NCBI RefSeq assembly: GCF_001027285.1
Contig: NZ_CP011509.1
Location: forward strand, 236,501-300,500
Length of the DNA stretch: 64,000 nucleotides
Source of the DNA: Archangium gephyra
GTDB taxonomy: Bacteria > Myxococcota > Myxococcia > Myxococcales > Myxococcaceae
Direction: 5' to 3'
This document shows positions 1-64,000 of the stretch, piece by piece. The notes below the pieces were generated by a model that was given only the letters and a program-made list of their open reading frames with translations, was not told the DNA's origin and ran no database searches. The translations under genes and the position numbers were made by a program. Every line of letters begins with the position of its first letter. The stretch's first letter is position 1.

Positions 1-64
1 TCAAATGTCCCTCGTCGTCCTCGGGCAGCGAGGGCTCTCGCTTCGGCCTGTCGTGCTCGGCCAT
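1..64 (-). CDS. Unknown protein, N-terminus only (runs off the left edge)
   Basis: The first 21 codons of a minus-strand gene are present; the rest lies beyond the left edge. The ATG at 64 is preceded by a strong ribosome binding site (AAGGAGGAG, about 6 bases away), which is why I believe it is a real start. The visible protein begins MAEHDRPKREPSLPED and is rich in charged residues and proline, with no signal peptide or membrane segment. I do not recognise it. It is transcribed in the same direction as the operon at 161-4108, about 100 bases downstream of that operon's end. Confidence 0.55.
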   Translation of the reverse strand, partial: MAEHDRPKREPSLPEDDEGHL

Positions 65-160
65 GGTGACTCCTCCTTTTCCTGCTCAAGCTAGGAATGG
101 GAGCCCCCCGGGGCAGCAGTGGGAGCGGGAACAGGCCCGAGGGCCCGGCCGCACGCCCGC

Positions 161-850
161 CTACGCTCCCGGGACGGAGGCGAGCGCGTTGCGTTCTAGG
201 GGACGCGAGGACCAGTGCTCCTCGATGGCCTGGACGAACTCAGCGCGCACGAGCTTGGCGCGGGCCTCCAGGAAACCGCCCCGGTCACGGCGCAGGTAGA
301 GTCCCTCCATGGGGCCCGGGGCAAGCCGGGAAGGACCGAGGAGCGTCTGGACCTCGGCGAGGGTGAACCGTCCACGGGCGAGTTCGGGCACCCGGAAGAG
401 GCCGAGCTCATCGACCAGGGCATCCCGGCGTTCGGCGGACCAGAAGCGCCCCGCCTCACGGTCATAGACGTCGAAGGCGAGGAACCAGTCGGGCAGCGCG
501 TCGTAGCGGACGCTGTGAACAGCGAAGCACCACTCCCCGAAGAGCATGAGCCGCTGTCCGAGCGCCTCGACGAGCCGCTCGCGCCGGGCCTCCAACCAGG
601 GCCACAAGGGCTGGAACTGGGGCGAGGCGCGAGTGCCCAGAAACGAGCCACGGTTCTGCGCGCGGAGGTTGCCGGAAGGGTCGACGGAGATGCCGAGGTT
701 GGCCCCGTCCACCTTCTCCTCGATGAGCACCTCACCGGAGAGGAAGTCGCGGACCTCGGGGGGCGAGAGCACCTTGTCCTGACGCGCGGGAGCGGAGGAG
801 AGCCACGCCAGGTGGGGGGTGTGCGGGAACTTGAAGAACGACTCGGGCAT
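161..850 (-). CDS. Rnl2-like RNA ligase
   Basis: This 229-residue protein has the nucleotidyltransferase motifs of ATP-dependent RNA ligases of the T4 Rnl2 type. Motif I is EKVDGANLG near residues 45-53, with Lys46 as the expected adenylylated lysine. Motif III-like GEWCFAVHSVRYD and FLAFDVYD follow, then motif IV EGLYLR and motif V KLVR. Family members seal nicks in RNA through enzyme-AMP and RNA-adenylate steps. The ATG at 850 shares its A with the stop codon of the PIN-like gene (TGATG), so the two are translationally coupled; a GTG one codon earlier is possible. It is the last gene of a four-gene operon with an ATPase and a nuclease, which suggests repair of RNA breaks. The substrate is unknown. 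The ligase motifs are clear; the role is inference. Confidence 0.85.
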   Translation of the reverse strand: MPESFFKFPHTPHLAWLSSAPARQDKVLSPPEVRDFLSGEVLIEEKVDGANLGISVDPSGNLRAQNRGSFLGTRASPQFQPLWPWLEARRERLVEALGQRLMLFGEWCFAVHSVRYDALPDWFLAFDVYDREAGRFWSAERRDALVDELGLFRVPELARGRFTLAEVQTLLGPSRLAPGPMEGLYLRRDRGGFLEARAKLVRAEFVQAIEEHWSSRPLERNALASVPGA

Positions 851-1368
851 CACGAACCCGTCTTCCGCTTGTGGAGTTCCTTGATGTGGTCGGGACAGAG
901 GAAGTGCACATTCACCCCGCAGCTAGCCAGGGCCTCACGGAGTCCCCACCACTTACTGTCGGTGGCCTGCAGGATTGGAGGATGAGCCGGATGAGCACAG
1001 CTCACCGCGACGAACTTGCGATCGGACGGATCGAACCCGGCCAGGGCCTCATCCGGGGGAAACTCCTCGAAGTCCCGAGGGTCATGCTGCTGGGGTGTGA
1101 GTTCCACGCGCGTACAGCGCGCCGGGTTGGTCTGATTCGTCAGCACCCACTTGAGGAACGCGTCTCCGACTCCGGGCTGACCGGTCTGGGAGAGCTTGTT
1201 CATGTACTCCTTGATGATGCGGAACTTGTCGTCAATGACGATATGACCGGACCGCATCAGCGCCTCAATAGCCTCGACGCAGGCGCGTTGGCACAGCAGG
1301 TCCGCACCACCATTAGCCGTAAGCGGCACATTGGTGTCGACGACACAAGGATTGACCGGAGCCGTCAT
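850..1368 (-). CDS. PIN-like ribonuclease-fold protein
   Basis: A 172-residue protein that starts with the PIN-type strand and metal ligand VVDTNVPL (Asp11). Further acidic residues sit where PIN nucleases have them: Glu54 (IIKEY), Asp116 (FDPSDRKFV) and Asp137 (TDSKWW). PIN domains are metal-dependent single-strand RNases, usually toxins or defence effectors. The similarity is to the fold and active-site pattern, not to a named VapC subfamily, and the protein is longer than a typical VapC of about 130 residues. Its ATG overlaps the stop of the ATPase gene by ATGA, and its own stop overlaps the RNA ligase start. No antitoxin-like gene is adjacent, so control may come from the ATPase. The fold assignment is moderately sure; nuclease activity is inference. 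Confidence 0.65.
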   Translation of the reverse strand: MTAPVNPCVVDTNVPLTANGGADLLCQRACVEAIEALMRSGHIVIDDKFRIIKEYMNKLSQTGQPGVGDAFLKWVLTNQTNPARCTRVELTPQQHDPRDFEEFPPDEALAGFDPSDRKFVAVSCAHPAHPPILQATDSKWWGLREALASCGVNVHFLCPDHIKELHKRKTGS

Positions 1369-2732
1369 TCCACCTCCGAACCAAGCTGCCGCTTCATGGC
1401 GGCTTTGGCCATCGCCGAGAGGTCACCCACCTCGTCGCCGAAGAAGTTCTCCGGCCAGTTGGAGATGTTTCCGAACTCATCGAGTTTCAATTCCTCGATG
1501 GTGGAGCCCTCGGGGCCCGGCTTGCAGAAGTAGAGCGCCGTCTGGTCCGGCGTCAACACACCTTCGGCAATCCGTCGCTGGAGACGGCGCAGGAAATGTT
1601 CCGAGTGGCTCTCCACCAGAAACTGGATGTTACGGGGAAGAGCATCTTCCCGCATCTGGATTGCATCAATGAAGAGGTCCGCCAGGGATGATTGGGCGCT
1701 GGGATGCAGGTGAAGCTCGGGCTGTTCCAATAGAATGGTGCTCTCACGCTCGACATAGAACGCCTGCACGAGAACCGGCAGAATCTGCGAAATCCCGAAG
1801 CCAACATCGATCAGGTTGACCGTTTCGGCACCACCACGGCTCCGAACGAGAACCTCATAATCCCTCCGACTGGGCGCGATCCGCTTGACTTCGAAGCTGT
1901 CGAGCAACTGCATCCGAACGAGCCAGTCCGCAATCAGCGCTCCGAAACGCACAGGCGCACCATCACCACGCCGCAAGGTACGTTCCATTCCCGCCAATAA
2001 CGCTTCGACGCTACGCTCCCCCCTAATGCCTACGCCTTCAGTAGCTTCACCAGACCAGCTATAGTAGCGGGCAGGCAACTCACGAAGCGGTCCAAGGTAG
2101 TGGATAGCATCGAGTTGCTCTTCGAGAGAAAACTCCAAGTCATCGACAGCCTCCTCATCCACTTCTCGAGGGAATCCGTAGAAACGGACGGGGGACGAAA
2201 GCCCGCCAGATATTTCTGGCGTGTTCTGGAAATCGAGCCCTCTAGATGAAAGTTCGTAGCCTCCGGCCACTTCATCCCGCTGCACCCTGATGGTGAAGGG
2301 CTTTTGAGACGGCACGCAGACGCTGTACTGGAAGAAGTCCAAGCCGAGAGGACCAGAACCATCGCGAACGGGGCCTATGCTCGCCTTGAAAGCGGCCATG
2401 GTGCCTTGAGGCACCTTATAGGGCCGCTCCGTTTCGTCCTCCTGCGCGCCTAACACACGCCACTTGAAGGCGAATCGGAGCCGCCTCTGAGGCTCATGCC
2501 GGAAGACCATCTCGGGATATACTCCCAGATCAACCACACTGTGACTGTCCCCGAAATTCAAAGTCCGCTTCCGGTCGGAGGACTGCTCTGACTGCTGCAG
2601 CAGGAGCAGAAGCTGCAACAGACTCGTCTTGCCAGAGCTGTTGGGCCCGAAGAACACGGTGAGCGGCGCGAGGCGGATGTTCCCCGTGTCCTTCCACGCC
2701 TTGAAATTCTGGATGCGCAGCTGCGTGAACAT
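1365..2732 (-). CDS. AAA15/ABC-type ATPase with DUF3696
   Basis: This 455-residue SMC/RecF-like ATPase begins MFTQLRIQNFKAWKD. Walker A is FFGPNSSGKTSLL near residues 24-36, the ABC signature-like stretch is IDVGFGISQILPVL, Walker B is TILLEQPELHLHP, and an H-loop-like VESHSEHFLRR follows. The C-terminus has the DUF3696 pattern (LDEFGNISNWPENFFGD). Such overcoming-lysogenization-defect-like ATPases are often paired with a nuclease or toxin in phage defence. I chose the ATG at 2732, 14 bases after the SEC-C stop; the open frame continues upstream only through low-complexity shadow sequence. Base composition in 1500-2700 looks more AT-rich than its neighbours, consistent with transfer. The partner nuclease is probably the coupled PIN-like gene. 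Confidence 0.85.
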   Translation of the reverse strand: MFTQLRIQNFKAWKDTGNIRLAPLTVFFGPNSSGKTSLLQLLLLLQQSEQSSDRKRTLNFGDSHSVVDLGVYPEMVFRHEPQRRLRFAFKWRVLGAQEDETERPYKVPQGTMAAFKASIGPVRDGSGPLGLDFFQYSVCVPSQKPFTIRVQRDEVAGGYELSSRGLDFQNTPEISGGLSSPVRFYGFPREVDEEAVDDLEFSLEEQLDAIHYLGPLRELPARYYSWSGEATEGVGIRGERSVEALLAGMERTLRRGDGAPVRFGALIADWLVRMQLLDSFEVKRIAPSRRDYEVLVRSRGGAETVNLIDVGFGISQILPVLVQAFYVERESTILLEQPELHLHPSAQSSLADLFIDAIQMREDALPRNIQFLVESHSEHFLRRLQRRIAEGVLTPDQTALYFCKPGPEGSTIEELKLDEFGNISNWPENFFGDEVGDLSAMAKAAMKRQLGSEVE

Positions 2733-2746
2733 GGCCTCGGGTTCTA

Positions 2747-4108
2747 TCACCCCTCCAGACCCAACTCCCGCCTCAGTCCGGACACGTCCATCCGCTCCTC
2801 GACGGACCGGTTCGCCTCCAGGTTCTCCAGTTGCTTGAGCAGGACGTCCACCTGATGGCGCCCGGCCTTGGTCCGCACCGCCTGACGCGGACTCTTTCCC
2901 TTGAGCGCCGGCAGCTGGCTGTCCAGCCACGCGGCATAGTGCCTCGCCTTGAACTCGCGCAGTGACTCCTGCTCCTCGGGTGAAGGCGGCGGCCGTTGAC
3001 CCGCCCTCCCCTCGCGCACCTTCGACGGCTCGGTCTTCTCTCGTGAGCGGTGGCGGACGAGCCCGTCGCACGCGGCTTCCACCCGGCGGCCCAGCGCGTC
3101 CGCCCGCTCCACCGAGTTCGCCTCCAACCGCAGCGAATCCGCCCCCACCTCCGCACTCCCGATGATGGTGTTCTCCCAGCCCGCGTGCATCGCATTGCCT
3201 TCCTTCAGGAAGGTACAGCGAAACACCTCCCCCTCCTCCTCCACCTCCATGCCCTCCAGCGTGCTGAGCGCCTCCAGGACCCGGGAGTGGGCCTCCGGCG
3301 CGAACGCATAGAGGTCCACCACGAACACGAGCGGCTCACCATCCGTGTTGGTCAGCCTGGGCTCCTGCTTCGCCTTCGCCCTCAGCCCATCCGCCACTCC
3401 GTGCCAGAGCAGAACGAGCCCCAGCGACGTGTCCTCGGAGGCGAGCAGTTCCCGCGGCACGGAGCGGTTGCCGCGAACACCAAGCAGCTTGCGCGCCACC
3501 CGCACCACTTCATCCGCGTCCAGCGGTGGCAGGGGCTGTGGGTCAATCCCACAGAAGACCGCCAGCCCTTCGTGCTCCACCACCCGTCCGAGCACCGCAT
3601 GCCGCGGAAGAAGCTGCTGGGAACCGCGCACCTCGTACACGAAGTGCGCCCCTCGCCCCAACAGGTCCGTCACCCGCACGCCCACCCCCTTCCGTACCTC
3701 CAATACCTCCCAGACGGTAACGACCACCGGCCGCTGCGACAGCAGCCACATCCGCTCCGCCTCCGGCAGCGTCGTGCCCTTTTCCTCCAGGAACCACTCC
3801 CTCACGGGGCGCCCCTCCACCTCCCAGTGGTGCACCGCCCAGGGCATGAAGAGTTGGGTCTGCGGGTACTCAGGCAGGAAGCCGGGCTTCTCGAAGAAGG
3901 CCTCGGCGGCCTCACGCAGCCAATCCCAGCCGAACCGGCTGCCGGCGTAGCGCACCATCCTCTGGACGAGCGACTCATCCCGCTCGTGCAGGTGCGCTCC
4001 CGGAGCGGCAACAGGCCTCGCAGCCGCCGCGTCCTTCCCAGCACAGCACCGCTTGTACTTCTGCCCGCTCCCACAGGGACACGGCTCGGTCCGCCCAAGC
4101 GTAGTCAT
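2747..4108 (-). CDS. SEC-C zinc-motif protein, first gene of the ATPase operon
   Basis: A 453-residue protein whose N-terminus carries a SEC-C motif, CPCGSGQKYKRCC (residues 10-22), a zinc-binding element first known from the C-terminus of SecA. The middle (residues 40-370) is not recognised. The C-terminus (EFKARHYAAWLDSQ followed by a helical Lys/Arg-rich tail) resembles ends of other SEC-C proteins in myxobacteria. The ATG at 4108 is chosen over the one at 4126 because AGGAGGAG lies directly upstream. It is the promoter-proximal gene of the operon with the ATPase, PIN-like protein and RNA ligase, separated from the ATPase by 14 bases. Function is unknown; sensor or adaptor is a guess from position. 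Confidence 0.75.
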   Translation of the reverse strand: MTTLGRTEPCPCGSGQKYKRCCAGKDAAAARPVAAPGAHLHERDESLVQRMVRYAGSRFGWDWLREAAEAFFEKPGFLPEYPQTQLFMPWAVHHWEVEGRPVREWFLEEKGTTLPEAERMWLLSQRPVVVTVWEVLEVRKGVGVRVTDLLGRGAHFVYEVRGSQQLLPRHAVLGRVVEHEGLAVFCGIDPQPLPPLDADEVVRVARKLLGVRGNRSVPRELLASEDTSLGLVLLWHGVADGLRAKAKQEPRLTNTDGEPLVFVVDLYAFAPEAHSRVLEALSTLEGMEVEEEGEVFRCTFLKEGNAMHAGWENTIIGSAEVGADSLRLEANSVERADALGRRVEAACDGLVRHRSREKTEPSKVREGRAGQRPPPSPEEQESLREFKARHYAAWLDSQLPALKGKSPRQAVRTKAGRHQVDVLLKQLENLEANRSVEERMDVSGLRRELGLEG

Positions 4109-4182
4109 GGCTCCTCCTGGCTCCACCCGAAAAGTAGGAGCCAGAAGGTGACCTTAGCAGTCGGTACGACGAAGTGTGAGCC

Positions 4183-5037
4183 CTACCTGCCCGCCGGGGG
4201 AGCGAGCTCGGTGCGCACGTCCCAGAGCTCGGGGAAGAAGCGCAGATCCAACGCCTTGCGCAGGAAGCCCACGCCCGAGGAGCCGCCGGTGCCCTGCTTG
4301 AAACCGATGACTCGCATCACCGTCATCATGTGCCGGTAACGCCAGAGCTGGAAACGCTCCTCCACGTCCACCAGCTTCTCGCACATCTCGTACGCATCCC
4401 AGTGCTTCTCGGGGTTCTCGTAGATGTGGCGGAACACCTCCATCACCGCCGCGCTCTTCTCATACGGCTCACGCCAGTCGCGCTCGACACGGTCCGCTGG
4501 CACCGCGTGGCCCTGGCGCGACAGGTGACGCAGGAACTCGTCATACACACTGGGCGAGTGCAGGAAACGCTCGAGCTGCGCATGCACGCCCGGTATGTGC
4601 TTGAAGGGCCCCAACGAGTGCTCGTCCTTGTGGCCGAGCAGGAACTCCAGCGCGCGGTACTGGTGGCTCTGGAAGCCCGAGGCCTGGCCCAGCGCGCCCC
4701 GGAACTCGAGGTACTCATTGGGCGTGAGCGTCTCCAGCACGCTCCACTGCTCGAAGAGCATCCGCTGGATGTGGCCCACCCGGGAGAAGATTTTGAACGA
4801 GGGCTCCAGGTTGTCCGCCTGGATGTAACGGATGACCGCCGTCAGCTCGTGCACGAGCAGCTTCATCCACAGCTCGCTCGTCTGATGCTGGATGATGAAG
4901 AGCAGCTCATCATGGTGCGGCGGCTGCGAGCGGGGCACCTGCGCGGACAACAGACGGTCCAGCTGCAGGTACTCGCCGTACGTGGTCCGTCCGGCCAGGT
5001 CGGTGAAGATTCCGGGTTCCAGCTCGCGCTTGTTCAT
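4183..5037 (-). CDS. kynA: Tryptophan 2,3-dioxygenase
   Basis: The 284-residue protein matches heme-dependent tryptophan 2,3-dioxygenase over its length. It oxidises L-tryptophan to N-formylkynurenine, the first step of the kynurenine pathway, in the cytoplasm as a tetramer. Visible signatures are [17 protein letters not shown] (residues 41-57, with His51 the substrate-contacting histidine), the heme-side segment [13 protein letters not shown] near residues 233-245 with the likely proximal His236, and the loop GTGGSSG near 249. Length is normal for bacterial TDO. I use the ATG at 5037; a TTG at 5049 would add four residues. No other kynurenine-pathway genes (kynB, kynU) are visible next to it. 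Confidence 0.95.
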
Positions 5038-5079
5038 GATGCCCAACAATGGCGGGCCCGCGCGCGGCCCGCAAGAACA

Positions 5080-5110
5080 GGACCCTCCCCGAGGAGAAAG
5101 AGGAGGGTCC
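5080..5110 (-). terminator. Hairpin after the AT-hook gene
   Basis: GGACCCTCC (5080-5088) is perfectly complementary to GGAGGGTCC (5102-5110), giving a 9-bp stem with a 13-base loop. It lies 30 bases past the stop codon of the minus-strand AT-hook gene and before kynA. There is only a weak T-rich tract after it in the minus direction, so it may be an imperfect terminator or a 3-prime stabiliser. Confidence 0.5.
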
Positions 5111-5140
5111 GGTCCGATTCCAGCTCAGCCGGAGTGCGGC

Positions 5141-5662
5141 TCAGCCCGCGTTCTTGGCCTCGGCGAGCGCCTTGGCGGCGGCGCGGCCACGCGGCAGCTT
5201 GATGTCCTCGACGCTGTTGGGCTCGGCGTAGTCCACCCAGTTGTTCGGGCGGCGGTTGGTCTTCTCCAGCATGCGCAGCTTCTGGTAGTGCGCGGCGCAG
5301 TAACCCTTGGTGCGGCTGGGCTTGCCGCAACCATTGATGGCGCACTCGCGGGCACCACCCTCGGAGGACGGCTTGCGGCCGCGCTTCTTGCCACCCGTCG
5401 CCGCGGCGGGAACCGAAGCGGCGCGAGCCGGACGGCCCGGACCCCGGCGGGCCGGCGTCGCGGCACCACCGCGGCCACCACCGGACACGCCAAACAGGGG
5501 GCCCACCGCGCCCGCCAGCGGCGCCAGCTGCTCCGCCACCGTGCGGAGACGGTCGAGATCCGCCGTGCCCGCCTCCAGACGCGACACCAAGTCGCGCAGC
5601 GGCTTGAGCTGCGACTCGATCTCGTTACGCACCATCTCCCGGAATGCCTTGTCGACCGACAT
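5141..5662 (-). CDS. Small AT-hook protein with C-terminal Cys/His motif
   Basis: A 173-residue basic protein. Residues 1-55 look like an amphipathic helical region (KAFREMVRNEIESQLKPL). The middle is Gly/Ala/Arg-rich and contains two AT-hook-like cores, RGPGRPAR and KKRGRKPS, which bind the minor groove of AT-rich DNA in known proteins. The C-terminal part has CAINGCGKPSRTKGYCAAHY, a compact Cys-Cys-Cys-His pattern that could hold one zinc ion. AT-hook proteins such as CarD act as architectural regulators in myxobacteria; this one has a different architecture. The DNA-binding role is inferred from the motifs. Upstream is an unusually AT-rich leader of about 150 bases. Confidence 0.75.
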   Translation of the reverse strand: MSVDKAFREMVRNEIESQLKPLRDLVSRLEAGTADLDRLRTVAEQLAPLAGAVGPLFGVSGGGRGGAATPARRGPGRPARAASVPAAATGGKKRGRKPSSEGGARECAINGCGKPSRTKGYCAAHYQKLRMLEKTNRRPNNWVDYAEPNSVEDIKLPRGRAAAKALAEAKNAG

Positions 5663-5830
5663 GCTCGTGTTTCCTCTCTGGATGAGCCGTCTCGGGGGGC
5701 GAGCCGGTCATCTGGGGGTTGTGTTCAAGGGCCCGTTGTATTCAACAACTGCCCAGACATAACGCCACCAATACACGAGATGTCGCTTAAAAATAAATAA
5801 AGATTGCGTCTGACGTGAAGATTGTCGTCA
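5663..5830 (-). promoter_or_regulatory. AT-rich promoter region of the AT-hook gene
   Basis: This stretch is much more AT-rich than the flanking genes, including a run of A and T around 5785-5805. It contains a 15-base inverted repeat GTTGT-ATTCA-ACAAC at 5735-5749. It likely holds the promoter of the gene starting at 5662; I cannot place the -10 and -35 boxes with confidence. Confidence 0.4.
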
Positions 5831-5863
5831 GCCACCAGACCCACACTGAAAACCCGTTCAGCT

Positions 5864-6355
5864 TCAAACCAGACAGGTCTCGGCCTGATCCAACGCCTGG
5901 AACAGGGACTGGGTGCGCCGCATTTCCATCCACAATTCCTCGCGTGTGGCCGCCAGATCCCTCACGAGGTCCAATTGGTCTCGCGTGTCGAGAGCCGCGG
6001 CGAGCCGGGGAAAGAGTTGGAGCTCCAGGGAGCGGACGTGGGCCACCGCCGCGTCCTCCAGGGCCATCAATCGCACCTGCCACTCGAGGCTGCCGCGGGG
6101 AAACCACTCCAGCTCGGCCATCAGCTCATGCATGGCCAGGAGGACCTCGGCCTCCTGGAGGGCCCGTGCCTGTCCTTCCACCCGCACCACCAGGGGTTGC
6201 AGGTGCCGCTCGGTGAGCCGCACATGCAGCCAGAGCGCCTCGAGCATCTCCTCCACCCGCTCCGGCGCTGGCAGCCCATCCTCACCCGGTGCCAGCGCCG
6301 CGAAGCACGCCAGCAGCTCCCTCTGCTTCCCTGACAGCATCTCGAAAGGCCCCAT
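5864..6355 (-). CDS. Hemerythrin-like (HHE) protein
   Basis: A 163-residue, almost wholly helical protein. The pattern LWLHVRLTERHL, then HELMAELEWF, then HVRSLELQLFPRL resembles the four-helix HHE cation-binding domain, in which His and Glu residues hold a di-iron centre; HxxxE followed by FPRL is a common last motif. Such proteins sense or carry oxygen or handle iron and reactive nitrogen. Not every canonical ligand can be placed by eye, so metal binding is probable, not shown. The ATG at 6355 fits the start of the helical domain; a longer reading from 6397 adds only low-complexity sequence. Confidence 0.6.
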   Translation of the reverse strand: MGPFEMLSGKQRELLACFAALAPGEDGLPAPERVEEMLEALWLHVRLTERHLQPLVVRVEGQARALQEAEVLLAMHELMAELEWFPRGSLEWQVRLMALEDAAVAHVRSLELQLFPRLAAALDTRDQLDLVRDLAATREELWMEMRRTQSLFQALDQAETCLV

Positions 6356-6557
6356 GGCCCCACAACCATCGCCACCCCACCGGGGGCGGACAACCACCGG
6401 GCCCGGAGGCCGCCCGCTCTCCAGCCCCCCCCGCCGTCCTGACAGGCGTTGAACCCCCGCGGCGGTTGCCTGGTTTTTCCAGCGTCCGAAGGATGGGGCA
6501 GGCAGGCGGGCGGAGACGCTCTGTCATCCCGGCCCGGCATCTCCATCTTCCCACCCC

Positions 6558-7277
6558 GTGGATGCAACCCTGAACACCGTGCGCCGGGCGGTCTTCCGCT
6601 TCGCCGAGACTGGCGCGGCGCTCTCCGCCCTCTATCACCGTGCCCGTCTGCTGGGCGCCGAGCACCTGCCTGCCCGCGGTCCCGTGCTGCTCGTGGGCAA
6701 TCACGGCCTCTGGGGTTATGAGACGCCTGCTTTCTTTCATTTGATACATCGCGCTACAGGCCGCTACCCATTGGGCCTGGCCGAGCGAGGCTTCTTCAAA
6801 ATCCCCCTGGTGAGAACCGTTCTGCCCTGGTTGGGAGGCGTGGAGGGCACCCGGGAGAATGCCCTCGCCTCCTTGAGACAGGGACACCTCGTCGTCTGTT
6901 ATCCCGGCGGCGCGTGGGAGACGTTCAAGAAGCCTCGCTACCATTACACGCTGCGGTGGGAAGGCACGCTGGGCTTCGTGCGGCTGGCCGCCCAGGCGGG
7001 CGTTCCCATCGTCCCCTTCGCCGGCTTCGGCGTGGACGGCACCTTCCTCTGCCCCGAGAACGAGCGCTGGTGTGTTCCCCTCGCACCCGGTGAGAAATAC
7101 CGGGTCCCCCTGGGGATGGGCCTGGGTCCGCTCCCACTGCCCGTGAAGATGACCTTCGCCGTGGGTCCTTCCCTGGAGCCACCTCCGGCGGATGCACCCG
7201 AGTCCCGGCTCAAACACTTTCGTGACCGGATTGCCACACTGGTGCACCACCTCCTCATCCGAGCCTGCCATGCGTGA
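6558..7277 (+). CDS. Lysophospholipid acyltransferase-like protein
   Basis: A 239-residue protein of the PlsC/DGAT2-like glycerolipid acyltransferase superfamily. The catalytic-type motif is VGNHGLWGYE near residues 51-60 (an NHx4-5 acidic variant), the second block is ERGFFKIPL, and the third is VCYPGGAWETFK, which in DGAT2/TMEM68-like proteins lies in the acceptor site. It probably transfers an acyl group to a lysophospholipid or acylglycerol at the membrane. Its last codons overlap the start of the alpha/beta hydrolase gene by 8 bases, so the two are likely co-transcribed and may act on the same lipid. Substrate is unknown. Confidence 0.8.
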   Translation: MDATLNTVRRAVFRFAETGAALSALYHRARLLGAEHLPARGPVLLVGNHGLWGYETPAFFHLIHRATGRYPLGLAERGFFKIPLVRTVLPWLGGVEGTRENALASLRQGHLVVCYPGGAWETFKKPRYHYTLRWEGTLGFVRLAAQAGVPIVPFAGFGVDGTFLCPENERWCVPLAPGEKYRVPLGMGLGPLPLPVKMTFAVGPSLEPPPADAPESRLKHFRDRIATLVHHLLIRACHA

Positions 7278-8130
7278 AGCCACCCTTCCCGCCCTGCCGC
7301 GACTCGTCCCCGAGCCGGAGGACATCCAACAGGGTTATGAATTGGCCTTCGAGCAGCGCCCGGTGCGCGGCCACCCGGTGCGGCTCTTCACCTTCCCCGG
7401 GGGAAGCCTCGACGAGTCGCGCACCGTGCTGTGTCTGCCCGGACTGGGCGCCTCGGGACGCTCGTTCGCGCCCATGCGGCCCCTGGCGGCCGAGCGGCGG
7501 TTCCTCCTATGGACCCCGACGCTGCAGACGCCCCTGACGCATACGCCGTTGCAGTGGAACCTCGCCGCGCTGGAGCACCCGGACGCGCGGCTCCCCGAGC
7601 GCTTCGCCCTGGTGGGCTCGTCCTTCGGCAGCCTCATCTCCATCGCCTATGCGCTGGCCCACCCCGAGCGGCTCAAGGCGCTGGTGCTGGTCTCACCCGT
7701 GGCCAGCGTTCACCGGGTGCGGCGCTGGGCCCTGGCCCTGTCCACGCTGGTGCGCATGCCCAAACCCTTCGCCTACATCTTCGCGCCCACCGTGGCGCGG
7801 GTGCTCGGCGGGCGCCACCTGCCTCCCGAGGGCCGGGCAGAGATCGTCCGCGAGGCACGCCGGCTCTCCCCCGTGGAGCTGCTGCGGCGGCTGCAGGACA
7901 TCCTGACCGCCAGCTACCTGGATGACCTCGAGCGCCTGCGCGTGCCCACCCTCATCCTCCACGGCGCCAGGGATCTGCTCGTCCCCCTCTCGTACGCCCG
8001 GGACGTGGCCGCCCGCATCCCCGGCTCGCGCCTGGAGGTCATCCGCGAGGCCAGCCACCTGCCGTACATGAGCCACACCCAGGCCTTCAACGCCTTCGTC
8101 GGCGACTTCCTCGCTCAACACGACTCGTAG
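7270..8130 (+). CDS. Alpha/beta hydrolase
   Basis: A 286-residue alpha/beta hydrolase. The nucleophile elbow is LVGSSFGSLIS with Ser118, the acid is in LHGARDLLVP, and the histidine is in EASHLPYMSH near the C-terminus. The conserved CLPGLGASGR segment supplies the oxyanion hole. These features define a serine esterase, lipase or C-C hydrolase, but not a substrate. The ATG at 7270 lies inside the end of the upstream acyltransferase gene, and the proline dehydrogenase gene follows 18 bases later, so all three may form one transcript. The pairing with an acyltransferase suggests a lipid ester as substrate, which is inference. Confidence 0.85.
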   Translation: MREATLPALPRLVPEPEDIQQGYELAFEQRPVRGHPVRLFTFPGGSLDESRTVLCLPGLGASGRSFAPMRPLAAERRFLLWTPTLQTPLTHTPLQWNLAALEHPDARLPERFALVGSSFGSLISIAYALAHPERLKALVLVSPVASVHRVRRWALALSTLVRMPKPFAYIFAPTVARVLGGRHLPPEGRAEIVREARRLSPVELLRRLQDILTASYLDDLERLRVPTLILHGARDLLVPLSYARDVAARIPGSRLEVIREASHLPYMSHTQAFNAFVGDFLAQHDS

Positions 8131-8148
8131 GACACCGATAGGACACCC

Positions 8149-9084
8149 ATGGACCAGGCCACCCAGCTCTCGCGCGCCGCGCTGATGTTCCTCTCGCGCC
8201 GCGAGGGATTGAAGGATGTCGCCACCGAAGTCCCCGCCCTGCGCCGCATCGCCCGCCGCTTCATCGCCGGAGAGACCCTGGAAGAGGCCGTCTCCGCCGT
8301 GAAGGAGCTCAACGCGCAAGGACTCACCGTCTCCTTCGACCACCTCAACGAGGCGGTGCGCAACGCGGACGAGACGCTCGACGAGGTGCGCGAGTACCAG
8401 CGGTTGCTGGCGCGCATCGACCAGCTGGGCGTACAGGGCAACGTGTCCTTGAAGCTGACACAATGCGGGCTGCTCTTCGACCCGGAGCTGGCGCTGCGCA
8501 ACGCGCGCGAGGTGGTGGCCAACGCGAAGCGGCGCGGCTCCTTCGTGCGCGTGGACATGGAGCAGGGCGAGGTGACCCAGGCCACGCTGGATGTGGTGCG
8601 CGCGCTGCACCGGGAGTTCGGCGAGCCGCACGTGGGCGCGGTGCTGCAAAGCTACCTCTACCGCACCGAGTCCGACGCCCGCGCCCTGTGCGCCGAGCGC
8701 ATCCGCATCCGCCTGTGCAAGGGCGCCTACCTGGAGGGGCCCGGCATCGCCTACCAGGACAAGCGGGACGTGGATGACAACTTCCTGCGCGTCATGCGCA
8801 TCCTGCTCGACAGCGGGCTGTACCACGGCATCGCCACGCACGATGAGCGCATGATTGAAGAGACGTTGGCGTATGCCCGGAAGAAGGGGCTGGCGCGCGG
8901 CGCCTTCGAGTTCCAGATGCTCTATGGCATCCGCAGGGATTTGCAGGAGCGGCTGGTGGCCGAGGGCCACCCGGTGCGCGTCTACGTGCCCTACGGCAAG
9001 CACTGGTACCCGTACTTCATGCGCCGGCTCGCCGAGCGCCCCGCCAACGTCTGGTTCGTGATGAAGAACCTGGTGAAGGGTTAG
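8149..9084 (+). CDS. Proline dehydrogenase
   Basis: A 311-residue monofunctional proline dehydrogenase (PutA PRODH domain family). It oxidises L-proline to 1-pyrroline-5-carboxylate with FAD and passes electrons to quinone at the inner membrane. The beta/alpha barrel signatures are visible: VSFDHLNEAV, GNVSLKLTQCG, FVRVDMEQ, RLCKGAYLEGP, IATHDERMI, FEFQMLYGIRRDLQ and VYVPYGKHWYPYFMRRLAERPAN, the last holding the substrate arginines. There is no fused aldehyde dehydrogenase domain, so a separate P5C dehydrogenase is needed; none is in this window. Its last 4 bases overlap the convergent gene at 9081. Confidence 0.93.
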   Translation: MDQATQLSRAALMFLSRREGLKDVATEVPALRRIARRFIAGETLEEAVSAVKELNAQGLTVSFDHLNEAVRNADETLDEVREYQRLLARIDQLGVQGNVSLKLTQCGLLFDPELALRNAREVVANAKRRGSFVRVDMEQGEVTQATLDVVRALHREFGEPHVGAVLQSYLYRTESDARALCAERIRIRLCKGAYLEGPGIAYQDKRDVDDNFLRVMRILLDSGLYHGIATHDERMIEETLAYARKKGLARGAFEFQMLYGIRRDLQERLVAEGHPVRVYVPYGKHWYPYFMRRLAERPANVWFVMKNLVKG

Positions 9085-9536
9085 CGCTCCACCCGCTGCC
9101 GTCCGGTGAGCCGCAGGGCCGCATCCTGCACGGTGTGCACGAGCGCCCAGAAGGCGGACACTCCCGCCTGGGCATAGAGCATCCACGCCGGCACGCCGAC
9201 GCCGGCCAACTTGTGGATGAGCTCCAGGGCATCCCCCAGCTCCTCGTTGGCCACGCGCGCGCTGGCCCACCGGCCCCACAGCCCGAGGAAGCCCTCCACC
9301 CGCCGCACCACCGGGTGCTCCGGGGCCACGGGGGAGACCCACACGAGGCCGTCCTCCTGCCCGGGCGCCTGGGGCTCGAGCGGGCGCTCCTGCGTCTGCC
9401 GGGAGAGCTCGGCGGCCAGGACGGGACGGTGCGAGGCCGTGAGCCCGTCCTCCACGTCCCCTTCCATCCCAAAGGCGCTCAGCAGGGGGAACGCCTGCCG
9501 GGGATCATACGGGTGCTGGACGTTCATGACGTTCAT
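9081..9536 (-). CDS. Hypothetical protein coupled to the PadR regulator
   Basis: A 151-residue protein I do not recognise. The C-terminal half has one or two hydrophobic segments (VGVPAWMLYAQAGVSAFWAL), so it is probably membrane-attached; the N-terminal half is polar. Its ATG directly abuts the stop codon of the padR-like gene, so it is very likely translated from the same message. PadR genes are often followed by the membrane protein they control, and that arrangement fits here. It converges with proline dehydrogenase, overlapping by 4 bases. Confidence 0.65.
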   Translation of the reverse strand: MNVMNVQHPYDPRQAFPLLSAFGMEGDVEDGLTASHRPVLAAELSRQTQERPLEPQAPGQEDGLVWVSPVAPEHPVVRRVEGFLGLWGRWASARVANEELGDALELIHKLAGVGVPAWMLYAQAGVSAFWALVHTVQDAALRLTGRQRVER

Positions 9537-9848
9537 TCAGAATGCCTCCGCCGTCTGCAGCAGGCCGAGCAGGGCCGTGCGCTGCTCCCTCGCCACCTTC
9601 CGCCCTTCCCCAGTCAGCTCGTAGTACCGCCTCGGACGTCCGCCTCTCTCGGGCATGGGGTCTCCATCGAAGCTGCGCAACAACCCCTCCCTCTCCAGCG
9701 CCTTGAGCGCCGGGTACACAGACCCTTCGTTCAGGTGGATCTTCCCGTTCGATCTCTCCCGGACCCTCTCGATGATCTCCAACCCGAAGCCCTTCCCGCC
9801 GATCAGCGACATCAAGATGGCGGTCCGGGCTGAAATCGGAGTGTCCAT
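9537..9848 (-). CDS. PadR family transcriptional regulator
   Basis: A 103-residue protein of the small PadR group. The N-terminal winged helix is clear: ARTAILMSLIGGKGFGLEI, then NEGSVYPALKALEREGLL (recognition helix) and the beta wing ERGGRPRRYYELTGEG. PadR proteins are dimeric repressors that bind inverted repeats and release DNA on binding small molecules. The ATG at 9848 is preferred over the codon at 9884 because MDTPISARTAIL is the usual family start. A palindrome 33 bases upstream of the start (9881-9903) is a candidate autoregulatory operator. Confidence 0.88.
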   Translation of the reverse strand: MDTPISARTAILMSLIGGKGFGLEIIERVRERSNGKIHLNEGSVYPALKALEREGLLRSFDGDPMPERGGRPRRYYELTGEGRKVAREQRTALLGLLQTAEAF

Positions 9849-9880
9849 GGAGCCGGAGACTAACCGGGAATCCCTGGTTT

Positions 9881-9903
9881 GCAACCTGAAGGTTTGAGGT
9901 TGC
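9881..9903. promoter_or_regulatory. Inverted repeat upstream of padR, candidate operator
   Basis: GCAACCT (9881-9887) and AGGTTGC (9897-9903) are perfect inverted repeats separated by 9 bases. A shorter inverted repeat, AACCT-GA-AGGTT, is nested at 9883-9894. The site sits just upstream of the PadR start. PadR regulators bind such dyads near their own promoters, so this is a plausible operator. Confidence 0.5.
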
Positions 9904-9923
9904 CTGCTCGTGACAGGAAGCGG

Positions 9924-10148
9924 TCAGACGGGCAGGGACGCGAAGGAGGAGTCCGGGGCGAGCCCCTGACGGGCCCGCTTGCGAGGCGCCGGCGTCCAGC
10001 GGGCCGGGAGGAGCTTCTCGGTGAGCACCGAGCGGCGAGAGAGCGAGAACCCATCCTCGCAGCCGTCGTCCAGCTTCGCGCCCTCGACCTGGAAGTAGCC
10101 CAGCGTGAGCTCCATCATCTCTCCCCCGTCCTGACTCCAGGACTCCAT
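9924..10148 (-). CDS. Small hypothetical protein
   Basis: A 74-residue reading frame starting MESWSQDGGEMMELTLGYF. It has no signal peptide or membrane segment and is basic near the middle (PAPRKRARQG). I do not recognise it. Coding status rests on the start position after a palindromic promoter-like site and on the same direction as padR. A longer start at 10208 would translate across the palindrome and is less likely. Confidence 0.4.
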   Translation of the reverse strand: MESWSQDGGEMMELTLGYFQVEGAKLDDGCEDGFSLSRRSVLTEKLLPARWTPAPRKRARQGLAPDSSFASLPV

Positions 10149-10165
10149 GGCCGGCACAGTATCCT

Positions 10166-10181
10166 CAATCCTTGAGGATTG
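10166..10181. promoter_or_regulatory. Perfect 16-base palindrome, candidate operator
   Basis: CAATCCT (10166-10172) and AGGATTG (10175-10181) form a perfect palindrome with a 2-base centre. It lies 18 bases upstream of the small gene at 10148. On the minus strand it reads GCAATCCTCAAGGATTG, which shares the GCAA-CCTCAA arrangement with the repeat next to padR (GCAACCTCAA), so the same regulator may bind both. Confidence 0.45.
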
Positions 10182-10424
10182 CAATGTTCCACCCTTGCTG
10201 TCCTTCATGAGGCTCCCCCCTTTCTGGCGTGGCCCCCGAAGCGGGAACTCCGACAGACGGACGCATTCAACACGCCCCCTCTGTCAGAGAGACGGAGACC
10301 CACCGAATCGCTGGCGAAGACGCGGCCAGGGACGCCTGAAGACCTGACAACCTGACGAAGCCGGGTGTTCCCGGCGCGAGGCTTGCCGCCCCCCGCGGAT
10401 GGCGATACGAGGAGGGCTCCTCCC

Positions 10425-10715
10425 ATGCGGCGCGCCCTGTCCACCCTGCTCGCACTCGTCCTCGTCCTGCTGCTGGGCGCGACGGCGGCCCGCGCGTCGG
10501 AGGACACGTCCTGTGAGGACTGCTGCGAGAGCACCACGCCGTGCCCCGCCACCTGCCTGGCTTGTCCGTGTGGCCGCATGCTGTCCCCCCTGCCCGTGGA
10601 AGCGCCCTCGCTACCACCGGCCTGGCTGCAACACGTGCCCGCTGGATGGACGGAACCCCTTCCTCCGCCCCTCCGGTTGCACGCGTGTGACGTATTCCAG
10701 CCTCCCCGTGACTGA
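10425..10715 (+). CDS. Small secreted Cys-rich protein
   Basis: A 96-residue protein with a classical signal peptide (MRRALSTLLALVLVLLLG, cleavage probably after ARA) and a mature N-terminus with a cysteine cluster: CEDCCESTTPCPATCLACPCG. The C-terminus ends in the aromatic/proline pattern CDVFQPPR, which I associate with small proteins beside metal-efflux genes. The Cys cluster could bind metal or form disulfides in the periplasm. It precedes a thioredoxin-like lipoprotein and the CAGU selenoprotein, all on the plus strand, so a role in metal or thiol chemistry is reasonable but not shown. Confidence 0.65.
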   Translation: MRRALSTLLALVLVLLLGATAARASEDTSCEDCCESTTPCPATCLACPCGRMLSPLPVEAPSLPPAWLQHVPAGWTEPLPPPLRLHACDVFQPPRD

Positions 10716-10871
10716 AATTCAACTTCCCCTTTGTTCTTTTATTTCCGGGTTCGGGTTTCCGGGGGTTTAGCGCCCCGGAGTCCGGGGGATTCCAACCCCT
10801 TACCCCGTCTCGGATTCCGTCAGACCCATTTCTTTCCGCCCGGGCCCGAAGCCCGCGCGGAGGAGCTGAAC

Positions 10872-11504
10872 ATGCGTTGGATGAAGACCCTGTGTGTCCT
10901 GGGTGGCCTCGCCGCCGCCGGATGCGCCACCCCCTCCGCCCACGGCAACCTCAGCTCGCTGAGCGTCGCCTCCTCCCAGGACGCCGCCTTCTGCGAGCAC
11001 CGCATCCCCCAGGAGAACTGCACCCGCTGCCACCCCGAGCTCGCCCCCCGCTTCCAGGCCGCGAAGGACTGGTGCGGCGAGCACGGCGTCCCCGAGTCCC
11101 AGTGCTTCACCTGCCACCCGGACCTGTCCTTCGAGCCCCTGCCGGTGCTCGCCCCCGGCGCGGATCTGGTGAAGCTCTCCCACGAGGGCGAGGACGTGCC
11201 CGAGCTCGCCCCCCACGCCGTGCCCGGCAAGGTCACCGTCTTCGACTTCTACGCCGACTGGTGCCCCCCCTGCCGCAAGGTGGATGCCCACATGTTCTCC
11301 CTGCTCAACACGCGCCAGGACATCGCCTACCGCAAGCTCAATGTCGTCTCGTGGGACTCGCCCCTCGCCAAGCGCCACCTCGGGCAGGTGGAGAACCTCC
11401 CGTACCTCGTCGTGTATGGGAAGGACGGGAAGCAGGTGCGCACCGTGAAGGGTTTCGACCTGGCCGCGCTGAACGCGGCGCTCGCCGAGGCGGGTGCACG
11501 ATGA
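10872..11504 (+). CDS. Thioredoxin-fold lipoprotein with two CxxCH motifs
   Basis: A 210-residue protein. The signal ends in the lipobox LAAAGCA (Cys18), so it should be anchored in a membrane facing the periplasm or surface. Residues 35-85 hold two similar units, each with a Cys-rich lead and CxxCH: FCEHRIPQENCTRCHPEL and WCGEHGVPESQCFTCHPDL. CxxCH can hold c-type heme, but related CEH-CxxCH units also occur in metal-efflux adaptors, so metal binding is the other option. The C-terminal half is a thioredoxin domain with active site DWCPPCRKVD. GGAGCTGAAC before the ATG at 10872 sets the start. Its stop overlaps the next ATG (ATGA), coupling it to the selenoprotein. Confidence 0.85.
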   Translation: MRWMKTLCVLGGLAAAGCATPSAHGNLSSLSVASSQDAAFCEHRIPQENCTRCHPELAPRFQAAKDWCGEHGVPESQCFTCHPDLSFEPLPVLAPGADLVKLSHEGEDVPELAPHAVPGKVTVFDFYADWCPPCRKVDAHMFSLLNTRQDIAYRKLNVVSWDSPLAKRHLGQVENLPYLVVYGKDGKQVRTVKGFDLAALNAALAEAGAR

Positions 11505-12523
11505 GATGGGTGCCCATCGCCGTGGGCCTGCTGGGGCTCGCCATTCCCAACCGCGCCGCCGCCTGCGCGGGTTGAAGCAATCCCAACCTCCCGGTCGGGA
11601 GGGATTCCCTGTCCACCCTTCGCGCCGGGGAGACCAGCGTCTCCCTGTCCTCCCTCGCCACGTCCGTCCATGTGGTGCATCCGTCCGAGTGTCCGGACAT
11701 CGGCCCCATCTGCCAGGTGCGGGAGGAGCCGCCCCAGCTCCATGACCAGCACTTCACCATCGCCGAGCTGCGCGCCACGCTCGAGCATGGGCTGACCGAC
11801 GCGCTCGGCGTGGAGGTGCAGCTGCCCCTGCGCCTGAGCGCCACCACCGTGCGCTTCACCACGCTCGAGGGCACGCCCCTCACGCTCGACTACGAGAACA
11901 TCCACCACCGCGATGAGACGCTGTTCGGCCTCGGAGACCCGTGGGTGCTGGGGCGCTATGCGTGGCGGCTCGGAGGCGTGGGCCTGGCGGCGCGGCTGGG
12001 GGTAACGGTTCCCCTGGGGGGAACGGTGGAGAACCCGTTCGCGCTCGGCGCCCAGGGACTGCCCCATCAGCATGTGCAGTTCGGCACCGGCACCGTGCAG
12101 CCACTGCTCGGCCTGGAGGCCTCGCGCGCCTGGGGAGACTGGGGCGCTCGCCTCTATGGCCAGGCACAGCTGTCCCTCGTGGAGAACCGGTTCGGGTACC
12201 AGAGTGGCAGCCGCTTCGCCGCCGGTGTCTCCGCCGAAGGGCCTGTCATCGGCGCCCTGCGCTTCGGGGTCAGCGCCGATGTCGTCAACGAGCAGCCCGA
12301 ACGCTGGGATGGGCTCGTCCAACAGGATGGCAACCTCGGCCGCACCGATGTCCTCGCCGGCGCGGGCCTCGCGTTGCCGGTGGGCGCCGTGCGGCTCGGG
12401 TTGAATCTCCGGGTGCCCGTGTACCAGCACATCATCGGACACCATGGACAGCTCACGTATCCGGGCATCCTCCAGCTGACCGCGGGCTCCACCTTCGGTG
12501 GCTCGGGGCCTTCTCAGCCCTGA
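11501..12523 (+). CDS. Probable selenoprotein: CAGU motif plus beta-barrel-like domain
   Basis: A 340-residue protein if the in-frame TGA at 11573-11575 (codon 25) is read as selenocysteine. The start is MRWVPIAVGLLGLAIPNR, a signal peptide followed by Ala-Ala-Ala and then CAG-Sec-SNPNLP, a Cys-x-x-Sec redox motif at residues 22-25. The same frame stays open for 315 codons after TGA, with good codon bias. A SECIS-like hairpin follows directly. Residues 95-335 alternate short amphipathic strands (GLAARLGVTVPLGG, GALRFGVSADVV) and look like an outer-membrane beta-barrel. It is ATGA-coupled to the CxxCH thioredoxin lipoprotein, a likely redox partner. Its stop overlaps the convergent glutathione reductase by 10 bases. 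The alternative is a TGC-to-TGA mutation or two separate genes; the hairpin argues against that. Confidence 0.75.
11576..11606 (+). promoter_or_regulatory. SECIS-like hairpin after the CAGU codon
   Basis: Directly after TGA, CCTCCC (11587-11592) pairs with GGGAGG (11597-11602) around a GGTC loop, and AATC (11579-11582) pairs with GATT (11603-11606) below a 4-base bulge. The GGUC loop begins 18 bases after UGA. In E. coli fdhF the loop has the same GGUC core at about 19 bases, where SelB binds. Confidence 0.75.
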
Positions 12524-13920
12524 CGGGCGTCGTGACCCAGCTCCTTCGCCGCCGTCTCGGCTGGGTCCGGACGCTTGTCCCTCATCGTCACGAACTCCTC
12601 GGCCGCCGTCGGGTGGATGCCCACCGTCGCGTCCAGCTGCTTCTTCGTCACGCCACACTTCAGCGCCACCGCCAACCCCTGGATGATCTCCGGCGCGTCC
12701 GCTCCCACCATGTGGAAGCCCAACACCCTGCCGCTCTCGCGCTCGACGATGACCTTCATCATCGTCCGCTCGTCCCGCCCGCTCAGCGTGTGCTTCATCG
12801 GCCGGAAGTTGGAGACGTACACGTCCACCTTGCCGTGACGCTCCCGCGCCTCGAGCTCCGTACACCCCACCGTCCCCACCGGCGGCTGGCTGAACACCGC
12901 TGACGCCACCCCCGTGTGGTCCATCTTCGTCGGGTTGTCGTGGAAGAGCGTCTCCGCCAGCGCCCGGCCCTCGGCGATCGCCACCGGCGTGAGGTTGATG
13001 CGGTCCGTCACGTCTCCCACCGCGTAGAGGCTCTCCACGCTCGTGCGCGACCACTCGTCCACCTCCACCGCGCCCCGTGCGTCCAGCCGCACGCCCACCT
13101 CCTCCAGCCCCAGCCCCTTCGTGTTCGGCACCCGCCCCGTCGCGTACAACACCGCGTCCACCTCGAGCGTGTCTCCCATCCGCGTCAGCAGGCTCAACGT
13201 CCCGTCCGCCCGCTTCTCGATGTCCCGGATGAACGTCTCGGGCCGGATGTCGATGCCCTTCTTGCGCATCTCCTGCGTGAGCATCGCCCGGATGTCGTCA
13301 TCGAAGCCGCGCAGCACCGTGTCGCCCCGGATGAGCATCATCACCTTGGCGCCCAGCGCGTTGAAGATGCCCGCGAACTCCACCCCGATGTAGCCCCCTC
13401 CCACGATGGCCACCCGCCGCGGCAACTCCTGCAGGCCCAGCGCTCCGTCCGAGGAGATGGCGTGCTCGATGCCCGGCACCTCGGGGAGGAAGGGATGGGA
13501 GCCCGTGGCCACCAGGATGCGCCCCGCCGTGTAGTGCTGGCCCTTCACCTCCACCGTGTGCCCGTCCACCACCCGGCCCCGGCCCTCGATGAGTTGTACC
13601 CCCGAGTCCTTCAAGAGCCGCCGGTAGACCCCGTCGAGCCGCTCCAGCTCCTTGTCCTTCGCGGCCTGGAGCTTCTTCCAGTCGAAGCCGGGCTCCGAGA
13701 GCGACCAGCCGTAACCGGCCGCGTCCTCGAACTCGGCGTGGAAGTGGGCACCGTAGACGAGCAGCTTCTTGGGCACGCAGCCCCGGTGCACACAGGTGCC
13801 GCCGATGCGGTTGTCCTCACAGATGGCCACGCGCGCGCCATACGAGCCCGCGCGCCGGCTCGACGCCACCCCGCCCGAGCCCGCGCCAATCGTGAACAAA
13901 TCGAAGTCGTACTGGGGCAT
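12514..13920 (-). CDS. gor: Glutathione-disulfide reductase
   Basis: A 468-residue FAD-dependent pyridine nucleotide-disulfide oxidoreductase. It has the FAD-binding GAGSGGVASSRRA at residues 12-24, the redox disulfide GGTCVHRGCVPKK (about 40-52), the NAD(P)-binding GGGYIGVEFAGIF, the second FAD contact YAVGDVTDRINLTPVA and the C-terminal catalytic HPTAAEEF. The sequence fits glutathione reductase better than lipoamide dehydrogenase, because of VHRGCVPKK and the short spacing. It reduces glutathione disulfide with NADPH in the cytoplasm. Its end overlaps the convergent selenoprotein gene by 10 bases. A MITE-like element lies just upstream of its start. Confidence 0.92.
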   Translation of the reverse strand: MPQYDFDLFTIGAGSGGVASSRRAGSYGARVAICEDNRIGGTCVHRGCVPKKLLVYGAHFHAEFEDAAGYGWSLSEPGFDWKKLQAAKDKELERLDGVYRRLLKDSGVQLIEGRGRVVDGHTVEVKGQHYTAGRILVATGSHPFLPEVPGIEHAISSDGALGLQELPRRVAIVGGGYIGVEFAGIFNALGAKVMMLIRGDTVLRGFDDDIRAMLTQEMRKKGIDIRPETFIRDIEKRADGTLSLLTRMGDTLEVDAVLYATGRVPNTKGLGLEEVGVRLDARGAVEVDEWSRTSVESLYAVGDVTDRINLTPVAIAEGRALAETLFHDNPTKMDHTGVASAVFSQPPVGTVGCTELEARERHGKVDVYVSNFRPMKHTLSGRDERTMMKVIVERESGRVLGFHMVGADAPEIIQGLAVALKCGVTKKQLDATVGIHPTAAEEFVTMRDKRPDPAETAAKELGHDARQG

Positions 13921-13934
13921 CGCGTGTCTCCTGA

Positions 13935-14198
13935 TTTCCCCTCTCCCCTCGGGAGAGGGACGGGGTGAGGGTGCCCGTCACCGTCTTGCAGCCCGTGAAG
14001 GTGGGCAGCGTGCTCCCGATATGCTCCCACGTGAACCCGGTGACACGGTGCGCATTCGTTCATCCGGACAGAAGCCAACGTTCCGTCTGATTTCCACGGC
14101 ACCCGAGCACGGAAACGGATCCGGAGTGGACCCTCACGGGCTGAACCCGAGGCATCCGGCACCCTCACCCCGTCCCTCTCCCGGAGGGCGAGGGGAAA
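13935..14198. mobile_element. MITE-like element with 41-base terminal inverted repeats
   Basis: The 41 bases at 13935-13975 are nearly the perfect reverse complement of 14158-14198 (a few differences near the centre). Each end is itself a small hairpin built on CCCTCTCCC and GGGAGAGGG. The 182-base interior has no convincing gene. This looks like a non-autonomous miniature inverted-repeat element. A third copy of one end occurs at 58566-58606. It fills most of the 313-base gap between the glutathione reductase gene and the next gene. Confidence 0.65.
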
Positions 14199-14233
14199 TG
14201 TCTACATTCACCGGGCAGAGTCCGGAGGTGCTT

Positions 14234-14755
14234 GTGAGCGAGCGGGCGGGCAGGCGTTTCTTCCGGGGACTCGGCGCGGGAGTGCTCGGAACCCTGGCCC
14301 TCACCGCCTCCGAGCCCCTCCGCGAGTTCCTCCTCGGACATCCGCCTCCCTACTCGGTGAGCCACATCGCCAGGCGAGCGGCTCGCGCGTGGCTCGGCGT
14401 ACGGCTGCGTCCCGGTGAGGCGCAACGGTGGGGACTCTTCCTGCGCTGGCTCTACGGGCCCACCCTCGGGGTGCTCTCCCTCCAGTTCCCTGGCCCCGCT
14501 CCCCTCCGCGGCCTCCTGCTCGGGGGAGGCGTGTGGCTCTTCGAGTGGCTCTCCTTTCCGCGTCTGCGCGTCACGCCGCCCCCACGCACCTGGTCTCCCG
14601 CCGAGCGCCAGTGGCTCGCCCTGCAGTGTCTGCTCTTCGGGCTCGTCGCCGCCTCCGTGCGCCCACGCCGGCAGGCGGACGGGCTCGCGAGCGGACGCCC
14701 GCCGCCCGAGGAATGGCTCCCGGTTGCACCCGGCGCCCCCCTCTCCCCACCTTGA
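14234..14755 (+). CDS. Hypothetical membrane protein
   Basis: A 173-residue protein of unknown function. It has a twin-arginine-like basic start (ERAGRRFFRG) and a hydrophobic segment (GAGVLGTLALTA), then two or three further hydrophobic stretches (YGPTLGVLSLQF, RGLLLGGGVWLFEWL, LQCLLFGLVAAS). It is probably an inner-membrane protein with 3-4 segments. I prefer the GTG at 14234, because GGAGG lies 5 bases upstream. An ATG at 14198 would place the start inside the terminal repeat of the MITE-like element. Confidence 0.6.
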   Translation: MSERAGRRFFRGLGAGVLGTLALTASEPLREFLLGHPPPYSVSHIARRAARAWLGVRLRPGEAQRWGLFLRWLYGPTLGVLSLQFPGPAPLRGLLLGGGVWLFEWLSFPRLRVTPPPRTWSPAERQWLALQCLLFGLVAASVRPRRQADGLASGRPPPEEWLPVAPGAPLSPP

Positions 14756-14791
14756 ACCCGTCAACGTTTCGAACGTCCGGAGGAGCGGCGA

Positions 14792-15124
14792 ATGTGGGCT
14801 CGCTGGTTGAACGTCATCCTGGGCTTCTGGCTGGTGTCCGCGCCTTTCGTGCTCGATTACCGGCTCCAGCAAGCTCAGTTGAATGACCTGTGCGTGGGGC
14901 TGGGCGCCATGCTGCTGGCCCTCGCGGCCATCGCCATCCCCAAGCTGCGCTACGCCAACACGGTGCTCGGCGTGTGGCTCATCGTCTCGCCCTTCCTCCT
15001 GGGCTTCGGCGGCTACCGCGCCGCCACCCTCAACGACATCATCGTGGGCCTGCTCATCACCGCGCTGTCGCTCGTCTGGGATCACCGGGACTGGACGCCT
15101 CATCGCAGGCCCCTCCACGCCTGA
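14792..15124 (+). CDS. SPW repeat membrane protein
   Basis: A 110-residue membrane protein made of two similar halves, each a pair of transmembrane helices: WLNVILGFWLVSAPFVLDY with NDLCVGLGAMLLALAAIA, then ANTVLGVWLIVSPFLLGF with NDIIVGLLITALSL. This matches the SPW repeat family (named for Ser-Pro-Trp; here the core is SAPF and SPFL). Four helices and a short His/Arg-rich cytoplasmic tail are predicted. Function of the family is unknown. A GGAGGAGCGG ribosome binding site precedes the ATG. Confidence 0.85.
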   Translation: MWARWLNVILGFWLVSAPFVLDYRLQQAQLNDLCVGLGAMLLALAAIAIPKLRYANTVLGVWLIVSPFLLGFGGYRAATLNDIIVGLLITALSLVWDHRDWTPHRRPLHA

Positions 15125-15185
15125 CGCTTCGTCCGTTGCCCGAAGGGTGTCGTGCATGGACGCGCCGCCCTCGGAGGAGCACGCC

Positions 15186-15668
15186 ATGCCGTCCTTCCTC
15201 AAGCCCTGCCTCATCGCGGCGAGCACCCTCGCCCTCACCGCGTGTGTCACGTTCGGCAAGCAGAAGACGAACGCGCCCCGGCTGACCTGCGCCCCCGAGA
15301 CCGTCGAGCTCATGAAGAAGCTGCGCCTGGAGCCCGGTCAGCAGGGCTCCCTGCAGCTCGACGCCGCCCAGCCAGGAGGCCCCACCGATTACGGCGTCTA
15401 CCGCCAGGGCAAGGTGACGAGCCGCCTGGAGAGCGCCGTGGGAGACCTGCCCGCGGGCACGCTCGTCGTGGGCGTGCTCTGGATGGACACCGGCAAGGTC
15501 CAGGTCCGCTACACCCAGGCGAGCCTGCCGGATGGACAGAACCATCCCGTGTGCCTCGTGCTCGGCGCCTCGGCTCCGGGCGGCCTCTACGCCGAGGCCG
15601 GCACCACCCCCAGCGCCATCACCCTGCCCAGGAGCGCCCCCTTCACCGTCGTCTCCCAGTTCGAGTGA
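15186..15668 (+). CDS. Hypothetical lipoprotein
   Basis: A 160-residue protein with a lipoprotein signal: MPSFLKPCLIAASTLALTAC, with the lipobox LTAC at Cys20. The mature part is a small beta-rich domain (GVYRQGKVTSRLESAVGDLPAGTLVVGVLW) that I do not recognise. GGAGGAGCACGCC before the ATG at 15186 supports the start. It is likely anchored in the inner or outer membrane facing the periplasm. No functional link to its neighbours is evident. Confidence 0.7.
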   Translation: MPSFLKPCLIAASTLALTACVTFGKQKTNAPRLTCAPETVELMKKLRLEPGQQGSLQLDAAQPGGPTDYGVYRQGKVTSRLESAVGDLPAGTLVVGVLWMDTGKVQVRYTQASLPDGQNHPVCLVLGASAPGGLYAEAGTTPSAITLPRSAPFTVVSQFE

Positions 15669-15801
15669 GGGAAGGGAGGCCCCCTCACCGAGCGCTCGCG
15701 GGCGTGGCCCTTGCCCCCCGTGCGGCCTGGCGGATCCTGACAGGGCCCCGGGGAGTCCCCATCCTCTGCGGGAACCCGCATCACCCAGAAGGAGTCCCAC
15801 C

Positions 15802-16776
15802 ATGGCCCCCTCCATTCCCGAGAAGATGAAGGCCGCGGCACTCGATCGCTTCGGCGGCCCGGAAGTCCTCGGTATCAAGACGGTGCCCGTGCCCGCCTGC
15901 GCGGACGATGAAATCCTCATCCGCGTCGAGGCGGCGGGAGTGGGCGTCTGGGACTCCCTGGAGCGGGAGGGGGAGATGGCGAGCATGATGGAAGGGGAGC
16001 CCCACTTCCCCTACGTGCCCGGCACCGACGGCGCGGGGGAGGTGGTGTCCGTGGGCGGCAACGTGCGGCGCTTCAAGGTGGGGGATCGCGTCTACGCGGC
16101 CTCGTTCCTGAGCCCCAAGGGAGGCTTCTACGCGGAATTCACCGTGGCGAAGGAGAAGCACGCGGCGAGGATTCCCAAGGGAATGAAGGTGGAGCAGGCG
16201 GCGGCACTGGCGGCGGATGGCATCACCGCGCTGCAAGGGCTCGAGGACACCCTGCGGCTCCAGGCGGGGCAACGCCTGCTCATCTTCGGCGCCAGCGGTG
16301 GGGTGGGGCACATCGCGCTGCAGCTCGCCCGGCGTATCGGAGCGCGGGTGCTGGCGGTGGCCTCGGGCGAGGACGGGGTGGAGCTGGCCCGCCGGCTCGG
16401 CGCGGAGGTGGTCGTCGAGGGGCACCACGGGGATGTGGAGAAGGCCTGCCGCGACTTCGCCCCGGACGGGCTCGACGCGGCCCTGGTGCTGGCGTGCAAT
16501 GACCGCTGCCTGAGCGCGCTGAAGCACGTGCGAGCGGGCGGCCGCATCGCCCACCCGAACGGCGTGGAGCCGATCCCCCAGGGCCCCGAGGGCCGCGAGG
16601 TCATCGCCTACGACGGCGTCCCCAACCAGAAGACGCTCGAGCGGCTCAACGAGCTCATCGAAGCGGGGCCCTTCCACCTGGAGATCGGCCAAGTCTACGC
16701 GATGGAGGAGGCCGCCCGGGCGCAGAAGGAGGTGCTCCAGCACCACCTGGGCAAGCTGACCCTCCGCATCCACTGA
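15802..16776 (+). CDS. Quinone oxidoreductase-like (zinc-free MDR) protein
   Basis: A 324-residue medium-chain dehydrogenase/reductase of the quinone oxidoreductase type. It begins MAPSIPEKMKAAALDRFGGP. It has the GroES-like half with YVPGTDGAGEVVSVGGNVRRFKVGDRVYA and then the NADPH Rossmann motif LIFGASGGVGHIALQLARRIGA. The zinc-binding cysteines of alcohol dehydrogenases are absent, so it most likely reduces quinones or enones with NADPH in the cytoplasm. GGAGTCCCACC before the ATG sets the start. The physiological substrate is not evident. Confidence 0.85.
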   Translation: MAPSIPEKMKAAALDRFGGPEVLGIKTVPVPACADDEILIRVEAAGVGVWDSLEREGEMASMMEGEPHFPYVPGTDGAGEVVSVGGNVRRFKVGDRVYAASFLSPKGGFYAEFTVAKEKHAARIPKGMKVEQAAALAADGITALQGLEDTLRLQAGQRLLIFGASGGVGHIALQLARRIGARVLAVASGEDGVELARRLGAEVVVEGHHGDVEKACRDFAPDGLDAALVLACNDRCLSALKHVRAGGRIAHPNGVEPIPQGPEGREVIAYDGVPNQKTLERLNELIEAGPFHLEIGQVYAMEEAARAQKEVLQHHLGKLTLRIH

Positions 16777-16840
16777 CCGGGGAACAGGCCGCTCGAAGGG
16801 GTTGAAACAAAATCCCCGACACTGCCAAGAGAGCGGGTCC

Positions 16841-17470
16841 ATGTCGAAGAGCCCGCGTTACCGCATACCGGCACGACTCCACCGTGTGGAGCAGGAGCTG
16901 CAACGCAGCCGCTTCATCACGACGGTTGCCCCAGCGCCAACGGTGGAGGAGGCCAAGGCATTCATCGCCCGCGTCCGCGAGGAGTTCCCCGATGCCAACC
17001 ACAACTGCTGGGCATACGTGGTGGGCCCTCCCGGCTCCACGGGCATGGCGGGGATGAGTGACGACGGCGAGCCGCACGGGACCGCCGGCCGGCCGATGCT
17101 CACGGCGCTGCTCCACGGCAACGTGGGAGACGTGGCCGTCGTCGTCACCCGCTACTTCGGCGGAACGCTCCTGGGCAAGGGAGGGCTGGTGCGCGCCTAT
17201 ACCGGCTGCGTCCAGCAGGGCCTCGAGCACCTGCCCACTACCGAGCGCGTGAGCAAGGCCCGCCTCTCCGTTGAAATCGAGTACGCGAGCGTTGATGGCT
17301 TCCGCCGGATGCTCCCGGCCCACGAGGCGGAAGTCGTCTCCGAGGAGTACGCCGCCACCGTGGGCTATCAGCTCCTGCTGCCCGTCACCCGCGTGGAGAC
17401 CTTCCAGACCGCACTGCTCGACCTCACCAACGGACAGGCCCTGATGGAAGTGCTCGACCCCGGCGAGTGA
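16841..17470 (+). CDS. YigZ/IMPACT family protein
   Basis: A 209-residue protein of the YigZ/IMPACT family (UPF0029). Conserved blocks are RSRFITTVAP, NHNCWAYVV, SDDGEPHGTAGRPML and VVVTRYFGGTLLGKGGLVRAYTG, followed by the C-terminal ferredoxin-like domain. The eukaryotic relative IMPACT modulates GCN2; the bacterial proteins are implicated in translation or proteolysis control, but the exact role is unclear. The ATG at 16841 starts the conserved part and is preferred to one 39 bases upstream. Confidence 0.9.
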   Translation: MSKSPRYRIPARLHRVEQELQRSRFITTVAPAPTVEEAKAFIARVREEFPDANHNCWAYVVGPPGSTGMAGMSDDGEPHGTAGRPMLTALLHGNVGDVAVVVTRYFGGTLLGKGGLVRAYTGCVQQGLEHLPTTERVSKARLSVEIEYASVDGFRRMLPAHEAEVVSEEYAATVGYQLLLPVTRVETFQTALLDLTNGQALMEVLDPGE

Positions 17471-17488
17471 CGGCGGCAGGGCCGGTCC

Positions 17489-18463
17489 TCACCTGCGGGA
17501 CAGCAGCCGTTCGAGCCATGCCTCGCGAGCCGCGTTCGCCGCTTGGGAGATGGCGGCCTGCGGCGCCATCTGGCTGAAGCCGTGAAACGCGCCACCCCAG
17601 ACGTGGAGCTCCGCCTCGCCACCAGCCGCCCAGATCGCGCTCGCGTAGGCAACGCTCTCGTCGCGGAAGACTTCAGCCGCTCCCACATCGATGAAGGTGG
17701 GCGGCAGGCCGCTCAAATCGGTCGCCCGAGCGGGAGCCGCGTAGATCGACACGTCATCCGTTCCGCGCCGGTCTCCGAGCAGGGCCGTCCAGCCGGTCAG
17801 GTTGCTGACGCGATCCCAGATGCCGATCCCCTGGTACTGGTACGACGAGACGGTCTCGTTCCGATCGTCGATCATCGGGCATTGGAGGAGTTGTCCGAAC
17901 AGCTTCGGCCCCTTGCGGTCGCGTGCCAACAGGGTGGTGCCAGCCGCCAGGCCGCCCCCGGCACTTCCGCCGAAGATGAGGATCCGCTCCGGATCGATCA
18001 ACAGCTCCCTCGCGTGTGCGGCCATCCACTCGAGTCCCGCGTAGCAGTCCTCGACCGGAATCGGATCAGGGTTCTCGGGTGCGCGCCGATATTCAACCGT
18101 GACGCACACCGCGTCGAACTTCATCGCCCACGCCACCAGGTCGGAGGCGCCCGCGAAACGGTTGGCCATGACCATCCCGCCACCGTGGAGGTGATAGATG
18201 CCGGGTCCCGGCCTCGCATGGTCCTTCCGCGAGATCACCGAGACGACCATCTCCACCCCCTGGTAACCAGGAATGGTGAAATCGACGCACTGGACCGGCC
18301 GGTCGCCCATCTGCTCCGAGATCGGAGGGATGGGCATGGCGCGATATTTCTCGATCTGATCGGCCGTCATGTTGACGGGGACGAATCCGGCGAACGCCGG
18401 AAGGATGGAGGCGAGCTCGGGCTCGAACGGGGACGGCGTGGGTTCCTCCTTCGTGTGGCTCAT
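17489..18463 (-). CDS. Alpha/beta hydrolase of the hormone-sensitive lipase type
   Basis: A 324-residue family IV (hormone-sensitive lipase-like) esterase. The oxyanion motif is HLHGGGMVMANR, the nucleophile is in FGGSAGGGLAAG, the acid in DVGAAEVFRDE, and the histidine in GGAFHGFSQM. These enzymes hydrolyse short or medium acyl esters in the cytoplasm. The ATG at 18463 starts MSHTKEEPTPSP and is preferred over an upstream codon at 18523. It converges with the YigZ gene 18 bases away. Actual substrate unknown. Confidence 0.88.
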   Translation of the reverse strand: MSHTKEEPTPSPFEPELASILPAFAGFVPVNMTADQIEKYRAMPIPPISEQMGDRPVQCVDFTIPGYQGVEMVVSVISRKDHARPGPGIYHLHGGGMVMANRFAGASDLVAWAMKFDAVCVTVEYRRAPENPDPIPVEDCYAGLEWMAAHARELLIDPERILIFGGSAGGGLAAGTTLLARDRKGPKLFGQLLQCPMIDDRNETVSSYQYQGIGIWDRVSNLTGWTALLGDRRGTDDVSIYAAPARATDLSGLPPTFIDVGAAEVFRDESVAYASAIWAAGGEAELHVWGGAFHGFSQMAPQAAISQAANAAREAWLERLLSRR

Positions 18464-18582
18464 GGTCACTGACCTCGATTCATGCGGTGGGGAATGAGAC
18501 GGTGAAACGTGAAACCCACCCATCTCAACGTAGGCCGCCGCTGGCGATTGAAGAAGGCCGATGGCCCACCGATGATGCGGGC

Positions 18583-18774
18583 ATGACTGGTTGGATCATC
18601 TCGGGATTCGTGGCCTTCGGGCTGGGTTGCCTCTTGAGACAGCGCGATCGACAGAGCCCGACTCGCGGAGAGATCGACAACAGGAAGCTGACGCCCTTGC
18701 AGGTCTTGTACAGCTGTCTGTTGGCCTATCCCTTCTGTCTTCTCGTGGTTCTCCTCCATCACTCGCTGTCTTGA
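18583..18774 (+). CDS. Small two-helix membrane protein
   Basis: A 63-residue protein starting MTGWIISGFVAFGLGCLL. A transmembrane helix lies at each end (the second is VLYSCLLAYPFCLLVVLL), separated by a charged loop (RQRDRQSPTRGEIDNRK). This is a plausible small membrane protein, divergently oriented to the esterase gene. I do not recognise a family. Coding status rests on length, hydrophobic pattern and an otherwise empty interval. Confidence 0.45.
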   Translation: MTGWIISGFVAFGLGCLLRQRDRQSPTRGEIDNRKLTPLQVLYSCLLAYPFCLLVVLLHHSLS

Positions 18775-18861
18775 GCGTCCATCAGACAGCACGTTGGCCG
18801 ACTGACGGGACGAGAACCCCGAGTTGGAAGCATTTGAACGGTTCGTTGCTCCGATGAGTCC

Positions 18862-19443
18862 TCACTTCTTCAACGAATCACGCACATCCGGCGGCAGCTC
18901 ATCGACGTCCCCGTAGATGTACAACCGGCCTCGCGGCCGGGAAGGATCGATCTCGCCGTAACGCGCGACCACGCTGGCGGCGGCGACATTGTCCTGGATG
19001 ATGGCTACTCCCTTGGGAGACGCCGGATCCTTCTCCTGCCCGCCACTGTCATCGACCTCGGCGCAGAAGGGCCGCCGACGCTCTCCTGGAACCTGGATCG
19101 CGTCATAGCGGACGATGACCAGCTCGCCCCCCGTCCAGACCTGCCCGAACAACCGGGTCCTCACGGGCAGATGTTTGTAGGGCTCGTTCAGGTAGCCCAC
19201 CACGGGCCCCTCCACCAGACGTGCCTTGCCTCGCTCACCCAACCGCTCATCCACGATGACCGACATGGACTCCATCGGCGCACTCGGCCCGATTCCCATC
19301 TCCGCCATCGCATCAAGGGCCTCGCGCGGGCAATCCTGAGGCAAGGGAGTTCCATCAGGCCTCACCCGGATGCCAGAGCACCCGGCGCCTAGCGTGCTGA
19401 GCGCTCCCAGTGCCACCATGTAGAGTCTTCTCCTCGAGAACAT
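18862..19443 (-). CDS. Hypothetical lipoprotein near the DUF2381 gene
   Basis: A 193-residue protein starting MFSRRRLYMVALGALSTLG and running into the lipobox GAGCSG, so it should be a lipoprotein. The mature part is a single unrecognised domain with conserved-looking stretches (PQDCPREALDAM, GQVWTGGELVIVRYD, RGRLYIYGDVDELP). In myxobacteria, similar lipoproteins commonly sit next to DUF2381 proteins and Ser/Thr kinases; here the DUF2381 gene lies 45 bases upstream on the same strand, so they are probably co-transcribed. Function unknown. Confidence 0.7.
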   Translation of the reverse strand: MFSRRRLYMVALGALSTLGAGCSGIRVRPDGTPLPQDCPREALDAMAEMGIGPSAPMESMSVIVDERLGERGKARLVEGPVVGYLNEPYKHLPVRTRLFGQVWTGGELVIVRYDAIQVPGERRRPFCAEVDDSGGQEKDPASPKGVAIIQDNVAAASVVARYGEIDPSRPRGRLYIYGDVDELPPDVRDSLKK

Positions 19444-19487
19444 GGCTGTGGACCTCCGCGAGGTGGATGAAGGAGAAGCCCGGAGCA

Positions 19488-20413
19488 TCAGAGCTGCACC
19501 CCAGAGTAGCAGAGCTGCCATTCAGGACCATCCGGCCCACGGAGTGCGATGGAATAGAAGTCGCCACGAGAGGAAGGCGGCGTCCGGGTGACGAGCACGG
19601 CGCGCCCGGTCGCGCCGGGAGGAAGAATGGAGGGACGGGCACGGGCGATGACAGGGAGGGGCTCGCGGGTCTCGCCGTGGAGGATCTCTCCCCGCAGGAG
19701 AGTCCAGTCCTGAGTACGGTGACGGTTCGTCACGAGGAAGACGTAGGCCGAACGCCCAGCGAGGCGGATGAACCAGACCAGAGCGTGAACGTCGGAGTTC
19801 TCGACCTTGAGGGGTTTGCCCTTCAGCAGATGGGAAGAGGCCTCGTCGTCAAGCAGGAGCACCGCGAGGGCGACGTCGGGGTTGAACTCGTCCTCCCGGT
19901 ATCGGGCGAGCTCCATCTCGGACCGCGCGTACCGGAGCTTGAGCGTTTCATGCTCGGCGCTCACCTTCTCCAGAGCGGCCCGCAGCGCCCCGGGGGAGAA
20001 TGGGTGGAGGAAGACGTCCACCTGCACATCCGCCAGGGCGGGAGGACCGGGGACGAGCACGAGGGTCAGGCTCGTGCCGTCCATCCGCCGGACCTGGAGG
20101 TGCATGCGTGGCCAGAGCCATGCGCTGGACGAGGGGTGGAGCAGCAACAACCGGCCGGAGACGTCCAACGACTCGAAGGGAGACGAGCCCTGCTCCTGGA
20201 GCTGCGTCCCCGCCGGATCGAGCTCGGACTCGAAACGCACCACGATGGGGACACCCGCGGAGATCCGCAGCTCTGCCATGTGACCCGGAGGAAGCTCGGA
20301 GAGCACGATGGGGCGCCACTGCGGGGGGGCTCCGCCTGCGTGACATGCGGCAGCAGGAGGGCCAGAAGCACGACAACGACCCTGGAGACCAGGGCGAGAG
20401 CGCGGGCATTCAT
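19488..20413 (-). pseudogene. DUF2381 family protein with a frameshift in a C run
   Basis: The body (from about 20320 down to 19488) reads as a DUF2381 protein: beta-rich start (HMAELRISAGVPIVVRFE), the LRLQVRRMDG-like second strand set, a heptad-like helix (LEKVSAEHETLKLRYARSEM) and a C-terminal domain. Its signal peptide, MNARALALVSRVVVVLLALL, is in another frame starting at ATG 20413. The frames meet at a run of seven cytosines on the coding strand (20323-20329); eight would join them as AEPPPQWRP. So the gene is broken by one base, is phase-variable, or carries a sequencing error. DUF2381 proteins are typical of Myxococcales and of unknown function. Confidence 0.7.
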
Positions 20414-20527
20414 GCCCGGTGCATTCTATTGCATGCACCACCTTGAAGGTAGCCCCGTGGACCCGACTCGCGAAATAGCCCCGGCGACGCCCTCACTTCC
20501 CCAAACGTGTGTTGGATGGGCGAAGGC

Positions 20528-23500
20528 CTACTTCAGGGCCTTCTCTATCTGCGTACAGACCGTCACCCAGGCCGCCTCCACCTGCGCACGAGACAGCCCA
20601 GCCAGCGGCTTCGACGGATCGATGGGAGACTGATACCGCCAGAGTTCAGTGCGTTCCACCAGCGAGGCACGGATGGGCACCCACAAGATCTTCAGTCCCC
20701 GACTCGCAGCCGCGCTCAACAGCGGTGGCAACTCGTGTTGGGCAATGAGGTCCGAGGCCAGGAAATCGGCGGACACCAGCAACACCGCCACCCTGGCATG
20801 AGCCAAGGCATTCTCGAGCTCAGCCCTCCGATCCGCGCCTGCCTGGATGTGGGTGTCGCTCCAGACCTCGAGGACCCCGTTTCGAACGAGCGGCGTCAGC
20901 TGCGTCTCGAGCTGCTTGAGCCACTTTTCGTCCTTCTTGCTGTAGCTGATGAAAACGGATTCACGCGTTCGCGGTGGAGCTTCTGGGGAAATGGATGATT
21001 CCATTTCGAGAATCCAGACGTTTCCAAGCACGTCTCCTGCGCAGATGACTTGAGACGTACAAGCAACCGAGTGGAAGGCGCCAACACCGTGGATCGTGTG
21101 AAGACATCGCCCCGTCTCCACCTCCCACACCTTCAGCGTATCGTCCCTGGAGGCAGACACCACGCGCCGCCCGTCCGGCGTCACCGCGCACCCCTTCACA
21201 AAGTCCCCGTGGCCCTCCAGCGTGGCCACCTCCCGCCCCGTCTCCACCTCCCACACCTTCAGCGTCTTGTCCCAGGAGGCCGACACCACGCGCCGCCCGT
21301 CCGGCGTCACCGCGCACCCACTCACATTGTCCCCGTGGCCCTCCAGCGTGGCCACCTCCCGCCCCGTCTCCACCTCCCACACCTTCAGCGTCTTGTCCCT
21401 GGAGGCAGACACCACGCGCCGCCCGTCCGGCGTCACCGCGCACCCAGTCACAGGGGCCCCGTGGCCCTCCAGCGTGGCCACCTCCCGCCCCGTCTCCACC
21501 TCCCACACCTTCAGCGTCCTGTCACTGGAGGCCGACACCACGCGCCGCCCGTCCGGCGTCACCGCGCACCCATTCACACCGGCACCGTGGCCCTCCAGCG
21601 TGGCCACCTCCCGCCCCGTCTCCACCTCCCACACCTTCAGCGTCTTGTCCCAGGAGGCCGACACCACGCGCCGCCCGTCCGGCGTCACCGCGCACCCACT
21701 CACATTGTCCCCGTGGCCCTCCAGCGTGGCCACCTCCCGCCCCGTCTCCACCTCCCACACCTTCAGCGTCCTGTCATCGGAGGCAGACACCACGCGCCGC
21801 CCGTCCGGCGTCACCGCGCACCCAGTCACATCGGCACCGTGGCCCTCCAGCGTGGCCACCTCCCGCCCCGTCTCCACCTCCCACACCTTCAGCGTCTTGT
21901 CATCGGAGGCAGACACCACGCGCCGCCCGTCCGGCGTCACCGCGCACCCATTCACCCAGGCCCCGTGGCCCTCCAGCGTGGCCACCTCCCGCCCCGTCTC
22001 CACCTCCCACACCTTCAGCGTATTGTCCCAGGAGGCCGACACCACGCGCCGCCCGTCCGGCGTCACCGCGCACCCATTCACACCGGCACCGTGGCCCTCC
22101 AGCGTGGCCACCTCCCGCCCCGTCTCCACCTCCCACACCTTCAGCGTCTTGTCCAAGGAGGCAGACACCACGCGCCGCCCGTCCGGCGTCACCGCGCACC
22201 CAGTCACAGCGAAACCGTGGCCCTCCAGCGTGGCCACCTCCCGCCCCGTCTCCACCTCCCACACCTTCAGCGTCTTGTCCCAGGAGGCCGACACCACGCG
22301 CCGCCCGTCCGGCGTCACCGCGCACCCACTCACACTGTCCCCGTGGCCCTCCAGCGTGGCCACCTCCCGCCCCGTCTCCACCTCCCACACCTTCAGCGTC
22401 TTGTCCAAGGAGGCAGACACCACGCGCCGCCCGTCCGGCGTCACCGCGCACCCACTCACACTGTCCCCGTGGCCCTCCAGCGTGGCCACCTCCCGCCCCG
22501 TCTCCACCTCCCACACCTTCAGCGTCTTGTCCCTGGAGGCCGACACCACGCGCCGCCCGTCCGGCGTCACCGCGCACCCATTCACACCGTCCCCGTGGCC
22601 CTCCAGCGTGGCCACCTCCCGCCCCGTCTCCACCTCCCACACCTTCAGCGTCTTGTCCCCGGAGGCCGACACCACGCGCCGCCCGTCCGGCGTCACCGCG
22701 CACCCAGTCACACCGTCCCCGTGGCCCTCCAGCGTGCGCTCATTGCCCCCTGTCTTCACGGGATGGCGTAAGCGAAACGCGGGCAGCCCGTCTGGAAACA
22801 ACGTCTCTTCAATCCGCTTCTTCGCCCACCTGGAGCACAACAACCGGTTGTAGACGAGCAGCGGCAGCGACTCCGGCTCCGTCCTCAAGTGATGTGACTC
22901 GGCCTGGACGACACGGTGAAGGATCTTGGGAAGTTCCCGCTCCTTCCCGGGCCCCTCCGCCGCCGCACTCATCAAAGCATCCTCGAGGGAAAGGACCCCG
23001 GCCACCCGGCACTTCTCCTGGAGGTAACCCAGGTTCGTGTAGAGCCCGCGCGCCTGCTCCCACCTGCCTGCCTTCAGCCAGTGCGTCACGCCGTGACGCA
23101 AGGCATAGCTCCAGCGAACGCCACGTCCGGGCGTCTCCGCCGGCCACCGGCACAACTGCTCCGCCAACCGCTGGTGAGTCTCCCGCTCCCGCTCGGAGCC
23201 GAGCTTCGACAGGATGAAGCCGCGGAAGGATTCGTGGAACGGCCGCCAGGCCTTCTCGTGCCCCTCATGCGCCGGTTCCTCGAGAAGAAACGAGCGCGCC
23301 ACACGCAGGAATCGCTCGCCATCCGAGTCCTTCCAGTGGGCCACCGCCGCCAGGACCGGCAACGGCAACGCCTCGCGAGCCACCGCCACCAACCCCAGCC
23401 CCTCGCGAACCACCCCACCAAGCTCATCGGGCAACTCCTGGATTCGCGCCCAGTTCTCCTCGAGCAGCGCTTCCAGTCCTCGCGGCAGCAGTTCGACCCG

Positions 23501-24262
23501 CCGCTTCTTCTCCGGCTGCCCGCGCAACCACTCCTCCAACTTCACCGCGTAGAGCACGTTGGCTTCGGCCCGCTGCACCACCTCTCTCACGAAGGCGGGG
23601 GTCAGCGGCGGCACGAACCGGGGTGCCACATGCTCCCAGTACTGACGCACCACGTTCCTGTTCGAGCCCGCCCACCGCTCGCCATCCAGGTCGATGGTGT
23701 GAAGGCCCGCCTGGGCTTCCAGCCAGCTCAGGTACGGGTACGTGGGCCGCGAGGCACACAGCACCTTCACCCCGGGCGGCAGCGCGTGCGGCAGGAAGCG
23801 CGGCAGCGGGTTTGAGCCACCCGGCTCGCCCTCGACCTCGTCGAGGCCATCCACCACCAGCACCAGCCGCTCATTGCGCGGCTTCAGTTCCTTGTCCGAG
23901 ACCCGTTGCAACAGCTCGCGCAGGCGCGTCTCGGGGCGTGCATTGGAATCCGCCAGCTCGGGGTACAGCCGCTCCACCTGTGCCGCCAGGTTGCGCTTGA
24001 CCACCTCGGGCCGGTCCCAGTCCTCCACGCCGCGCCGCAGGAAATGGTGCGGTGGCACCGGGAGCCCCGCGCCCTCGCGCTGCTTCAGCCACTCGGCCAG
24101 CAGCGCGCTCTTGCCCATTCCCGGTCCGCCCTTGACCAGCACCCACCCGCGCGAGGGACCGCCCACCAGGAGCTCGTCCAACTCGGCCATCACGTCCTCA
24201 CGCCCGAGCAGTTCCTCGTGGCGTCCCCGCTCCAACTGGAAGTCGATGATGTCGCTTGCCAT
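20528..24262 (-). CDS. STAND protein: NACHT-like NTPase, WD40 repeats, TIR domain
   Basis: A 1244-residue protein. Residues 1-35 hold a short helical start (HEELLGREDVMAELDELL). The NTPase has Walker A VKGGPGMGKSALL (43-55) and Walker B LVLVVDGLDEVE (133-144), then winged-helix and helical parts to about 500. Residues 508-1060 are thirteen nearly identical 42-residue WD40 repeats and a decayed fourteenth. The C-terminus (about 1095-1244) is a TIR domain: VFISYSKKDEKWLKQLE, then RAELENALAHARVAVLLVSADFL. TIR domains of this group cleave NAD+ or make nucleotide signals, and STAND NTPases with such effectors act in antiphage defence or programmed death. The ATG at 24262 precedes the conserved start. 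Target and activity are unproven. Confidence 0.9.
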   Translation of the reverse strand: MASDIIDFQLERGRHEELLGREDVMAELDELLVGGPSRGWVLVKGGPGMGKSALLAEWLKQREGAGLPVPPHHFLRRGVEDWDRPEVVKRNLAAQVERLYPELADSNARPETRLRELLQRVSDKELKPRNERLVLVVDGLDEVEGEPGGSNPLPRFLPHALPPGVKVLCASRPTYPYLSWLEAQAGLHTIDLDGERWAGSNRNVVRQYWEHVAPRFVPPLTPAFVREVVQRAEANVLYAVKLEEWLRGQPEKKRRVELLPRGLEALLEENWARIQELPDELGGVVREGLGLVAVAREALPLPVLAAVAHWKDSDGERFLRVARSFLLEEPAHEGHEKAWRPFHESFRGFILSKLGSERERETHQRLAEQLCRWPAETPGRGVRWSYALRHGVTHWLKAGRWEQARGLYTNLGYLQEKCRVAGVLSLEDALMSAAAEGPGKERELPKILHRVVQAESHHLRTEPESLPLLVYNRLLCSRWAKKRIEETLFPDGLPAFRLRHPVKTGGNERTLEGHGDGVTGCAVTPDGRRVVSASGDKTLKVWEVETGREVATLEGHGDGVNGCAVTPDGRRVVSASRDKTLKVWEVETGREVATLEGHGDSVSGCAVTPDGRRVVSASLDKTLKVWEVETGREVATLEGHGDSVSGCAVTPDGRRVVSASWDKTLKVWEVETGREVATLEGHGFAVTGCAVTPDGRRVVSASLDKTLKVWEVETGREVATLEGHGAGVNGCAVTPDGRRVVSASWDNTLKVWEVETGREVATLEGHGAWVNGCAVTPDGRRVVSASDDKTLKVWEVETGREVATLEGHGADVTGCAVTPDGRRVVSASDDRTLKVWEVETGREVATLEGHGDNVSGCAVTPDGRRVVSASWDKTLKVWEVETGREVATLEGHGAGVNGCAVTPDGRRVVSASSDRTLKVWEVETGREVATLEGHGAPVTGCAVTPDGRRVVSASRDKTLKVWEVETGREVATLEGHGDNVSGCAVTPDGRRVVSASWDKTLKVWEVETGREVATLEGHGDFVKGCAVTPDGRRVVSASRDDTLKVWEVETGRCLHTIHGVGAFHSVACTSQVICAGDVLGNVWILEMESSISPEAPPRTRESVFISYSKKDEKWLKQLETQLTPLVRNGVLEVWSDTHIQAGADRRAELENALAHARVAVLLVSADFLASDLIAQHELPPLLSAAASRGLKILWVPIRASLVERTELWRYQSPIDPSKPLAGLSRAQVEAAWVTVCTQIEKALK
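21110..22740 (-). repeat. Thirteen tandem 126-base repeats encoding WD40 blades
   Basis: The 126-base unit is almost invariant, for example the copies at 21209 and 21335 start in the same register. Differences fall at a few codons: the pair after GHG (DG, DS, FA, AG, AW, AD, DN, AP, DF), the residue before GCAV (T, N, S or K), and the triplet in SASxDx (R, L, W, D, S with K, N, R or D). This pattern fits recent amplification by recombination with selected diversity. Confidence 0.95.
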
Positions 24263-24316
24263 GCTTGCCCGGCATGCTACCAGAGCGCCCCCATCCACTT
24301 CGTGGGATGCCCTTCG

Positions 24317-24448
24317 ATGATGCCCCTCCGCATCCGGGCAGGTGCCTGCATGCTCCTGCCCCTCATCCTCCTGGCGTGCAGTACTCCGCGCCCTGTCCCC
24401 TTGGAGCGCTTCCAGCCTTCTATGGAATCCACCGTGTGTGGGGAATGA
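24317..24448 (+). CDS. Tiny lipoprotein (43 residues)
   Basis: A 43-codon frame with a textbook lipoprotein signal: basic start MMPLRIRAG, hydrophobic core CMLLPLILLA, and lipobox LLAC at Cys21. The mature part is only 23 residues (STPRPVPLERFQPSMESTVC). Its stop overlaps the next ATG by ATGA, so the 128-residue gene depends on its translation. It may be a true small lipoprotein or what remains of a longer lipoprotein toxin after deletion. It is divergent from the STAND gene. Confidence 0.5.
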   Translation: MMPLRIRAGACMLLPLILLACSTPRPVPLERFQPSMESTVCGE

Positions 24449-24831
24449 AGATGAGCTCCAAACTGGAAGATCTCTTGAGTTCCCTCGAAGCATTGTCCAA
24501 ACAGCACGCCAGCGAACCGGATGCAGTGGCAACCATCGAGACGGCCGCCAAGGCACTCTTCTTCCTTCAGCATGTTGGCCGATTGAAGGACTTCTGGGAG
24601 TACGCAAGGGTCTTCAACACAGAAGAGGCCTGGCCGAAGCCCTTGCGTTCCTTCGGCACCCGCGACGAGGCACTTGCCTGGCTACGAGCCCAAGCGACGG
24701 TCCCCTACGAGACGGTCATTGCGGTAGCAGGCGCGCTCCACAACGTCACACACATGCGCAACGGGGAGTGGATCTTCATCCGCCTTCCTTCCCGTGAGGA
24801 GTTGGACGCAATGGAGGACTCGGAGGACTGA
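24445..24831 (+). CDS. Hypothetical 128-residue protein, possibly immunity-like
   Basis: A cytoplasmic 128-residue protein beginning MKMSSKLEDLLSSLEAL. It is acidic, helical in the first half, with a DEALAWLRAQATVPYETVI segment and a C-terminal beta hairpin (GEWIFIRLPSREEL). I do not recognise a named family. The ATGA coupling to a small lipoprotein recalls lipoprotein-toxin/immunity pairs (SitA/SitI) known from myxobacteria, where the immunity gene follows. That link is inference from arrangement only. Confidence 0.6.
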   Translation: MKMSSKLEDLLSSLEALSKQHASEPDAVATIETAAKALFFLQHVGRLKDFWEYARVFNTEEAWPKPLRSFGTRDEALAWLRAQATVPYETVIAVAGALHNVTHMRNGEWIFIRLPSREELDAMEDSED

Positions 24832-24847
24832 GCGTCCCTCCGAAGCA

Positions 24848-25045
24848 TCAAGGACCGGGCGCGGGCATGGAACCGGGAGCCCAGAGCCGCCCCAGGTCCA
24901 GTGGTTCGGCGTCGAAGGGCTCGGCATGAACCACGTCCCCACCTCCGTACCGGGCGAGCCGCCAACCTCGCGCTCCTCGCCGGTAGACCTCCAGTGTGTG
25001 CACCCGCGGGTCCACCAGCCACGCGTGGCTCACGCCCTCTTGATT
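24848..25045 (-). pseudogene. Remnant of an Uma2 family (DUF820) gene
   Basis: About 65 codons match the end of Uma2 family proteins: GVSHAWLVDPRVHTLEVYRR, then a GWRLARYGGGD strand and the final EPFDAEPLDLGRLW. The first two thirds of a normal 180-190-residue Uma2 protein, including most PD-(D/E)XK nuclease-fold residues, are missing. The upstream sequence is occupied by the end of the SDR gene. It appears to be a truncated relic, not a functional gene. Confidence 0.65.
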
Positions 25046-25049
25046 CTTC

Positions 25050-26033
25050 TCAGCGTGCCGCGCGGGCCAGTCCCGCCACGCCCAGCACCACGCCGCCCGC
25101 CAGCGCGAGGAGGCCCGCCGTCGCCGACACGCGCTTCCACAGCGGCGTCGGCGGCACCGGTCCATACGGGCCCACGCCCTGCGCCACCGAATGGAAGAGA
25201 TTGCCCTCGGGCCGGGTGATGGGCTCGTCCTTCATCTGCATCCGCGCGCCGAACCGGCCCATCAACGCCTTGCCCAGCTTCGGCAACAGCGCGTTCACCC
25301 ACAACAGCAACCGCCCCCCGAGGAACACCGGCACCACCGTCCTCCCCGGCCGCAGCGCGCACGCCACCACCGCTCGCGCCGCCACGTCCGTGTCATACGT
25401 CGGCGGCACCGGCTTGGGCGCCAGGCCGAACATCGTCGGCGCGTGCGCGAACATGTTCGTCGCCACCGAGGGCACCAGCACGTTGGACACCTGAATCCCC
25501 GTGCCCACCAGCTCCATCTCCAGACACTGCGCCCACCCCAGTGTCGCGTGCTTGCTCGCGCTGTACGCCGCCAGTAGCGGCGCCGAGCCCTTGGACAGCA
25601 TCGACTGCACGTTGAGGATGTGCCCGCTGCCCTGTGCCTTGAAGTGTGGCAGCACCGCCCGCGCGAAGCGCATGAAGCCAAACACGTTGATGTCGAAGGT
25701 GCGTGTGAGGTGCTCCCACGGCAGCTCGTCGAAGAAACCGTACGACTGCACCGCCGCGTCGTTCACCAGGATGTCCACCCGGCCGTAGTGCGTCAGGCAC
25801 TCGCGCACCACCTGCTCCACGTCCTCCTGCACCGTCACGTCTCCGGGCACCGAGATGCACTCCACGCCCTTCGCTTCCAGCTCGTGGCGCAGCTTCTCCA
25901 GCGCCTCCGCCCGGCGCGCGGTGATGCACAGCTTCACCCCCGCCTCGCCCAGGCGCACCGCCGCCTGCCAGCCCACTCCGCTCGACGCCCCCGTCACGAT
26001 GGCGACCTTGCCCTTCAGGTCCTGGCGAGCCAT
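25050..26033 (-). CDS. Short-chain dehydrogenase with C-terminal membrane anchor
   Basis: A 327-residue classical SDR. It has the cofactor motif VTGASSGVGWQA near residues 13-24, NDAA at the end of strand 4, the catalytic Ser in LNVQSM and the pair YSASK. The protein is longer than a typical 250-residue SDR. The extra C-terminal part ends in a hydrophobic segment (AGLLALAGGVVLGVAGLA) that would anchor it in the membrane. The ATG at 26033 starts MARQDLKGKVAIV. It is divergent from the CrtI-like gene, 198 bases apart. Substrate unknown. Confidence 0.88.
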   Translation of the reverse strand: MARQDLKGKVAIVTGASSGVGWQAAVRLGEAGVKLCITARRAEALEKLRHELEAKGVECISVPGDVTVQEDVEQVVRECLTHYGRVDILVNDAAVQSYGFFDELPWEHLTRTFDINVFGFMRFARAVLPHFKAQGSGHILNVQSMLSKGSAPLLAAYSASKHATLGWAQCLEMELVGTGIQVSNVLVPSVATNMFAHAPTMFGLAPKPVPPTYDTDVAARAVVACALRPGRTVVPVFLGGRLLLWVNALLPKLGKALMGRFGARMQMKDEPITRPEGNLFHSVAQGVGPYGPVPPTPLWKRVSATAGLLALAGGVVLGVAGLARAAR

Positions 26034-26231
26034 GTCCTCTCCCCTGTCCGAGCCACACACTCCCGCTCGGAAGGATGGGAATTCCCGCCCCCTCCGCGCA
26101 CCCTGTCCCCGCGTCCCCCGCCTGCCCGCCCGGGTGCCGTGGTGCCGGACGACCTTGGACGTCCACTGGTGAACGCAACCCCGTGGCCTCTCCCTCCTGC
26201 CCCCATCAGGTCGGGTGAAGCTTCACAACCT

Positions 26232-27665
26232 ATGAGCTCGATGCTCGATGCCGTCGTGGTGGGCGCCGGTCCCAACGGGCTCGCCGCCGCCATCTCCCTG
26301 GCACGCGCGGGCCGCTCGGTGCGCGTCTTCGAGGCCGGCCCCACTCCCGGCGGTGGCGCGCGCTCGGCAGAGCTCACCCTCCCCGGCTTCGTCCACGACG
26401 TCTGCTCCGCCATCCACCCGCTCGCCGCCGCCTCGCCCTTCTTCCGCCAGTTGCCCCTCGGGGCCCATGGGCTGGAGTGGATCCACCCCGACGCGCCCCT
26501 CGCCCACCCGCTCGACGAGGGCACCGCCGCCGTCCTCGAGCGCTCCCTCGAGGCCACCGCCCAGGGGCTCGGCCCCGACGCCGAGCGCTATGTGAAGTGG
26601 ATGCGCCCCATGGTGCGCGCCTTTGACGACGTCATGGCCCAGCTCGGCGATCCGCTGCGCCTCCCCCGCCGTCCCATCCGTCTCGCCCGCTTCGGCCTGC
26701 GCGCCCTGCGGCCCGCGCACTCGCTCGCCACCCACGCCTTCCGCGGGCCCCTGGCGCGCGCCCTCTTCGCTGGCTCCGCCGCGCACTCCTTCACCGCCCT
26801 GGAGAAGCCCTTCACCTCCGCCTTCGGGATTCTGTTGCTCGCCTCCGGCCACGCCGTGGGCTGGCCCTTCCCTCGCGGCGGTACGCAGAAGCTCGTGGAC
26901 GCGCTCGTCAGCTACCTGCGCACGCTCGGCGGCGAGGTGGAGACGGGGCACCGCGTGCTCAACGTGGACGAGCTGCCCCGCTCGCGCGCCGTGCTGCTCG
27001 ACGTGACGCCCCGGCAGCTCGTGAAGCTCGCCGGCCACCGGCTGCCTCCGTCCTACGTGGAGAAGCTCCAGCGCTTCCGCTACGGGCCCGGGGTCTTCAA
27101 GGTGGACTGGGCCCTCTCCGGCCCCATTCCCTGGCGAGCCCCCGCGTGTGCCCGCGCCGGCACCGTGCACCTCGGCGGCACCCTGGAGGAGATCTCCGCC
27201 AGCGAGGCCGCCGTCTCGCGCGGGGAGATTCCCGAGCGCCCCTACGTGCTGCTCGCCCAGCACACCCTCTTCGACACCAGCCGCGCCCCCGCGGGCCAGC
27301 ACACCGGCTGGGCGTACTGCCACGTCCCCAACGGCTCCACCGAGGACATGACGGAGCGGATTGAAGCCCAGGTGGAGCGCAGCGCTCCCGGCTTCCGCGC
27401 GCGCATCCTCGCCCGGCACACGCGCTCGCCCGCGCAGTACGAGGCCTACAACCCCAACTTCATCGGCGGGGACATCTCCGGCGGCGCCATGGAGGGCTCG
27501 CAGCTCTTCGCCCGGCCCGTGGCGCGGCTCGTCCCCTACGCCACGCCGGACCCACGCCTCTTTCTGTGCTCGGCCTCCACGCCTCCGGGGCCTGGCGTGC
27601 ACGGGCTGTGTGGCTTCCTCGCCGCCCGCGCGCTGCTCGCCAGCGAGGTGTGGCGCAAGGGGTGA
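26232..27665 (+). CDS. CrtI-like FAD-dependent oxidoreductase
   Basis: A 477-residue flavoprotein of the phytoene desaturase/carotenoid isomerase-like amine oxidase group. It has the FAD motif VVVGAGPNGLAAAISLARAG at residues 6-25, and FEAGPTPGGGARSAEL as second part. Near the C-terminus, PPGPGVHGLCGFLAARALL is the terminal FAD contact. It has the internal WPFPRGGTQKLVDALVSYL typical of CrtI relatives. Myxobacterial carotenoid desaturases are close in fold, but this protein also resembles uncharacterised CrtI paralogues (COG1233). No other carotenoid genes are near, so the substrate is open. Confidence 0.88.
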   Translation: MSSMLDAVVVGAGPNGLAAAISLARAGRSVRVFEAGPTPGGGARSAELTLPGFVHDVCSAIHPLAAASPFFRQLPLGAHGLEWIHPDAPLAHPLDEGTAAVLERSLEATAQGLGPDAERYVKWMRPMVRAFDDVMAQLGDPLRLPRRPIRLARFGLRALRPAHSLATHAFRGPLARALFAGSAAHSFTALEKPFTSAFGILLLASGHAVGWPFPRGGTQKLVDALVSYLRTLGGEVETGHRVLNVDELPRSRAVLLDVTPRQLVKLAGHRLPPSYVEKLQRFRYGPGVFKVDWALSGPIPWRAPACARAGTVHLGGTLEEISASEAAVSRGEIPERPYVLLAQHTLFDTSRAPAGQHTGWAYCHVPNGSTEDMTERIEAQVERSAPGFRARILARHTRSPAQYEAYNPNFIGGDISGGAMEGSQLFARPVARLVPYATPDPRLFLCSASTPPGPGVHGLCGFLAARALLASEVWRKG

Positions 27666-27677
27666 GCGGCTTCTGCC

Positions 27678-28316
27678 TCAAGAGGCCCGGCGCCTGGAGC
27701 CCTCCACCGTCGGCGCGCGCGTCAACATGTAGAGCGCCGTCAGCACGGGGTGCAGGAACACGAGCGACCACAGCACCACGTCCACCGGGCCAAACTGGAG
27801 GCCCGCCTCCGTCAGCCGCACCCCCGCCGTCAGGGCCTTGAGGGGAAGCAGCAGCAGCGCGGCGATCAACCCCACCCGCGGGGCGCGCAGCGTGACGAGC
27901 CCGGCGAGCCCGATGGCCCCGCTGAGCACGAAGGGCAGCACTCCCCGCTCCGCGCCCACCCGCTCCGCGTGCACCCGCAGCAGCACGGAGTCCCGCAGCA
28001 GGTGGACGAAGCACGCCAGCAGCAGGCTGTAGGCCGCGCCCCTCACCCACGTCAGGGGGTGCCCCTGCGAGCCCGGCACCGGCCGTCCCTCGTGCTCGAC
28101 GAGCAGCAGCTGCAAGCCTCCCTGGTGCAGCCTCACCCCGAGCCGGCTCCCATCCGGAAGGCCCCAGAGCTCGCCCTGCCGCAGCGCCTCCTTCCCCAGG
28201 CTCTGGCCCACCTGCACGCCGTCCACCGAGGCCCGCAGCTCCTCGTAGTGGCCTCGCCAGGAGAGCTCGAGCCGCTTGGGCCCGCCCTCCTCCAATCGGA
28301 AACGTCTCGTGCGCAT
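27678..28316 (-). CDS. Hypothetical membrane protein
   Basis: A 212-residue protein. The first 90 residues form a soluble beta-rich domain (FRLEEGGPKRLELSWRGHY, then VGQSLGKEALRQGELWGL). The rest contains four or five transmembrane helices (AAYSLLLACFVHLL, PFVLSGAIGLAGLV, GLIAALLLLPLKAL, DVVLWSLVFLHPVLTALYML). I do not recognise the family. It converges with the CrtI-like gene, 12 bases from its stop. Confidence 0.65.
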   Translation of the reverse strand: MRTRRFRLEEGGPKRLELSWRGHYEELRASVDGVQVGQSLGKEALRQGELWGLPDGSRLGVRLHQGGLQLLLVEHEGRPVPGSQGHPLTWVRGAAYSLLLACFVHLLRDSVLLRVHAERVGAERGVLPFVLSGAIGLAGLVTLRAPRVGLIAALLLLPLKALTAGVRLTEAGLQFGPVDVVLWSLVFLHPVLTALYMLTRAPTVEGSRRRAS

Positions 28317-28369
28317 GGGGTCCCCTGGATTTCCCAGCCATTATCACGGCCCGTGAATCCCGGTCTCCC

Positions 28370-28491
28370 TCCCCCGGAGGCCAACCCCTTGAAATCACGG
28401 CTTCTTTTATTTCATGGCCTTCCTGTTTTACCGGGGTTTTTCATTTTTTTGGGATGAGCGAGAATTCGAGGCCTCTTCCAGATAAGGACCC
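28370..28491 (+). promoter_or_regulatory. AT-rich promoter and leader of cassette copy 1
   Basis: This interval is strikingly AT-rich for the genome (TTTTATTTCATGG, TTTTTCATTTTTTTGGGATG). Its last 60 bases resemble the leader of the second copy (32740-32812): both read TTCATTTT, then G-rich GATG, then a GGAACCC/GGACCC block before the ATG. A shared promoter is likely. No exact boxes can be assigned. Confidence 0.5.
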
Positions 28492-29706
28492 ATGACTCCA
28501 GAATCCTCCCATCGCCCCGCGTCCCTCCCGGTGAATGACTCGGCCCGTCGAGGCCCGAGGATCGCGATCGCGCTCGGTGCCGTGGCCCTGCTGGCGGCGG
28601 TGGCGCTGCTCGCGCGTGGCTCGTCCGAGGAGGGCGGCAAGCCCGAGGCGCGCGAGGCCACGGCCTCCAACCCCCAGCCCACGGGCCCCGCCTCCGCGAA
28701 GGCCGGACACACCGGCCCGAGCGGACCCGCGCAGGCCGAGTCCAAGCCCAAGCAGTTCAACAGCACCGTCTGCTGGGAGGACCTGGAGCGCTTCAACGAG
28801 TCGGTGACGCTGGAGACGTTCCGCGACTGGGCCGGGCCGCTGCTGGCGGTGAAGGATCCCCTCGTCCTCGACTACCTCAAGGGCCGCCTGGCCGAGCTCA
28901 TCGGCGATGACGCGGGCCGGGCCGGTGAAGTGCTCGACTGGGCGCTCGACGCCTCGCCCGCGGAGTTCAAGCTGTTCATGGGCGGCCTGCGGGGCTCCAA
29001 GGCCCTGCCCAAGATGGCCTCGCGGCTCACCGAGCTCGGGCTCGACGAGAAGCTGGACCTGGGGCGGCGCGCGGGCTTCCTGGACGAGCTGCAGCGCATG
29101 CCCCGGTTGGAGCCGGCGGCGCTCGACAAGCTGGCCGCCTTCGCGCAGGACGCCGCCTCGGGCGAGGCCGGCTGGGTCACCACGCGCGCCATCGGCCGGG
29201 TGATGAAGGAGGACTTCAAGAAGTCCGGCAACTTCAAGCCCTACCTCGACAAGCTCCTCACCATCGGCACCCGGTCGGCGGACGAGCAGGTGCGCTACCT
29301 CGCGCTCGAGATGGGGATGGACGCCGATGCGCCGCTCGACACGAAGGCCACGGAGCGGCTCGGCAAGCTGCTGGCCACCGAGGGCAGCGAGGACGTCCGC
29401 ATGGTGGCCGCGCACGAGCTGTCCATGTCCGAGGACAAGGCCCAGGCGCTGGAGCTCTACGGCAAGAACTTCCAAATCGAGAAGGACCTCTGCGTGCGCT
29501 GGGCCCTGTTCCGCTTCGCGGCGCGCACCGCGGGCAAGGACGCGCTCCCGGTCATGGCGGACATGGCCATGACGGACCCGCGCTTCCAGGGCATCTACCA
29601 GGAGTTCGAGAAGCGCTACGCCAGCGGCATCGTCGACTTCGGCCGCATCTGGTTCTCCCTGCCCACGGACGATCCCTTCGGCTGCCTGGACCGCCACGAG
29701 GAATGA
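28492..29706 (+). CDS. Membrane-anchored helical-repeat protein, cassette copy 1
   Basis: A 404-residue protein. It has a short cytoplasmic start, one transmembrane helix (IAIALGAVALLAAVALLA, residues 24-41), a Pro/Ala-rich linker (residues 45-85) and then a large all-helical domain with HEAT/ARM-like spacing (KTLWEDLERF type repeats, e.g. LVLDYLKGRLAELIGDDAGRA). Single Cys residues recur at equivalent places in the paralogue (TVCWEDL, LCVRWALFRF, FGCLDRHE). It should be anchored in the inner membrane with the repeat domain in the periplasm. It opens a three-protein cassette that is repeated at 32813-35611; its paralogue is the 408-residue protein there. Function unknown. The family may be a scaffold for the secreted partners. 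Confidence 0.75.
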   Translation: MTPESSHRPASLPVNDSARRGPRIAIALGAVALLAAVALLARGSSEEGGKPEAREATASNPQPTGPASAKAGHTGPSGPAQAESKPKQFNSTVCWEDLERFNESVTLETFRDWAGPLLAVKDPLVLDYLKGRLAELIGDDAGRAGEVLDWALDASPAEFKLFMGGLRGSKALPKMASRLTELGLDEKLDLGRRAGFLDELQRMPRLEPAALDKLAAFAQDAASGEAGWVTTRAIGRVMKEDFKKSGNFKPYLDKLLTIGTRSADEQVRYLALEMGMDADAPLDTKATERLGKLLATEGSEDVRMVAAHELSMSEDKAQALELYGKNFQIEKDLCVRWALFRFAARTAGKDALPVMADMAMTDPRFQGIYQEFEKRYASGIVDFGRIWFSLPTDDPFGCLDRHEE

Positions 29707-29722
29707 GCTCCGGAGCCCACCC

Positions 29723-30721
29723 ATGACACGCGCCTTCCTTCGTATGAACGTGCTCCCCACCCTGACGCTCACCGTGTGCCTGCTCGCGCCGGCCCTGGCT
29801 TCCGCGCAGCAGTCCGCCTCGAGCGAGGCCCCCGCCCTCCAGCCCACGACGTGCTCGGTCGAGGGGCTGATGGACTCCATCCGCCGCGGGATGAATTCCA
29901 GGTCCGAGGCCTACAAGCTCTACCTGCGCACGCTGCTGCGCGAGTCCGCCGTCAACCTGCCGCGCGCCGAGCTCCAGGCCGCCTTCGAGCGCGAGTACGA
30001 CCCCGTGATGGTGGAGCACCTGGCGGCGGCCCTGGTAGCGCGCACCGAGCGCGGCCTGGAGGACGATGCCTTCCAGGTGGTGGCGAAGCGGGCGCTGGAG
30101 GACCGGGACCCCGGCCTGCGCGCCGCCACGGTCCGCGCCATGCGCCGCACCGGCGCGCTGGGGCGCAGCGGGGAGATGTTCGAGCGCCTGGTGAGAGATC
30201 CCTCGCCCGAGGTGCGCATGGAAACGGCGACCAACCTCGTCGAGGACACCCATCACGTCTACGGCGGGCACCATGGCCCGGCGGCGGATACCGCGGTGTC
30301 GGCGGCCGCGGCCTCGGACGACCCGAAGGTGACGGCGAAGGTGCTCGGCCAGCTCATGACGGGGGAGATCAGCTCCGACTCGGCGCGCAAGCTCGAGAAG
30401 CTGCTGGGCAGCGACTCCGCCGAGGTCCGCGCCGCGGCGTCCACCGCGCTCGGCGGCGTGCCGGTGGCGGAGATGGCCAACGCCCGTCAGTCGCTGACCG
30501 GCATGTACCGCGACGAGAAGGACCCCACCGTCCGCAAGGCCATCCTCCAGAGCATCGCCCGGCTCGGCTTCTCCGGCGCGGTGCCCGAGCTCCAGCGGTT
30601 GCGCGCTGTCGACCCGAGCATGACGTCGGAGATCGACAGCTGGATTCGAGTCCTCAACATGAACCACCAGGATTGGAGCCTGATCCTGAGGGAGAAGCAG
30701 CGGCAGCAACAGGCTCGGTAG
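29723..30721 (+). CDS. Secreted HEAT-like protein, cassette copy 1
   Basis: A 332-residue secreted protein with a signal peptide ending LAPALASAQQ. The mature part is helical repeats of HEAT type: for example ALEDRDPGLRAATVRAMRR and LVRDPSPEVRMETATNLVED, where DxxVR/LRxxA at 35-40-residue spacing is typical. HEAT repeats form curved binding surfaces. The gene lies 16 bases after the anchored helical-repeat gene and 47 bases before the first LytM-like gene. The paralogue at 34057 is about 70 percent identical by eye in the core. No catalytic motif is visible; a binding or scaffold role is likely. Confidence 0.75.
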   Translation: MTRAFLRMNVLPTLTLTVCLLAPALASAQQSASSEAPALQPTTCSVEGLMDSIRRGMNSRSEAYKLYLRTLLRESAVNLPRAELQAAFEREYDPVMVEHLAAALVARTERGLEDDAFQVVAKRALEDRDPGLRAATVRAMRRTGALGRSGEMFERLVRDPSPEVRMETATNLVEDTHHVYGGHHGPAADTAVSAAAASDDPKVTAKVLGQLMTGEISSDSARKLEKLLGSDSAEVRAAASTALGGVPVAEMANARQSLTGMYRDEKDPTVRKAILQSIARLGFSGAVPELQRLRAVDPSMTSEIDSWIRVLNMNHQDWSLILREKQRQQQAR

Positions 30722-30738
30722 CCAACCCCCCCCCACTG

Positions 30739-30756
30739 GGGCCGGTCCACCGGTCC
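30739..30756 (+). promoter_or_regulatory. Leader hairpin before LytM-like gene 1
   Basis: GGGCCGG and CCGGTCC pair (one G-T) around TCCA, ending two bases before the ribosome binding site of the gene at 30769. Similar hairpins with different bases precede the genes at 32083 and 35093. Confidence 0.45.
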
Positions 30757-30768
30757 AGAGGAACAACG

Positions 30769-31302
30769 ATGCGTAAGACGATGAAGACGACGCTGGCAGT
30801 CCTGGCTTCCCTGGCGTTCATCCCCGCGGCCGCGACCGCCGACGTCCGGGTCGGCTCGCCCTTCCCGGGCACGGTGACGGCCACCACGTACTACTCGAGC
30901 GGCTCGTTCCACGGCGCGGTGGACATCTCCAGCAGCGCCGCCTGCGGCTACTGGGGCGTGGAGACGGGCGCGTACGGCACCTACAGCTGGAACGTGACCA
31001 TCCGCACCACCGGCACCGTGTGCTACGGCAGCGGCAGCGGCAACCAGAACGAGGTGAAGCACACCTTCGCCAACGACAAGGTCCTCCGCCAGTGGCACTT
31101 CCTCAAGACCGCCGCCTCGGTGGACAAGACGTGCGACCGCTGCCAGATCGGCGACGAGGGCGGCACGGGCAACGTCACCGGCCCCCACACCCACATGCAG
31201 GTCGACCGCTACGGCAGCAACCTCACCGGCTGGTACGACGGCACCACCACCAGGGGTGAGTTCCTCGACCGCGGCGAGACCGTCGGAATCATCGCCACGT
31301 AA
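30769..31302 (+). CDS. Secreted LytM/M23-like protein, paralogue 1
   Basis: A 177-residue secreted protein (signal peptide MRKTMKTTLAVLASLAFI, cleavage near ATA). The mature domain keeps the LytM zinc-peptidase marks: HxxxD in SSGSFHGAVDIS (His48, Asp52), a Trp-His pair in RQWHFLKT, and HxH in TGPHTHMQV. A conserved Cys pair (TCDRCQIGDEG) sits between them. Known M23 enzymes cut peptide bridges of peptidoglycan or bacteriocin targets. Compared with M23 enzymes the domain is short and Thr/Ser-rich, so it could be a divergent endopeptidase or a wall-binding protein. It is the third protein of the cassette, after two helical-repeat genes. Confidence 0.7.
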   Translation: MRKTMKTTLAVLASLAFIPAAATADVRVGSPFPGTVTATTYYSSGSFHGAVDISSSAACGYWGVETGAYGTYSWNVTIRTTGTVCYGSGSGNQNEVKHTFANDKVLRQWHFLKTAASVDKTCDRCQIGDEGGTGNVTGPHTHMQVDRYGSNLTGWYDGTTTRGEFLDRGETVGIIAT

Positions 31303-31338
31303 CCAGTAGTCACCAGGCCTGACCGGGCCTCGTGTGCA

Positions 31339-31369
31339 CTGGGAGGCGCGCCTGTCCGGGGCCTCCCAG
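31339..31369 (+). terminator. Hairpin after LytM-like gene 1
   Basis: CTGGGAGGC (31339-31347) pairs perfectly with GCCTCCCAG (31361-31369), loop of 13 bases, followed by CCCGTCTCATCCCCCCCTTCTTC. It has a strong stem but only a weak U tract, so it may end part of the transcripts or protect the message end. Confidence 0.5.
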
Positions 31370-31437
31370 CCCGTCTCATCCCCCCCTTCTTCACAGCCAT
31401 GACCCGGGCGGCAGGCACGGCCCGGGAGGACCCCGCC

Positions 31438-31962
31438 ATGACTCGAACGATGAAGTCCCTGGGTGCGCTCGCCGCGCTGGCCGCGCTCGCTCCCGCCACG
31501 GCCCTCGCCGTGCGCAACGTCGGCGCCCCCCTGGCCGGCACCGTGGCGGCCACCACCTACTCCTCGAGCGGCGCGTACCACGGCGCCGTGGACATCGACG
31601 GCGGCACGTGTGGCACCACCCCCATCACCACGGGCGTCGCCGGCACGCTGGCGTGGAACGTCGTCATCAACACCGCGAGCACCCTCTGCTACACGGCCAT
31701 GACCGGCGCGCAGAACGTGGCGAGACACACCTTCGCCGACGGCTTCACCTTCCGCCTGATGAACTTCAACCGGACGGCCCAGACGTTTGACCGCACGTGC
31801 GACCGCTGCAACATCGGCGCGGCCGGCGACGCGGGCATTCCCGCCAACTCCCTCCACCTGCAGCGCGACAAGTCCGGCACCAAGGACACCTCCTGGTACG
31901 CGGGCTACGCCACCGTGGGCGAGGCCCTCTCGCTGGGCGAGCTCGTGGGCGTGCTGGACTGA
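31438..31962 (+). CDS. Secreted LytM/M23-like protein, paralogue 2 (catalytic His lost)
   Basis: A 174-residue secreted paralogue (signal peptide MTRTMKSLGALAALAAL). HxxxD is kept in SSGAYHGAVDID, and the Cys pair in TCDRCNIG. The HxH motif reads PANSLHLQR, so the first His (catalytic in LytM) is Ser while the zinc-ligand His remains. The Trp-His pair is MN in FRLMNFNRT. This copy is thus probably unable to cut peptide bonds but may bind zinc or ligand. A hairpin (CCCGGGC, 31403-31409, with GCCCGGG, 31420-31426) directly precedes its GGAGGA ribosome binding site. The start ATG is at 31438. Confidence 0.7.
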   Translation: MTRTMKSLGALAALAALAPATALAVRNVGAPLAGTVAATTYSSSGAYHGAVDIDGGTCGTTPITTGVAGTLAWNVVINTASTLCYTAMTGAQNVARHTFADGFTFRLMNFNRTAQTFDRTCDRCNIGAAGDAGIPANSLHLQRDKSGTKDTSWYAGYATVGEALSLGELVGVLD

Positions 31963-32050
31963 ACCCCCTTCAAAGCCAGACCCCCGCCGTCCGTCTGTTT
32001 TCTGGGATGGCGTTGCAACCCAAGCCTCTTCTGAGTGATGTCCCCCCACG

Positions 32051-32070
32051 CGAGCCGGTCCCCCGGCTCG
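32051..32070 (+). promoter_or_regulatory. Leader hairpin before LytM-like gene 3
   Basis: CGAGCCGG (32051-32058) pairs perfectly with CCGGCTCG (32063-32070) around TCCC. The hairpin ends just before AAAGGAAGCACG and the ATG at 32083. It corresponds in place to the hairpins before the genes at 30769 and 35093. Confidence 0.5.
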
Positions 32071-32082
32071 AAAGGAAGCACG

Positions 32083-32610
32083 ATGCGTAACACGATGAAG
32101 ATGACCCTGGCCGCTGCCCTGGCTTCCCTGGCGCTCGTCCCCGCCGCCGTGACGGCGCACACCGTCAAGTCGCCCTTCCCCGGCACCATCACCGCCACCA
32201 CCTACTACCCGAGCGGCGGCTACCACGGCGCCATCGACGTCTCCAGCGGCCGCTGCAACTACTGGGGCGCCGAGACGGCCGTGGTGGGCTCCGTCTTCTG
32301 GAACGTGACCATCAACACCACCGGCATCGTCTGCAACGGCAACGGCTACGAGAACGCCAACATGGCGATCCACACCTGGGCGGACGGCTGGAAGTTCCAC
32401 CAGAAGCACTTCATCAAGACCAGCGACTCGTACGACCGCACGTGCGACCGCTGCCAGGTGGGCAACGAGGGCGGCACCGGCCAGGCCACCGGCCCCCACG
32501 CCCACCTCATGCAGGAGAAGAACGGCACCAAGGACACCTCCTGGTACTCCGGCTACACCACCCAGGGTGAGGCCGTGGACCGCACCGAGACCCTCGGTGT
32601 CCTCGACTGA
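32083..32610 (+). CDS. Secreted LytM/M23-like protein, paralogue 3
   Basis: A 175-residue secreted paralogue (signal peptide MRNTMKMTLAAALASLALV, then VTA). All LytM-like marks are kept: YHGAIDVSSG (HxxxD), KHFIKT with the third histidine, and HAH in ATGPHAHLMQ, together with the Cys pair TCDRCQVG. It is closest to the proteins at 30769 and 35093, which also begin MRN/MRK. A hairpin precedes its ribosome binding site and a terminator follows its stop, so it closes cassette copy 1. Exact substrate is unknown. Confidence 0.7.
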   Translation: MRNTMKMTLAAALASLALVPAAVTAHTVKSPFPGTITATTYYPSGGYHGAIDVSSGRCNYWGAETAVVGSVFWNVTINTTGIVCNGNGYENANMAIHTWADGWKFHQKHFIKTSDSYDRTCDRCQVGNEGGTGQATGPHAHLMQEKNGTKDTSWYSGYTTQGEAVDRTETLGVLD

Positions 32611-32630
32611 GCCACCCCCTCACACACCGG

Positions 32631-32675
32631 GGCCCCCTCGTGAGGAAGCACTCCCCACAGGGGGCCTCCGCTTTT
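32631..32675 (+). terminator. Rho-independent terminator closing cassette copy 1
   Basis: GGCCCCCT (32631-32638) pairs with AGGGGGCC (32659-32666); TCCGCTTTT follows at 32667-32675. Stem of 8 bp with a GC-rich end and a short T run: a plausible terminator between copy 1 and the promoter of copy 2. Confidence 0.6.
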
Positions 32676-32679
32676 CCGG

Positions 32680-32812
32680 GTATTCACTCTCTGTCATGAA
32701 AGCCCTGACAGTCTAAAATTCCCAAGAACTTACCAATTTATTCATTTTGTGAGATGGCGGCGAAGTCAGGGGTCTCTCTAGAGATGGAACCCCTCGCTTC
32801 GGGCTCACCGCC
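32680..32812 (+). promoter_or_regulatory. AT-rich promoter and leader of cassette copy 2
   Basis: AT-rich interval (TTACCAATTTATTCATTTTG) between the terminator at 32675 and the ATG at 32813. The part from TTCATTTT to GGAACCC corresponds to the leader of copy 1 (28430-28491), consistent with duplication of the promoter along with the genes. Confidence 0.5.
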
Positions 32813-34039
32813 ATGACTCCCACTTCTCCGCCGCCCTCCTCCTCTTCCCCGTCAGGCGCCTCCAGCCGGCGCAAGCCGTTGCTCGTGGCCGGAGCCGGCC
32901 TCGTGGCCCTGCTGGCCGGTGTGGCGCTGATCGGCCGCGGTGGGGAGGCGAAGGAAGGCCCGGCCGAGACGGCCCCCTCCGGCGCGCAGGCGTCCGCGAA
33001 GCAGGGCCCCGCCCAGAAGACGGGCACCCCCGGCCCCGCCGGCGCGCCCTTGTTGGACCCGGGTGAGCAGGCCAAGGCCCCGCGCTTCGACCCCACCACC
33101 TGCTGGAAGAACCTGGATCGCTTCAATGCGGGGGTGAGCATCCACAACTTCCGCGAGTGGGCCGAGCCCCTGTTGAACTCGCGGGATGGGCACGTCCGGG
33201 ACTTCCTGAAGGAGCGCCTCTCGGAGCTCATCGGCAAGGACCCGGCGAATGCGCTCGAGGTGCTGAACTGGTCGCTGGACGCCCAGGGCAAGTCCTTCGG
33301 GGTGTACCTGATGGCGGTGAGGGACTCCGAGGCCGTCCACCAGCCCCAGGTGGCCGCCAGGCTCATGGACATGGGCCTGGACGACAAGCTCCCGTCCGAG
33401 CGGCGCGCGGGCATCCTCTCCGCGCTGGACACGCAGAAGCGGCTGGCGCCCGCGGCGCTCGACAAGCTCACCACCTTCGCCAATGACCCTGTCTCCGGCG
33501 AGGCGGGCTGGGCCGCGGCCCGCACCATCGCGCGCGTCATGAAGCGCGAGTTCAAGCAGAACGCGAACATCAACCCCTACATGGACAAGCTGCTCACCAT
33601 CGGCGCCCAGTCGCCCGACGAGCAGATCCGCTACCTGGGGCAGATGATGCCCATGCACGCCGCGCCCCTGCTCAGCGCGGAGGAGACCGAGCGCTTCGCG
33701 AAGATCCTCGTCGGCGAGGGCAACGAGCAGGGCCGGGACGCGGCGGCGCACAACCTCTCCCTGTCCCTGGACAAGGGGAAGGTGTTGGACCTGTTCGCCA
33801 AGACCTTCGAGACCGAGCAGTCGGAGTGCGTGAAGTGGGCCCTCTTCCGCTTCTCCGCGCGCACCGCCGGCAAGCGCGCCCTGCCCGTCATGGCGAACAT
33901 GGCCACCCAGGACCCGCGCTTCCAGGGCGTCTACCAGGAGTTCGAGCGCCTCTACGCGAGCGGCGTCCTGGACTTCGTGAGGCTCTACAACAGCCTGCCC
34001 AACCAGGATCCCTTCAACTGCCTGGACCGCCACGAGTGA
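32813..34039 (+). CDS. Membrane-anchored helical-repeat protein, cassette copy 2
   Basis: A 408-residue paralogue of the protein at 28492. It starts MTPTSPPPSSSSPSGAS, has one transmembrane helix (LLVAGAGLVALLAGVALI), a Pro/Ala linker, then the helical-repeat domain with the same landmarks: TTCWKNLDRFN, WAEPLLNSRDGHVRDFLKER, ERRAGILSAL, EAGWAAARTIARVMKREFK, ECVKWALFRFSARTAGKRA and FNCLDRHE at the C-terminus. Identity to copy 1 is moderate in the linker and high in the C-terminal repeats. It should be held in the inner membrane with the repeats outside the cytoplasm. Function unknown. Confidence 0.75.
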   Translation: MTPTSPPPSSSSPSGASSRRKPLLVAGAGLVALLAGVALIGRGGEAKEGPAETAPSGAQASAKQGPAQKTGTPGPAGAPLLDPGEQAKAPRFDPTTCWKNLDRFNAGVSIHNFREWAEPLLNSRDGHVRDFLKERLSELIGKDPANALEVLNWSLDAQGKSFGVYLMAVRDSEAVHQPQVAARLMDMGLDDKLPSERRAGILSALDTQKRLAPAALDKLTTFANDPVSGEAGWAAARTIARVMKREFKQNANINPYMDKLLTIGAQSPDEQIRYLGQMMPMHAAPLLSAEETERFAKILVGEGNEQGRDAAAHNLSLSLDKGKVLDLFAKTFETEQSECVKWALFRFSARTAGKRALPVMANMATQDPRFQGVYQEFERLYASGVLDFVRLYNSLPNQDPFNCLDRHE

Positions 34040-34056
34040 GCCCGGAGACGACTTCC

Positions 34057-35046
34057 ATGACACGCACATCCTTCCGCACCCGCACCCTCCTGCTCGCGCT
34101 CACGCTCTGCCCGCTGCTGCCTGGCGTGGCTTCCGCCCAGGTGGTGGCCCCCGGCCCCCAGCTCCAGGGCGAGCGCTGCTCGGTCGAGGGGTTGATGGAC
34201 TCCATCCGCAACGGGCTCAAGTCGAACTCCGAGGCCTACAAGAAGTACATGAAGACGCTGCTGCGCGAGTCCGCCGTCACCCTGCCGGACGGCGAGCTGC
34301 GGGCCGCCTTCGAGCGGGAGACGGACCCCGTCATGGCCGAGCACCTGGCGGCCGCCATGGTGGCGCGCACCGAGCGCGGGGCGGACCCCGAGGCCATCAA
34401 GGCCGTGGCGAAGCGGGCCCTGGAGGAGAGAGACCCGGCCGTGCGCGCCGCCACCGTGCGCTCCATGCGGCGCACCAGCGCCCTGGAGAGCACGGACGGC
34501 GCGTACGAGAAGCTGGTGCGTGACGCCTCCCCCGAGGTGCGCCAGGAAGCCGCGACGAACATCGTCGAGGACATCCAGCAGGTCTACGCGGGCTTCCACG
34601 GCCCGGCCTCGGACGCCGCCGTGTCGGCCGCGGCCGCCGCCACCGACCCCAAGGTGACGTCGAAGATCCTCGGCAACATGGACACCCAGAAGATCAGCGC
34701 CGAGTCGGCCGGGAAGATCCAATCCCTGCTGCGCAGCGAGGATGCCGAGGTGCGCAAGGCGGCGGCGCTCGCGTTGGGCGGAGTGCCCGCGGAGCAGATG
34801 GCCAGCGCCCGGCAGTCCGTGCTCGCCATGTACCGCGACGAGACGGATGCCGGCGTGCGCAAGGCGCTCCTCCAGAGCATCGCCCAGCTGGGCTTCATTG
34901 GAGCGATTCCCGAGCTGCAACGGCTGCGGAGCACCGACCCCAGCCTGGCGCCGGAGATCGACGCGTGGATTCGAGTTCTCAGTCTGGACCTTCAGGAGTG
35001 GAACCTGATCCTGAGGGAGAAGCAGCGGCTGCAACAGGTTCCGTAG
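34057..35046 (+). CDS. Secreted HEAT-like protein, cassette copy 2
   Basis: A 329-residue secreted paralogue of the protein at 29723, with a signal peptide (TLLLALTLCPLLPGVASAQ). The HEAT-like repeats are clear: KRALEERDPAVRAATVRSM, VRDASPEVRQEAATNIVED, RSEDAEVRKAAALALGG and GVRKALLQSIAQLG. Both copies end in the same LILREKQR-type tail. It is followed 46 bases later by LytM-like gene 4, as in copy 1. It likely binds a periplasmic or cell-surface partner. No enzyme motif is visible. Confidence 0.75.
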   Translation: MTRTSFRTRTLLLALTLCPLLPGVASAQVVAPGPQLQGERCSVEGLMDSIRNGLKSNSEAYKKYMKTLLRESAVTLPDGELRAAFERETDPVMAEHLAAAMVARTERGADPEAIKAVAKRALEERDPAVRAATVRSMRRTSALESTDGAYEKLVRDASPEVRQEAATNIVEDIQQVYAGFHGPASDAAVSAAAAATDPKVTSKILGNMDTQKISAESAGKIQSLLRSEDAEVRKAAALALGGVPAEQMASARQSVLAMYRDETDAGVRKALLQSIAQLGFIGAIPELQRLRSTDPSLAPEIDAWIRVLSLDLQEWNLILREKQRLQQVP

Positions 35047-35062
35047 ACGACCCCCCCCACGA

Positions 35063-35079
35063 GGGCCGTGAACCGGCTC
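35063..35079 (+). promoter_or_regulatory. Leader hairpin before LytM-like gene 4
   Basis: GGGCCG and CGGCTC pair (one G-T) around TGAAC, ending just before GAGAGGAAGAACG and the ATG at 35093. The stem differs in sequence from those before 30769 and 32083 but occupies the same place. Confidence 0.45.
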
Positions 35080-35092
35080 GAGAGGAAGAACG

Positions 35093-35611
35093 ATGCGTAA
35101 CGCGATGAAGCTGACCCTGGCTGCCCTGGCCCTCATCCCCGCGGCCGTGACCGCCCACACCGTGAAGGCGCCGTACACCGCCACGGTCACCACCACCACG
35201 TACTATTCGAGCGGCTCGTTCCACGGCGCGATCGACGTCTCCAGCGGCAGCTGCGACTACTGGGGCGTGGAGACGGGCGTGGTGGGCTCGGTCTACTGGA
35301 ACGTGTCCATCCGCACCACCACCCACTACTGCAACTCGGGCAACGGCAGCGGCAACCAGAACGAGGCGCTGCACACCTGGGCGGACGGCTGGCAGTTCCG
35401 CATCTGGCACTTCAACAAGACGGCCGCCTCGGTGGACAAGACGTGCGACCGCTGCCAGGTCGGCGACGAGGGCTCCACCGGCAACTCCACGGGCGCCCAC
35501 ACGCACATGCAGCAGACCAAGAGCGGCACGTACGACACGTCCTGGTACTCCGGCTACACCTCCAAGGGTGAGGCCGTGGACCGCACCGAGACGCTCGGCG
35601 TCCTCGACTGA
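35093..35611 (+). CDS. Secreted LytM/M23-like protein, paralogue 4
   Basis: A 172-residue secreted paralogue (signal peptide MRNAMKLTLAALALIPAAV). It keeps FHGAIDVSSG (HxxxD), RIWHFNKT with the third histidine, the Cys pair TCDRCQVGDEG, and HTH in TGAHTHMQQT, so all expected catalytic and zinc residues are present. It is the counterpart of the gene at 30769 in the second cassette copy and also close to the one at 32083. The stop is followed by a 9-bp hairpin around 35653-35680 before the next paralogue. Confidence 0.7.
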   Translation: MRNAMKLTLAALALIPAAVTAHTVKAPYTATVTTTTYYSSGSFHGAIDVSSGSCDYWGVETGVVGSVYWNVSIRTTTHYCNSGNGSGNQNEALHTWADGWQFRIWHFNKTAASVDKTCDRCQVGDEGSTGNSTGAHTHMQQTKSGTYDTSWYSGYTSKGEAVDRTETLGVLD

Positions 35612-35701
35612 TTCGAGCGGGCCTCGTCGGGCCCGGAACCCGGCCAGGGAGCGGAGCCGTCTGGTTTCCGCTCTCCGGCCCGTGGCACGAAAGGAAACAC
35701 C

Positions 35702-36217
35702 ATGCGGCACTCCCTGAAGCATTCCCTCGCGGCACTGGCGTCCCTGGCGATCCTTCCCACGGCCACGGCGGCGACCCGGGTGGGCTCGCCCATCGACGGC
35801 ACCGTCACCAACACCACGTACTACTCGAGCGGCTCGTTCCACGGCTCGGTGGATATCGCCGGCCAGTGCAACGACCCCGTCCGCGCGCCCTTCCCGGGCT
35901 ACTGGAACGTCACCATCCAGACCACCGGCACCCTCTGCCTCGGCGGCGGCAGCGGCAGCGGCAACTACAACGAGGCGAAGCACGGCTTCGGAGACGGTCT
36001 GGTCTTCCGCATCCGGCACTTCATCAAGACCGACAAGTCGTACGACCGCACCTGCGAAGGCAACTGCGTCCTCGGCCTCGTCGGTGATGCCCACGGCAGT
36101 GGCCCCGGCGTCCACCTGCAGTTGGACAAGAACGGCACCCTCCTCACCTCCTGGTACTCGGGCTACACCGCCAGGAATGAGTTCCTCAGCTTCGACGAGA
36201 CGGTCGGCTACATCTGA
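35702..36217 (+). CDS. Secreted LytM/M23-like protein, paralogue 5 (catalytic His lost)
   Basis: A 171-residue secreted paralogue (signal peptide MRHSLKHSLAALASLAIL). HxxxD has become FHGSVDIAG, still His and Asp, and RIRHFIKT is kept. HxH reads GPGVHLQLD: the catalytic first His is Gly while the zinc-ligand His remains. The Cys pair is changed to CEGNC. It is therefore probably inactive as a peptidase. It lies between LytM-like genes 4 and 6 on the same strand. Confidence 0.7.
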   Translation: MRHSLKHSLAALASLAILPTATAATRVGSPIDGTVTNTTYYSSGSFHGSVDIAGQCNDPVRAPFPGYWNVTIQTTGTLCLGGGSGSGNYNEAKHGFGDGLVFRIRHFIKTDKSYDRTCEGNCVLGLVGDAHGSGPGVHLQLDKNGTLLTSWYSGYTARNEFLSFDETVGYI

Positions 36218-36235
36218 CCCCTGAAGGACACGACC

Positions 36236-36742
36236 ATGAAGAAGACCCTGGCGGCACTCGCGGCGCTGGCGCTCGTTCCCACGGCCGCGGCCGCGCTCGA
36301 CGTGGTGGCACCCCACCCCGGTACGGTGTTGACCACCACGTACTATTCGAGCGGAACGTTCCACGGCGCCGTGGACATCAGTGGCAACTGCAACGTGGAC
36401 CCGATCGACCTGCCGCTCCTCGGCACCCGGACCTGGAACTTCACCATCCGGACCACCGGCGCCGTCTGCACCGGCAGCGGGAGCGGCAACCACAACGCCG
36501 TGTCCACCACCCTCTCGGATGGCCGGGTGCTCCGGCTCTGGCACTTCATCAAGACCGCCTCCTCCTACGACAAGACGTGTGACCGGTGCCAGCTGGGCGT
36601 TGTCGGCGCGACTGGCGCCGTCACCACGGCCCAGACCCATATCGAAGTGGACAAGAACGGCACCAACCTCACCTCGTGGTACTCGGGCTACACCGTCAAG
36701 GGCGAGTTCCTCGACCGCGGTGAGATCATCGGCGTCCTCTAG
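36236..36742 (+). CDS. Secreted LytM/M23-like protein, paralogue 6 (catalytic His lost)
   Basis: A 168-residue secreted paralogue (signal peptide MKKTLAALAALALVPTAAA). HxxxD is present in FHGAVDISG and the RLWHFIKT histidine and Cys pair TCDRCQLG are kept. HxH reads TTAQTHIEVD, so the first His is Gln. It is probably catalytically dead but could bind zinc. It starts 18 bases after gene 5, so the two are co-transcribed, and closes the cassette copy 2. The formate dehydrogenase gene follows 130 bases later. Confidence 0.7.
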   Translation: MKKTLAALAALALVPTAAAALDVVAPHPGTVLTTTYYSSGTFHGAVDISGNCNVDPIDLPLLGTRTWNFTIRTTGAVCTGSGSGNHNAVSTTLSDGRVLRLWHFIKTASSYDKTCDRCQLGVVGATGAVTTAQTHIEVDKNGTNLTSWYSGYTVKGEFLDRGEIIGVL

Positions 36743-36872
36743 GAGTCGAGCTCGGTTGGTTGCTCGGGGGACGAGGGGAGATGGTCCCTCGGTACAGGGT
36801 GCCGCCCTCTCGCCTCCCGGTCGCTGAAGCCCCACCTTGCTGTCGGAGTCACGTCTGCTCCGGAGGCATGTC

Positions 36873-39800
36873 TTGGGACTCTTCGACCTGTTCTCTCGCT
36901 GGCCGCTCCTCCGTCAGCTCCGGAACAAGGACTCCACCGCGCTCGGTGAGACGGCGATGTCCGGGCGCAGCCTCACGCTCGCGCCGCGCACCGTCCAGGC
37001 CGACCAGGTCGTCCGCTCCGTGTGCCCCTACTGCGCCGTGGGCTGCGGGCAGAAGGTCTACGTCAAGGACGGCAGGATTCTCGACATCGAGGGAGATGAG
37101 GACTCGCCCATCTCCCGCGGCCGGCTGTGCCCCAAGGGCGCCGCCACCTTCCAGCTCGTCACCGGCAGCCACCGCGTGACGGACGTGCTCTACCGGCGGC
37201 CCCGCTCCATGCAGTGGGAGCGCATCCCGCTGCACAAGGCGCTCGACATGATCGCCGAGCGCGTGAAGCAGGCGCGTGACTCCACCTGGGAGTCGCACAA
37301 CGACAAGGGCGAAGCCGTCAACCGCACCCGGGGCATCGCGCACCTGGGCGGCGCCACGCTCGACAACGAGGAGAACTACCTCATCAAGAAGCTCTTCACC
37401 GCTGGGCTCGGCATCGTCCAGGTGGAGAACCAGGCCCGAATATGACACTCGTCCACGGTGCCCGGTCTGGGCATCTCGTTCGGCCGGGGCGGTGCCACCA
37501 CGTTCCAGCAGGATCTGGCGAACGCGGACTGCATCGTCATCATGGGCAGCAACATGGCCGAGTGTCACCCGGTGGGCTTCCAGTGGGTGATGGAGGCCCG
37601 TGAGCGCGGCGCCACCCTCATCCATGTGGATCCGCGCTTCACGCGCACCAGCGCCATGGCGGATGTGCACGTGCCCATCCGGCCGGGCTCGGACATCGCG
37701 TTCCTCGGTGGCCTCATCCACTACATCCTGGAGAACGAGCGCTACTTCCACGACTACGTCGTCCACTACACCAACGCGCCCGCCATCCTCCGCGAGGACT
37801 TCCAGGACGCCGAGGACCTCGACGGCCTCTTCAGCGGCTATGACCCGGAGACGGGCAAGTACGGGCCGCACACCTGGCAGTACGAGGACATGGACGGCGT
37901 GGTGCCCGCCGCGGGCCACAAGGAGCTCTTCAGCGAGCCGGGCGCAGGTGGTCACGGCAAGGTGCGCGGCAAGCACATCACCGAGGTGCCCCGGGACAAG
38001 ACGCTCCAGCACCCGCGCTGCGTCTTCCAGGTGCTCAAGCGCCACTACGCGCGCTACACGCCGGACGTCGTCTCACGCATCTGCGGCGTGCCCAGGGAGC
38101 TCTTCCTGAAGGTGGCGCAGACGCTCTGCGACAACTCGGGGCGCGAGCGCACCAGTGCCTTCTGCTACGCGGTGGGCTGGACGCAGCACTCGGTGGGCGT
38201 GCAGTACATCCGCGCCGCCGCCATCGTCCAGCTGCTGCTCGGCAACATCGGCCGGCCCGGCGGCGGCATCATGGCCCTGCGCGGCCACGCCTCCATCCAG
38301 GGCTCCAGCGACATCCCCACCCTCTACAACCTGCTGCCCGGCTACATCCCCATGCCGCACGCGCCGGATGCGCAGCGGCTCGACAAGTACCTGCACAACA
38401 ACGAGTCCGCCAGCGGCTGGTGGAGCCAGTTCCCCAAGTACGTCGTCTCGCTCCTCAAGGCGTACTACGGCGACGCCGCGACGAAGAAGAACGAGTGGGG
38501 CTTCCACTGGATACCCAAGCTCACCGGTGACCACTCGCACATGACGACGGTGGCCAACATGGCCGATGGCCAGGTGAAGGGCTACTTCGTCATGGGCGAG
38601 AACCCCGTGGTGGGCTCGATGAACGGCGCCCTCCAGCGCAAGGGTTTGCAGAAGCTCGAGTGGCTGGTGGTGAGCGATCTCACCCTCACCGAGACGGCCG
38701 AGTTCTGGCGCACCGCCCCCGAGGTGGTCCGCGGCGACGTGCGCCCCCAGGACATCCAAACCGAGGTCTTCTTCATCCCGGCCGCCGCGCACACGGAGAA
38801 GGAAGGCACCTTCACCAACACCCAGCGCCTGCTGCAATGGCGCCACAAGGCAGTGGAGTCTCCCGGCGAGGCGCGCAGTGACCTGTCCTTCATCTTCGAG
38901 CTGGGGCGGCGGCTGAAGAAGCTCTACGCGGACTCGAAGGAGGAGAAGGATCGTCCCATCCAGGCCCTGACGTGGGACTACCCGACGAAGGGACCGCGCG
39001 AGGAGCCCGACGCCGAGGCCGTGCTGAAGGAGATCAACGGCTACACGGTGGCGGACGGCAAGCTGTTGCCCGGCTTCGCGGAGCTGAAGGACGACGGCTC
39101 CACCGCGAGCGGCTGCTGGCTGTACTCGGGGTGCTTCGCGGACGGGGTGAACCAGACAGCGCGCCGCAAGCCGGGCCGCGAGCAGACGTGGGTGGCCTCC
39201 GAGTGGGGCTGGGCATGGCCGGCCAACCGGCGCATCCTCTACAACCGCGCCTCGGCGGACCCCGAGGGCCGCCCCTGGAGCGAGCGCAAGAAGTACGTCT
39301 GGTGGGACGCGCGGCAGGGCAGGTGGACGGGCGAGGACGTGCCGGACTTCATCGCGGACCGTCCGCCCTCGTACCGGGCGAAGAAGGGCGACCAGGGACT
39401 GGACGTCATCTCCGGGGATGATCCGTTCATCATGCAGGCGGACGGGAAGGGCTGGCTGTTCGCGCCGAGCGGGATGATGGATGGCCCGCTGCCCACGCAC
39501 TACGAGCCGCTGGAGTCACCAGTCCCCAACTTCCTCTACGGGCAGCAGTGCAACCCGGCGCGGCACGAGTGGCGGCGCAAGGACAATCCCATGCACCGGG
39601 CGTGGGGAGATCCGCGCTACCCGTACGTGGTCACCACGTACCGGCTCACCGAGCACCACACGGCGGGAGGCATGTCGCGCTGGCTGTCGTGGCTGAGCGA
39701 GCTGCAGCCGGAGATGTTCGTCGAGGTGTCTCCGGAGCTGGCCGAGGAGGCCGGGCTGGAGAACGGAGGCTGGTGCACGGTGTACACGGCACGCGGAGAG

Positions 39801-40133
39801 GTGGAGTGCCGGGTGCTGGTGACGGAGCGCATCCGGCCGCTGGAGCTCGACGGACGGCGGGTGCACCAGGTGGGGCTGCCGTACCACTGGGGCTACACGG
39901 GACGTGTGCACGGTGACAGCACGAATGACCTGATTGGCTTCACGGCGGACCCGAACGTCTCCATCCAGGAGTCCAAGGCCTTCACGTGCAACCTCCTGCC
40001 CGGGAAGAGGAGCCAGGACAGGCGCGCGGCGTTTGGCTGGGAGCCCTGGCCGCTGCCCCCGGGCGTGGTGGAAACGCCGAGGGACCTGGAGGGCGTCGGC
40101 CCGCCCGAGCAACCGCCGCAGGATAAGGAGTAA
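36873..40133 (+). CDS. fdnG: Formate dehydrogenase alpha subunit (selenocysteine)
   Basis: The 1086-residue molybdopterin/tungstopterin enzyme oxidises formate to CO2. TGA at 37443-37445 (residue 191) is read as selenocysteine, the metal ligand: VENQARI-Sec-HSSTVPGLG matches FdnG of E. coli. The 4Fe-4S cluster is CPYCAVGCGQ with a later LCPKG (Cys51, 54, 58 and 86). MoCo contacts include GSNMAECHPVGF and MGENPVVGS, and the C-terminal domain has the LTEHHTAGGMSRW segment. No twin-arginine signal is visible. I use the TTG at 36873 because CGGAGG lies 6 bases upstream; a TTG at 36837 is possible. Beta and membrane subunits follow directly. It must be read through TGA to reach the beta gene 6 bases later. 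Confidence 0.93.
37446..37475 (+). promoter_or_regulatory. SECIS hairpin of the formate dehydrogenase gene
   Basis: After TGA (37443-37445), GGTGCCC (37457-37463) pairs with GGGCATC (37469-37475; one wobble) around a GGTCT loop that begins 19 bases after TGA. Position and loop are as in E. coli fdhF, which SelB recognises. The same GGUC core occurs in the hairpin at 11587. Confidence 0.85.
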
Positions 40134-40139
40134 CGCCCC

Positions 40140-40940
40140 ATGGGACAGAAGGGCTTCTTCACCGACACCACGCTGTGCATCGGCTGCAAGGCGTGTGAGG
40201 TGGCCTGCAAGCAGTGGAACCAGCTGCCGGATGATGGCTTCCAGCTCACCGGCATGTCGTACGACAACACGGGGCACCTGGGTTCGTCGTCCTGGAGGCA
40301 CGTGGCCTTCGTCGAGCGGCCGGTGCCGCTGCCCACGCAGACGGTGGGACTGCTGGACTTCTCGTGGTTGATGGCCTCGGACGTGTGCAAGCACTGCCAG
40401 CGGGCGGGGTGCCTGGAGGCGTGCCCCACGGGCGCCATCATCCGCACCGAGTTCGACACCGTGTACGTGCAACCGGACGTGTGCAACGGCTGCGGCTACT
40501 GCGTGGCGGCGTGCCCCTTCGGGGTGGTGGACAGGCGCGAGGATGATGGGCGCGCGTGGAAGTGCACGCTCTGCTACGACCGGCTGGGCGAGGACATGAC
40601 GCCCGCGTGTGCCAAGCACTGCCCCACGGCGTCCATCCAATTCGGTGACGTGGACGAGCTGCGCGAGCGGGCCCAGCGCCGGGTGGAGCAGTTGCATGAG
40701 AAGGGATTGGAGCAGGCGTACCTGTACGGCGCGGACGCGGAGAATCAGCCGGGCACGGGAGGGCTGAATGCCTTCTTCCTGCTGGTGGACAAGCCCGAGG
40801 TCTACAACCTGCCGCCGGATCCGGTGGTGCCAACGATGAAGGGCCGGGAGGCGTGGGTGTCGGCGGGATGGGGAGCGCTGGGCATGGCGGTGGTGGCGCT
40901 CGGGGCGGTGCTGCTTGGACGGGAGGTGGTGCGTGGGTGA
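40140..40940 (+). CDS. fdnH: Formate dehydrogenase beta subunit, four [4Fe-4S] clusters
   Basis: A 266-residue electron-transfer subunit with four cysteine groups: CIGCKACEVACKQW, CKHCQRAGCLEACP, CNGCGYCVAACP, and CTLCYDR with PACAKHCP. These hold four [4Fe-4S] clusters that pass electrons from the molybdenum centre to the membrane subunit. The C-terminus has one transmembrane helix (GALGMAVVALGAVLLG) that would anchor the complex. It starts 6 bases after the alpha stop, and its end overlaps the start of the membrane subunit by 8 bases. Confidence 0.94.
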   Translation: MGQKGFFTDTTLCIGCKACEVACKQWNQLPDDGFQLTGMSYDNTGHLGSSSWRHVAFVERPVPLPTQTVGLLDFSWLMASDVCKHCQRAGCLEACPTGAIIRTEFDTVYVQPDVCNGCGYCVAACPFGVVDRREDDGRAWKCTLCYDRLGEDMTPACAKHCPTASIQFGDVDELRERAQRRVEQLHEKGLEQAYLYGADAENQPGTGGLNAFFLLVDKPEVYNLPPDPVVPTMKGREAWVSAGWGALGMAVVALGAVLLGREVVRG

Positions 40941-42138
40941 CATCCGGCCCGAGGACCTGGAGAAGCGGCGGGACGGACGCAACATCGACTCGCGGCTGGG
41001 AGAGCTGTCCGGCGAGGGCGCGCAGCAGCGGGTGAAGGACACGGACGAGGCCAATCCCTCTCGCGCGCTGTTGCGGACAAGGCCCTCGCACTCGGGGGTG
41101 GACGCGGAGTCGCCGAGCTATTACGGGCAGCCGGCCCTCAAGGAGCCGGTGTGGATCTGGAGCATCCCGCTGTACTTCTACGTGGGCGGCGCGTCGGGAG
41201 CGGCGAGCCTGCTGGGCGCGGTGGCGGAGGCGGTGGGCGGCGAGGGGCTGAGGAAGCTGGGCCACCGGTGCCGGTGGGTGGGCGCGGCGGGAGACATCGT
41301 GAGCTCGGGGCTGCTCATCCATGACCTGGGGCGGCCCGAGCGCTTCCTGAACATGCTGCGGGTGTTCCGTCCCACGTCGCCGATGAGCGTGGGCTCCTGG
41401 GTGCTGGTGGGCTCGGGGGCGATGAACACGGCGTCGGTGCTGTTCGCGGGCCGGCGCGGGTGGAGGGGACGCGTGGGGGATGGCGCCGCGGTGGCGGCGG
41501 GGCTGCTCGGGCTGCCGCTCGCGGGGTACACGGCGGTGCTGCTCGCGAACACGGCGGTGCCCGTCTGGCAGGCCACGCGCAAGTCCCTGCCGTTGTTGTT
41601 CATGTCCTCGGCGGTGGCGGGCGCGGGGAGCCTGCTGGAGTTGCTGCCACACGCGAGCCACGAGGCGAAGGTGCTCCACCTGTTCAGCACGATGGGCAAG
41701 GTGGGCGAGCTGATGGCGGGAGTCGCGGTGCAGCACGAGGCCTCGGGCCTGGAGGTGCTGGAGCGGCCGCTGAAGCAGGGGGTGTCTGGGACGCTGTGGA
41801 AGGCGGCCCGGGTGTGCGCCGCGGCGTCGCTCGCGCTGGGCCTGTGGCCGGGGCGGCGCAAGTGGATGAAGGTGGCGGGAGCGCTGCTCGGCACGGCGGG
41901 AGCGATTGCCACGCGCTTCGCGGTGTTCCGCGCGGGCAAGGCGTCGGCGAAGGATCCGCAGGCCACGTTCCAGCCGCAGCGCGAGGGAATGGGTGCCGCG
42001 GAGGTGACGGGACACACGCACGCATCGGACGGGAAGCCCTTGAAGTTCCCGCTGCCGGTGCTGCGCGAGGGGCCGAGGAGGCCAGAGCGGCCCGAGGCGG
42101 CGAGCGGAGCCTGGGAGCCGGAAAGCCCCGTGCCCTGA
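40933..42138 (+). CDS. NrfD-type membrane subunit of formate dehydrogenase
   Basis: A 401-residue membrane protein of the NrfD/polysulfide reductase type, with about eight transmembrane helices (for example IWSIPLYFYVGGASGAASLL, GAAGDIVSSGLLIHDLGRPE, SVGSWVLVGSGAMNTASVL). The long N-terminal and C-terminal parts are hydrophilic. The GTG at 40933 is preferred because it begins the in-frame reading 8 bases before the beta stop. It replaces the cytochrome b (FdnI) subunit of E. coli, so electrons likely go to menaquinone through an NrfD-type site with no heme. This arrangement is common in Deltaproteobacteria and related groups. Confidence 0.88.
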   Translation: MGDIRPEDLEKRRDGRNIDSRLGELSGEGAQQRVKDTDEANPSRALLRTRPSHSGVDAESPSYYGQPALKEPVWIWSIPLYFYVGGASGAASLLGAVAEAVGGEGLRKLGHRCRWVGAAGDIVSSGLLIHDLGRPERFLNMLRVFRPTSPMSVGSWVLVGSGAMNTASVLFAGRRGWRGRVGDGAAVAAGLLGLPLAGYTAVLLANTAVPVWQATRKSLPLLFMSSAVAGAGSLLELLPHASHEAKVLHLFSTMGKVGELMAGVAVQHEASGLEVLERPLKQGVSGTLWKAARVCAAASLALGLWPGRRKWMKVAGALLGTAGAIATRFAVFRAGKASAKDPQATFQPQREGMGAAEVTGHTHASDGKPLKFPLPVLREGPRRPERPEAASGAWEPESPVP

Positions 42139-42287
42139 GTGCGACGAGACCTTCCAGCGCTTCGCGTGCGGAGTCGAGTTCCTGCGTGGCATCACGCACG
42201 TGCGGCAGCGTACGCCGTGTTGGAATGGGCGCATCTCCGTCACCCTGGGATTCCAGCTCCTCGGCTGAGCCGCTACGCTCGCGCGCC

Positions 42288-43895
42288 ATGAGCACTCGCG
42301 CGACGAGCATCTGGGGCTGGGGTTACGCGGACAAGTTCCCCGACACCGGGACACGCCGGTCCCTCGCGGAACACGTCTCCCCGCTCCTCGGAGGCCCCTC
42401 GCTGGAGCCCCACGAGCCCGCCACCGCCCTGCGTCTCCCGAGCCCCCGTGTCGCTCCGCCCGCGTCCCTCGCGGCCCTGTGCTCGGTGGACGAGGCGGAC
42501 CGCGCCGCGCACACCTATGGCAAGGGTTATGGGGACCTCGTGCGCGGCTTCCACGGTGACTTCTCCTCCGCGCCCGACTTCGTCGCCCGTCCCCGCTCCG
42601 AGGAGGACGTGCGCGCCATCATGGATTGGTGCGGAGACCACCACGTGGCCCTCATCCCCTTCGGCGGAGGCACCAGCGTCGTGCGTGGTGTCGAGGCCGC
42701 CATTGGCCAGGGCTTCCGTGGCGCCGTGTCCCTGGATCTGCGCCGCCTGGACCGGGTCATCGAGGTGGACCCCATCTCGCGCTCGGCCCGCATCCAGGCA
42801 GGCGCCACCGGGCCCGTGCTCGAGTCCCAGCTCGCCTCGCATGGCTTCACCCTGCGCCACTTCCCCCAGTCCTTCGAGTTCTCCACGCTCGGCGGGTGGA
42901 TCGCCACGCGCGCCGGTGGCCACTTCGCCACGCTCTACACGCACATCGACGACCTGGTGCAGTCCACCCGCATGCTCACCCCGCGGGGCCTCTACGAGAC
43001 GCGCCGCCTACCCGCCTCGGGCGCTGGTCCCGCTCCGGACAGGCTCGTGCTCGGCTCCGAGGGCACGCTCGGCGTCATCACCGAGGCCTGGGTGCGGCTC
43101 CAGTCCCGCCCCCGCTTCCGCGCCAGTGCCAGCGTCCACTTCTCCGAGTTCGACGCCGCCGTGCGCGCCGTCCGTGAGCTCTCGCAGTCCGGCCTCCATC
43201 CTTCCAATTGCAGGCTTCTCGATGCGCAGGAGTCCTTCCTCAACGGTGTCGCCGGGGATGGTTCCTGTGTGCTCGTGCTCGCCTTCGAGTCCGCGGATCA
43301 TCCGCTGCACGCGTGGATGGAGCGCGCGCTCGCCATCACCGCCTCCCACGGTGGCGAGTGCCGCGAGGGTGCCCGCTACCGCTCCGATGAGCCGGGGGCC
43401 CAGTCTCGTGCCAGTGGAGCCGCCGAGAGCTGGCGCTCGGCCTTCATTGAAGCGCCGTACCTGCAGAACGTCATGGTGAGCCTCGGCGTCATCGCGGATA
43501 CCTTCGAGACGGCGTGTACGTGGGACCGGTTCGACTCGCTCCACGGCGCCATCCTCGAGGCCGTGCGCGGGGCCCTCGAGCGCATCTGCGGCGGCGGGAC
43601 CGTGAGCTGCCGCTTCACCCACGTCTACCCGGACGGGCCCGCGCCCTATTACACGTTCCTCGGCCCCGCCAAGCGTGGCGGCGAGTTGGAGCAATGGATG
43701 GCCCTCAAGCAGGCCGCCAGTGAGGCCATTTCCGCGCACGGCGGCACTATTACGCACCACCACGCCGTGGGACGGCTCCACCGCCCCTGGTACGACCGCG
43801 AGCGCCCCGAGCCCTTTGCTCTCGCCTTGAAGGCCGTGAAGGGCGCTCTCGACCCACAAGGCATTCTCAACCCGGGCGTCCTCGTGGGGCCGTGA
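42288..43895 (+). CDS. Alkyldihydroxyacetonephosphate synthase-like FAD enzyme
   Basis: A 535-residue FAD-binding oxidase/transferase of the VAO family. FAD motif segments are PFGGGTSVVRGVEA and SFEFSTLGGWIATRAGGH; the C-terminus carries GGTITHHHAVGRLHRPWY, the His-rich active-site stretch of AGPS. It also starts WGWGYADKFPD as AGPS proteins do. AGPS exchanges an acyl group for a fatty alcohol on DHAP, the first ether-bond step in ether-lipid synthesis. Myxobacteria make ether lipids tied to fruiting-body development. The ATG at 42288 is the only fitting start. It lies downstream of the formate dehydrogenase genes but need not be part of that operon. Confidence 0.85.
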   Translation: MSTRATSIWGWGYADKFPDTGTRRSLAEHVSPLLGGPSLEPHEPATALRLPSPRVAPPASLAALCSVDEADRAAHTYGKGYGDLVRGFHGDFSSAPDFVARPRSEEDVRAIMDWCGDHHVALIPFGGGTSVVRGVEAAIGQGFRGAVSLDLRRLDRVIEVDPISRSARIQAGATGPVLESQLASHGFTLRHFPQSFEFSTLGGWIATRAGGHFATLYTHIDDLVQSTRMLTPRGLYETRRLPASGAGPAPDRLVLGSEGTLGVITEAWVRLQSRPRFRASASVHFSEFDAAVRAVRELSQSGLHPSNCRLLDAQESFLNGVAGDGSCVLVLAFESADHPLHAWMERALAITASHGGECREGARYRSDEPGAQSRASGAAESWRSAFIEAPYLQNVMVSLGVIADTFETACTWDRFDSLHGAILEAVRGALERICGGGTVSCRFTHVYPDGPAPYYTFLGPAKRGGELEQWMALKQAASEAISAHGGTITHHHAVGRLHRPWYDRERPEPFALALKAVKGALDPQGILNPGVLVGP

Positions 43896-43917
43896 TCGGC
43901 AGATCCTCACCCCTGGG

Positions 43918-44700
43918 CTACAGCCCCGCCATGATCCCCCCGTCCACCGTCATCACGCAGCCATTCACGTACGACGCCTCCTCCGACAACAGCCACGCGA
44001 TGGCCTTGCCGCACTCCTCCGGCTCGCCAATGCGCCCCATCGGAATCCTCGGCAGGTAGTACTGCTCCTCCGCCTTCCTCGGCTCGCCCGGCGTGATCTT
44101 CTCGAACATCGCCTCCAGCATCGGCGTGCGGTGCGCTCCCGGGCACACCACGTTCACCCGGATTCCCTGCCGCCCGAACTCCATCGCCGCCGTCTTGCTC
44201 AGCCCGTGCATCCCGTGCTTCGCCGCCGTGTACGCCGACCCCATCGGCGTCCCCGCCAGCCCGTTGATCGACGACACGTTCACGATCGCCCCCCTCCCCC
44301 CCTTCAACATCGCCGGAATCTCGTACTTCATGCACAGCCACACGCCCTTGAGATCCACCCCCAGCACCCGATCGAACTCCTCCTCGGGCAGCTCCGTCAG
44401 CGGCGCCAGCAGCATGTCCCCCAACGCCGCGTTGTTCACCGCCACGTCCAGCCGATCCCACCTCCCCACCACCGCCTCCACCATCCGCTTCACGTCCTCG
44501 CTCCGCCCCATGTCCGCCTGCACGTAGAGCGCCTCCACCCCCTCCTCCCTCAGCGCCCGCTCCGCCGCCTCGCCCCGCTCCCTCCCCCGGCCCACCAGCG
44601 CCACCTTCGCCCCCGCCCTCCCCAACTCCCTCGCCGCCGCCAGCCCGATCCCCGAGCTGCCCCCCGTCACCAGCGCCACCTTTCCCGCAAGTCCCTTCAT
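43918..44700 (-). CDS. Short-chain dehydrogenase/reductase
   Basis: A 260-residue classical SDR. It has VTGGSSGIGLAAARELGRAG at the start, NNAAL after strand 4, catalytic Ser in IVNVSSINGLAG and the pair YTAAKHG. The C-terminus ends in the typical GCVMTVDGGIMAG. It converges with the AGPS-like gene. The length and motifs are standard; the substrate cannot be told from sequence. The DNA has a high pyrimidine content on the plus strand, which reflects strong G-ending codons. Confidence 0.9.
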   Translation of the reverse strand: MKGLAGKVALVTGGSSGIGLAAARELGRAGAKVALVGRGRERGEAAERALREEGVEALYVQADMGRSEDVKRMVEAVVGRWDRLDVAVNNAALGDMLLAPLTELPEEEFDRVLGVDLKGVWLCMKYEIPAMLKGGRGAIVNVSSINGLAGTPMGSAYTAAKHGMHGLSKTAAMEFGRQGIRVNVVCPGAHRTPMLEAMFEKITPGEPRKAEEQYYLPRIPMGRIGEPEECGKAIAWLLSEEASYVNGCVMTVDGGIMAGL

Positions 44701-44956
44701 CGCGCTCCCCTTTCGTCGTCGCTGACTGTGGCCACCACCTTAATCCCCCTGCCTCCTCCCCCTCCCTCCGCCCTCCACTGTCGGCTAGCGAGCAGACCCC
44801 TGCATCCAGGGTGAATCATTACAGCCCGGCTCGCTGCGCCTACACGGGCAGGTAGGGGACAATGGCGCCGGTGTTCCAAACCCAGGCGGTTGGGGGATGT
44901 CCCGGGGGGGACATTTCGTGGGACCATCCCTTTACGCCTTCAGCGCCGTCCGACCC

Positions 44957-46858
<1,902 letters not shown>

Positions 46859-46934
46859 CGCTCGCGTCACTCCGGAACACGGTGGGCCTCACGGCGCGCG
46901 TCCGTCCGTGCCAACATCTCCGCGGAGAACTCCT

Positions 46935-47657
46935 ATGTCCTCCCAGACATCCGGCTCCGAGCCGCAGCCCTCCGCCGTGTCCCCGCAGGTGCAGCGTGTG
47001 GCGCTGTACGCCGTGGCCTCCGGCCTCACCCCCCTCATCCCCGTCCCCTTCCTCGACGAGTACGCCCTGCGCCGCGTCCGCGAGGGCATGGTCCGCACCA
47101 TCCTCCGCGAGCGCTCCTTCTCCCCGCCAGATCGCACCGTCACCGTGCTCGCCGGCCTCCACCCCCGCGAGGGCAGCCGCCTCCAGCAGTTCCTCAGCAA
47201 GACCGCCCTCTTCTCCCTGCGCCTCACCTGGCGCAAGGCCTACCGGCGCATGGCCACCGCCCTCTGGGTGAAGGACTGCGTCGACATGGCCTCCGTCTCC
47301 CTCCACCACGGCTACCTCCTCCAGCACGCCCTCGAGCGGGGAGATCTCGACGCGGCCTCCCTCGCCACCGAGGACGTCCCGCGCCGCGTCCACGCCGCCA
47401 TCGACGCCGCCTGCAAGGAGCTGGACGCCCGCCCCGTCAACCAGGCCCTCCGCCGCCTCTTCGCCGGCAGCCGCCTCCTCCTCTCCGAGCTCACCAAGGC
47501 CCTCGAGACCTGGAACGGCGCTCCCCGCACGCCCCTCGAGGGCGAGGACCAGGAAGTCGCCTCCCTCGCCGAGCGGCTCGCCGCCGCCATGTGGGAAGAG
47601 CGCGGCTACTTCCAGTCCCTCGAGTCCCTCTACGTCAGGCACCTCCAGGCCCCCTGA
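46935..47657 (+). CDS. Hypothetical protein
   Basis: A 240-residue protein of unknown function beginning MSSQTSGSEPQPSAVSPQVQ. One short hydrophobic stretch (YAVASGLTPLIPVPFLDEYALRRVREGMV) is found near residues 22-50; the rest is helical and charged. The ProValProPheLeuAspGlu pattern recalls DUF697-like membrane-associated proteins, but I cannot confirm it. The ATG at 46935 has a GGAGAACTCCT context; a start at 46908 adds nine residues. It follows the kinase gene on the same strand after 76 bases. Confidence 0.65.
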   Translation: MSSQTSGSEPQPSAVSPQVQRVALYAVASGLTPLIPVPFLDEYALRRVREGMVRTILRERSFSPPDRTVTVLAGLHPREGSRLQQFLSKTALFSLRLTWRKAYRRMATALWVKDCVDMASVSLHHGYLLQHALERGDLDAASLATEDVPRRVHAAIDAACKELDARPVNQALRRLFAGSRLLLSELTKALETWNGAPRTPLEGEDQEVASLAERLAAAMWEERGYFQSLESLYVRHLQAP

Positions 47658-47817
47658 TCGCGCCGCCCCCGGTCCCGTGACGGCCCCTCCCCCCGCCCGT
47701 CACGGCACCCGTCATTCGCCAGACACACTACCGCGTCCTATCGCCAAGCATTGACTTGAACGTGGAATTCCAGAAACTGCCGGATAAGCTCCGGCTCCCC
47801 CCTCTGGAAGGAATTCC

Positions 47818-49050
47818 ATGCTCCCCCCCTCCGCGAAGCGCCGCGGTCCGCGCGTCCTTGCCCTGCTGCCCCTGCTCGCCGCCTGCGGTGGCGGCCTCGA
47901 GTCCGAGCCCACCGCTTCACCCGACACGGGCACCCAGCAGTCCCCCGTCATCCTCGGCGCCAACCGCTATGGCGTGGTGACGGGGGGCATCTACAACGCG
48001 GGCGCCCAGCCGCTGAGCGACGCCACCTCGCGCGCGAAGTTCTTCTGCGAAATGAGGCAGCTCAACGCGAAGTGGATCCGCATCGAGGCCGCCTGGCCCC
48101 AGGTGTCCACCACCACGTACCAGCAGATCGTCGCCGACGCGCACGCCAATGGCCTCAAGGTCATCGTGCTCTACACGCACCCGCAGTTCTGCGGGGACCC
48201 CAACAGCGGCGCCTCGCGGGACGCGTACATCTCCGACTACGTGAACAACAAGGTGGCGTGGTGGACCTTCAACGTCTTCAACACCACGTATAACGGCTGG
48301 TCCACCCGGGCCGACGCCATCGAGGTGATGAACGAGCCCAACATCGCCGAGCCGTGCCCCAACGGCACCACGCCCTTCCGCGTGGAGCCCAACACCTTCG
48401 CCTGGACGGTGCGCCGCGTGAAGGAGTGGAAGCAGGCCAACGGCCGCTCCGAGCTCATCATCTCCGGCGGCATCCTCAACACGTACACCACCGAGTCCTT
48501 CTGGTCCGGGCTGTTCAACTCGGGCGCGCTCACCGCCTACAAGGGCAACCCGCCCTGGGACTACTTCGGCATCCACCCCTACAACCCGTGGAGCTACGAC
48601 TGGAACTGCCTCAACAGTGGAGGCGGCTCGGCGTGCTTCGGCACCTACAGCTCCGGGTACAAGTACACGCTGCGCACCGGCCTGCAGACGGTGCAGAGCC
48701 GCCTCAACTCCGCCACCGGCGTCACCAAGACCCGCCTCTTCGTGACGGAGTTCGGCTTCCAGGACCGGGGCTCGGTGAACTCGCCCAACAACGCCGTGCG
48801 CAACGAGGCCGAGGTCGCCGAGGCCATGCGCATCTCCGCCGAGTCCTTCGGTGACTCGGGCGTGGTGGACTACGCGCTCTGGTACGCGTACCGCAACCAC
48901 ACGGATGGCTCGGGCAACTTCGGCCTGCGCAACTGGTGGAATGGTTCCACGCACTACCCCTCCAAGTGGGAGCCGTGGCACGAGTTCCAGAAGCTCTCCA
49001 AGGGCCTCACCAGCCGCACCGGTGACAGCCCCGACGCCTGCTGGCTGTAG
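47818..49050 (+). CDS. Secreted (beta/alpha)8 glycoside hydrolase, lipoprotein-like
   Basis: A 410-residue protein with a lipoprotein-type signal (LLPLLAACGGG, lipobox at Cys23) and a clan-A glycosidase barrel. The acid/base is Glu173 in EVMNEPNI, and the nucleophile is Glu311 in RLFVTEFGFQ. Other barrel landmarks are RIEAAWPQV and FGIHPYNPW. This resembles GH5/GH39 enzymes with cellulase, mannanase or xylosidase activity, likely on plant or fungal polysaccharides. The substrate is not clear. The upstream region has the palindromic GGAATTCC repeated at 47763 and about 47809, whose role is unknown. Confidence 0.85.
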   Translation: MLPPSAKRRGPRVLALLPLLAACGGGLESEPTASPDTGTQQSPVILGANRYGVVTGGIYNAGAQPLSDATSRAKFFCEMRQLNAKWIRIEAAWPQVSTTTYQQIVADAHANGLKVIVLYTHPQFCGDPNSGASRDAYISDYVNNKVAWWTFNVFNTTYNGWSTRADAIEVMNEPNIAEPCPNGTTPFRVEPNTFAWTVRRVKEWKQANGRSELIISGGILNTYTTESFWSGLFNSGALTAYKGNPPWDYFGIHPYNPWSYDWNCLNSGGGSACFGTYSSGYKYTLRTGLQTVQSRLNSATGVTKTRLFVTEFGFQDRGSVNSPNNAVRNEAEVAEAMRISAESFGDSGVVDYALWYAYRNHTDGSGNFGLRNWWNGSTHYPSKWEPWHEFQKLSKGLTSRTGDSPDACWL

Positions 49051-49111
49051 CAGTCCGTGGTACCGGGGCGGAGGCGGTGCCGCTCGTGTCACCGCCTCCG
49101 CCCTACTGCGC

Positions 49112-50416
49112 CTACTGCGTCATGTAGAAGAGGCCCAGGCACATCTCGTCCCCCGTGCCCTCGCCCCAGTTGGCCTCCGCCGCGCCCGGTGCGCTGTTGT
49201 TCCAATGGCACTCCAGGCGCAGCGTGTCTCCCGGCTGAATCACCCGGGACTGCGTCAGCGTGTAGGACGCCTGCCAGTGGAAGTCCCAGCGGGGAATGTC
49301 GAGCAGGCACTCGCGCCCCGAGGACGGGCGTTGAATCTCCAGCCGCGTGCTCGTCCCCAGCGTGTGCATGTGCAGGGCGACGGAGTGCACCGTGAGCGGC
49401 TCGTTCTTCTTGAAGAGGCCCCCCGTGAGCACGTCGGCGATGCTCGTCGGATCGAACGCCCAGTCGTGCACCACGTCCGCCTGGCCCGCGGGGATGTTCA
49501 TCGTCTTCTGGGTGACCCATTCGGGGTTGGCCCACGGCTGCACGAAGGCCACCTTGTCCACGCTGGAGTCCACCTTGAAGGCCACCGAGGTGCGATCCGG
49601 GCCTCCCGCGGGCTCACCGTGGAGCCCGTGGCCCGTGTTGTAATGCACCTGGAGGATGACCTTGGAGCCGCCCTGCACGAGCAGGCCCGTGCCCGCCGGG
49701 TAGTCCATGCCCGGGCTCCCCGGCGCCCACGAGCCGAGCCACGCGACCTGGCCCCCGTTCAGCCCCGGCCCTCCGAAGCAGGTGTAGCCCGGCCCCTCCT
49801 CCTTGTCGTCGAGCGCCTGCGCCTCGGCCACCTGGGAGGGCAGGGCGAGGAACGCGATGACGTGGTGGACGATGCCCATGTTGCCCGGGTTCGCGCGGAA
49901 GCCCGTCACGTAACGCGTGTCCGCGTACGGCCAGTCGAGCACGAAGCAGCGGTAGTCATCCGGGGCCTTCTGGGGCGTGTACTCGGTGGGCATCTGGAGC
50001 GTCGCGTCCACGCGCGACAGTCCTCCCGGTGGCGGAGCGGGCGTGCCGGGCGCATCCGCTGGGTTGCCCTCCGGGCCTCCCGCGTCCACCCACCGGGTGA
50101 TGAGCGCGAGCTGCTCGTCACTCAAGGAGCGGTCATCCAGGTACTGCGCGCACTCGTTCGACGGCGGCCAGGGCGGCATGTGGCGCGACTGCACCGCGGA
50201 CTTGATGGCCTCGCGCCGCGCATGGGCGTCCGCGTACGTCTGGAGCGCCGAGGGCCCGATGCCTCCCTCCACATGGCAACCGCCGCACTTCTGCTGCACC
50301 AGCGGCCCCACGTCCTTGTGCCACGTGACGGCCTGGGGCTGGGGTTTCGGCTCGTCGTCACAGGAGGTGAGGACGGCCAACATCAGGAGCGCGCTCGCTC
50401 CGGGCATTCGACGCAT
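49112..50416 (-). CDS. Secreted cytochrome c / copper monooxygenase-like fusion
   Basis: A 434-residue exported protein (start at ATG 50416, MRRMPGASALLMLAVLTSC, lipobox at Cys19). Residues 30-110 have a c-type heme motif, KCGGCHVEGGIGP, with PPWPPS near the end. The rest has the two-domain fold of copper type II ascorbate-dependent monooxygenases (peptidylglycine or dopamine hydroxylase type): IVHHVIAFL, ILQVHYNTGHGL, SVALHMHTLGTSTRLE and LRLECHWNNS. The His and Met ligands expected for the CuA and CuB sites lie in these blocks (with DEMCLGLFYM at the end). The heme may deliver electrons to copper. Substrate unknown. Confidence 0.85.
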   Translation of the reverse strand: MRRMPGASALLMLAVLTSCDDEPKPQPQAVTWHKDVGPLVQQKCGGCHVEGGIGPSALQTYADAHARREAIKSAVQSRHMPPWPPSNECAQYLDDRSLSDEQLALITRWVDAGGPEGNPADAPGTPAPPPGGLSRVDATLQMPTEYTPQKAPDDYRCFVLDWPYADTRYVTGFRANPGNMGIVHHVIAFLALPSQVAEAQALDDKEEGPGYTCFGGPGLNGGQVAWLGSWAPGSPGMDYPAGTGLLVQGGSKVILQVHYNTGHGLHGEPAGGPDRTSVAFKVDSSVDKVAFVQPWANPEWVTQKTMNIPAGQADVVHDWAFDPTSIADVLTGGLFKKNEPLTVHSVALHMHTLGTSTRLEIQRPSSGRECLLDIPRWDFHWQASYTLTQSRVIQPGDTLRLECHWNNSAPGAAEANWGEGTGDEMCLGLFYMTQ

Positions 50417-50536
50417 GGTGGGTTTCCTCCTCGAGGGGCGCGGATTCTCTCCATCCGCATCCGCCTCGGGACCGTCGCGCGTCGTCACTCATCACAAGTG
50501 GACAGGCTCCACCCGGGGAACGTGGAGCAGTAGACC

Positions 50537-51064
50537 CTAGTGCAACAGATTGCCGGCGCCGCCCTCGTTGGCGTCCGCGCGGCCCTCGAGGCGCACCACC
50601 GCTTCCTTGAAGCTCTCCACGTACCGGCGCAGCTTCGCCCCCAGCTGCACCGACGGGCTGTCGTAACGCGCCAGGCACAGCGTCACCGCTCGCCCCCGCA
50701 CCGGATCTTCCCCCGGCACCAGCGTCGTCTCCCGCGCCTCGCCGAACACCAGCCAGTCCAGCTTCCACAGCGCGTCCAACAGCTGCGCGAAGTGCTCCTC
50801 CATCTCCTCGCGCAACGAGTCCGGCAGCCCATGCACGTCGCTGTACTCCGAGCAGTCCCGCAGGAAGCGCTCCACCACCGCGCTCTCCTCGGCCCGCTCC
50901 GGCACCTCGTGCGAGAAGGAGCACGCCATCGCCCCCTCCAGCAGCCGCGCCAGCTCCTCCCCTCGCGTCACCAGCGCGAGCCTCGGCCCGTCCTCCTCGT
51001 GCACCACCCCATCCTCCAGCCGGAGGAACGTCTCCCCCGCCATCGTGTCGAGTCTCAGCCTCAT
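50537..51064 (-). CDS. Hypothetical protein
   Basis: A 175-residue acidic protein beginning MRLRLDTMAGETFLRLEDG. No domain is recognised; the C-terminal part is helical (LREEMEEHFAQLLDALWKLDWL), and it has no signal peptide. GGAGGGGAACGTGGCG directly precedes the ATG at 51064, which sets the start. It is divergent from the VanY-like gene, 179 bases away, and 120 bases upstream of the copper monooxygenase in the same direction. Confidence 0.6.
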   Translation of the reverse strand: MRLRLDTMAGETFLRLEDGVVHEEDGPRLALVTRGEELARLLEGAMACSFSHEVPERAEESAVVERFLRDCSEYSDVHGLPDSLREEMEEHFAQLLDALWKLDWLVFGEARETTLVPGEDPVRGRAVTLCLARYDSPSVQLGAKLRRYVESFKEAVVRLEGRADANEGGAGNLLH

Positions 51065-51243
51065 CGCCACGTTCCCCTCCCGGAACCCGCGTCCCTCCAG
51101 AGTACCGGCCCTCGGCCCCGGGTGGCAGCGCTTTCCTCCTCCCCCGTGGATCACCCGGAATCGCCCCGTGTGAGGAAACTTCTTCCCGGCACCTACGAAA
51201 ATAGGAGCAGGTTTCCCCCTTCGCACCCCCCAAGGCCCCCGCC

Positions 51244-52182
51244 ATGGTCGCCATCGCCCGCTCTTCCGCCGCCCTCGCGCCCCGCGCCAGCGCCGCCCTC
51301 GCCGCTCCCCCCACGCTGCGCCTGGACTCGCGCGGCGCCGCCGTCACCACCCTCCAGAACAAGCTCAAGGCCGCGGGCTTCAACCCCGGCGCCGCCGACG
51401 GCCACTTCGGCCCCAAGACGCTCGCCGCCGTGAAGGCCTTCCAGAAGGCCAAGGGCCTCGAGGCCGATGGTGTCGTGGGCCCCAAGACGTGGAACGCCCT
51501 CAACAAGGCCACCGCCCCCAAGCCCCCCGCCCCTCCCGCCTCCTCCGGCGGCTCCGGCCCCACCCTGCGCGAGGGCGCCCGCGGTGAGCCCGTCCGCGCC
51601 CTGCAGAACCGCCTCAACCAGCTCGGCTTCAACGTCGGCGCCGCTGATGGCTCCTTCGGCCCCAAGACCGAGGCCGCCGTGAAGGCCTTCCAGAAGGCCA
51701 AGGGCCTCACCGCCGATGGCGTCGTCGGCCCCAAGACGTGGGACAAGCTCGGCATCAAGGTGTCCGGCCCCGTCACCACCCCCGGCACCGGTGGCGGCCG
51801 CGCCGTGAAGGGCTACGTCAACGGCGTGCCCCGCGACATCACCGTGTCCCCCATCGCCGGTGGCAAGGAGATGCGCTCGGACGCCGCCGCCGCCTTCAAC
51901 CGCATGCACGCCGCCGCCAAGGCCGCCGGCATCAACCTCCACGTCAACAGCGCCTTCCGCTCCATGGAGGAGCAGCGCGCCCTCTACCAGAAGTACCTCA
52001 ACGGCACCGGCAACCTCGCCGCCAAGCCCGGCTACTCCAACCACCAGGGCGGCATCGCCCTCGACATCAACGTGGGCGGCACCGGCACCTCCACCTATAA
52101 GTGGCTGGCCAACAACGCGAGCCGCTTCGGCTTCGCCCGCACCGTCCCCTCCGAGCCCTGGCACTGGGAGTACCGGCCGTGA
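51244..52182 (+). CDS. Peptidoglycan-binding D-Ala-D-Ala carboxypeptidase-like protein
   Basis: A 312-residue protein with two PG_binding_1 domains and a VanY/LAS peptidase. Domain 1 is about 26-92 (RLDSRGAAVTTLQNKLKAAG, GHFGPKTLAAVKAFQ) and domain 2 about 108-178. The catalytic domain has the zinc motif SNHQGGIALDIN (SxHxxGxAxD) and the C-terminal EPWHWEY with the third ligand. The AFRSMEEQRALYQKYL segment is also typical. It should cleave stem peptides of peptidoglycan. A signal peptide is not obvious at the N-terminus, so secretion or phage-like release is unsettled. A terminator follows. Confidence 0.88.
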   Translation: MVAIARSSAALAPRASAALAAPPTLRLDSRGAAVTTLQNKLKAAGFNPGAADGHFGPKTLAAVKAFQKAKGLEADGVVGPKTWNALNKATAPKPPAPPASSGGSGPTLREGARGEPVRALQNRLNQLGFNVGAADGSFGPKTEAAVKAFQKAKGLTADGVVGPKTWDKLGIKVSGPVTTPGTGGGRAVKGYVNGVPRDITVSPIAGGKEMRSDAAAAFNRMHAAAKAAGINLHVNSAFRSMEEQRALYQKYLNGTGNLAAKPGYSNHQGGIALDINVGGTGTSTYKWLANNASRFGFARTVPSEPWHWEYRP

Positions 52183-52219
52183 GTCCGGGCTCCGCCCGCT
52201 GACCCCAAGCCGCCCCCGG

Positions 52220-52258
52220 CCCCCGCCCCTCTCCCCGAGGCGCGGGGGTTTCCGTTTT
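52220..52258 (+). terminator. Terminator after the VanY-like gene
   Basis: CCCCCGC (52220-52226) pairs with GCGGGGG (52242-52248) around 15 bases, followed by TTTCCGTTTT. It is a good Rho-independent terminator 40 bases past the stop at 52182. Confidence 0.65.
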
Positions 52259-52613
52259 CCCCCTCCGCTGTCCGAAACCACGTCATTTCCTGTCCTCGTT
52301 CAGGACAGTGGGCGGGGCCACCTCGTAAGCCCCTGAGACTCCAGGATTCTTGGCCTCCGAGAGACCCCTCCGGTGTGCGAGGCACGGAGTTGACTGGAGC
52401 ATCAATGCTCCACTCCCCCTACATGACGCAGTGCGTCGTCCCCGCATCCATGACGCAACGGGTCTGGCGCGAGGATTGCTCGGGTTGCTCCTCGTCCGGA
52501 GGCAACGCGATGCTCACGGACTCCCTCGCTGTCGCATGGCGCTGGAAAAACCCGCTTCCGCCACACCCCCACTGCCCTGACCGGCCTGCCGGCAGGGACA
52601 CCAAGGAGTCCCC
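52259..52613 (+). promoter_or_regulatory. Lipase upstream region with hairpin and candidate -35
   Basis: No convincing gene is visible in this 355-base stretch. A short hairpin TGTCC-TCGTTC-AGGACA-like lies near 52290-52310. A dyad TGGAGCA-TCAA-TGCTCCA lies at 52395-52412, directly overlapping a TTGACT box at 52390-52395. The dyad is a candidate operator or RNA hairpin, but no -10 box at normal spacing is clear. Confidence 0.4.
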
Positions 52614-53720
52614 ATGAAGAAGCTGCACACCCTGTTGATGGCGCTGTGCGCGCTCGGGCTTGCCTCCCAGGCGCAGGCCGGTGCCGCGAAGACGACCTAC
52701 CCCGTGGTGTTCGCCCACGGCATGGCCGGCTTCGACGACATCCTCGGCTACGACTACTGGGGCGACGACTACGGCATGTTCGTGGGCGACACGTGCAGCC
52801 TCTTCGAGACGCCCTGCAACGAGGACATCGACGGCGGCCAGAAGAGCTTCGTGGGCCAGGTGCAGCCCTTCCAGAACTCCGAGGTGCGTGGCCTGGACCT
52901 GGCCAACGACATCGAGGGGTACATGGCCAGCACGGGCGCCACGCGGGTGAATCTGATCGGCCACTCGCAGGGAGGCCTGGACGCGCGCAAGGCGGCCAAG
53001 GTGCTCTACACCCGCAAGGGCTACACCGTGGTGAGCGTGCTCGTCAGCGTGTCCTCGCCCCACCGCGGCTCGCCCGTGGCCAAGTACATCCTCGACCTGA
53101 AGCCCGGCGTCACCAGCGTCATCTCCGCCCTGGCCGAGTTCTACGGCAACGTCGTCTACCAGTCGGGCAATGACGCCTTCGCCGGCGCCAAGCAGCTCGT
53201 CTACAACGACTACAGCTCCACCGATGGCATCACCACCGGCGCCAAGGCCTTCAACGTCAACAACCCCATCGACTCGCGCTACGCCTCCCGCTACGTCTCG
53301 CTCCTCACCGCGCAGAACGGCGTCAACGTGAACCCCGCGCTCTGGCTGCTCAGCGAGTTCATCTACGACATCGACGGCGACGGCTACTGCCTGGAGGACT
53401 GCGACAACGACGGCGCCGCCGGCAAGGGCGACGGCTACGCCAACGAGTCGGATGACGACGGCCTGGTGGGCATCAACTCGCAGCAGATGGGCTACCGGCT
53501 GCGCTACAGCGAGAGCGCGCTGGGCTTCGACTACGTGGGCACCGACTCCAACGTCCCCTACATGGGCAACATCAACACGCCCAGCGCCTCCTCGCAGATG
53601 ACCTCCACCTCGAGCGTCATCACCCAGGACCACATGGACGTCGTCGGAGTGGGCCCCGACACCTTCGATGAGCCCGAGTTCTACGCCGCCATCATCGACT
53701 ACATCGCCTACTTCGACTGA
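52614..53720 (+). CDS. Secreted triacylglycerol lipase (family I)
   Basis: A 368-residue secreted lipase (signal peptide MKKLHTLLMALCALGLASQ, cleavage after AQA). It has the oxyanion motif VVFAHGMAGFDDI, the nucleophile GHSQGGLDAR, and the His in QDHMDVVG near the C-terminus. These fit bacterial lipase subfamilies I.1/I.2, which need a dedicated foldase. The next gene encodes that chaperone. An inserted Asp-rich segment (DIDGDGYCLEDCDNDGAAG then DGYANESDDDG) looks like calcium-binding loops and is unusual for the family. The start has an AGGAGTCCCC ribosome binding site. Confidence 0.92.
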   Translation: MKKLHTLLMALCALGLASQAQAGAAKTTYPVVFAHGMAGFDDILGYDYWGDDYGMFVGDTCSLFETPCNEDIDGGQKSFVGQVQPFQNSEVRGLDLANDIEGYMASTGATRVNLIGHSQGGLDARKAAKVLYTRKGYTVVSVLVSVSSPHRGSPVAKYILDLKPGVTSVISALAEFYGNVVYQSGNDAFAGAKQLVYNDYSSTDGITTGAKAFNVNNPIDSRYASRYVSLLTAQNGVNVNPALWLLSEFIYDIDGDGYCLEDCDNDGAAGKGDGYANESDDDGLVGINSQQMGYRLRYSESALGFDYVGTDSNVPYMGNINTPSASSQMTSTSSVITQDHMDVVGVGPDTFDEPEFYAAIIDYIAYFD

Positions 53721-53737
53721 GCCGCACCCGCTGTCCC

Positions 53738-53777
53738 CCCCGGAGGGCCCCCCGTCGCGTGCGAGGGCCTTCCGGGG
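53738..53777 (+). terminator. Hairpin between lipase and its chaperone
   Basis: CCCCGGAGGGCCC (53738-53750) pairs with GGGCCTTCCGGGG (53765-53777), 13 positions with one G-T wobble, around a 14-base loop. There is no T run. It could lower chaperone expression relative to lipase or protect the lipase message. Confidence 0.5.
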
Positions 53778-53810
53778 TAGCCTTCTCCCGCTTCCGCCCC
53801 CCTCCCCGAG

Positions 53811-54881
53811 ATGAAGCCGCCCATGAACCGTCGGAAGGCTCCGCTGTTGCTGGCATTCGTGTTGCTCCTCGCCGGCTCCGCCCTGCTCGTCTTCAAGGCG
53901 CGTCCCGAGGCGGGCCCCTCCCAAGAGGCGGCCCCGGCGCGCGCCCCGGCCCCCGTGGCCCCCGGCGCCCAGGTCCGCGTGGACCAGACCCCGGGCTTCC
54001 CCACGGAAGAGGAGCAGCGCGCGAGCGGTCTGGAGCGGCCGGAGAAGGACCTGGTCTCCTACCTGCGCTCGCACTACGGCGCCCGCATCCGCGACCCGCA
54101 CATGCAGATGCGCATGCTCGAGCAGCTCATGCGCCACTTCCAGAAGCTCAACCCCGGCGGCTGGGAGGCGGACCTGCTCGCCGTGCTCAAGCAGGCCTTC
54201 CCCGAGCTGTATGACGAGCTCGTCCAGCGGCTGCGCCAGCGCCTGGACTACGAGTCGTGGGTGAAGGAGCACCACGCCGAGCTCCAGGACAAGCCGGACG
54301 CCGAGCGCCGCGCCGCCGTCTGGGAGGAGCGCCACCGGCTGTTCGGCAAGGAGGTGGCGGAGAAGATCTGGGTCGCCGAGCTGCGCAACACCGCCGTGGC
54401 CGATGCGCTCAAGAGCATCGACGCACTGCCGGGCGCGAGCGTGAGCGACCGGATGGCGCAGTACAAGCAGAGCCTGGAGAAGACGTACGGAGAGAAGTCG
54501 CAGGCCTACGTGCAGGCCCACCAGCAAGAGCTGATGAACCGCTTCCTGGACCTGGGCTCGGTGCAGAAGGACCTGGGGACGATGCCGCCCGAGCAGCGCG
54601 CGCAGAACCTGCGCACCCTCCGCAAGGAGATGGGCCTGGACGAGCAGGCGCTGCAGCGCTGGGAGGAGCTGGACCGGGTGCGCGACGCGCGCTGGGAGAC
54701 GGGCTCGCAGTACATGTCCGAGCGCGAGGCGCTGGCCCAGCAGTACTCGGGGCCGGAGCTGGAGGCGCGGCTGACGGAGCTGCGCGCGCGCTACTTCTCC
54801 GACGAGGCGCAGACGGTGGCCGAGGAGGAGCAGAGCGGCTTCTTCCGCTACACCCGCCCCCGGCAGTGGGGCCGCAACTAG
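53811..54881 (+). CDS. lifO: Lipase-specific foldase (Lif) type chaperone
   Basis: A 356-residue protein with a non-cleaved N-terminal membrane anchor (RKAPLLLAFVLLLAGSALLVF), a Pro/Ala-rich linker, and a long helical domain (EEQRASGLERPEKDLVSYLRSHYG, LEQLMRHFQKLNPGGWEADLL). This matches the steric chaperones that fold family I lipases in the periplasm. Immediate downstream position to a lipase is the strongest point. The conserved RxxFDY motif is not clearly seen, so the helix-rich type is divergent. Its stop overlaps the convergent SDR gene by 4 bases. A second start at 53823 is possible. Confidence 0.75.
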   Translation: MKPPMNRRKAPLLLAFVLLLAGSALLVFKARPEAGPSQEAAPARAPAPVAPGAQVRVDQTPGFPTEEEQRASGLERPEKDLVSYLRSHYGARIRDPHMQMRMLEQLMRHFQKLNPGGWEADLLAVLKQAFPELYDELVQRLRQRLDYESWVKEHHAELQDKPDAERRAAVWEERHRLFGKEVAEKIWVAELRNTAVADALKSIDALPGASVSDRMAQYKQSLEKTYGEKSQAYVQAHQQELMNRFLDLGSVQKDLGTMPPEQRAQNLRTLRKEMGLDEQALQRWEELDRVRDARWETGSQYMSEREALAQQYSGPELEARLTELRARYFSDEAQTVAEEEQSGFFRYTRPRQWGRN

Positions 54882-55660
54882 CGCGCGGTGTAGCCGCCGT
54901 CCACCACGAGCTCCGCGCCGGTGACGTAGCGCGAGGCGTCCGAGGCCAGGTAGAGGATGGCCTCGGCGATGTCCTCGGGCTCACCCATGCGGCCCAGCGG
55001 CGAGGCGCCCTCGAGCTTCTTCCACGCCTCGTCCTCGCTGCCCACCTGCTGGACGAAGCCGTCCCACCAGTCCGCGTTCTGCCAGATGGGCGTGCGCACC
55101 CCGCCCGGGAACACCGCGTTGACGCGGATGCTATCGGGCGCGCACTCCATGGCCACCGCCTTGCTCAACATGCGCACCCCGCCCTTGCTCGCCGAGTAGG
55201 CCGCCGTCCCGGGACTGCCCACCAGCCCGGACACCGAGGCCACGTTGATGATGGAGCCCCCGCGCTTGCCCAGCCGCATGGTGCGCACCGCGTACTTGGT
55301 GCCCAGGAAGACGGCGTCCAGGTTCACCGCCATCTGCTCGCGCCACTCCGCCATGCTCATCTCCGCCACCGAGCGCGAAATGGCGATGCCCGCGTTGTTC
55401 ACCAGCACGTCCAGCCGGCCATACACGTCCAGCGTGCGCGCCATCACCTTCTGCCACGTCACCTCGTCCGTGACGTCGTGCACCGCGAAGAAGGACAGCC
55501 CTCCGGCCGCACGGATGTCCTGCGCCACCTGCTCGCCCGCTGGCGAGATGTCCGTCACCACCACCCGCGCGCCCTCCCGGCCGAACATCAGCGCCGTGGC
55601 ACGCCCGATTCCCGAAGCCGCCCCCGTCACGAGGGCCACCTTGTCCTTCAATCGACTCAT
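54878..55660 (-). CDS. Short-chain dehydrogenase/reductase
   Basis: A 260-residue classical SDR starting MSRLKDKVALVTGAASGIG. It has VVVTDI for the cofactor, NNAGIAISRS, the catalytic Ser in IINVASVSGLVG, and YSASKGG. The C-terminus is YVTGAELVVDGGYTAR. Motifs and length are standard for oxidoreductases acting on hydroxysteroids, sugars or acyl chains; the substrate is not known. It converges with the lipase chaperone (4-base overlap). Confidence 0.9.
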   Translation of the reverse strand: MSRLKDKVALVTGAASGIGRATALMFGREGARVVVTDISPAGEQVAQDIRAAGGLSFFAVHDVTDEVTWQKVMARTLDVYGRLDVLVNNAGIAISRSVAEMSMAEWREQMAVNLDAVFLGTKYAVRTMRLGKRGGSIINVASVSGLVGSPGTAAYSASKGGVRMLSKAVAMECAPDSIRVNAVFPGGVRTPIWQNADWWDGFVQQVGSEDEAWKKLEGASPLGRMGEPEDIAEAILYLASDASRYVTGAELVVDGGYTAR

Positions 55661-55816
55661 AGAGGCCGCACCACCTGCCCTCTCCACCCGGAGCGACACC
55701 GGGGTGGAAGGCACGTTACCTGACTTGCGGACCTTTCTGACTCTGTAATTTTCAAGAAGGACTGGAGTTTTCCCCACTTCGGGTGAAAAACCCGAGTCGC
55801 GGAGTACGCCCGGTCC

Positions 55817-56395
55817 TCACCGGCCGCGGGAGCCGCCCCCCCGGCTGGAGCCGCGCCGCTCGGGGTTCTGCCTCGCCCCACCCCGCTGCGAGCCGCGGCC
55901 TTTCGGCGGAGCCGCACGCGGGGGCGTGCGCGTGTCTGGCCCCGTCTCGCGGACCGTCCGCGCCGCCGCGCTCCGAGGAGTCCGGCGCTCACCGCTCGCC
56001 GCCGGGGCGCTCCGGGTGGTCCGGCGGGGCGTGGTGGAGCGCTTCACCGCTGCCTCGGCCTGCTTGCGGCGATGGCGGGAGGGCCCCACCTTGTCGCCCG
56101 TCTCCAGGTCCACCGTCTCGCGGGCGATGAGCTTGTTGAAGTTGCTCCGGTGCCCGTGCGCGTGCGCCGAGTACACGAGCGCCAGCTTGTTCTCCTCGAA
56201 CTTCTCGAAGAACTCCTCCCAGCTGATGGGCTCCAGCGTCCCTCGCCCCCCGTAACCCGGGAAGTCGATCCGCAGGATGCCCGCGTGGCCCTTCTCTCCC
56301 GTCCCCGTCACCATGGAGGGCCGCCCACAGCGCAGCTCCGCCCACTGGCGGATCTCCTCATGGTCGATCGTGACATGGGAACTCTTCGTCGTCAT
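55817..56395 (-). CDS. Small conserved protein with basic repetitive tail
   Basis: A 192-residue protein. Residues 1-100 form a compact domain with a conserved look (MTTKSSHVTIDHEEIRQWAE, GILRIDFPGYGG, LEPISWEEFFEKFEENKLAL, RSNFNKLIARETVD); the rest is an Arg/Gly/Pro-rich, probably disordered tail (RRGSSRGGGSRGR at the end) that could bind nucleic acid. I believe the domain occurs in many bacteria as an uncharacterised protein. The ATG at 56395 is chosen; upstream ATG 56419 is also possible. Confidence 0.65.
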   Translation of the reverse strand: MTTKSSHVTIDHEEIRQWAELRCGRPSMVTGTGEKGHAGILRIDFPGYGGRGTLEPISWEEFFEKFEENKLALVYSAHAHGHRSNFNKLIARETVDLETGDKVGPSRHRRKQAEAAVKRSTTPRRTTRSAPAASGERRTPRSAAARTVRETGPDTRTPPRAAPPKGRGSQRGGARQNPERRGSSRGGGSRGR

Positions 56396-56641
56396 GGCGC
56401 ACCCCCTGTGACGGGCCACCTCGCCTGTCAGCGGCCCCTACTTCCGAGGGTGCACCTCGCCGCCTCCGATAACCACCTCTCCTCCCCTCCGGGAGCCCCC
56501 TTTTCCACCGCGCACCGGATGTCGCCTCGGCGCACGTGCGGATAGCCGAGGGCCACCCCCTGGGCATGAGCCGTATGATGACTGTTGCCGGGACGGCCCC
56601 TCGAGGCGCGTCCCGTCACGCATCATTCCACCGGTGGAACA

Positions 56642-57535
56642 ATGGATTTGAACCTCCTGGGCCTCTTCCTCGCCGTCGCGGAGACCGGCAGCTTCTCGGA
56701 AGCGGCCCGCAGGCTCGGGCTGCCCAAGTCGTCCGTGAGCCGGGGCGTGGCGAGCCTCGAGGCCTCCTTGGGTGCGCAGCTGCTCCACCGCACCACCCGT
56801 CACGTGTCCCTGAGCACCGCGGGTGCCGCGCTGTACGAGCGGACCGCCCCCCTGCTCGCCTCCCTCAAGGAAGCCGTCGGCACCCTGCCCGAGAGCGAGG
56901 AGGCCCCTTCCGGCGAGCTGCGCCTCACCGCCCCCCATGACATGGGCGCCACCTTCCTGCCCGAGGTCGTCGCCCGCTTCACCGCCCGCTACCCCTCGGT
57001 GCGCGTCGACTGCCGCCTCACCAACCGCAACGTGGACCTGGTGGCCGAGGGGTTCGATCTCGCGCTGCGCGCCTCGGGCGCGAAGCTGGCCGACTCCTCG
57101 TTGAGGGTCCGGCGGCTCGGGACGCTCGACGTGCAGCTCTTCGCCGCCCCCACGTACCTCGCCCGCCGGGGCACGCCCCGCTCGCCCGAGGAGCTCGCCC
57201 AGCATGACCTCATCGTGTTCCGCGGGCTCAAGTACCTGCGCGAGCTGGGCCTCCCGGAGAAGCAGGCACGCGTGCTCGGCGATGACATGCTCTTCCTGCG
57301 CGAGGCGGCGAAGGCGGGCGCGGGCATCGCCGTCCTCCCCACCTTCCTCGCCCAGGCGGACGTCACGTCCGGGCAGCTCGTCCGCGTGCTGCCCCGTTCC
57401 ACGCAGCCGTCCACGTCCCTCGTGATGCTGTACCCGCGCACCCAGCACGTCCCGAGGAAGGTGTCCGCCTTCCGCGACTTCCTGCTCGAGTTCCTCAAGG
57501 GACGGCCGCTGTCGGCCGCTCCCCCCGCGGGCTGA
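56642..57535 (+). CDS. LysR family transcriptional regulator
   Basis: A 297-residue LTTR. The winged helix is MDLNLLGLFLAVAETGSFSE and then AARRLGLPKSSVSRGVASLE. The effector-binding domain has two Rossmann-like lobes (GELRLTAPHDMGATFLPEVV to the end). The DNA-binding part ends by residue 60. Its gene ends 1 base before the convergent DODA-type gene, an arrangement also seen between LysR genes and such dioxygenases, though the usual control geometry is divergent. Target genes are not known. Confidence 0.92.
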   Translation: MDLNLLGLFLAVAETGSFSEAARRLGLPKSSVSRGVASLEASLGAQLLHRTTRHVSLSTAGAALYERTAPLLASLKEAVGTLPESEEAPSGELRLTAPHDMGATFLPEVVARFTARYPSVRVDCRLTNRNVDLVAEGFDLALRASGAKLADSSLRVRRLGTLDVQLFAAPTYLARRGTPRSPEELAQHDLIVFRGLKYLRELGLPEKQARVLGDDMLFLREAAKAGAGIAVLPTFLAQADVTSGQLVRVLPRSTQPSTSLVMLYPRTQHVPRKVSAFRDFLLEFLKGRPLSAAPPAG

Positions 57536-57536
57536 G

Positions 57537-58466
57537 TCAGCTGAAGAGGACCGAGCGCATCGACAGCGAGCCGAGATCGAAGCCACTCACCGGAAAGCGC
57601 GCCGTGTCCCGCTCACCCGCGGCCCCCGCCGCGTACAGGAGCGGGAGGTAGTGGTCGATGCTCGGGTGCGACATCCGGCCCGCATCGGTCTCGATGACGC
57701 GCGCCAGGAAGGCCCCATCGTGCTGCTCGAGCGCCCGCGCCACGTCCTGGTCGAAGCGCTCGGCCCACGCCGGGGTGGTGGTGTCTCCCGAGCGCAGGCT
57801 CGTGAAGGCGTGGCGCAGGTTGTGCGTCACGTTGCCGCTCCCCATCACCAGCACGCCCTCGTCCCGCAGCCCCGCGAGCGCCCGGCCCAACGCGAGGTGC
57901 TCGGAAGGCGCGAGCCGCGCGTCGATGCTCAGCTGCACCACCGGGACATCCGCCTCGGGCCGCAGGTGGTGGAGCACCGTCCACGTGCCGTGGTCCAGGC
58001 CCCAGTCGTCCTGCACCGAGGCCCTCGAGGCTCCGAGGAGTTGCACCACGCGCTTCGCGAGCTCGGCGCTGCCGGGCGCCGGGTACTGCATCTCGTAGAG
58101 GGCGCGCGGAAAGCCGCCGAAGTCGTGGATGGTGGGCGGGCGCTCGTTCCCCGTGAGGAAGGTGCCCGGAAGGAACCAGTGCGCGGAGATGGAGAGGATC
58201 GCCTTGGGCCTGGGCAGCTGACGGGCGAGCGAGCGGAAGCCCTGCGTCCAGGTGTTCTCCTCGATGGCGTTCATCGGCGAGCCGTGCCCGATGAAGAGCA
58301 CCGGCATGCGGGGCTCGGTGGAAGCGGTGGTCATGGCGGAGGTTCCTTCCTGGGGCGGACGCGCCGTACGGGCTGAATCCCGGCAGCCTGGAAGCGGCAG
58401 GGTCGAGGCCACGCCGAGTGCAGCGGCCTTGAGGAGGGTGCGCCGATCCGGCCGGGATGAAGACAT
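57537..58466 (-). CDS. DODA-type extradiol dioxygenase (YgiD-like)
   Basis: A 309-residue protein of the class III extradiol/DODA family. Metal ligands and catalytic residues are in VLFIGHGSPMNAIE, SISAHWF, PVVQLSIDARL and GSGNVTHNLRH, with WGLDHGTWTVLHH. The family cleaves aromatic diols (for example 4,5-DOPA) in the cytoplasm. The N-terminus is unusual: MSSSRPDRRTLLKAAALGVAS, a Tat-like twin-Arg signal followed by a Cys lipobox (PLPGC), suggesting export. The ATG at 58466 is used for this reason. Closest to YgiD, which is Zn- or Fe-dependent. Confidence 0.85.
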   Translation of the reverse strand: MSSSRPDRRTLLKAAALGVASTLPLPGCRDSARTARPPQEGTSAMTTASTEPRMPVLFIGHGSPMNAIEENTWTQGFRSLARQLPRPKAILSISAHWFLPGTFLTGNERPPTIHDFGGFPRALYEMQYPAPGSAELAKRVVQLLGASRASVQDDWGLDHGTWTVLHHLRPEADVPVVQLSIDARLAPSEHLALGRALAGLRDEGVLVMGSGNVTHNLRHAFTSLRSGDTTTPAWAERFDQDVARALEQHDGAFLARVIETDAGRMSHPSIDHYLPLLYAAGAAGERDTARFPVSGFDLGSLSMRSVLFS

Positions 58467-58565
58467 GGGGAAAGGATGCTCCGCTCGCCCGTGTTCCACT
58501 AGAGGGTCTTCGGGCAAATCACTGTTCCCAGGGTGGAACGGTGCGGGGATTCAACCCGGGACCCG

Positions 58566-58606
58566 GGCACCCTCACCCCGTCCCTCTCCCGGAGGGCGAG
58601 GGGAGA
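58566..58606. repeat. Solo copy of the 41-base palindromic repeat
   Basis: These 41 bases match the right terminal repeat of the MITE-like element at 14158-14198 with one difference near the end (AGGGGAGA in place of AGGGGAAA). The copy overlaps the last codons of mobA, whose C-terminal tail (TLPSPSGRGTG) is encoded by the repeat. Confidence 0.7.
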
Positions 58607-59265
58607 GTGGGCGGAGTGTTGGATGGGGTGTTCGCGGGGGGGCTCGGGGGACGTGAGACTCCGTGACGTGCCAGGTCCTCGGGTGTGTTCACGCTCACCA
58701 CCGCTCTCAGCTCCGCGTCCACCGCTCTCAGTGCATCCTCGGGGAGATGCTTCGTCCGGCAACGTGACAGCAGCGCTCGCAGGGAGGGCTCCTCCTTCTT
58801 CAGCGCCTCTCCCCATTCATCCGACAGGGCGCTTCGATACAGGGCCAGCAACGGCTCCACCCGGCCTCCTATCGTGAAGCACACCGCGTCCACCTCGGGG
58901 GTTCGTGCGCCCAGCAGCACCCGCACCGCCGCCTCCGACACGAAGGGCATGTCGCACGCCACCGCCAGCACCCACTCCGTCCTCGCCCCCACCAGCGCCG
59001 CGTGTACTCCTCCTGGTGCTCCCCTGCCTCGCACCACGTCGCCTACCGTCCGCAGGTGGAAGCGCGCGTAGGGCCCCGGCTCGTTCGCCACCAGCAGCAC
59101 GTCCCCACACACCCTCCCCAGCTCCAGTACCCGCTCCAGCACCGTCCGGCCCTCGACCTCCAGCAGGCCCTTGGCCACTCCGCCCAGCCGCTCGCCCTTG
59201 CCGCCCGCGATCACCGCCAGCGTCACGTCCGCGTACTCCGGCCCGCTTCGTTCCCTATCGCTCAC
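58573..59265 (-). CDS. mobA: Molybdenum cofactor guanylyltransferase
   Basis: A 230-residue nucleotidyltransferase. The N-terminal GTP motif is LAVIAGGKGERLGGVAKGLL, with Lys at the conserved place, and the acidic metal site is VACDMPFVSE. MobA joins GMP from GTP to molybdopterin to form the bis-MGD cofactor that the formate dehydrogenase needs. The C-terminus is extended by about 11 residues from a mobile repeat. It is divergent from moeA (109 bases between the starts), so both may be controlled from one region. Confidence 0.9.
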   Translation of the reverse strand: MSDRERSGPEYADVTLAVIAGGKGERLGGVAKGLLEVEGRTVLERVLELGRVCGDVLLVANEPGPYARFHLRTVGDVVRGRGAPGGVHAALVGARTEWVLAVACDMPFVSEAAVRVLLGARTPEVDAVCFTIGGRVEPLLALYRSALSDEWGEALKKEEPSLRALLSRCRTKHLPEDALRAVDAELRAVVSVNTPEDLARHGVSRPPSPPANTPSNTPPTLPSPSGRGTG

Positions 59266-59374
59266 GCCAGGCCTCCTCGCGCCCCGTGCTCCGTCCGCTG
59301 GTGAAGGCTAACTTCACTCCGGGCCCCGCACGCCCCGCCCTTGCGCTAAAGCTCTCCGGACGACGTCTGCTCGC

Positions 59375-60616
59375 ATGTCCCTCTCCCCCCTCGCCACCGC
59401 CCGGAAGGCCGCCCTCGACGCGATACAACCCGCGTCCCCTCTCCGCGTCCCCCTCCTCGACGCCCTCGGCCGCTTCCTCGCCCAGGATGTCGTCGCCTCG
59501 CGCTCCCTCCCCGGCTGCCCCGTCTCCGCCATGGATGGCTATGCCGTCCGCGCCGAGGACACCTCCGGCTCCAATCGCGACCGTCCCGCCCGCCTGCGCG
59601 TCGTCGACACCGTCTACGCCGGCCACCTGCCCTCGCGCTCCCTCCTGCCCGGCGAGGCCTCACGCATCTTCACCGGCGCTCCCCTCCCCGAGGGCTCCAA
59701 CGCCATCGTCCGCCAGGAGGCCACCGTCGTCCCCGCCGAGGGGCTCGTCGACATCTGCGTCAGCGTCCCGCCCGGCAAGGACATCCGCCCCACCGGAGAG
59801 GACCTCCTCGCCGGCACGCCCCTGCTCCGCGCCGGTCAGCGCATCGATGCCTCCATGCTCGGCGTGCTCGCCTCCCTGGGCGACTCCCATGTCCTCGTGC
59901 GGCCCCTGCCTCGCGTCGCCGTGCTCGCCACCGGGGATGAGCTCGTGCCTCCCGGCTCCCCCGCCCTTCCCCACCAGGTGTACGAGAGCAACCTCATCCT
60001 CGTCGCCGCCCTGGCTCGCGAGGCCGGGGCCCTCGTCGTCGCCCAGGAGCGCGCCCGGGATGACGATGAGGTGTTGCGCTCGGCCCTGCGGCGGCTGGCC
60101 AGCGGCGCCGAGGTGCTCGTCACCACCGGCGGCGCCTCCGTGGGCGACAAGGACCGCGTGAAGGGTCTCCTCGCCGGCCTGGGCGCCTCGTTCCTCGTGG
60201 ATGGGGTGGCCCTCAAGCCCGGCAAACCCGTGGCCGTCGCGAGACTCGGCACCACCACCGTCGTCGTGCTCCCCGGCAACCCCGGCGCCGCCACCGTCGC
60301 CTTCGACCAGTTCGCCCGGCCCCTCCTGCTGCGCTTCCAGGGCGTCTCCGAGGAGCGTCAACGCGTGCGCGCCCGGCTCGACGACGGGCGGCACAAGCAG
60401 GCCGGTTTCACCTACCTCATCAGCGGCACCCTGGAGACGCGCGAGGACGGCCAGGTGTGGGCCCGCATCCGCTCCCAGGGCGCCGGGCAGCACCTGCAGA
60501 ACATCGGCGCCGAGGGCCATGCCGTCCTCCCCCCGGGCCGCGCCGACTTCGCCGAGGGGGATGAGGTGGACTTCGAGCGCTTCGACCGGCCCCGCTTCCT
60601 CCCCGTGGTGCTTTGA
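59375..60616 (+). CDS. moeA: Molybdopterin molybdenumtransferase
   Basis: A 413-residue MoeA. The family start is PVSAMDGYAVRAED, with the MPT-binding loop DIRPTGEDLLAG and the TTGGASVGDKDRVKGLLAG segment in the central domain. The C-terminal domain has VVLPGNPGAATVAFDQFARP. It inserts molybdenum into adenylated molybdopterin. The gene is followed without gap by mobB and fdhD (TGATG, then ATGA overlaps). All serve maturation of the formate dehydrogenase. Confidence 0.94.
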   Translation: MSLSPLATARKAALDAIQPASPLRVPLLDALGRFLAQDVVASRSLPGCPVSAMDGYAVRAEDTSGSNRDRPARLRVVDTVYAGHLPSRSLLPGEASRIFTGAPLPEGSNAIVRQEATVVPAEGLVDICVSVPPGKDIRPTGEDLLAGTPLLRAGQRIDASMLGVLASLGDSHVLVRPLPRVAVLATGDELVPPGSPALPHQVYESNLILVAALAREAGALVVAQERARDDDEVLRSALRRLASGAEVLVTTGGASVGDKDRVKGLLAGLGASFLVDGVALKPGKPVAVARLGTTTVVVLPGNPGAATVAFDQFARPLLLRFQGVSEERQRVRARLDDGRHKQAGFTYLISGTLETREDGQVWARIRSQGAGQHLQNIGAEGHAVLPPGRADFAEGDEVDFERFDRPRFLPVVL

Positions 60617-61119
60617 TGCGTCCGCCCGCGCTCGCCGTGGTGGGCTGGTCCGGCTCCGGGAAGACGACGCTCCTCACCCGGCTCGTGCCCGAGCTGCGCC
60701 AGCGGGGCCTGCGCGTGGGCGTGGTGAAGCACTCGTCCGATGTGCATCCGCTGCACCGCGCGGGCAGTGACACCGCGCGCTACGCGGAGTCCGGCGCCGC
60801 CTTCGTCGCCTTCGCCAACCCGGCCGGCGTGCAGCTCTCCTTCCCCGAGCCTCCCGAGCAGGTGCTGGCCCTGCTCGAGCGCTTCGCCGGCACCGTGGAC
60901 CTGGTGCTCGTCGAGGGGTGGAAGCACGGGCCGCTGCCCAAGCTGGAGGTCTGGCGCGAGGGATTGGGGCCACTGCTCGCGGCGGAGCGGCGGGACGTGC
61001 TCGCCGTGGTGGGCGAGGCCGTGGTGCCCGAGGGAATGACACGCTTCGGCCCGGAGGATGTGCAAGGCATTGCCACCTTCCTCCAGCAGTGCCTGAGCGA
61101 CGGAGTGCTCTCGCGATGA
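60616..61119 (+). CDS. mobB: Molybdopterin-guanine dinucleotide biosynthesis adaptor
   Basis: A 167-residue GTP-binding protein with a P-loop: VVGWSGSGKTTLLTRLVPEL. The segment VGVVKHSSDVHPLHRAGSDT and the LVLVEGWKHGPLPKLEV switch region match MobB. It assists MobA in nucleotide attachment. The ATG at 60616 shares its A with the moeA stop (TGATG), and its own stop overlaps fdhD by ATGA. Confidence 0.92.
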   Translation: MRPPALAVVGWSGSGKTTLLTRLVPELRQRGLRVGVVKHSSDVHPLHRAGSDTARYAESGAAFVAFANPAGVQLSFPEPPEQVLALLERFAGTVDLVLVEGWKHGPLPKLEVWREGLGPLLAAERRDVLAVVGEAVVPEGMTRFGPEDVQGIATFLQQCLSDGVLSR

Positions 61120-62000
61120 GCGAAGACAGACACCCTGCCCCCCTGCCTCCCGGCGTCACCCGGCGGCCCGTGCGGCGCTACACCGCGGACGGCCGGCTCG
61201 CGCCCACGGAGACAGACACCGTGGCCCTGGAGGAGCCGCTCGACATCCGCATCAGCGGCGACACGGTGGCCGTCACCATGCGCACCCCGGGCGCGGACCG
61301 GTACCTCGTCACCGGCTTCCTCTTCGCCGAGGGCCTTATCCACTCGGCCGAGGACCTCGGAGGCCTCGCCCACTGCGGCAGGCCCGGCGAGGAAGGCTAC
61401 GGCAACATCGTCGAGGTGACGCCCGCCCCCGGGCTCGTCATCGACCTGGAGCGCATGGGCGCCACGAAGCGCGGCACGTTGACCACCGCGGCCTGTGGCG
61501 TGTGCGGCCGGCGCAGCGTGGAGGATTTGATGGCCTCGTGCAGCCCCGTGCCTCCGGGCCCCGGGCTTCCCGCCTCCGTGCTCGCCCACGCCACCGAGCA
61601 CCTGCGCTCCGTTCAGCCCAATTTCGCCCGCACCGGCGGAGTCCATGCCGCCGCCGCGCTCGATGAACGCGGCAGGGTGCTCGCCGCCTTCGAGGACGTG
61701 GGCCGCCACAACGCCGTGGACAAGGTGGTGGGCGCGCTGGTGCTCGAGCACGGGTTGCGCTCGGCGCGCGCCTCGCAACCGGCTGCCTCGCGCCCCACCG
61801 TGCTCGTGGTCAGCGGGCGCGTCAGCTTCGAGATCGTCCAGAAGGCCGCCGTGGCCCGGTGCCCCTTCGTGGCCAGCGTCTCCGCCGCCAGCTCCCTCGC
61901 CATCGACCTCGCCGAGCGCGCGGGCATCACGCTCGCCACCTTCGTGCGCAACGGGCGATTCAACGTGTACACCCACTCCGAGCGTCTTCGCGAAGGCTGA
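61116..62000 (+). CDS. fdhD: Formate dehydrogenase accessory sulfurtransferase
   Basis: A 294-residue FdhD. It moves sulfur from IscS to the molybdenum cofactor and is required for active formate dehydrogenase. The catalytic Cys pair is in TTAACGVCGRRS, equivalent to Cys121 and Cys124 in E. coli FdhD. Other blocks are GFLFAEGLIHS, RTGGVHAAAALD, FEDVGRHNAVDKVVG and SGRVSFEIVQKAA. It is the third gene of moeA-mobB-fdhD and serves the selenocysteine enzyme encoded at 36873-42138. Confidence 0.95.
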   Translation: MSEDRHPAPLPPGVTRRPVRRYTADGRLAPTETDTVALEEPLDIRISGDTVAVTMRTPGADRYLVTGFLFAEGLIHSAEDLGGLAHCGRPGEEGYGNIVEVTPAPGLVIDLERMGATKRGTLTTAACGVCGRRSVEDLMASCSPVPPGPGLPASVLAHATEHLRSVQPNFARTGGVHAAAALDERGRVLAAFEDVGRHNAVDKVVGALVLEHGLRSARASQPAASRPTVLVVSGRVSFEIVQKAAVARCPFVASVSAASSLAIDLAERAGITLATFVRNGRFNVYTHSERLREG

Positions 62001-62030
62001 GCCTCGCGCCCCGCGTTGGAGTGGGGAGTG

Positions 62031-63074
62031 CTACTGGGACAGGTCGTCCAGCACGTCACGGAGCGTGGTCGCGTTCAGGGCGCGATCGAACCAACGGTCC
62101 AGCGTCTCCCCGTCCGTGCAGGAGCGGATGCGCTGCTGGACTGCTTCATCCGTGTGCACGCCTCGCGCGGTGAGAATCCGGAGCACCAACTCGGCGCGCT
62201 CTTGAAGCCGGCCTTGCGCCAGACCCTTCTCCAGGCCCTGCGCCAGACCCTTCTCCAGACCCTTCTGGACTCCCTGCTCGATCATCTCCTCGGCCCAGCT
62301 TGTCATCAGTTCCTCCGCTCGTTGCGCATCCAGGACCGAATGTAACACCCGCCTCGCTGCCGCACGGACGGCCACACCATCTCCCACCCACTGCAAGTAA
62401 CGGATGACCACCACCAGATGCTCGGCACCTTCGGGGCCTGCCTGCACCTGCGCGAAGAGCGCCACCCAGTCCGGAAGCTTCCGCGCCAGTTCCTTCGTGC
62501 GTCCGTAGCGCAACACCAGCCACGCCAACCGGGCCAGCGGCGGGCCCGAGCGCGCTCGCAGCGCCTCCTCCCGCTCGGCCGTCAGGTCATCGAGCAGGTA
62601 CTCGAAACGCGGCACCAGTGCGCGCCAGCGCTCCCGCGCCTCCTCTTCTTCCGGCAAATCGAAGAGCTCCTCCACCCGGCGTGGCGCCGTCCAGGCTCCC
62701 TCGGGCCCGTGGTACATGACGAGCGGGATGATGACCGGCAGCCGCGTGCTCTCCGGGTGCGCCTGTCTCCAGCGCTCCGCCTGCCGCACCACGTAACGCA
62801 GCATGCGCAGCGCCATCCACGAATCCACCGAGGACTGGTGCTCCAGCAGCACGTACAGCAGCAACGGGCGGCCCGAGCGCAAACGCGCCGTGAAGAGCAG
62901 ATCGCTCTCCGTCTCGCGGAGTTCCGGGTCCACCACGCTCCCGGACTCCTGACGCAAGCTCGACCAGTCCACATCCGAGACGACGTGCGCTGGCAGCACG
63001 GCGCGCAGCTCGGCCGCGGCCCGCTCGGGGTGGCCGAAGGTGTAGCGGGCGAAGAGATCATGCGGTCCGGGCAT
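62031..63074 (-). CDS. Rpn/YhgA-like PD-(D/E)XK nuclease family protein
   Basis: A 347-residue protein of the Rpn (recombination-promoting nuclease)/YhgA-like family. It begins MPGPHDLFARYTFGHPERAA, has the nuclease core ESDLLFTARL and LLYVLLEHQSSVD (Asp, Glu and Gln of the PD-(D/E)XK fold), and a helical C-terminal part. Near the C-terminus it has the typical repeated tail KGLEKGLAQGLEKGLAQG. Family members promote RecA-independent DNA transfer and some act in defence. Start at 63074 follows family practice. Confidence 0.85.
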   Translation of the reverse strand: MPGPHDLFARYTFGHPERAAAELRAVLPAHVVSDVDWSSLRQESGSVVDPELRETESDLLFTARLRSGRPLLLYVLLEHQSSVDSWMALRMLRYVVRQAERWRQAHPESTRLPVIIPLVMYHGPEGAWTAPRRVEELFDLPEEEEARERWRALVPRFEYLLDDLTAEREEALRARSGPPLARLAWLVLRYGRTKELARKLPDWVALFAQVQAGPEGAEHLVVVIRYLQWVGDGVAVRAAARRVLHSVLDAQRAEELMTSWAEEMIEQGVQKGLEKGLAQGLEKGLAQGRLQERAELVLRILTARGVHTDEAVQQRIRSCTDGETLDRWFDRALNATTLRDVLDDLSQ

Positions 63075-63200
63075 CGTGGACGAAGCCCTACGCACGGAAC
63101 GGGCCAGGAGCGCCTACAGGGCGCTGATGGGCCCCGCGTGTCCACCTCGCTCCCGACCGTCCCGAATGCGAGACATCGACCTGCTCCGCAGGCGCCCGGC

Positions 63201-64000
63201 TCACGCCGCCCGGACGCGCTTGGGCACCTCGACATGGTCCAGGTCCCGGACCGCCACCACATCCGGCACCAACGCCTGCGCCTCCTGGACGAACGGCGCC
63301 GTATCCTCGTAGCGCTGGGAGAAGTGCGTGAGCACGAGCCGCCGCGCCCCCGCCTCGTGCGCCAGCTCCGCCGCTTGACGCGCCGTCATGTGGAAGTGGC
63401 TGTGGGCCTCCTCCCGCTCGCTGTCGAGGTACGTCGACTCGCACACCAACAGATCCACGCCCCGCGCGAGCCGCCCGGCGTTCGCGCACGGCCGCGTGTC
63501 CATGATGAACGCGAAGGACTGCCCCTCCCGCTTCTCGCCCACGTCCTCCAGGCGCACGGTGCGGCCCCCCACCTCCACCACCCCGCGCCGCTGCAACTCC
63601 CCGACGCGAGGCCCCGACAACCCATGCTCCGCGAGCCGGCTGGGAATGAGCTGCACCCGCGCGGGCTCCTCCAGCCGGAAGCCGAACGTGTCCACCGAGT
63701 GCTCCAGCCGCGCCGCCGACAGCTCGAAGCCCTTCGTCTTCGCCACCACGCCGTCCTTCGCGATGGGCCGGGGCACGATGGTGGCCTTGTCCATGAAGAC
63801 CGTGGCGTGCCGCAGCCGCTCGTAGAAGGCCTGCCCCGAGGCCGGGTAGTACACCTCGACGGGATGGGGCGCCGAGTCCAGCGACAGCCGTTGGATGATG
63901 CCCGGCAGCCCCAGCGCGTGGTCCCCATGGAAATGCGTGATGCAGATGCGCGTCACCTGCCGCGACGACAGCCCCGCGTACAGCATCTGCCGCTGCGTGC
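63201..64000 (-). CDS. rnz: Ribonuclease Z, C-terminal part (runs off the right edge)
   Basis: The gene continues past the right edge; about 266 residues of a roughly 300-residue protein are visible. The beta-lactamase-fold zinc motif is ITHFHGDHALGLPG, near the edge, and later CESTYLDSEREEAHSHFHM and LVLTHFSQRY complete the two-zinc site. RNase Z cuts the 3-prime trailer of pre-tRNA. It faces the Rpn-like gene in the same direction. Length and motifs are typical; the N-terminal 40 residues are outside the window. Confidence 0.93.
   Translation of the reverse strand, partial: TQRQMLYAGLSSRQVTRICITHFHGDHALGLPGIIQRLSLDSAPHPVEVYYPASGQAFYERLRHATVFMDKATIVPRPIAKDGVVAKTKGFELSAARLEHSVDTFGFRLEEPARVQLIPSRLAEHGLSGPRVGELQRRGVVEVGGRTVRLEDVGEKREGQSFAFIMDTRPCANAGRLARGVDLLVCESTYLDSEREEAHSHFHMTARQAAELAHEAGARRLVLTHFSQRYEDTAPFVQEAQALVPDVVAVRDLDHVEVPKRVRAA

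Follow-up and report, generated by a model that had tools for sequence, protein, structure and literature searches.

An Internal TGA within a Single Gene

The forward strand of the 64,000-nucleotide stretch of DNA from the soil bacterium Archangium gephyra analysed here (the window) carries a reading frame that continues through an in-frame TGA, which raises the question of whether this codon ends a gene or encodes selenocysteine (Sec) and, in the latter case, what the protein does. An earlier note on this DNA had described a signal peptide, the residues Cys-Ala-Gly, an in-frame TGA at 11573-11575 and 315 further codons, and the read-through frame agreed with this description. Positions 11501-12523 (+) form one gene with a single internal TGA at codon 25. 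Read with TGA as U, the frame gives MRWVPIAVGLLGLAIPNRAAACAG-U-SNPNLPVGR..., and the 315 codons that follow Sec25 lead to the terminal TGA at 12521-12523, yielding a product of 340 residues. The Cys-Ala-Gly-Sec motif (11564-11575, +) corresponds to the CxxU, UxxU or CxxC forms present in the homologues. A signal peptide was assigned by eye to residues 1-21 (11501-11563, +) and, since AAA stands directly before Cys22, the Cys or Sec residue is probably the first one of the mature protein. Small or permitted residues occurred at both -1 and -3 in 53 of 62 family members, and a lipobox-like -3/-1 pattern in none of the 62. A scan for sigma-70 promoters returned none.

The sequence downstream of the TGA is under purifying selection, with dN/dS values of 0.26-0.41 in five pairwise comparisons. 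Among CxxU relatives, the same TGA was found in L011, in L012, in L010/L035 (a single A. violaceum contig under two handles) and in seven more. Homologues with Cys and homologues with Sec at position 25, which the earlier note had proposed to look for, both occur, and relatives either keep the TGA or carry TGC with loss of the GGUC hairpin described below, instead of an ordinary stop without a conserved frame.

The decoding genes selA, selB, selC and selD, whose presence the earlier note had also suggested verifying, were all detected over cut-off in the A. gephyra genome (selB, searched in this genome, 327.3 bits; selA 576 bits; selD 378.4 bits; tRNA-Sec, selC, 73.2 bits, anticodon tca). Among the 39 genomes of named homologues, selA was over cut-off in 34 and partially matched in one more (174 bits), while no selA match was obtained in those of L051, L055 (CxxC), L067 and L070, all of them metagenome-assembled genomes (MAGs). 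Cross-reading of the searches in the phylum set located selA in 20 of the 21 genomes with a Sec-type barrel, the sole exception (G049) being 80% complete; as selA is present in 150 of the 195 genomes of this set anyway, its co-occurrence is necessary but weakly discriminating.

A Conserved SECIS Hairpin Follows the TGA

Folding of the window sequence placed a hairpin at 11587-11602 (+), with a 6-bp stem (11587-11592 with 11597-11602), a GGUC loop at 11593-11596 and an energy of -10.3 kcal/mol. The GGUC-loop hairpin expected from the earlier note was therefore found, with a spacer of 17 nt from TGA to loop instead of the 18 bases given there. The hairpin lies within generic SECIS limits, which are weak evidence: a loose SECIS search was also passed by the CxxC members L013 (-9.0), L014 (-13.8) and L057 (-11.2), and the energy limit was missed by the Sec members L077 (-4.8), L080 (-6.6), L083 (-6.9), L084 (-0.6) and L106 (-6.2). 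Folding of the lone 40-nt segment at the TGA (-12.2 kcal/mol, z = -0.17 against shuffles) was uninformative and was discarded as evidence.

What sets the hairpin apart from chance is its conservation in homologues, together with that of the TGA and the downstream frame. Covariation was evaluated on the 45 LPVG-type Sec members of the family, and compensatory changes supported the structure, as the earlier note had proposed to check. Pairing was retained in 270 of 270 cells, as compared with 87.5% in shuffles and 47-67% when the hairpin was slid along the alignment, and 28 cells were changed on both sides, where shuffles gave 5.8. Of the five covariation measures, the number of double-change pairs and the number of pair types did not exceed the shuffles. 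The compensatory swaps involve two pairs of third codon positions, each showing at least five changes of pair type on the tree, and RNAalifold returned the same hairpin unprompted. An origin of this covariation in codon bias was rejected using 72 pairs of conserved four-fold positions, among them those of the hairpin itself. Complete Watson-Crick pairing was seen there for P6-V7, which is invariant (GC in 45), and for the Leu-Gly pair, the sole varying one; S1-P6 reached 98%, and the median of the 72 pairs was 0.34.

It is extremely improbable that the frame reflects a sequencing error, a broken gene or a genuine stop separating two genes at 11573: TGA also terminates the gene and is hence a stop codon in this organism, the local fold alone is ordinary and some CxxC relatives come within generic SECIS limits too, but the conservation of the TGA with compensatory hairpin changes, the Cys at the same sites in relatives, the Sec machinery and the purifying selection 3' of the TGA led us to reject a broken or split gene. 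On computational grounds, it is nearly certain that 11501-12523 is a SelB/SECIS-type selenoprotein gene, as the earlier note had inferred.

A Family with Mostly Two Selenocysteines

Eighty-two distinct family members with a readable N-terminus were collected, 77 of which bear Sec. The family is mainly a double-selenocysteine one, with 66 UxxU members, whose two UGAs stand nine bases apart; the CxxU form of the window is a minority form (11 members), and five members have CxxC. Members occur in Myxococcota and in MAGs labelled as belonging to other phyla, most notably Planctomycetota, and the named cultured genera are Archangium, Myxococcus, Pyxidicoccus and Polyangium. Plasmids gave no match to the family, and 32 pattern matches on viral contigs included no relative of it.

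Members were considered distinct when they differed over 90 bases, so that near relatives (for example four Polyangium and several Planctomycetota) are counted separately. Six loci lacked the motif at first pass (L039, L041, L052, L069, L108 and L110); L039, L041 and L052, with Ala after the second Sec, entered the counts through a widened pattern, and L069 (QATC, no Sec) as well as L108 and L110 (a fragment and a distant match) were left out. Three chance CRSC matches were removed before counting. The Planctomycetota search gave a match in 53 of 392 genomes, from which 30 loci were taken. An N-terminus was readable in 23 of them and unreadable in seven (L133, L136, L137, L138, L142, L144 and L145); L116 and L117 duplicate L078 and L079, as L126 does L121, leaving 20 new members. 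The tree, the SECIS counts and the neighbour tables refer to the set before these 20 were added. The alignment for the structure model contained 60 of 62 rows, omitting the fragment L070 as well as L074, which is almost identical to other Polyangium.

Predicted Barrel Structure and Invariant Histidines

The earlier note had suspected a barrel-like domain, and the AlphaFold2 model is indeed a barrel (pLDDT 92.0, pTM 0.87), with 13 strand elements, or 12 strands when the parts of a broken one are counted together. The protein is thus predicted to be a beta-barrel behind a signal peptide. The closest solved fold was the COG4313 channel Pput2725 (4rl8, PF13557; Foldseek E 2.0e-11, Z 24.0, rmsd 2.6 A over 245 residues), which shares with the model a 12-stranded barrel and an N-terminal segment ahead of strand 1. 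In that channel the N-terminus is described as folding into the lumen and occluding it, and uptake of hydrophobic molecules has been proposed for the family (PMC4493636). Model residue 11 aligns with residue 1 of the 4rl8 chain; since model residues 1-20 have pLDDT values of only 66-70, any placement of the Sec motif within the barrel is tentative.

The two families differ in sequence, with no match between them: none of 15 members matched PF13557 at E <= 1, and a PDB sequence search with the profile of the 60-member alignment gave chance-level matches only, finding neither 4rl8 nor PcoB. They also differ in that the window family has an N-terminal CxxU/UxxU and invariant loop histidines, while the term 'cysteine' is absent from the text of the COG4313 structure paper as available (PMC4493636). 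PcoB (7pge), a barrel linked to copper by its title, appeared in the structural list with Z 13.4, far below the COG4313 match and among generic barrels. A viral structure library returned generic barrels only (best E 6.5e-6, TM 0.32). The fold as such is uninformative on the substrate.

Five histidines are invariant in the 60 aligned members, namely H60, H81, H136, H189 and H191 (mature H39, H60, H115, H168 and H170), with codons at 11678, 11741, 11906, 12065 and 12071 (span 11678-12073, +). According to DSSP of the model, all five lie at strand ends or in loops opposite the short turns. This side would be extracellular, and the strand order of the model suggests that the five histidines cluster there.

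The Thioredoxin Partner and the Neighbouring Genes

The gene immediately upstream (10872-11504, +) encodes a thioredoxin-domain protein (Pfam Thioredoxin, 35.8 bits, over cut-off) with a lipobox-like start, assigned by eye, and an N-terminal Cys/His-rich module. It overlaps the barrel gene, which starts at 11501, through the ATGA sequence, as previously reported in the earlier note. A thioredoxin homologue was present at 40 of 63 loci, either as a C-terminal fusion to the barrel (12) or directly upstream (28, including the window), and one further locus had a weak, different match; at 20 of the 63, including Polyangium, Planctomycetota and Poribacteria, the flanks examined contained no homologue of the partner type. 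The fusions in other species support the proposal that the barrel works with its thioredoxin neighbour.

The module of the window partner contains two CxxCH motifs. In several relatives the first of these is replaced by CxxCN or CxxC is missing, and in two of ten partners scanned (L052 and L065) the module is a heavy-metal-associated (HMA) domain over the Pfam cut-off. These two modules matched NF041115 (UxxU metal-binding) and NF045683 (MerT/CopZ fusion-like, heavy-metal) weakly, at 29-31 and 16-22 bits, far below the curated cut-offs. Both models likewise combine UxxU or Sec with a heavy-metal context, but they describe other protein families, and in the window Sec sits on the N-terminus of a barrel. 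Cupredoxin_1 was over cut-off in all five fusion C-termini scanned.

RND pump genes (Pfam AcrB/AcrD/AcrF family) lie near L038, L057, L059 and L067, with a CusB/HlyD-type adaptor beside two of them, and a P-type ATPase with YHS and HMA domains lies beside L063. A small Cys-rich protein, exported as judged by eye, is encoded at 10425-10715 (+) and may be the first gene of the operon. By tblastn, it was found in the same upstream place in A. violaceum L035 (E 2e-33), L012 (5e-7) and L013 (0.005), with a weak match (E 0.06) ahead of an RND gene at L038.

Possible Functions

The earlier note had envisaged an envelope redox system built with a CxxCH thioredoxin lipoprotein. The partnership is supported; the CxxCH motifs, by contrast, are not kept as haem sites in relatives and two of the ten partners scanned carry an HMA module, so the system looks metal-linked rather than cytochrome-like. 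The HMA and Cupredoxin_1 domains, the pump genes near some loci and the invariant histidines all speak for a link to metal. With moderate confidence, amounting to an even chance, we propose a role in soft-metal and redox handling at the outer membrane and not a cytochrome-type conduit. The barrel would reside in the outer membrane and carry, close to its free N-terminus or directly at it, a selenol/thiol pair that is CxxU in the window and UxxU in most relatives. This N-terminal segment might lie in the barrel or at its periplasmic mouth, by analogy with the COG4313 N-terminus. The pair may serve as a Cu(I)- or Hg(II)-like soft-metal ligand and/or as a redox switch; the thioredoxin lipoprotein would keep it reduced or exchange it, and would itself bind metal through its N-terminal module. 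A second metal site could be formed by the five histidines near the outer end, and the task of the system would be soft-metal uptake, export or detoxification across the outer membrane. Against this proposal stand the lack of an HMA domain over cut-off in eight of the ten partners scanned, the occurrence of metal-pump neighbours, assigned by clustering and by eye, at only five of 63 loci, and the 20 loci whose examined flanks gave no thioredoxin homologue of the partner type.

A possible though less favoured explanation is a thiol/selenol redox protein of the envelope that has no part in metal handling. Its CxxU/UxxU oxidoreductase site would be recycled by the thioredoxin lipoprotein and would either have disulfides or peroxides at the outer membrane as its targets or gate the barrel by its redox state. 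The thioredoxin-type spacing of the motif and the thioredoxin upstream or fused are consistent with it, and a redox role is the guess offered for most uncharacterised selenoproteins in a review (PMC13188914); however, some partner domains are of metal type (HMA, cupredoxin), and a disulfide reaction leaves the five invariant histidines unexplained. Less probable still is a COG4313-like channel that passes small molecules, hydrophobic or other, in which the Sec motif only secures or gates the N-terminal plug. The structural likeness and the uptake proposed for that family argue for such a channel, but the PF13557 and PDB searches linked no member to it by sequence, and a plug anchor has no obvious need for two selenocysteines kept across phyla.

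Shewanella MtrB resembles the window protein in being an outer-membrane barrel with an N-terminal CxxC-type motif, the first Cys of which is described as functionally needed (PMC12175506), but the window family has no conserved cytochrome partner and Sec replaces Cys. A haem-based electron conduit, pairing an MtrB-like barrel with a CxxCH cytochrome, is very unlikely, despite the likeness to the MtrB CxxC, the two CxxCH motifs in the window partner and weak matches of this region to cytochrome models (19.8 bits for NrfH and 16.2 bits for the OmcA/MtrC family, both well short of the cut-offs), and it was rejected because the partner CxxCH is not conserved and the module is an HMA domain in some partners.

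The soft-metal and redox reading can be extended, tentatively and at clearly less than even chance, to cross-phylum outer-membrane channels whose mature N-terminus is Sec-x-x-Sec, with a single SECIS serving both UGAs. The diselenol on the lumen plug would act as a metal- or redox-gated latch that receives its electrons or metal from a partner of the thioredoxin-HMA or thioredoxin-cupredoxin type; the common double-Sec form would probably be the older one, and CxxU and CxxC later replacements.

A Selenoprotein Family Absent from the Catalogues

The family is absent from the catalogues checked (NCBIfam, Pfam and a 2026 inventory). No NCBIfam or Pfam model was over cut-off on the barrel, and five members gave no match at E <= 10 in NCBIfam (release 20.0, June 2026). 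Among 15 members searched against NCBIfam, thioredoxin-type models were found in at most the four fused ones, and three stray models in single members (best E 0.00094). The barrel family does not figure among the 119 families as given in the 2026 selenoprotein inventory (PMC13188914), and the main texts of PMC12013277 and PMC5029168 mention neither outer membrane, barrel, Myxococcota nor UxxU; Archangium and Planctomycetota are likewise absent from the first of these texts, and Haliangium and Plesiocystis from the second. Sec has already been predicted in outer-membrane barrels, in the GSU2204 family of MtrB/PioB type (NF041027) and in the FCYXU type of TonB-dependent receptors (NF049945), as listed in Table 1 of the inventory (PMC13188914). 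These share with the window protein a Sec in a predicted outer-membrane barrel, but neither model matched any of the 15 members at E <= 1.

Since ordinary gene callers end the frame at the TGA, they can readily overlook the N-terminus and its Sec motif in such genes. The catalogues gain a selenoprotein family in which Sec is the rule, mostly as two residues, on a membrane barrel instead of a thioredoxin fold, and its cultured genera open selenium labelling and knock-out as direct tests. The family raises the questions of whether a single SECIS can decode two UGAs that lie nine bases apart and whether metal handling at the cell surface makes use of selenium. If the latch reading is true, the outer membrane of these bacteria would have a soft-metal gate based on selenium.

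Predicted selenocysteine decoding of the barrel gene

The barrel gene (11501-12523, + strand) was translated as a single frame comprising a signal peptide, Cys-Ala-Gly, an in-frame TGA (11573-11575), 315 further codons and a TGA stop, confirming the arrangement proposed in the earlier note. The GGUC-loop hairpin placed there after the TGA is also present (11587-11602, 6 bp, -10.3 kcal/mol), with a spacer of 17 nt instead of the 18 originally counted. As the local RNA fold at this TGA is unremarkable on its own (z -0.17), the selenoprotein case must rest on comparison.

The comparison was carried out on 45 Sec-containing homologues that share the LPVG sequence (LPVG type). The six stem pairs were formed in 270/270 cells, while column shuffles returned an expected 87.5%, none of the 500 being as high as observed, and sliding the partner lowered pairing to 47-67%. 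Changes on both sides were found in 28 cells versus 5.8 in shuffles and the hairpin covariation score was 0.371 versus 0.133; two further measures did not rise above shuffles (pairs with a double change, 2 versus 1.7; further pair types, 5 versus 5.2). The same stem was returned unprompted by RNAalifold. Two pairs covary, each having changed no fewer than 5 times along the tree, namely the third positions of Leu30 and Gly33 (CG 27, GC 14, UA 4) and those of residues 29 and 34 (CG 35, UA 6, GC 4). All Leu30-Gly33 changes are synonymous, thus indicating selection on the RNA and not on the protein; residues 29 and 34 vary in amino acid too. A codon-bias control on 72 pairs of conserved four-fold positions from the same genes gave a median Watson-Crick fraction of 0.34, Leu30-Gly33 being the sole varying pair at 100%. 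Val32 is encoded by GTC in 45/45 members, versus 40.7% of the Val codons in these genes, and the Cys forms L013 and L014 carry GTG GGC codons and have lost the GGUC loop.

More distant members showed other hairpins at the same place, for example with CGGGU or CGGGC loops (L105, L106, L109). A simple search returned weak hairpins in L077, L080, L083 and L106 and no good one in L084. Generic SECIS limits prove little by themselves, since a loose search also passes unrelated hairpins in members with two cysteines (L013, L014, L057) and favours a non-GGUC hairpin in L023, L056, L059, L062 and L064. The first UGA of LPVG-type members with two Sec residues (UxxU) is separated from the loop by 26 nt, a distance that, like 17 nt, fits the 16-37 nt of the bacterial SECIS model (PMC13188914). 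By eye, three Planctomycetota loci (L139, L140, L141) display another SECIS shape, with a 7-8 bp stem whose letters differ among the three and a 3-base GGU or GUG loop, which suggests a SelB with a different loop preference.

The host genome (12.49 Mb, single contig) contains the Sec machinery whose presence was to be checked, with selA at 576 bits, selB at 327.3 bits (over cut-off), selD at 378.4 bits and tRNA-Sec at 73.2 bits (anticodon tca). The host selD (L111, C1:4081289-4082215, C1 being the host contig) bears an in-frame TGA of its own (NCAG-U-AAK), making it a predicted selenoprotein, and inspection located a GGUC loop 32 nt downstream. A GGUC loop after both TGAs would fit one SelB recognising one loop. 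The selA matches of two other genomes contain in-frame stops (G226 and G231; TGA and TAA; TAG), for which assembly errors, a match overrunning the true end or decay are the alternatives. With the TGA and a covarying hairpin kept in homologues and the Sec machinery in the genome, the barrel gene is almost certainly a selenoprotein gene, as the earlier note had proposed.

Distribution of the family

Relatives were detected in 21/98 related genomes (E <= 0.001), 15 of them strong and full-length with the window's own included, and in 26/195 genomes of the phylum (E <= 1e-10). Among named relatives, Archangium violaceum Cb vi76 comes closest, with 91% identity after the Sec. A scan of named genome contigs, seeded by the peptide patterns SNP[NT]LPVG[GR] and H[QE]H[VIL]QFG[TA]G, yielded 51 family loci; the first pattern overlaps SECIS-coding residues, and neither includes the Sec positions, so that Cys forms are equally findable through the second. 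A first count of 62 distinct N-termini gave 46 UxxU, 11 CxxU (including the window) and 5 CxxC. A profile search of Planctomycetota, the phylum of one MAG, matched 53/392 genomes; the N-terminus could be read at 23 of the 30 loci retrieved and was UxxU in every case (23/23), 20 of these being new. The homologues sought with Cys or Sec at the Sec25 site thus amount to 82 distinct members (66 UxxU, 11 CxxU, 5 CxxC).

Record labels comprise Myxococcota (including Polyangium, Kofleriaceae, Archangium and Myxococcus), Acidobacteria, Zixiibacteriota, Poribacteria and Planctomycetota, with two MAGs labelled Proteobacteria; as many records are MAGs, single labels may reflect binning errors. A quick, unrooted tree of 62 rows, calculated after removal of SECIS-coding residues and with 17/59 inner branches open, required 7 changes among the three states. 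UxxU is probably ancestral, being present in every main clade, although the clade closest to the midpoint root includes the CxxC member L107.

In the Planctomycetota set, the N-terminus of L143 reads U-U-P-N-U in register, with TGA twice in succession and once more two codons later; it may be a triple-Sec member, although its overall match is weak (E 1.6e-16). Short barrel-gene fragments occur at L024 (G001; 79% identity over 42 residues) and L108 (G151; 82 positions, internal TAG), genomes in which no intact copy was found; they are perhaps decayed remnants.

Association with a thioredoxin partner

Upstream of the barrel gene, and overlapping it by ATGA, lies a thioredoxin lipoprotein gene (10872-11504, + strand). 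A homologue of its thioredoxin domain is fused to the barrel C-terminus in 12/63 loci and located directly upstream in 29/63, the window included (L058 of these being a different, weak match); none was found in 20/63 (flanks of 1.5 to 6 kb), and 2 more flanks were too short. The fusions provide strong evidence that barrel and thioredoxin would work together, in agreement with the proposed link between the two proteins. The CxxCH motifs assigned to the partner fared less well, as the first becomes CxxCN in relatives such as L012 and L036 and lacks its CxxC in L038, L040, L042 and L043; as a haem site it is therefore not conserved. In the Archangium/Myxococcus group the separate partner has a Cys/His-rich repeat as its N-terminal module; among 10 partners scanned, a heavy-metal-associated domain exceeded the Pfam cut-off in L052 and L065 and matched below threshold in L066 and L085.

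A pure redox role, with which the thioredoxin fusions are compatible, seems possible but rather unlikely. Cupredoxin_1 follows the thioredoxin over cut-off in five fusions (L050, L054, L059, L061, L064), several with His-rich linkers. Near L038, L057, L059 and L067 there are RND-pump genes (Pfam AcrB/AcrD/AcrF), accompanied at L057 and L067 by adaptors of the CusB/HlyD type, and L063 is adjoined by a P-type ATPase that carries YHS and HMA domains. Such neighbours, picked out at 5/63 loci by clustering and by eye, are no more than suggestive of a metal role.

Two further genes surround the pair in the window. A glutathione-reductase-like flavoprotein gene, judged by sequence (12514-13920, - strand), is convergent with the barrel gene with a 10-base overlap, and the same tail adjoins the A. 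violaceum copy (L010). A small Cys-rich protein (10425-10715, + strand) heads a possible operon and has a weak relative (E 0.06) in front of an RND gene at L038.

Predicted barrel fold

AlphaFold2 on the mature protein (60 family rows) predicted a barrel, bearing out the expected beta-barrel-like domain, with mean pLDDT 92.0 and pTM 0.87. The model has 13 strand elements, or 12 strands if 118-123 and 127-136 count as one broken strand. The best solved match was the COG4313 outer-membrane channel 4rl8 (Foldseek E 2.0e-11; Z 24.0, rmsd 2.6 A over 245 residues), followed by FapF (Z 22), other barrels (<= 18) and PcoB (13.4). No sequence match to PF13557 was found among 15 members, nor to PDB chains beyond chance level. 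A hydrophobic channel, the function that this likeness might recall, is improbable.

In the COG4313 structure about 14 N-terminal residues are folded into the lumen (PMC4493636). Since the alignment starts with model residue 11 at chain residue 1, the N-terminus of the barrel protein might be located likewise, the Sec motif then lying about ten residues farther out; pLDDT for residues 1-20 is only 66-70. The mature protein probably starts at the first Cys/Sec, as positions -1 and -3 are occupied by permitted residues in 53/62 members and by a lipobox-like pair in 0/62. Both Cys/Sec positions are invariant in the 60 rows, together with H39, H60, H115, H168 and H170 (mature numbering), D125, W248 and several Gly/Pro. 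From the strand order of the model, the five histidines would lie opposite the short turns, on the extracellular side.

Novelty and proposed role

NCBIfam release 20.0 (June 2026) returned no barrel model for five members at E <= 10 or for 15 members at E <= 1; the latter matched thioredoxin-type models in no more than the four fused members, besides three stray hits confined to single members (the best, E 0.00094, to the RiPP model NF041723). The window's barrel protein had no Pfam match, and on 15 members Pfam returned sub-threshold barrel matches in single members alone (OMP_b-brl E 0.016, PagL 0.082). The family is absent from the 119-family table of PMC13188914. Other barrels of the outer membrane that carry Sec (NF041027, NF049945) do appear in it, as do metal-binding UxxU proteins (NF041115), so that Sec in a barrel and UxxU each have a precedent. 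No description was found in the literature searched, whose coverage of relevant work is incomplete. Within these models, table and literature, the predicted combination of Sec pair and barrel is a new family.

Starting from the computed selenoprotein gene, barrel fold and thioredoxin association, we propose that the barrel would reside in the outer membrane with the Sec pair at the plug position, that the histidines would form an extracellular site, and that the system would have a soft-metal role. That the system might combine metal and redox functions has, in our judgement, about an even chance of being correct.
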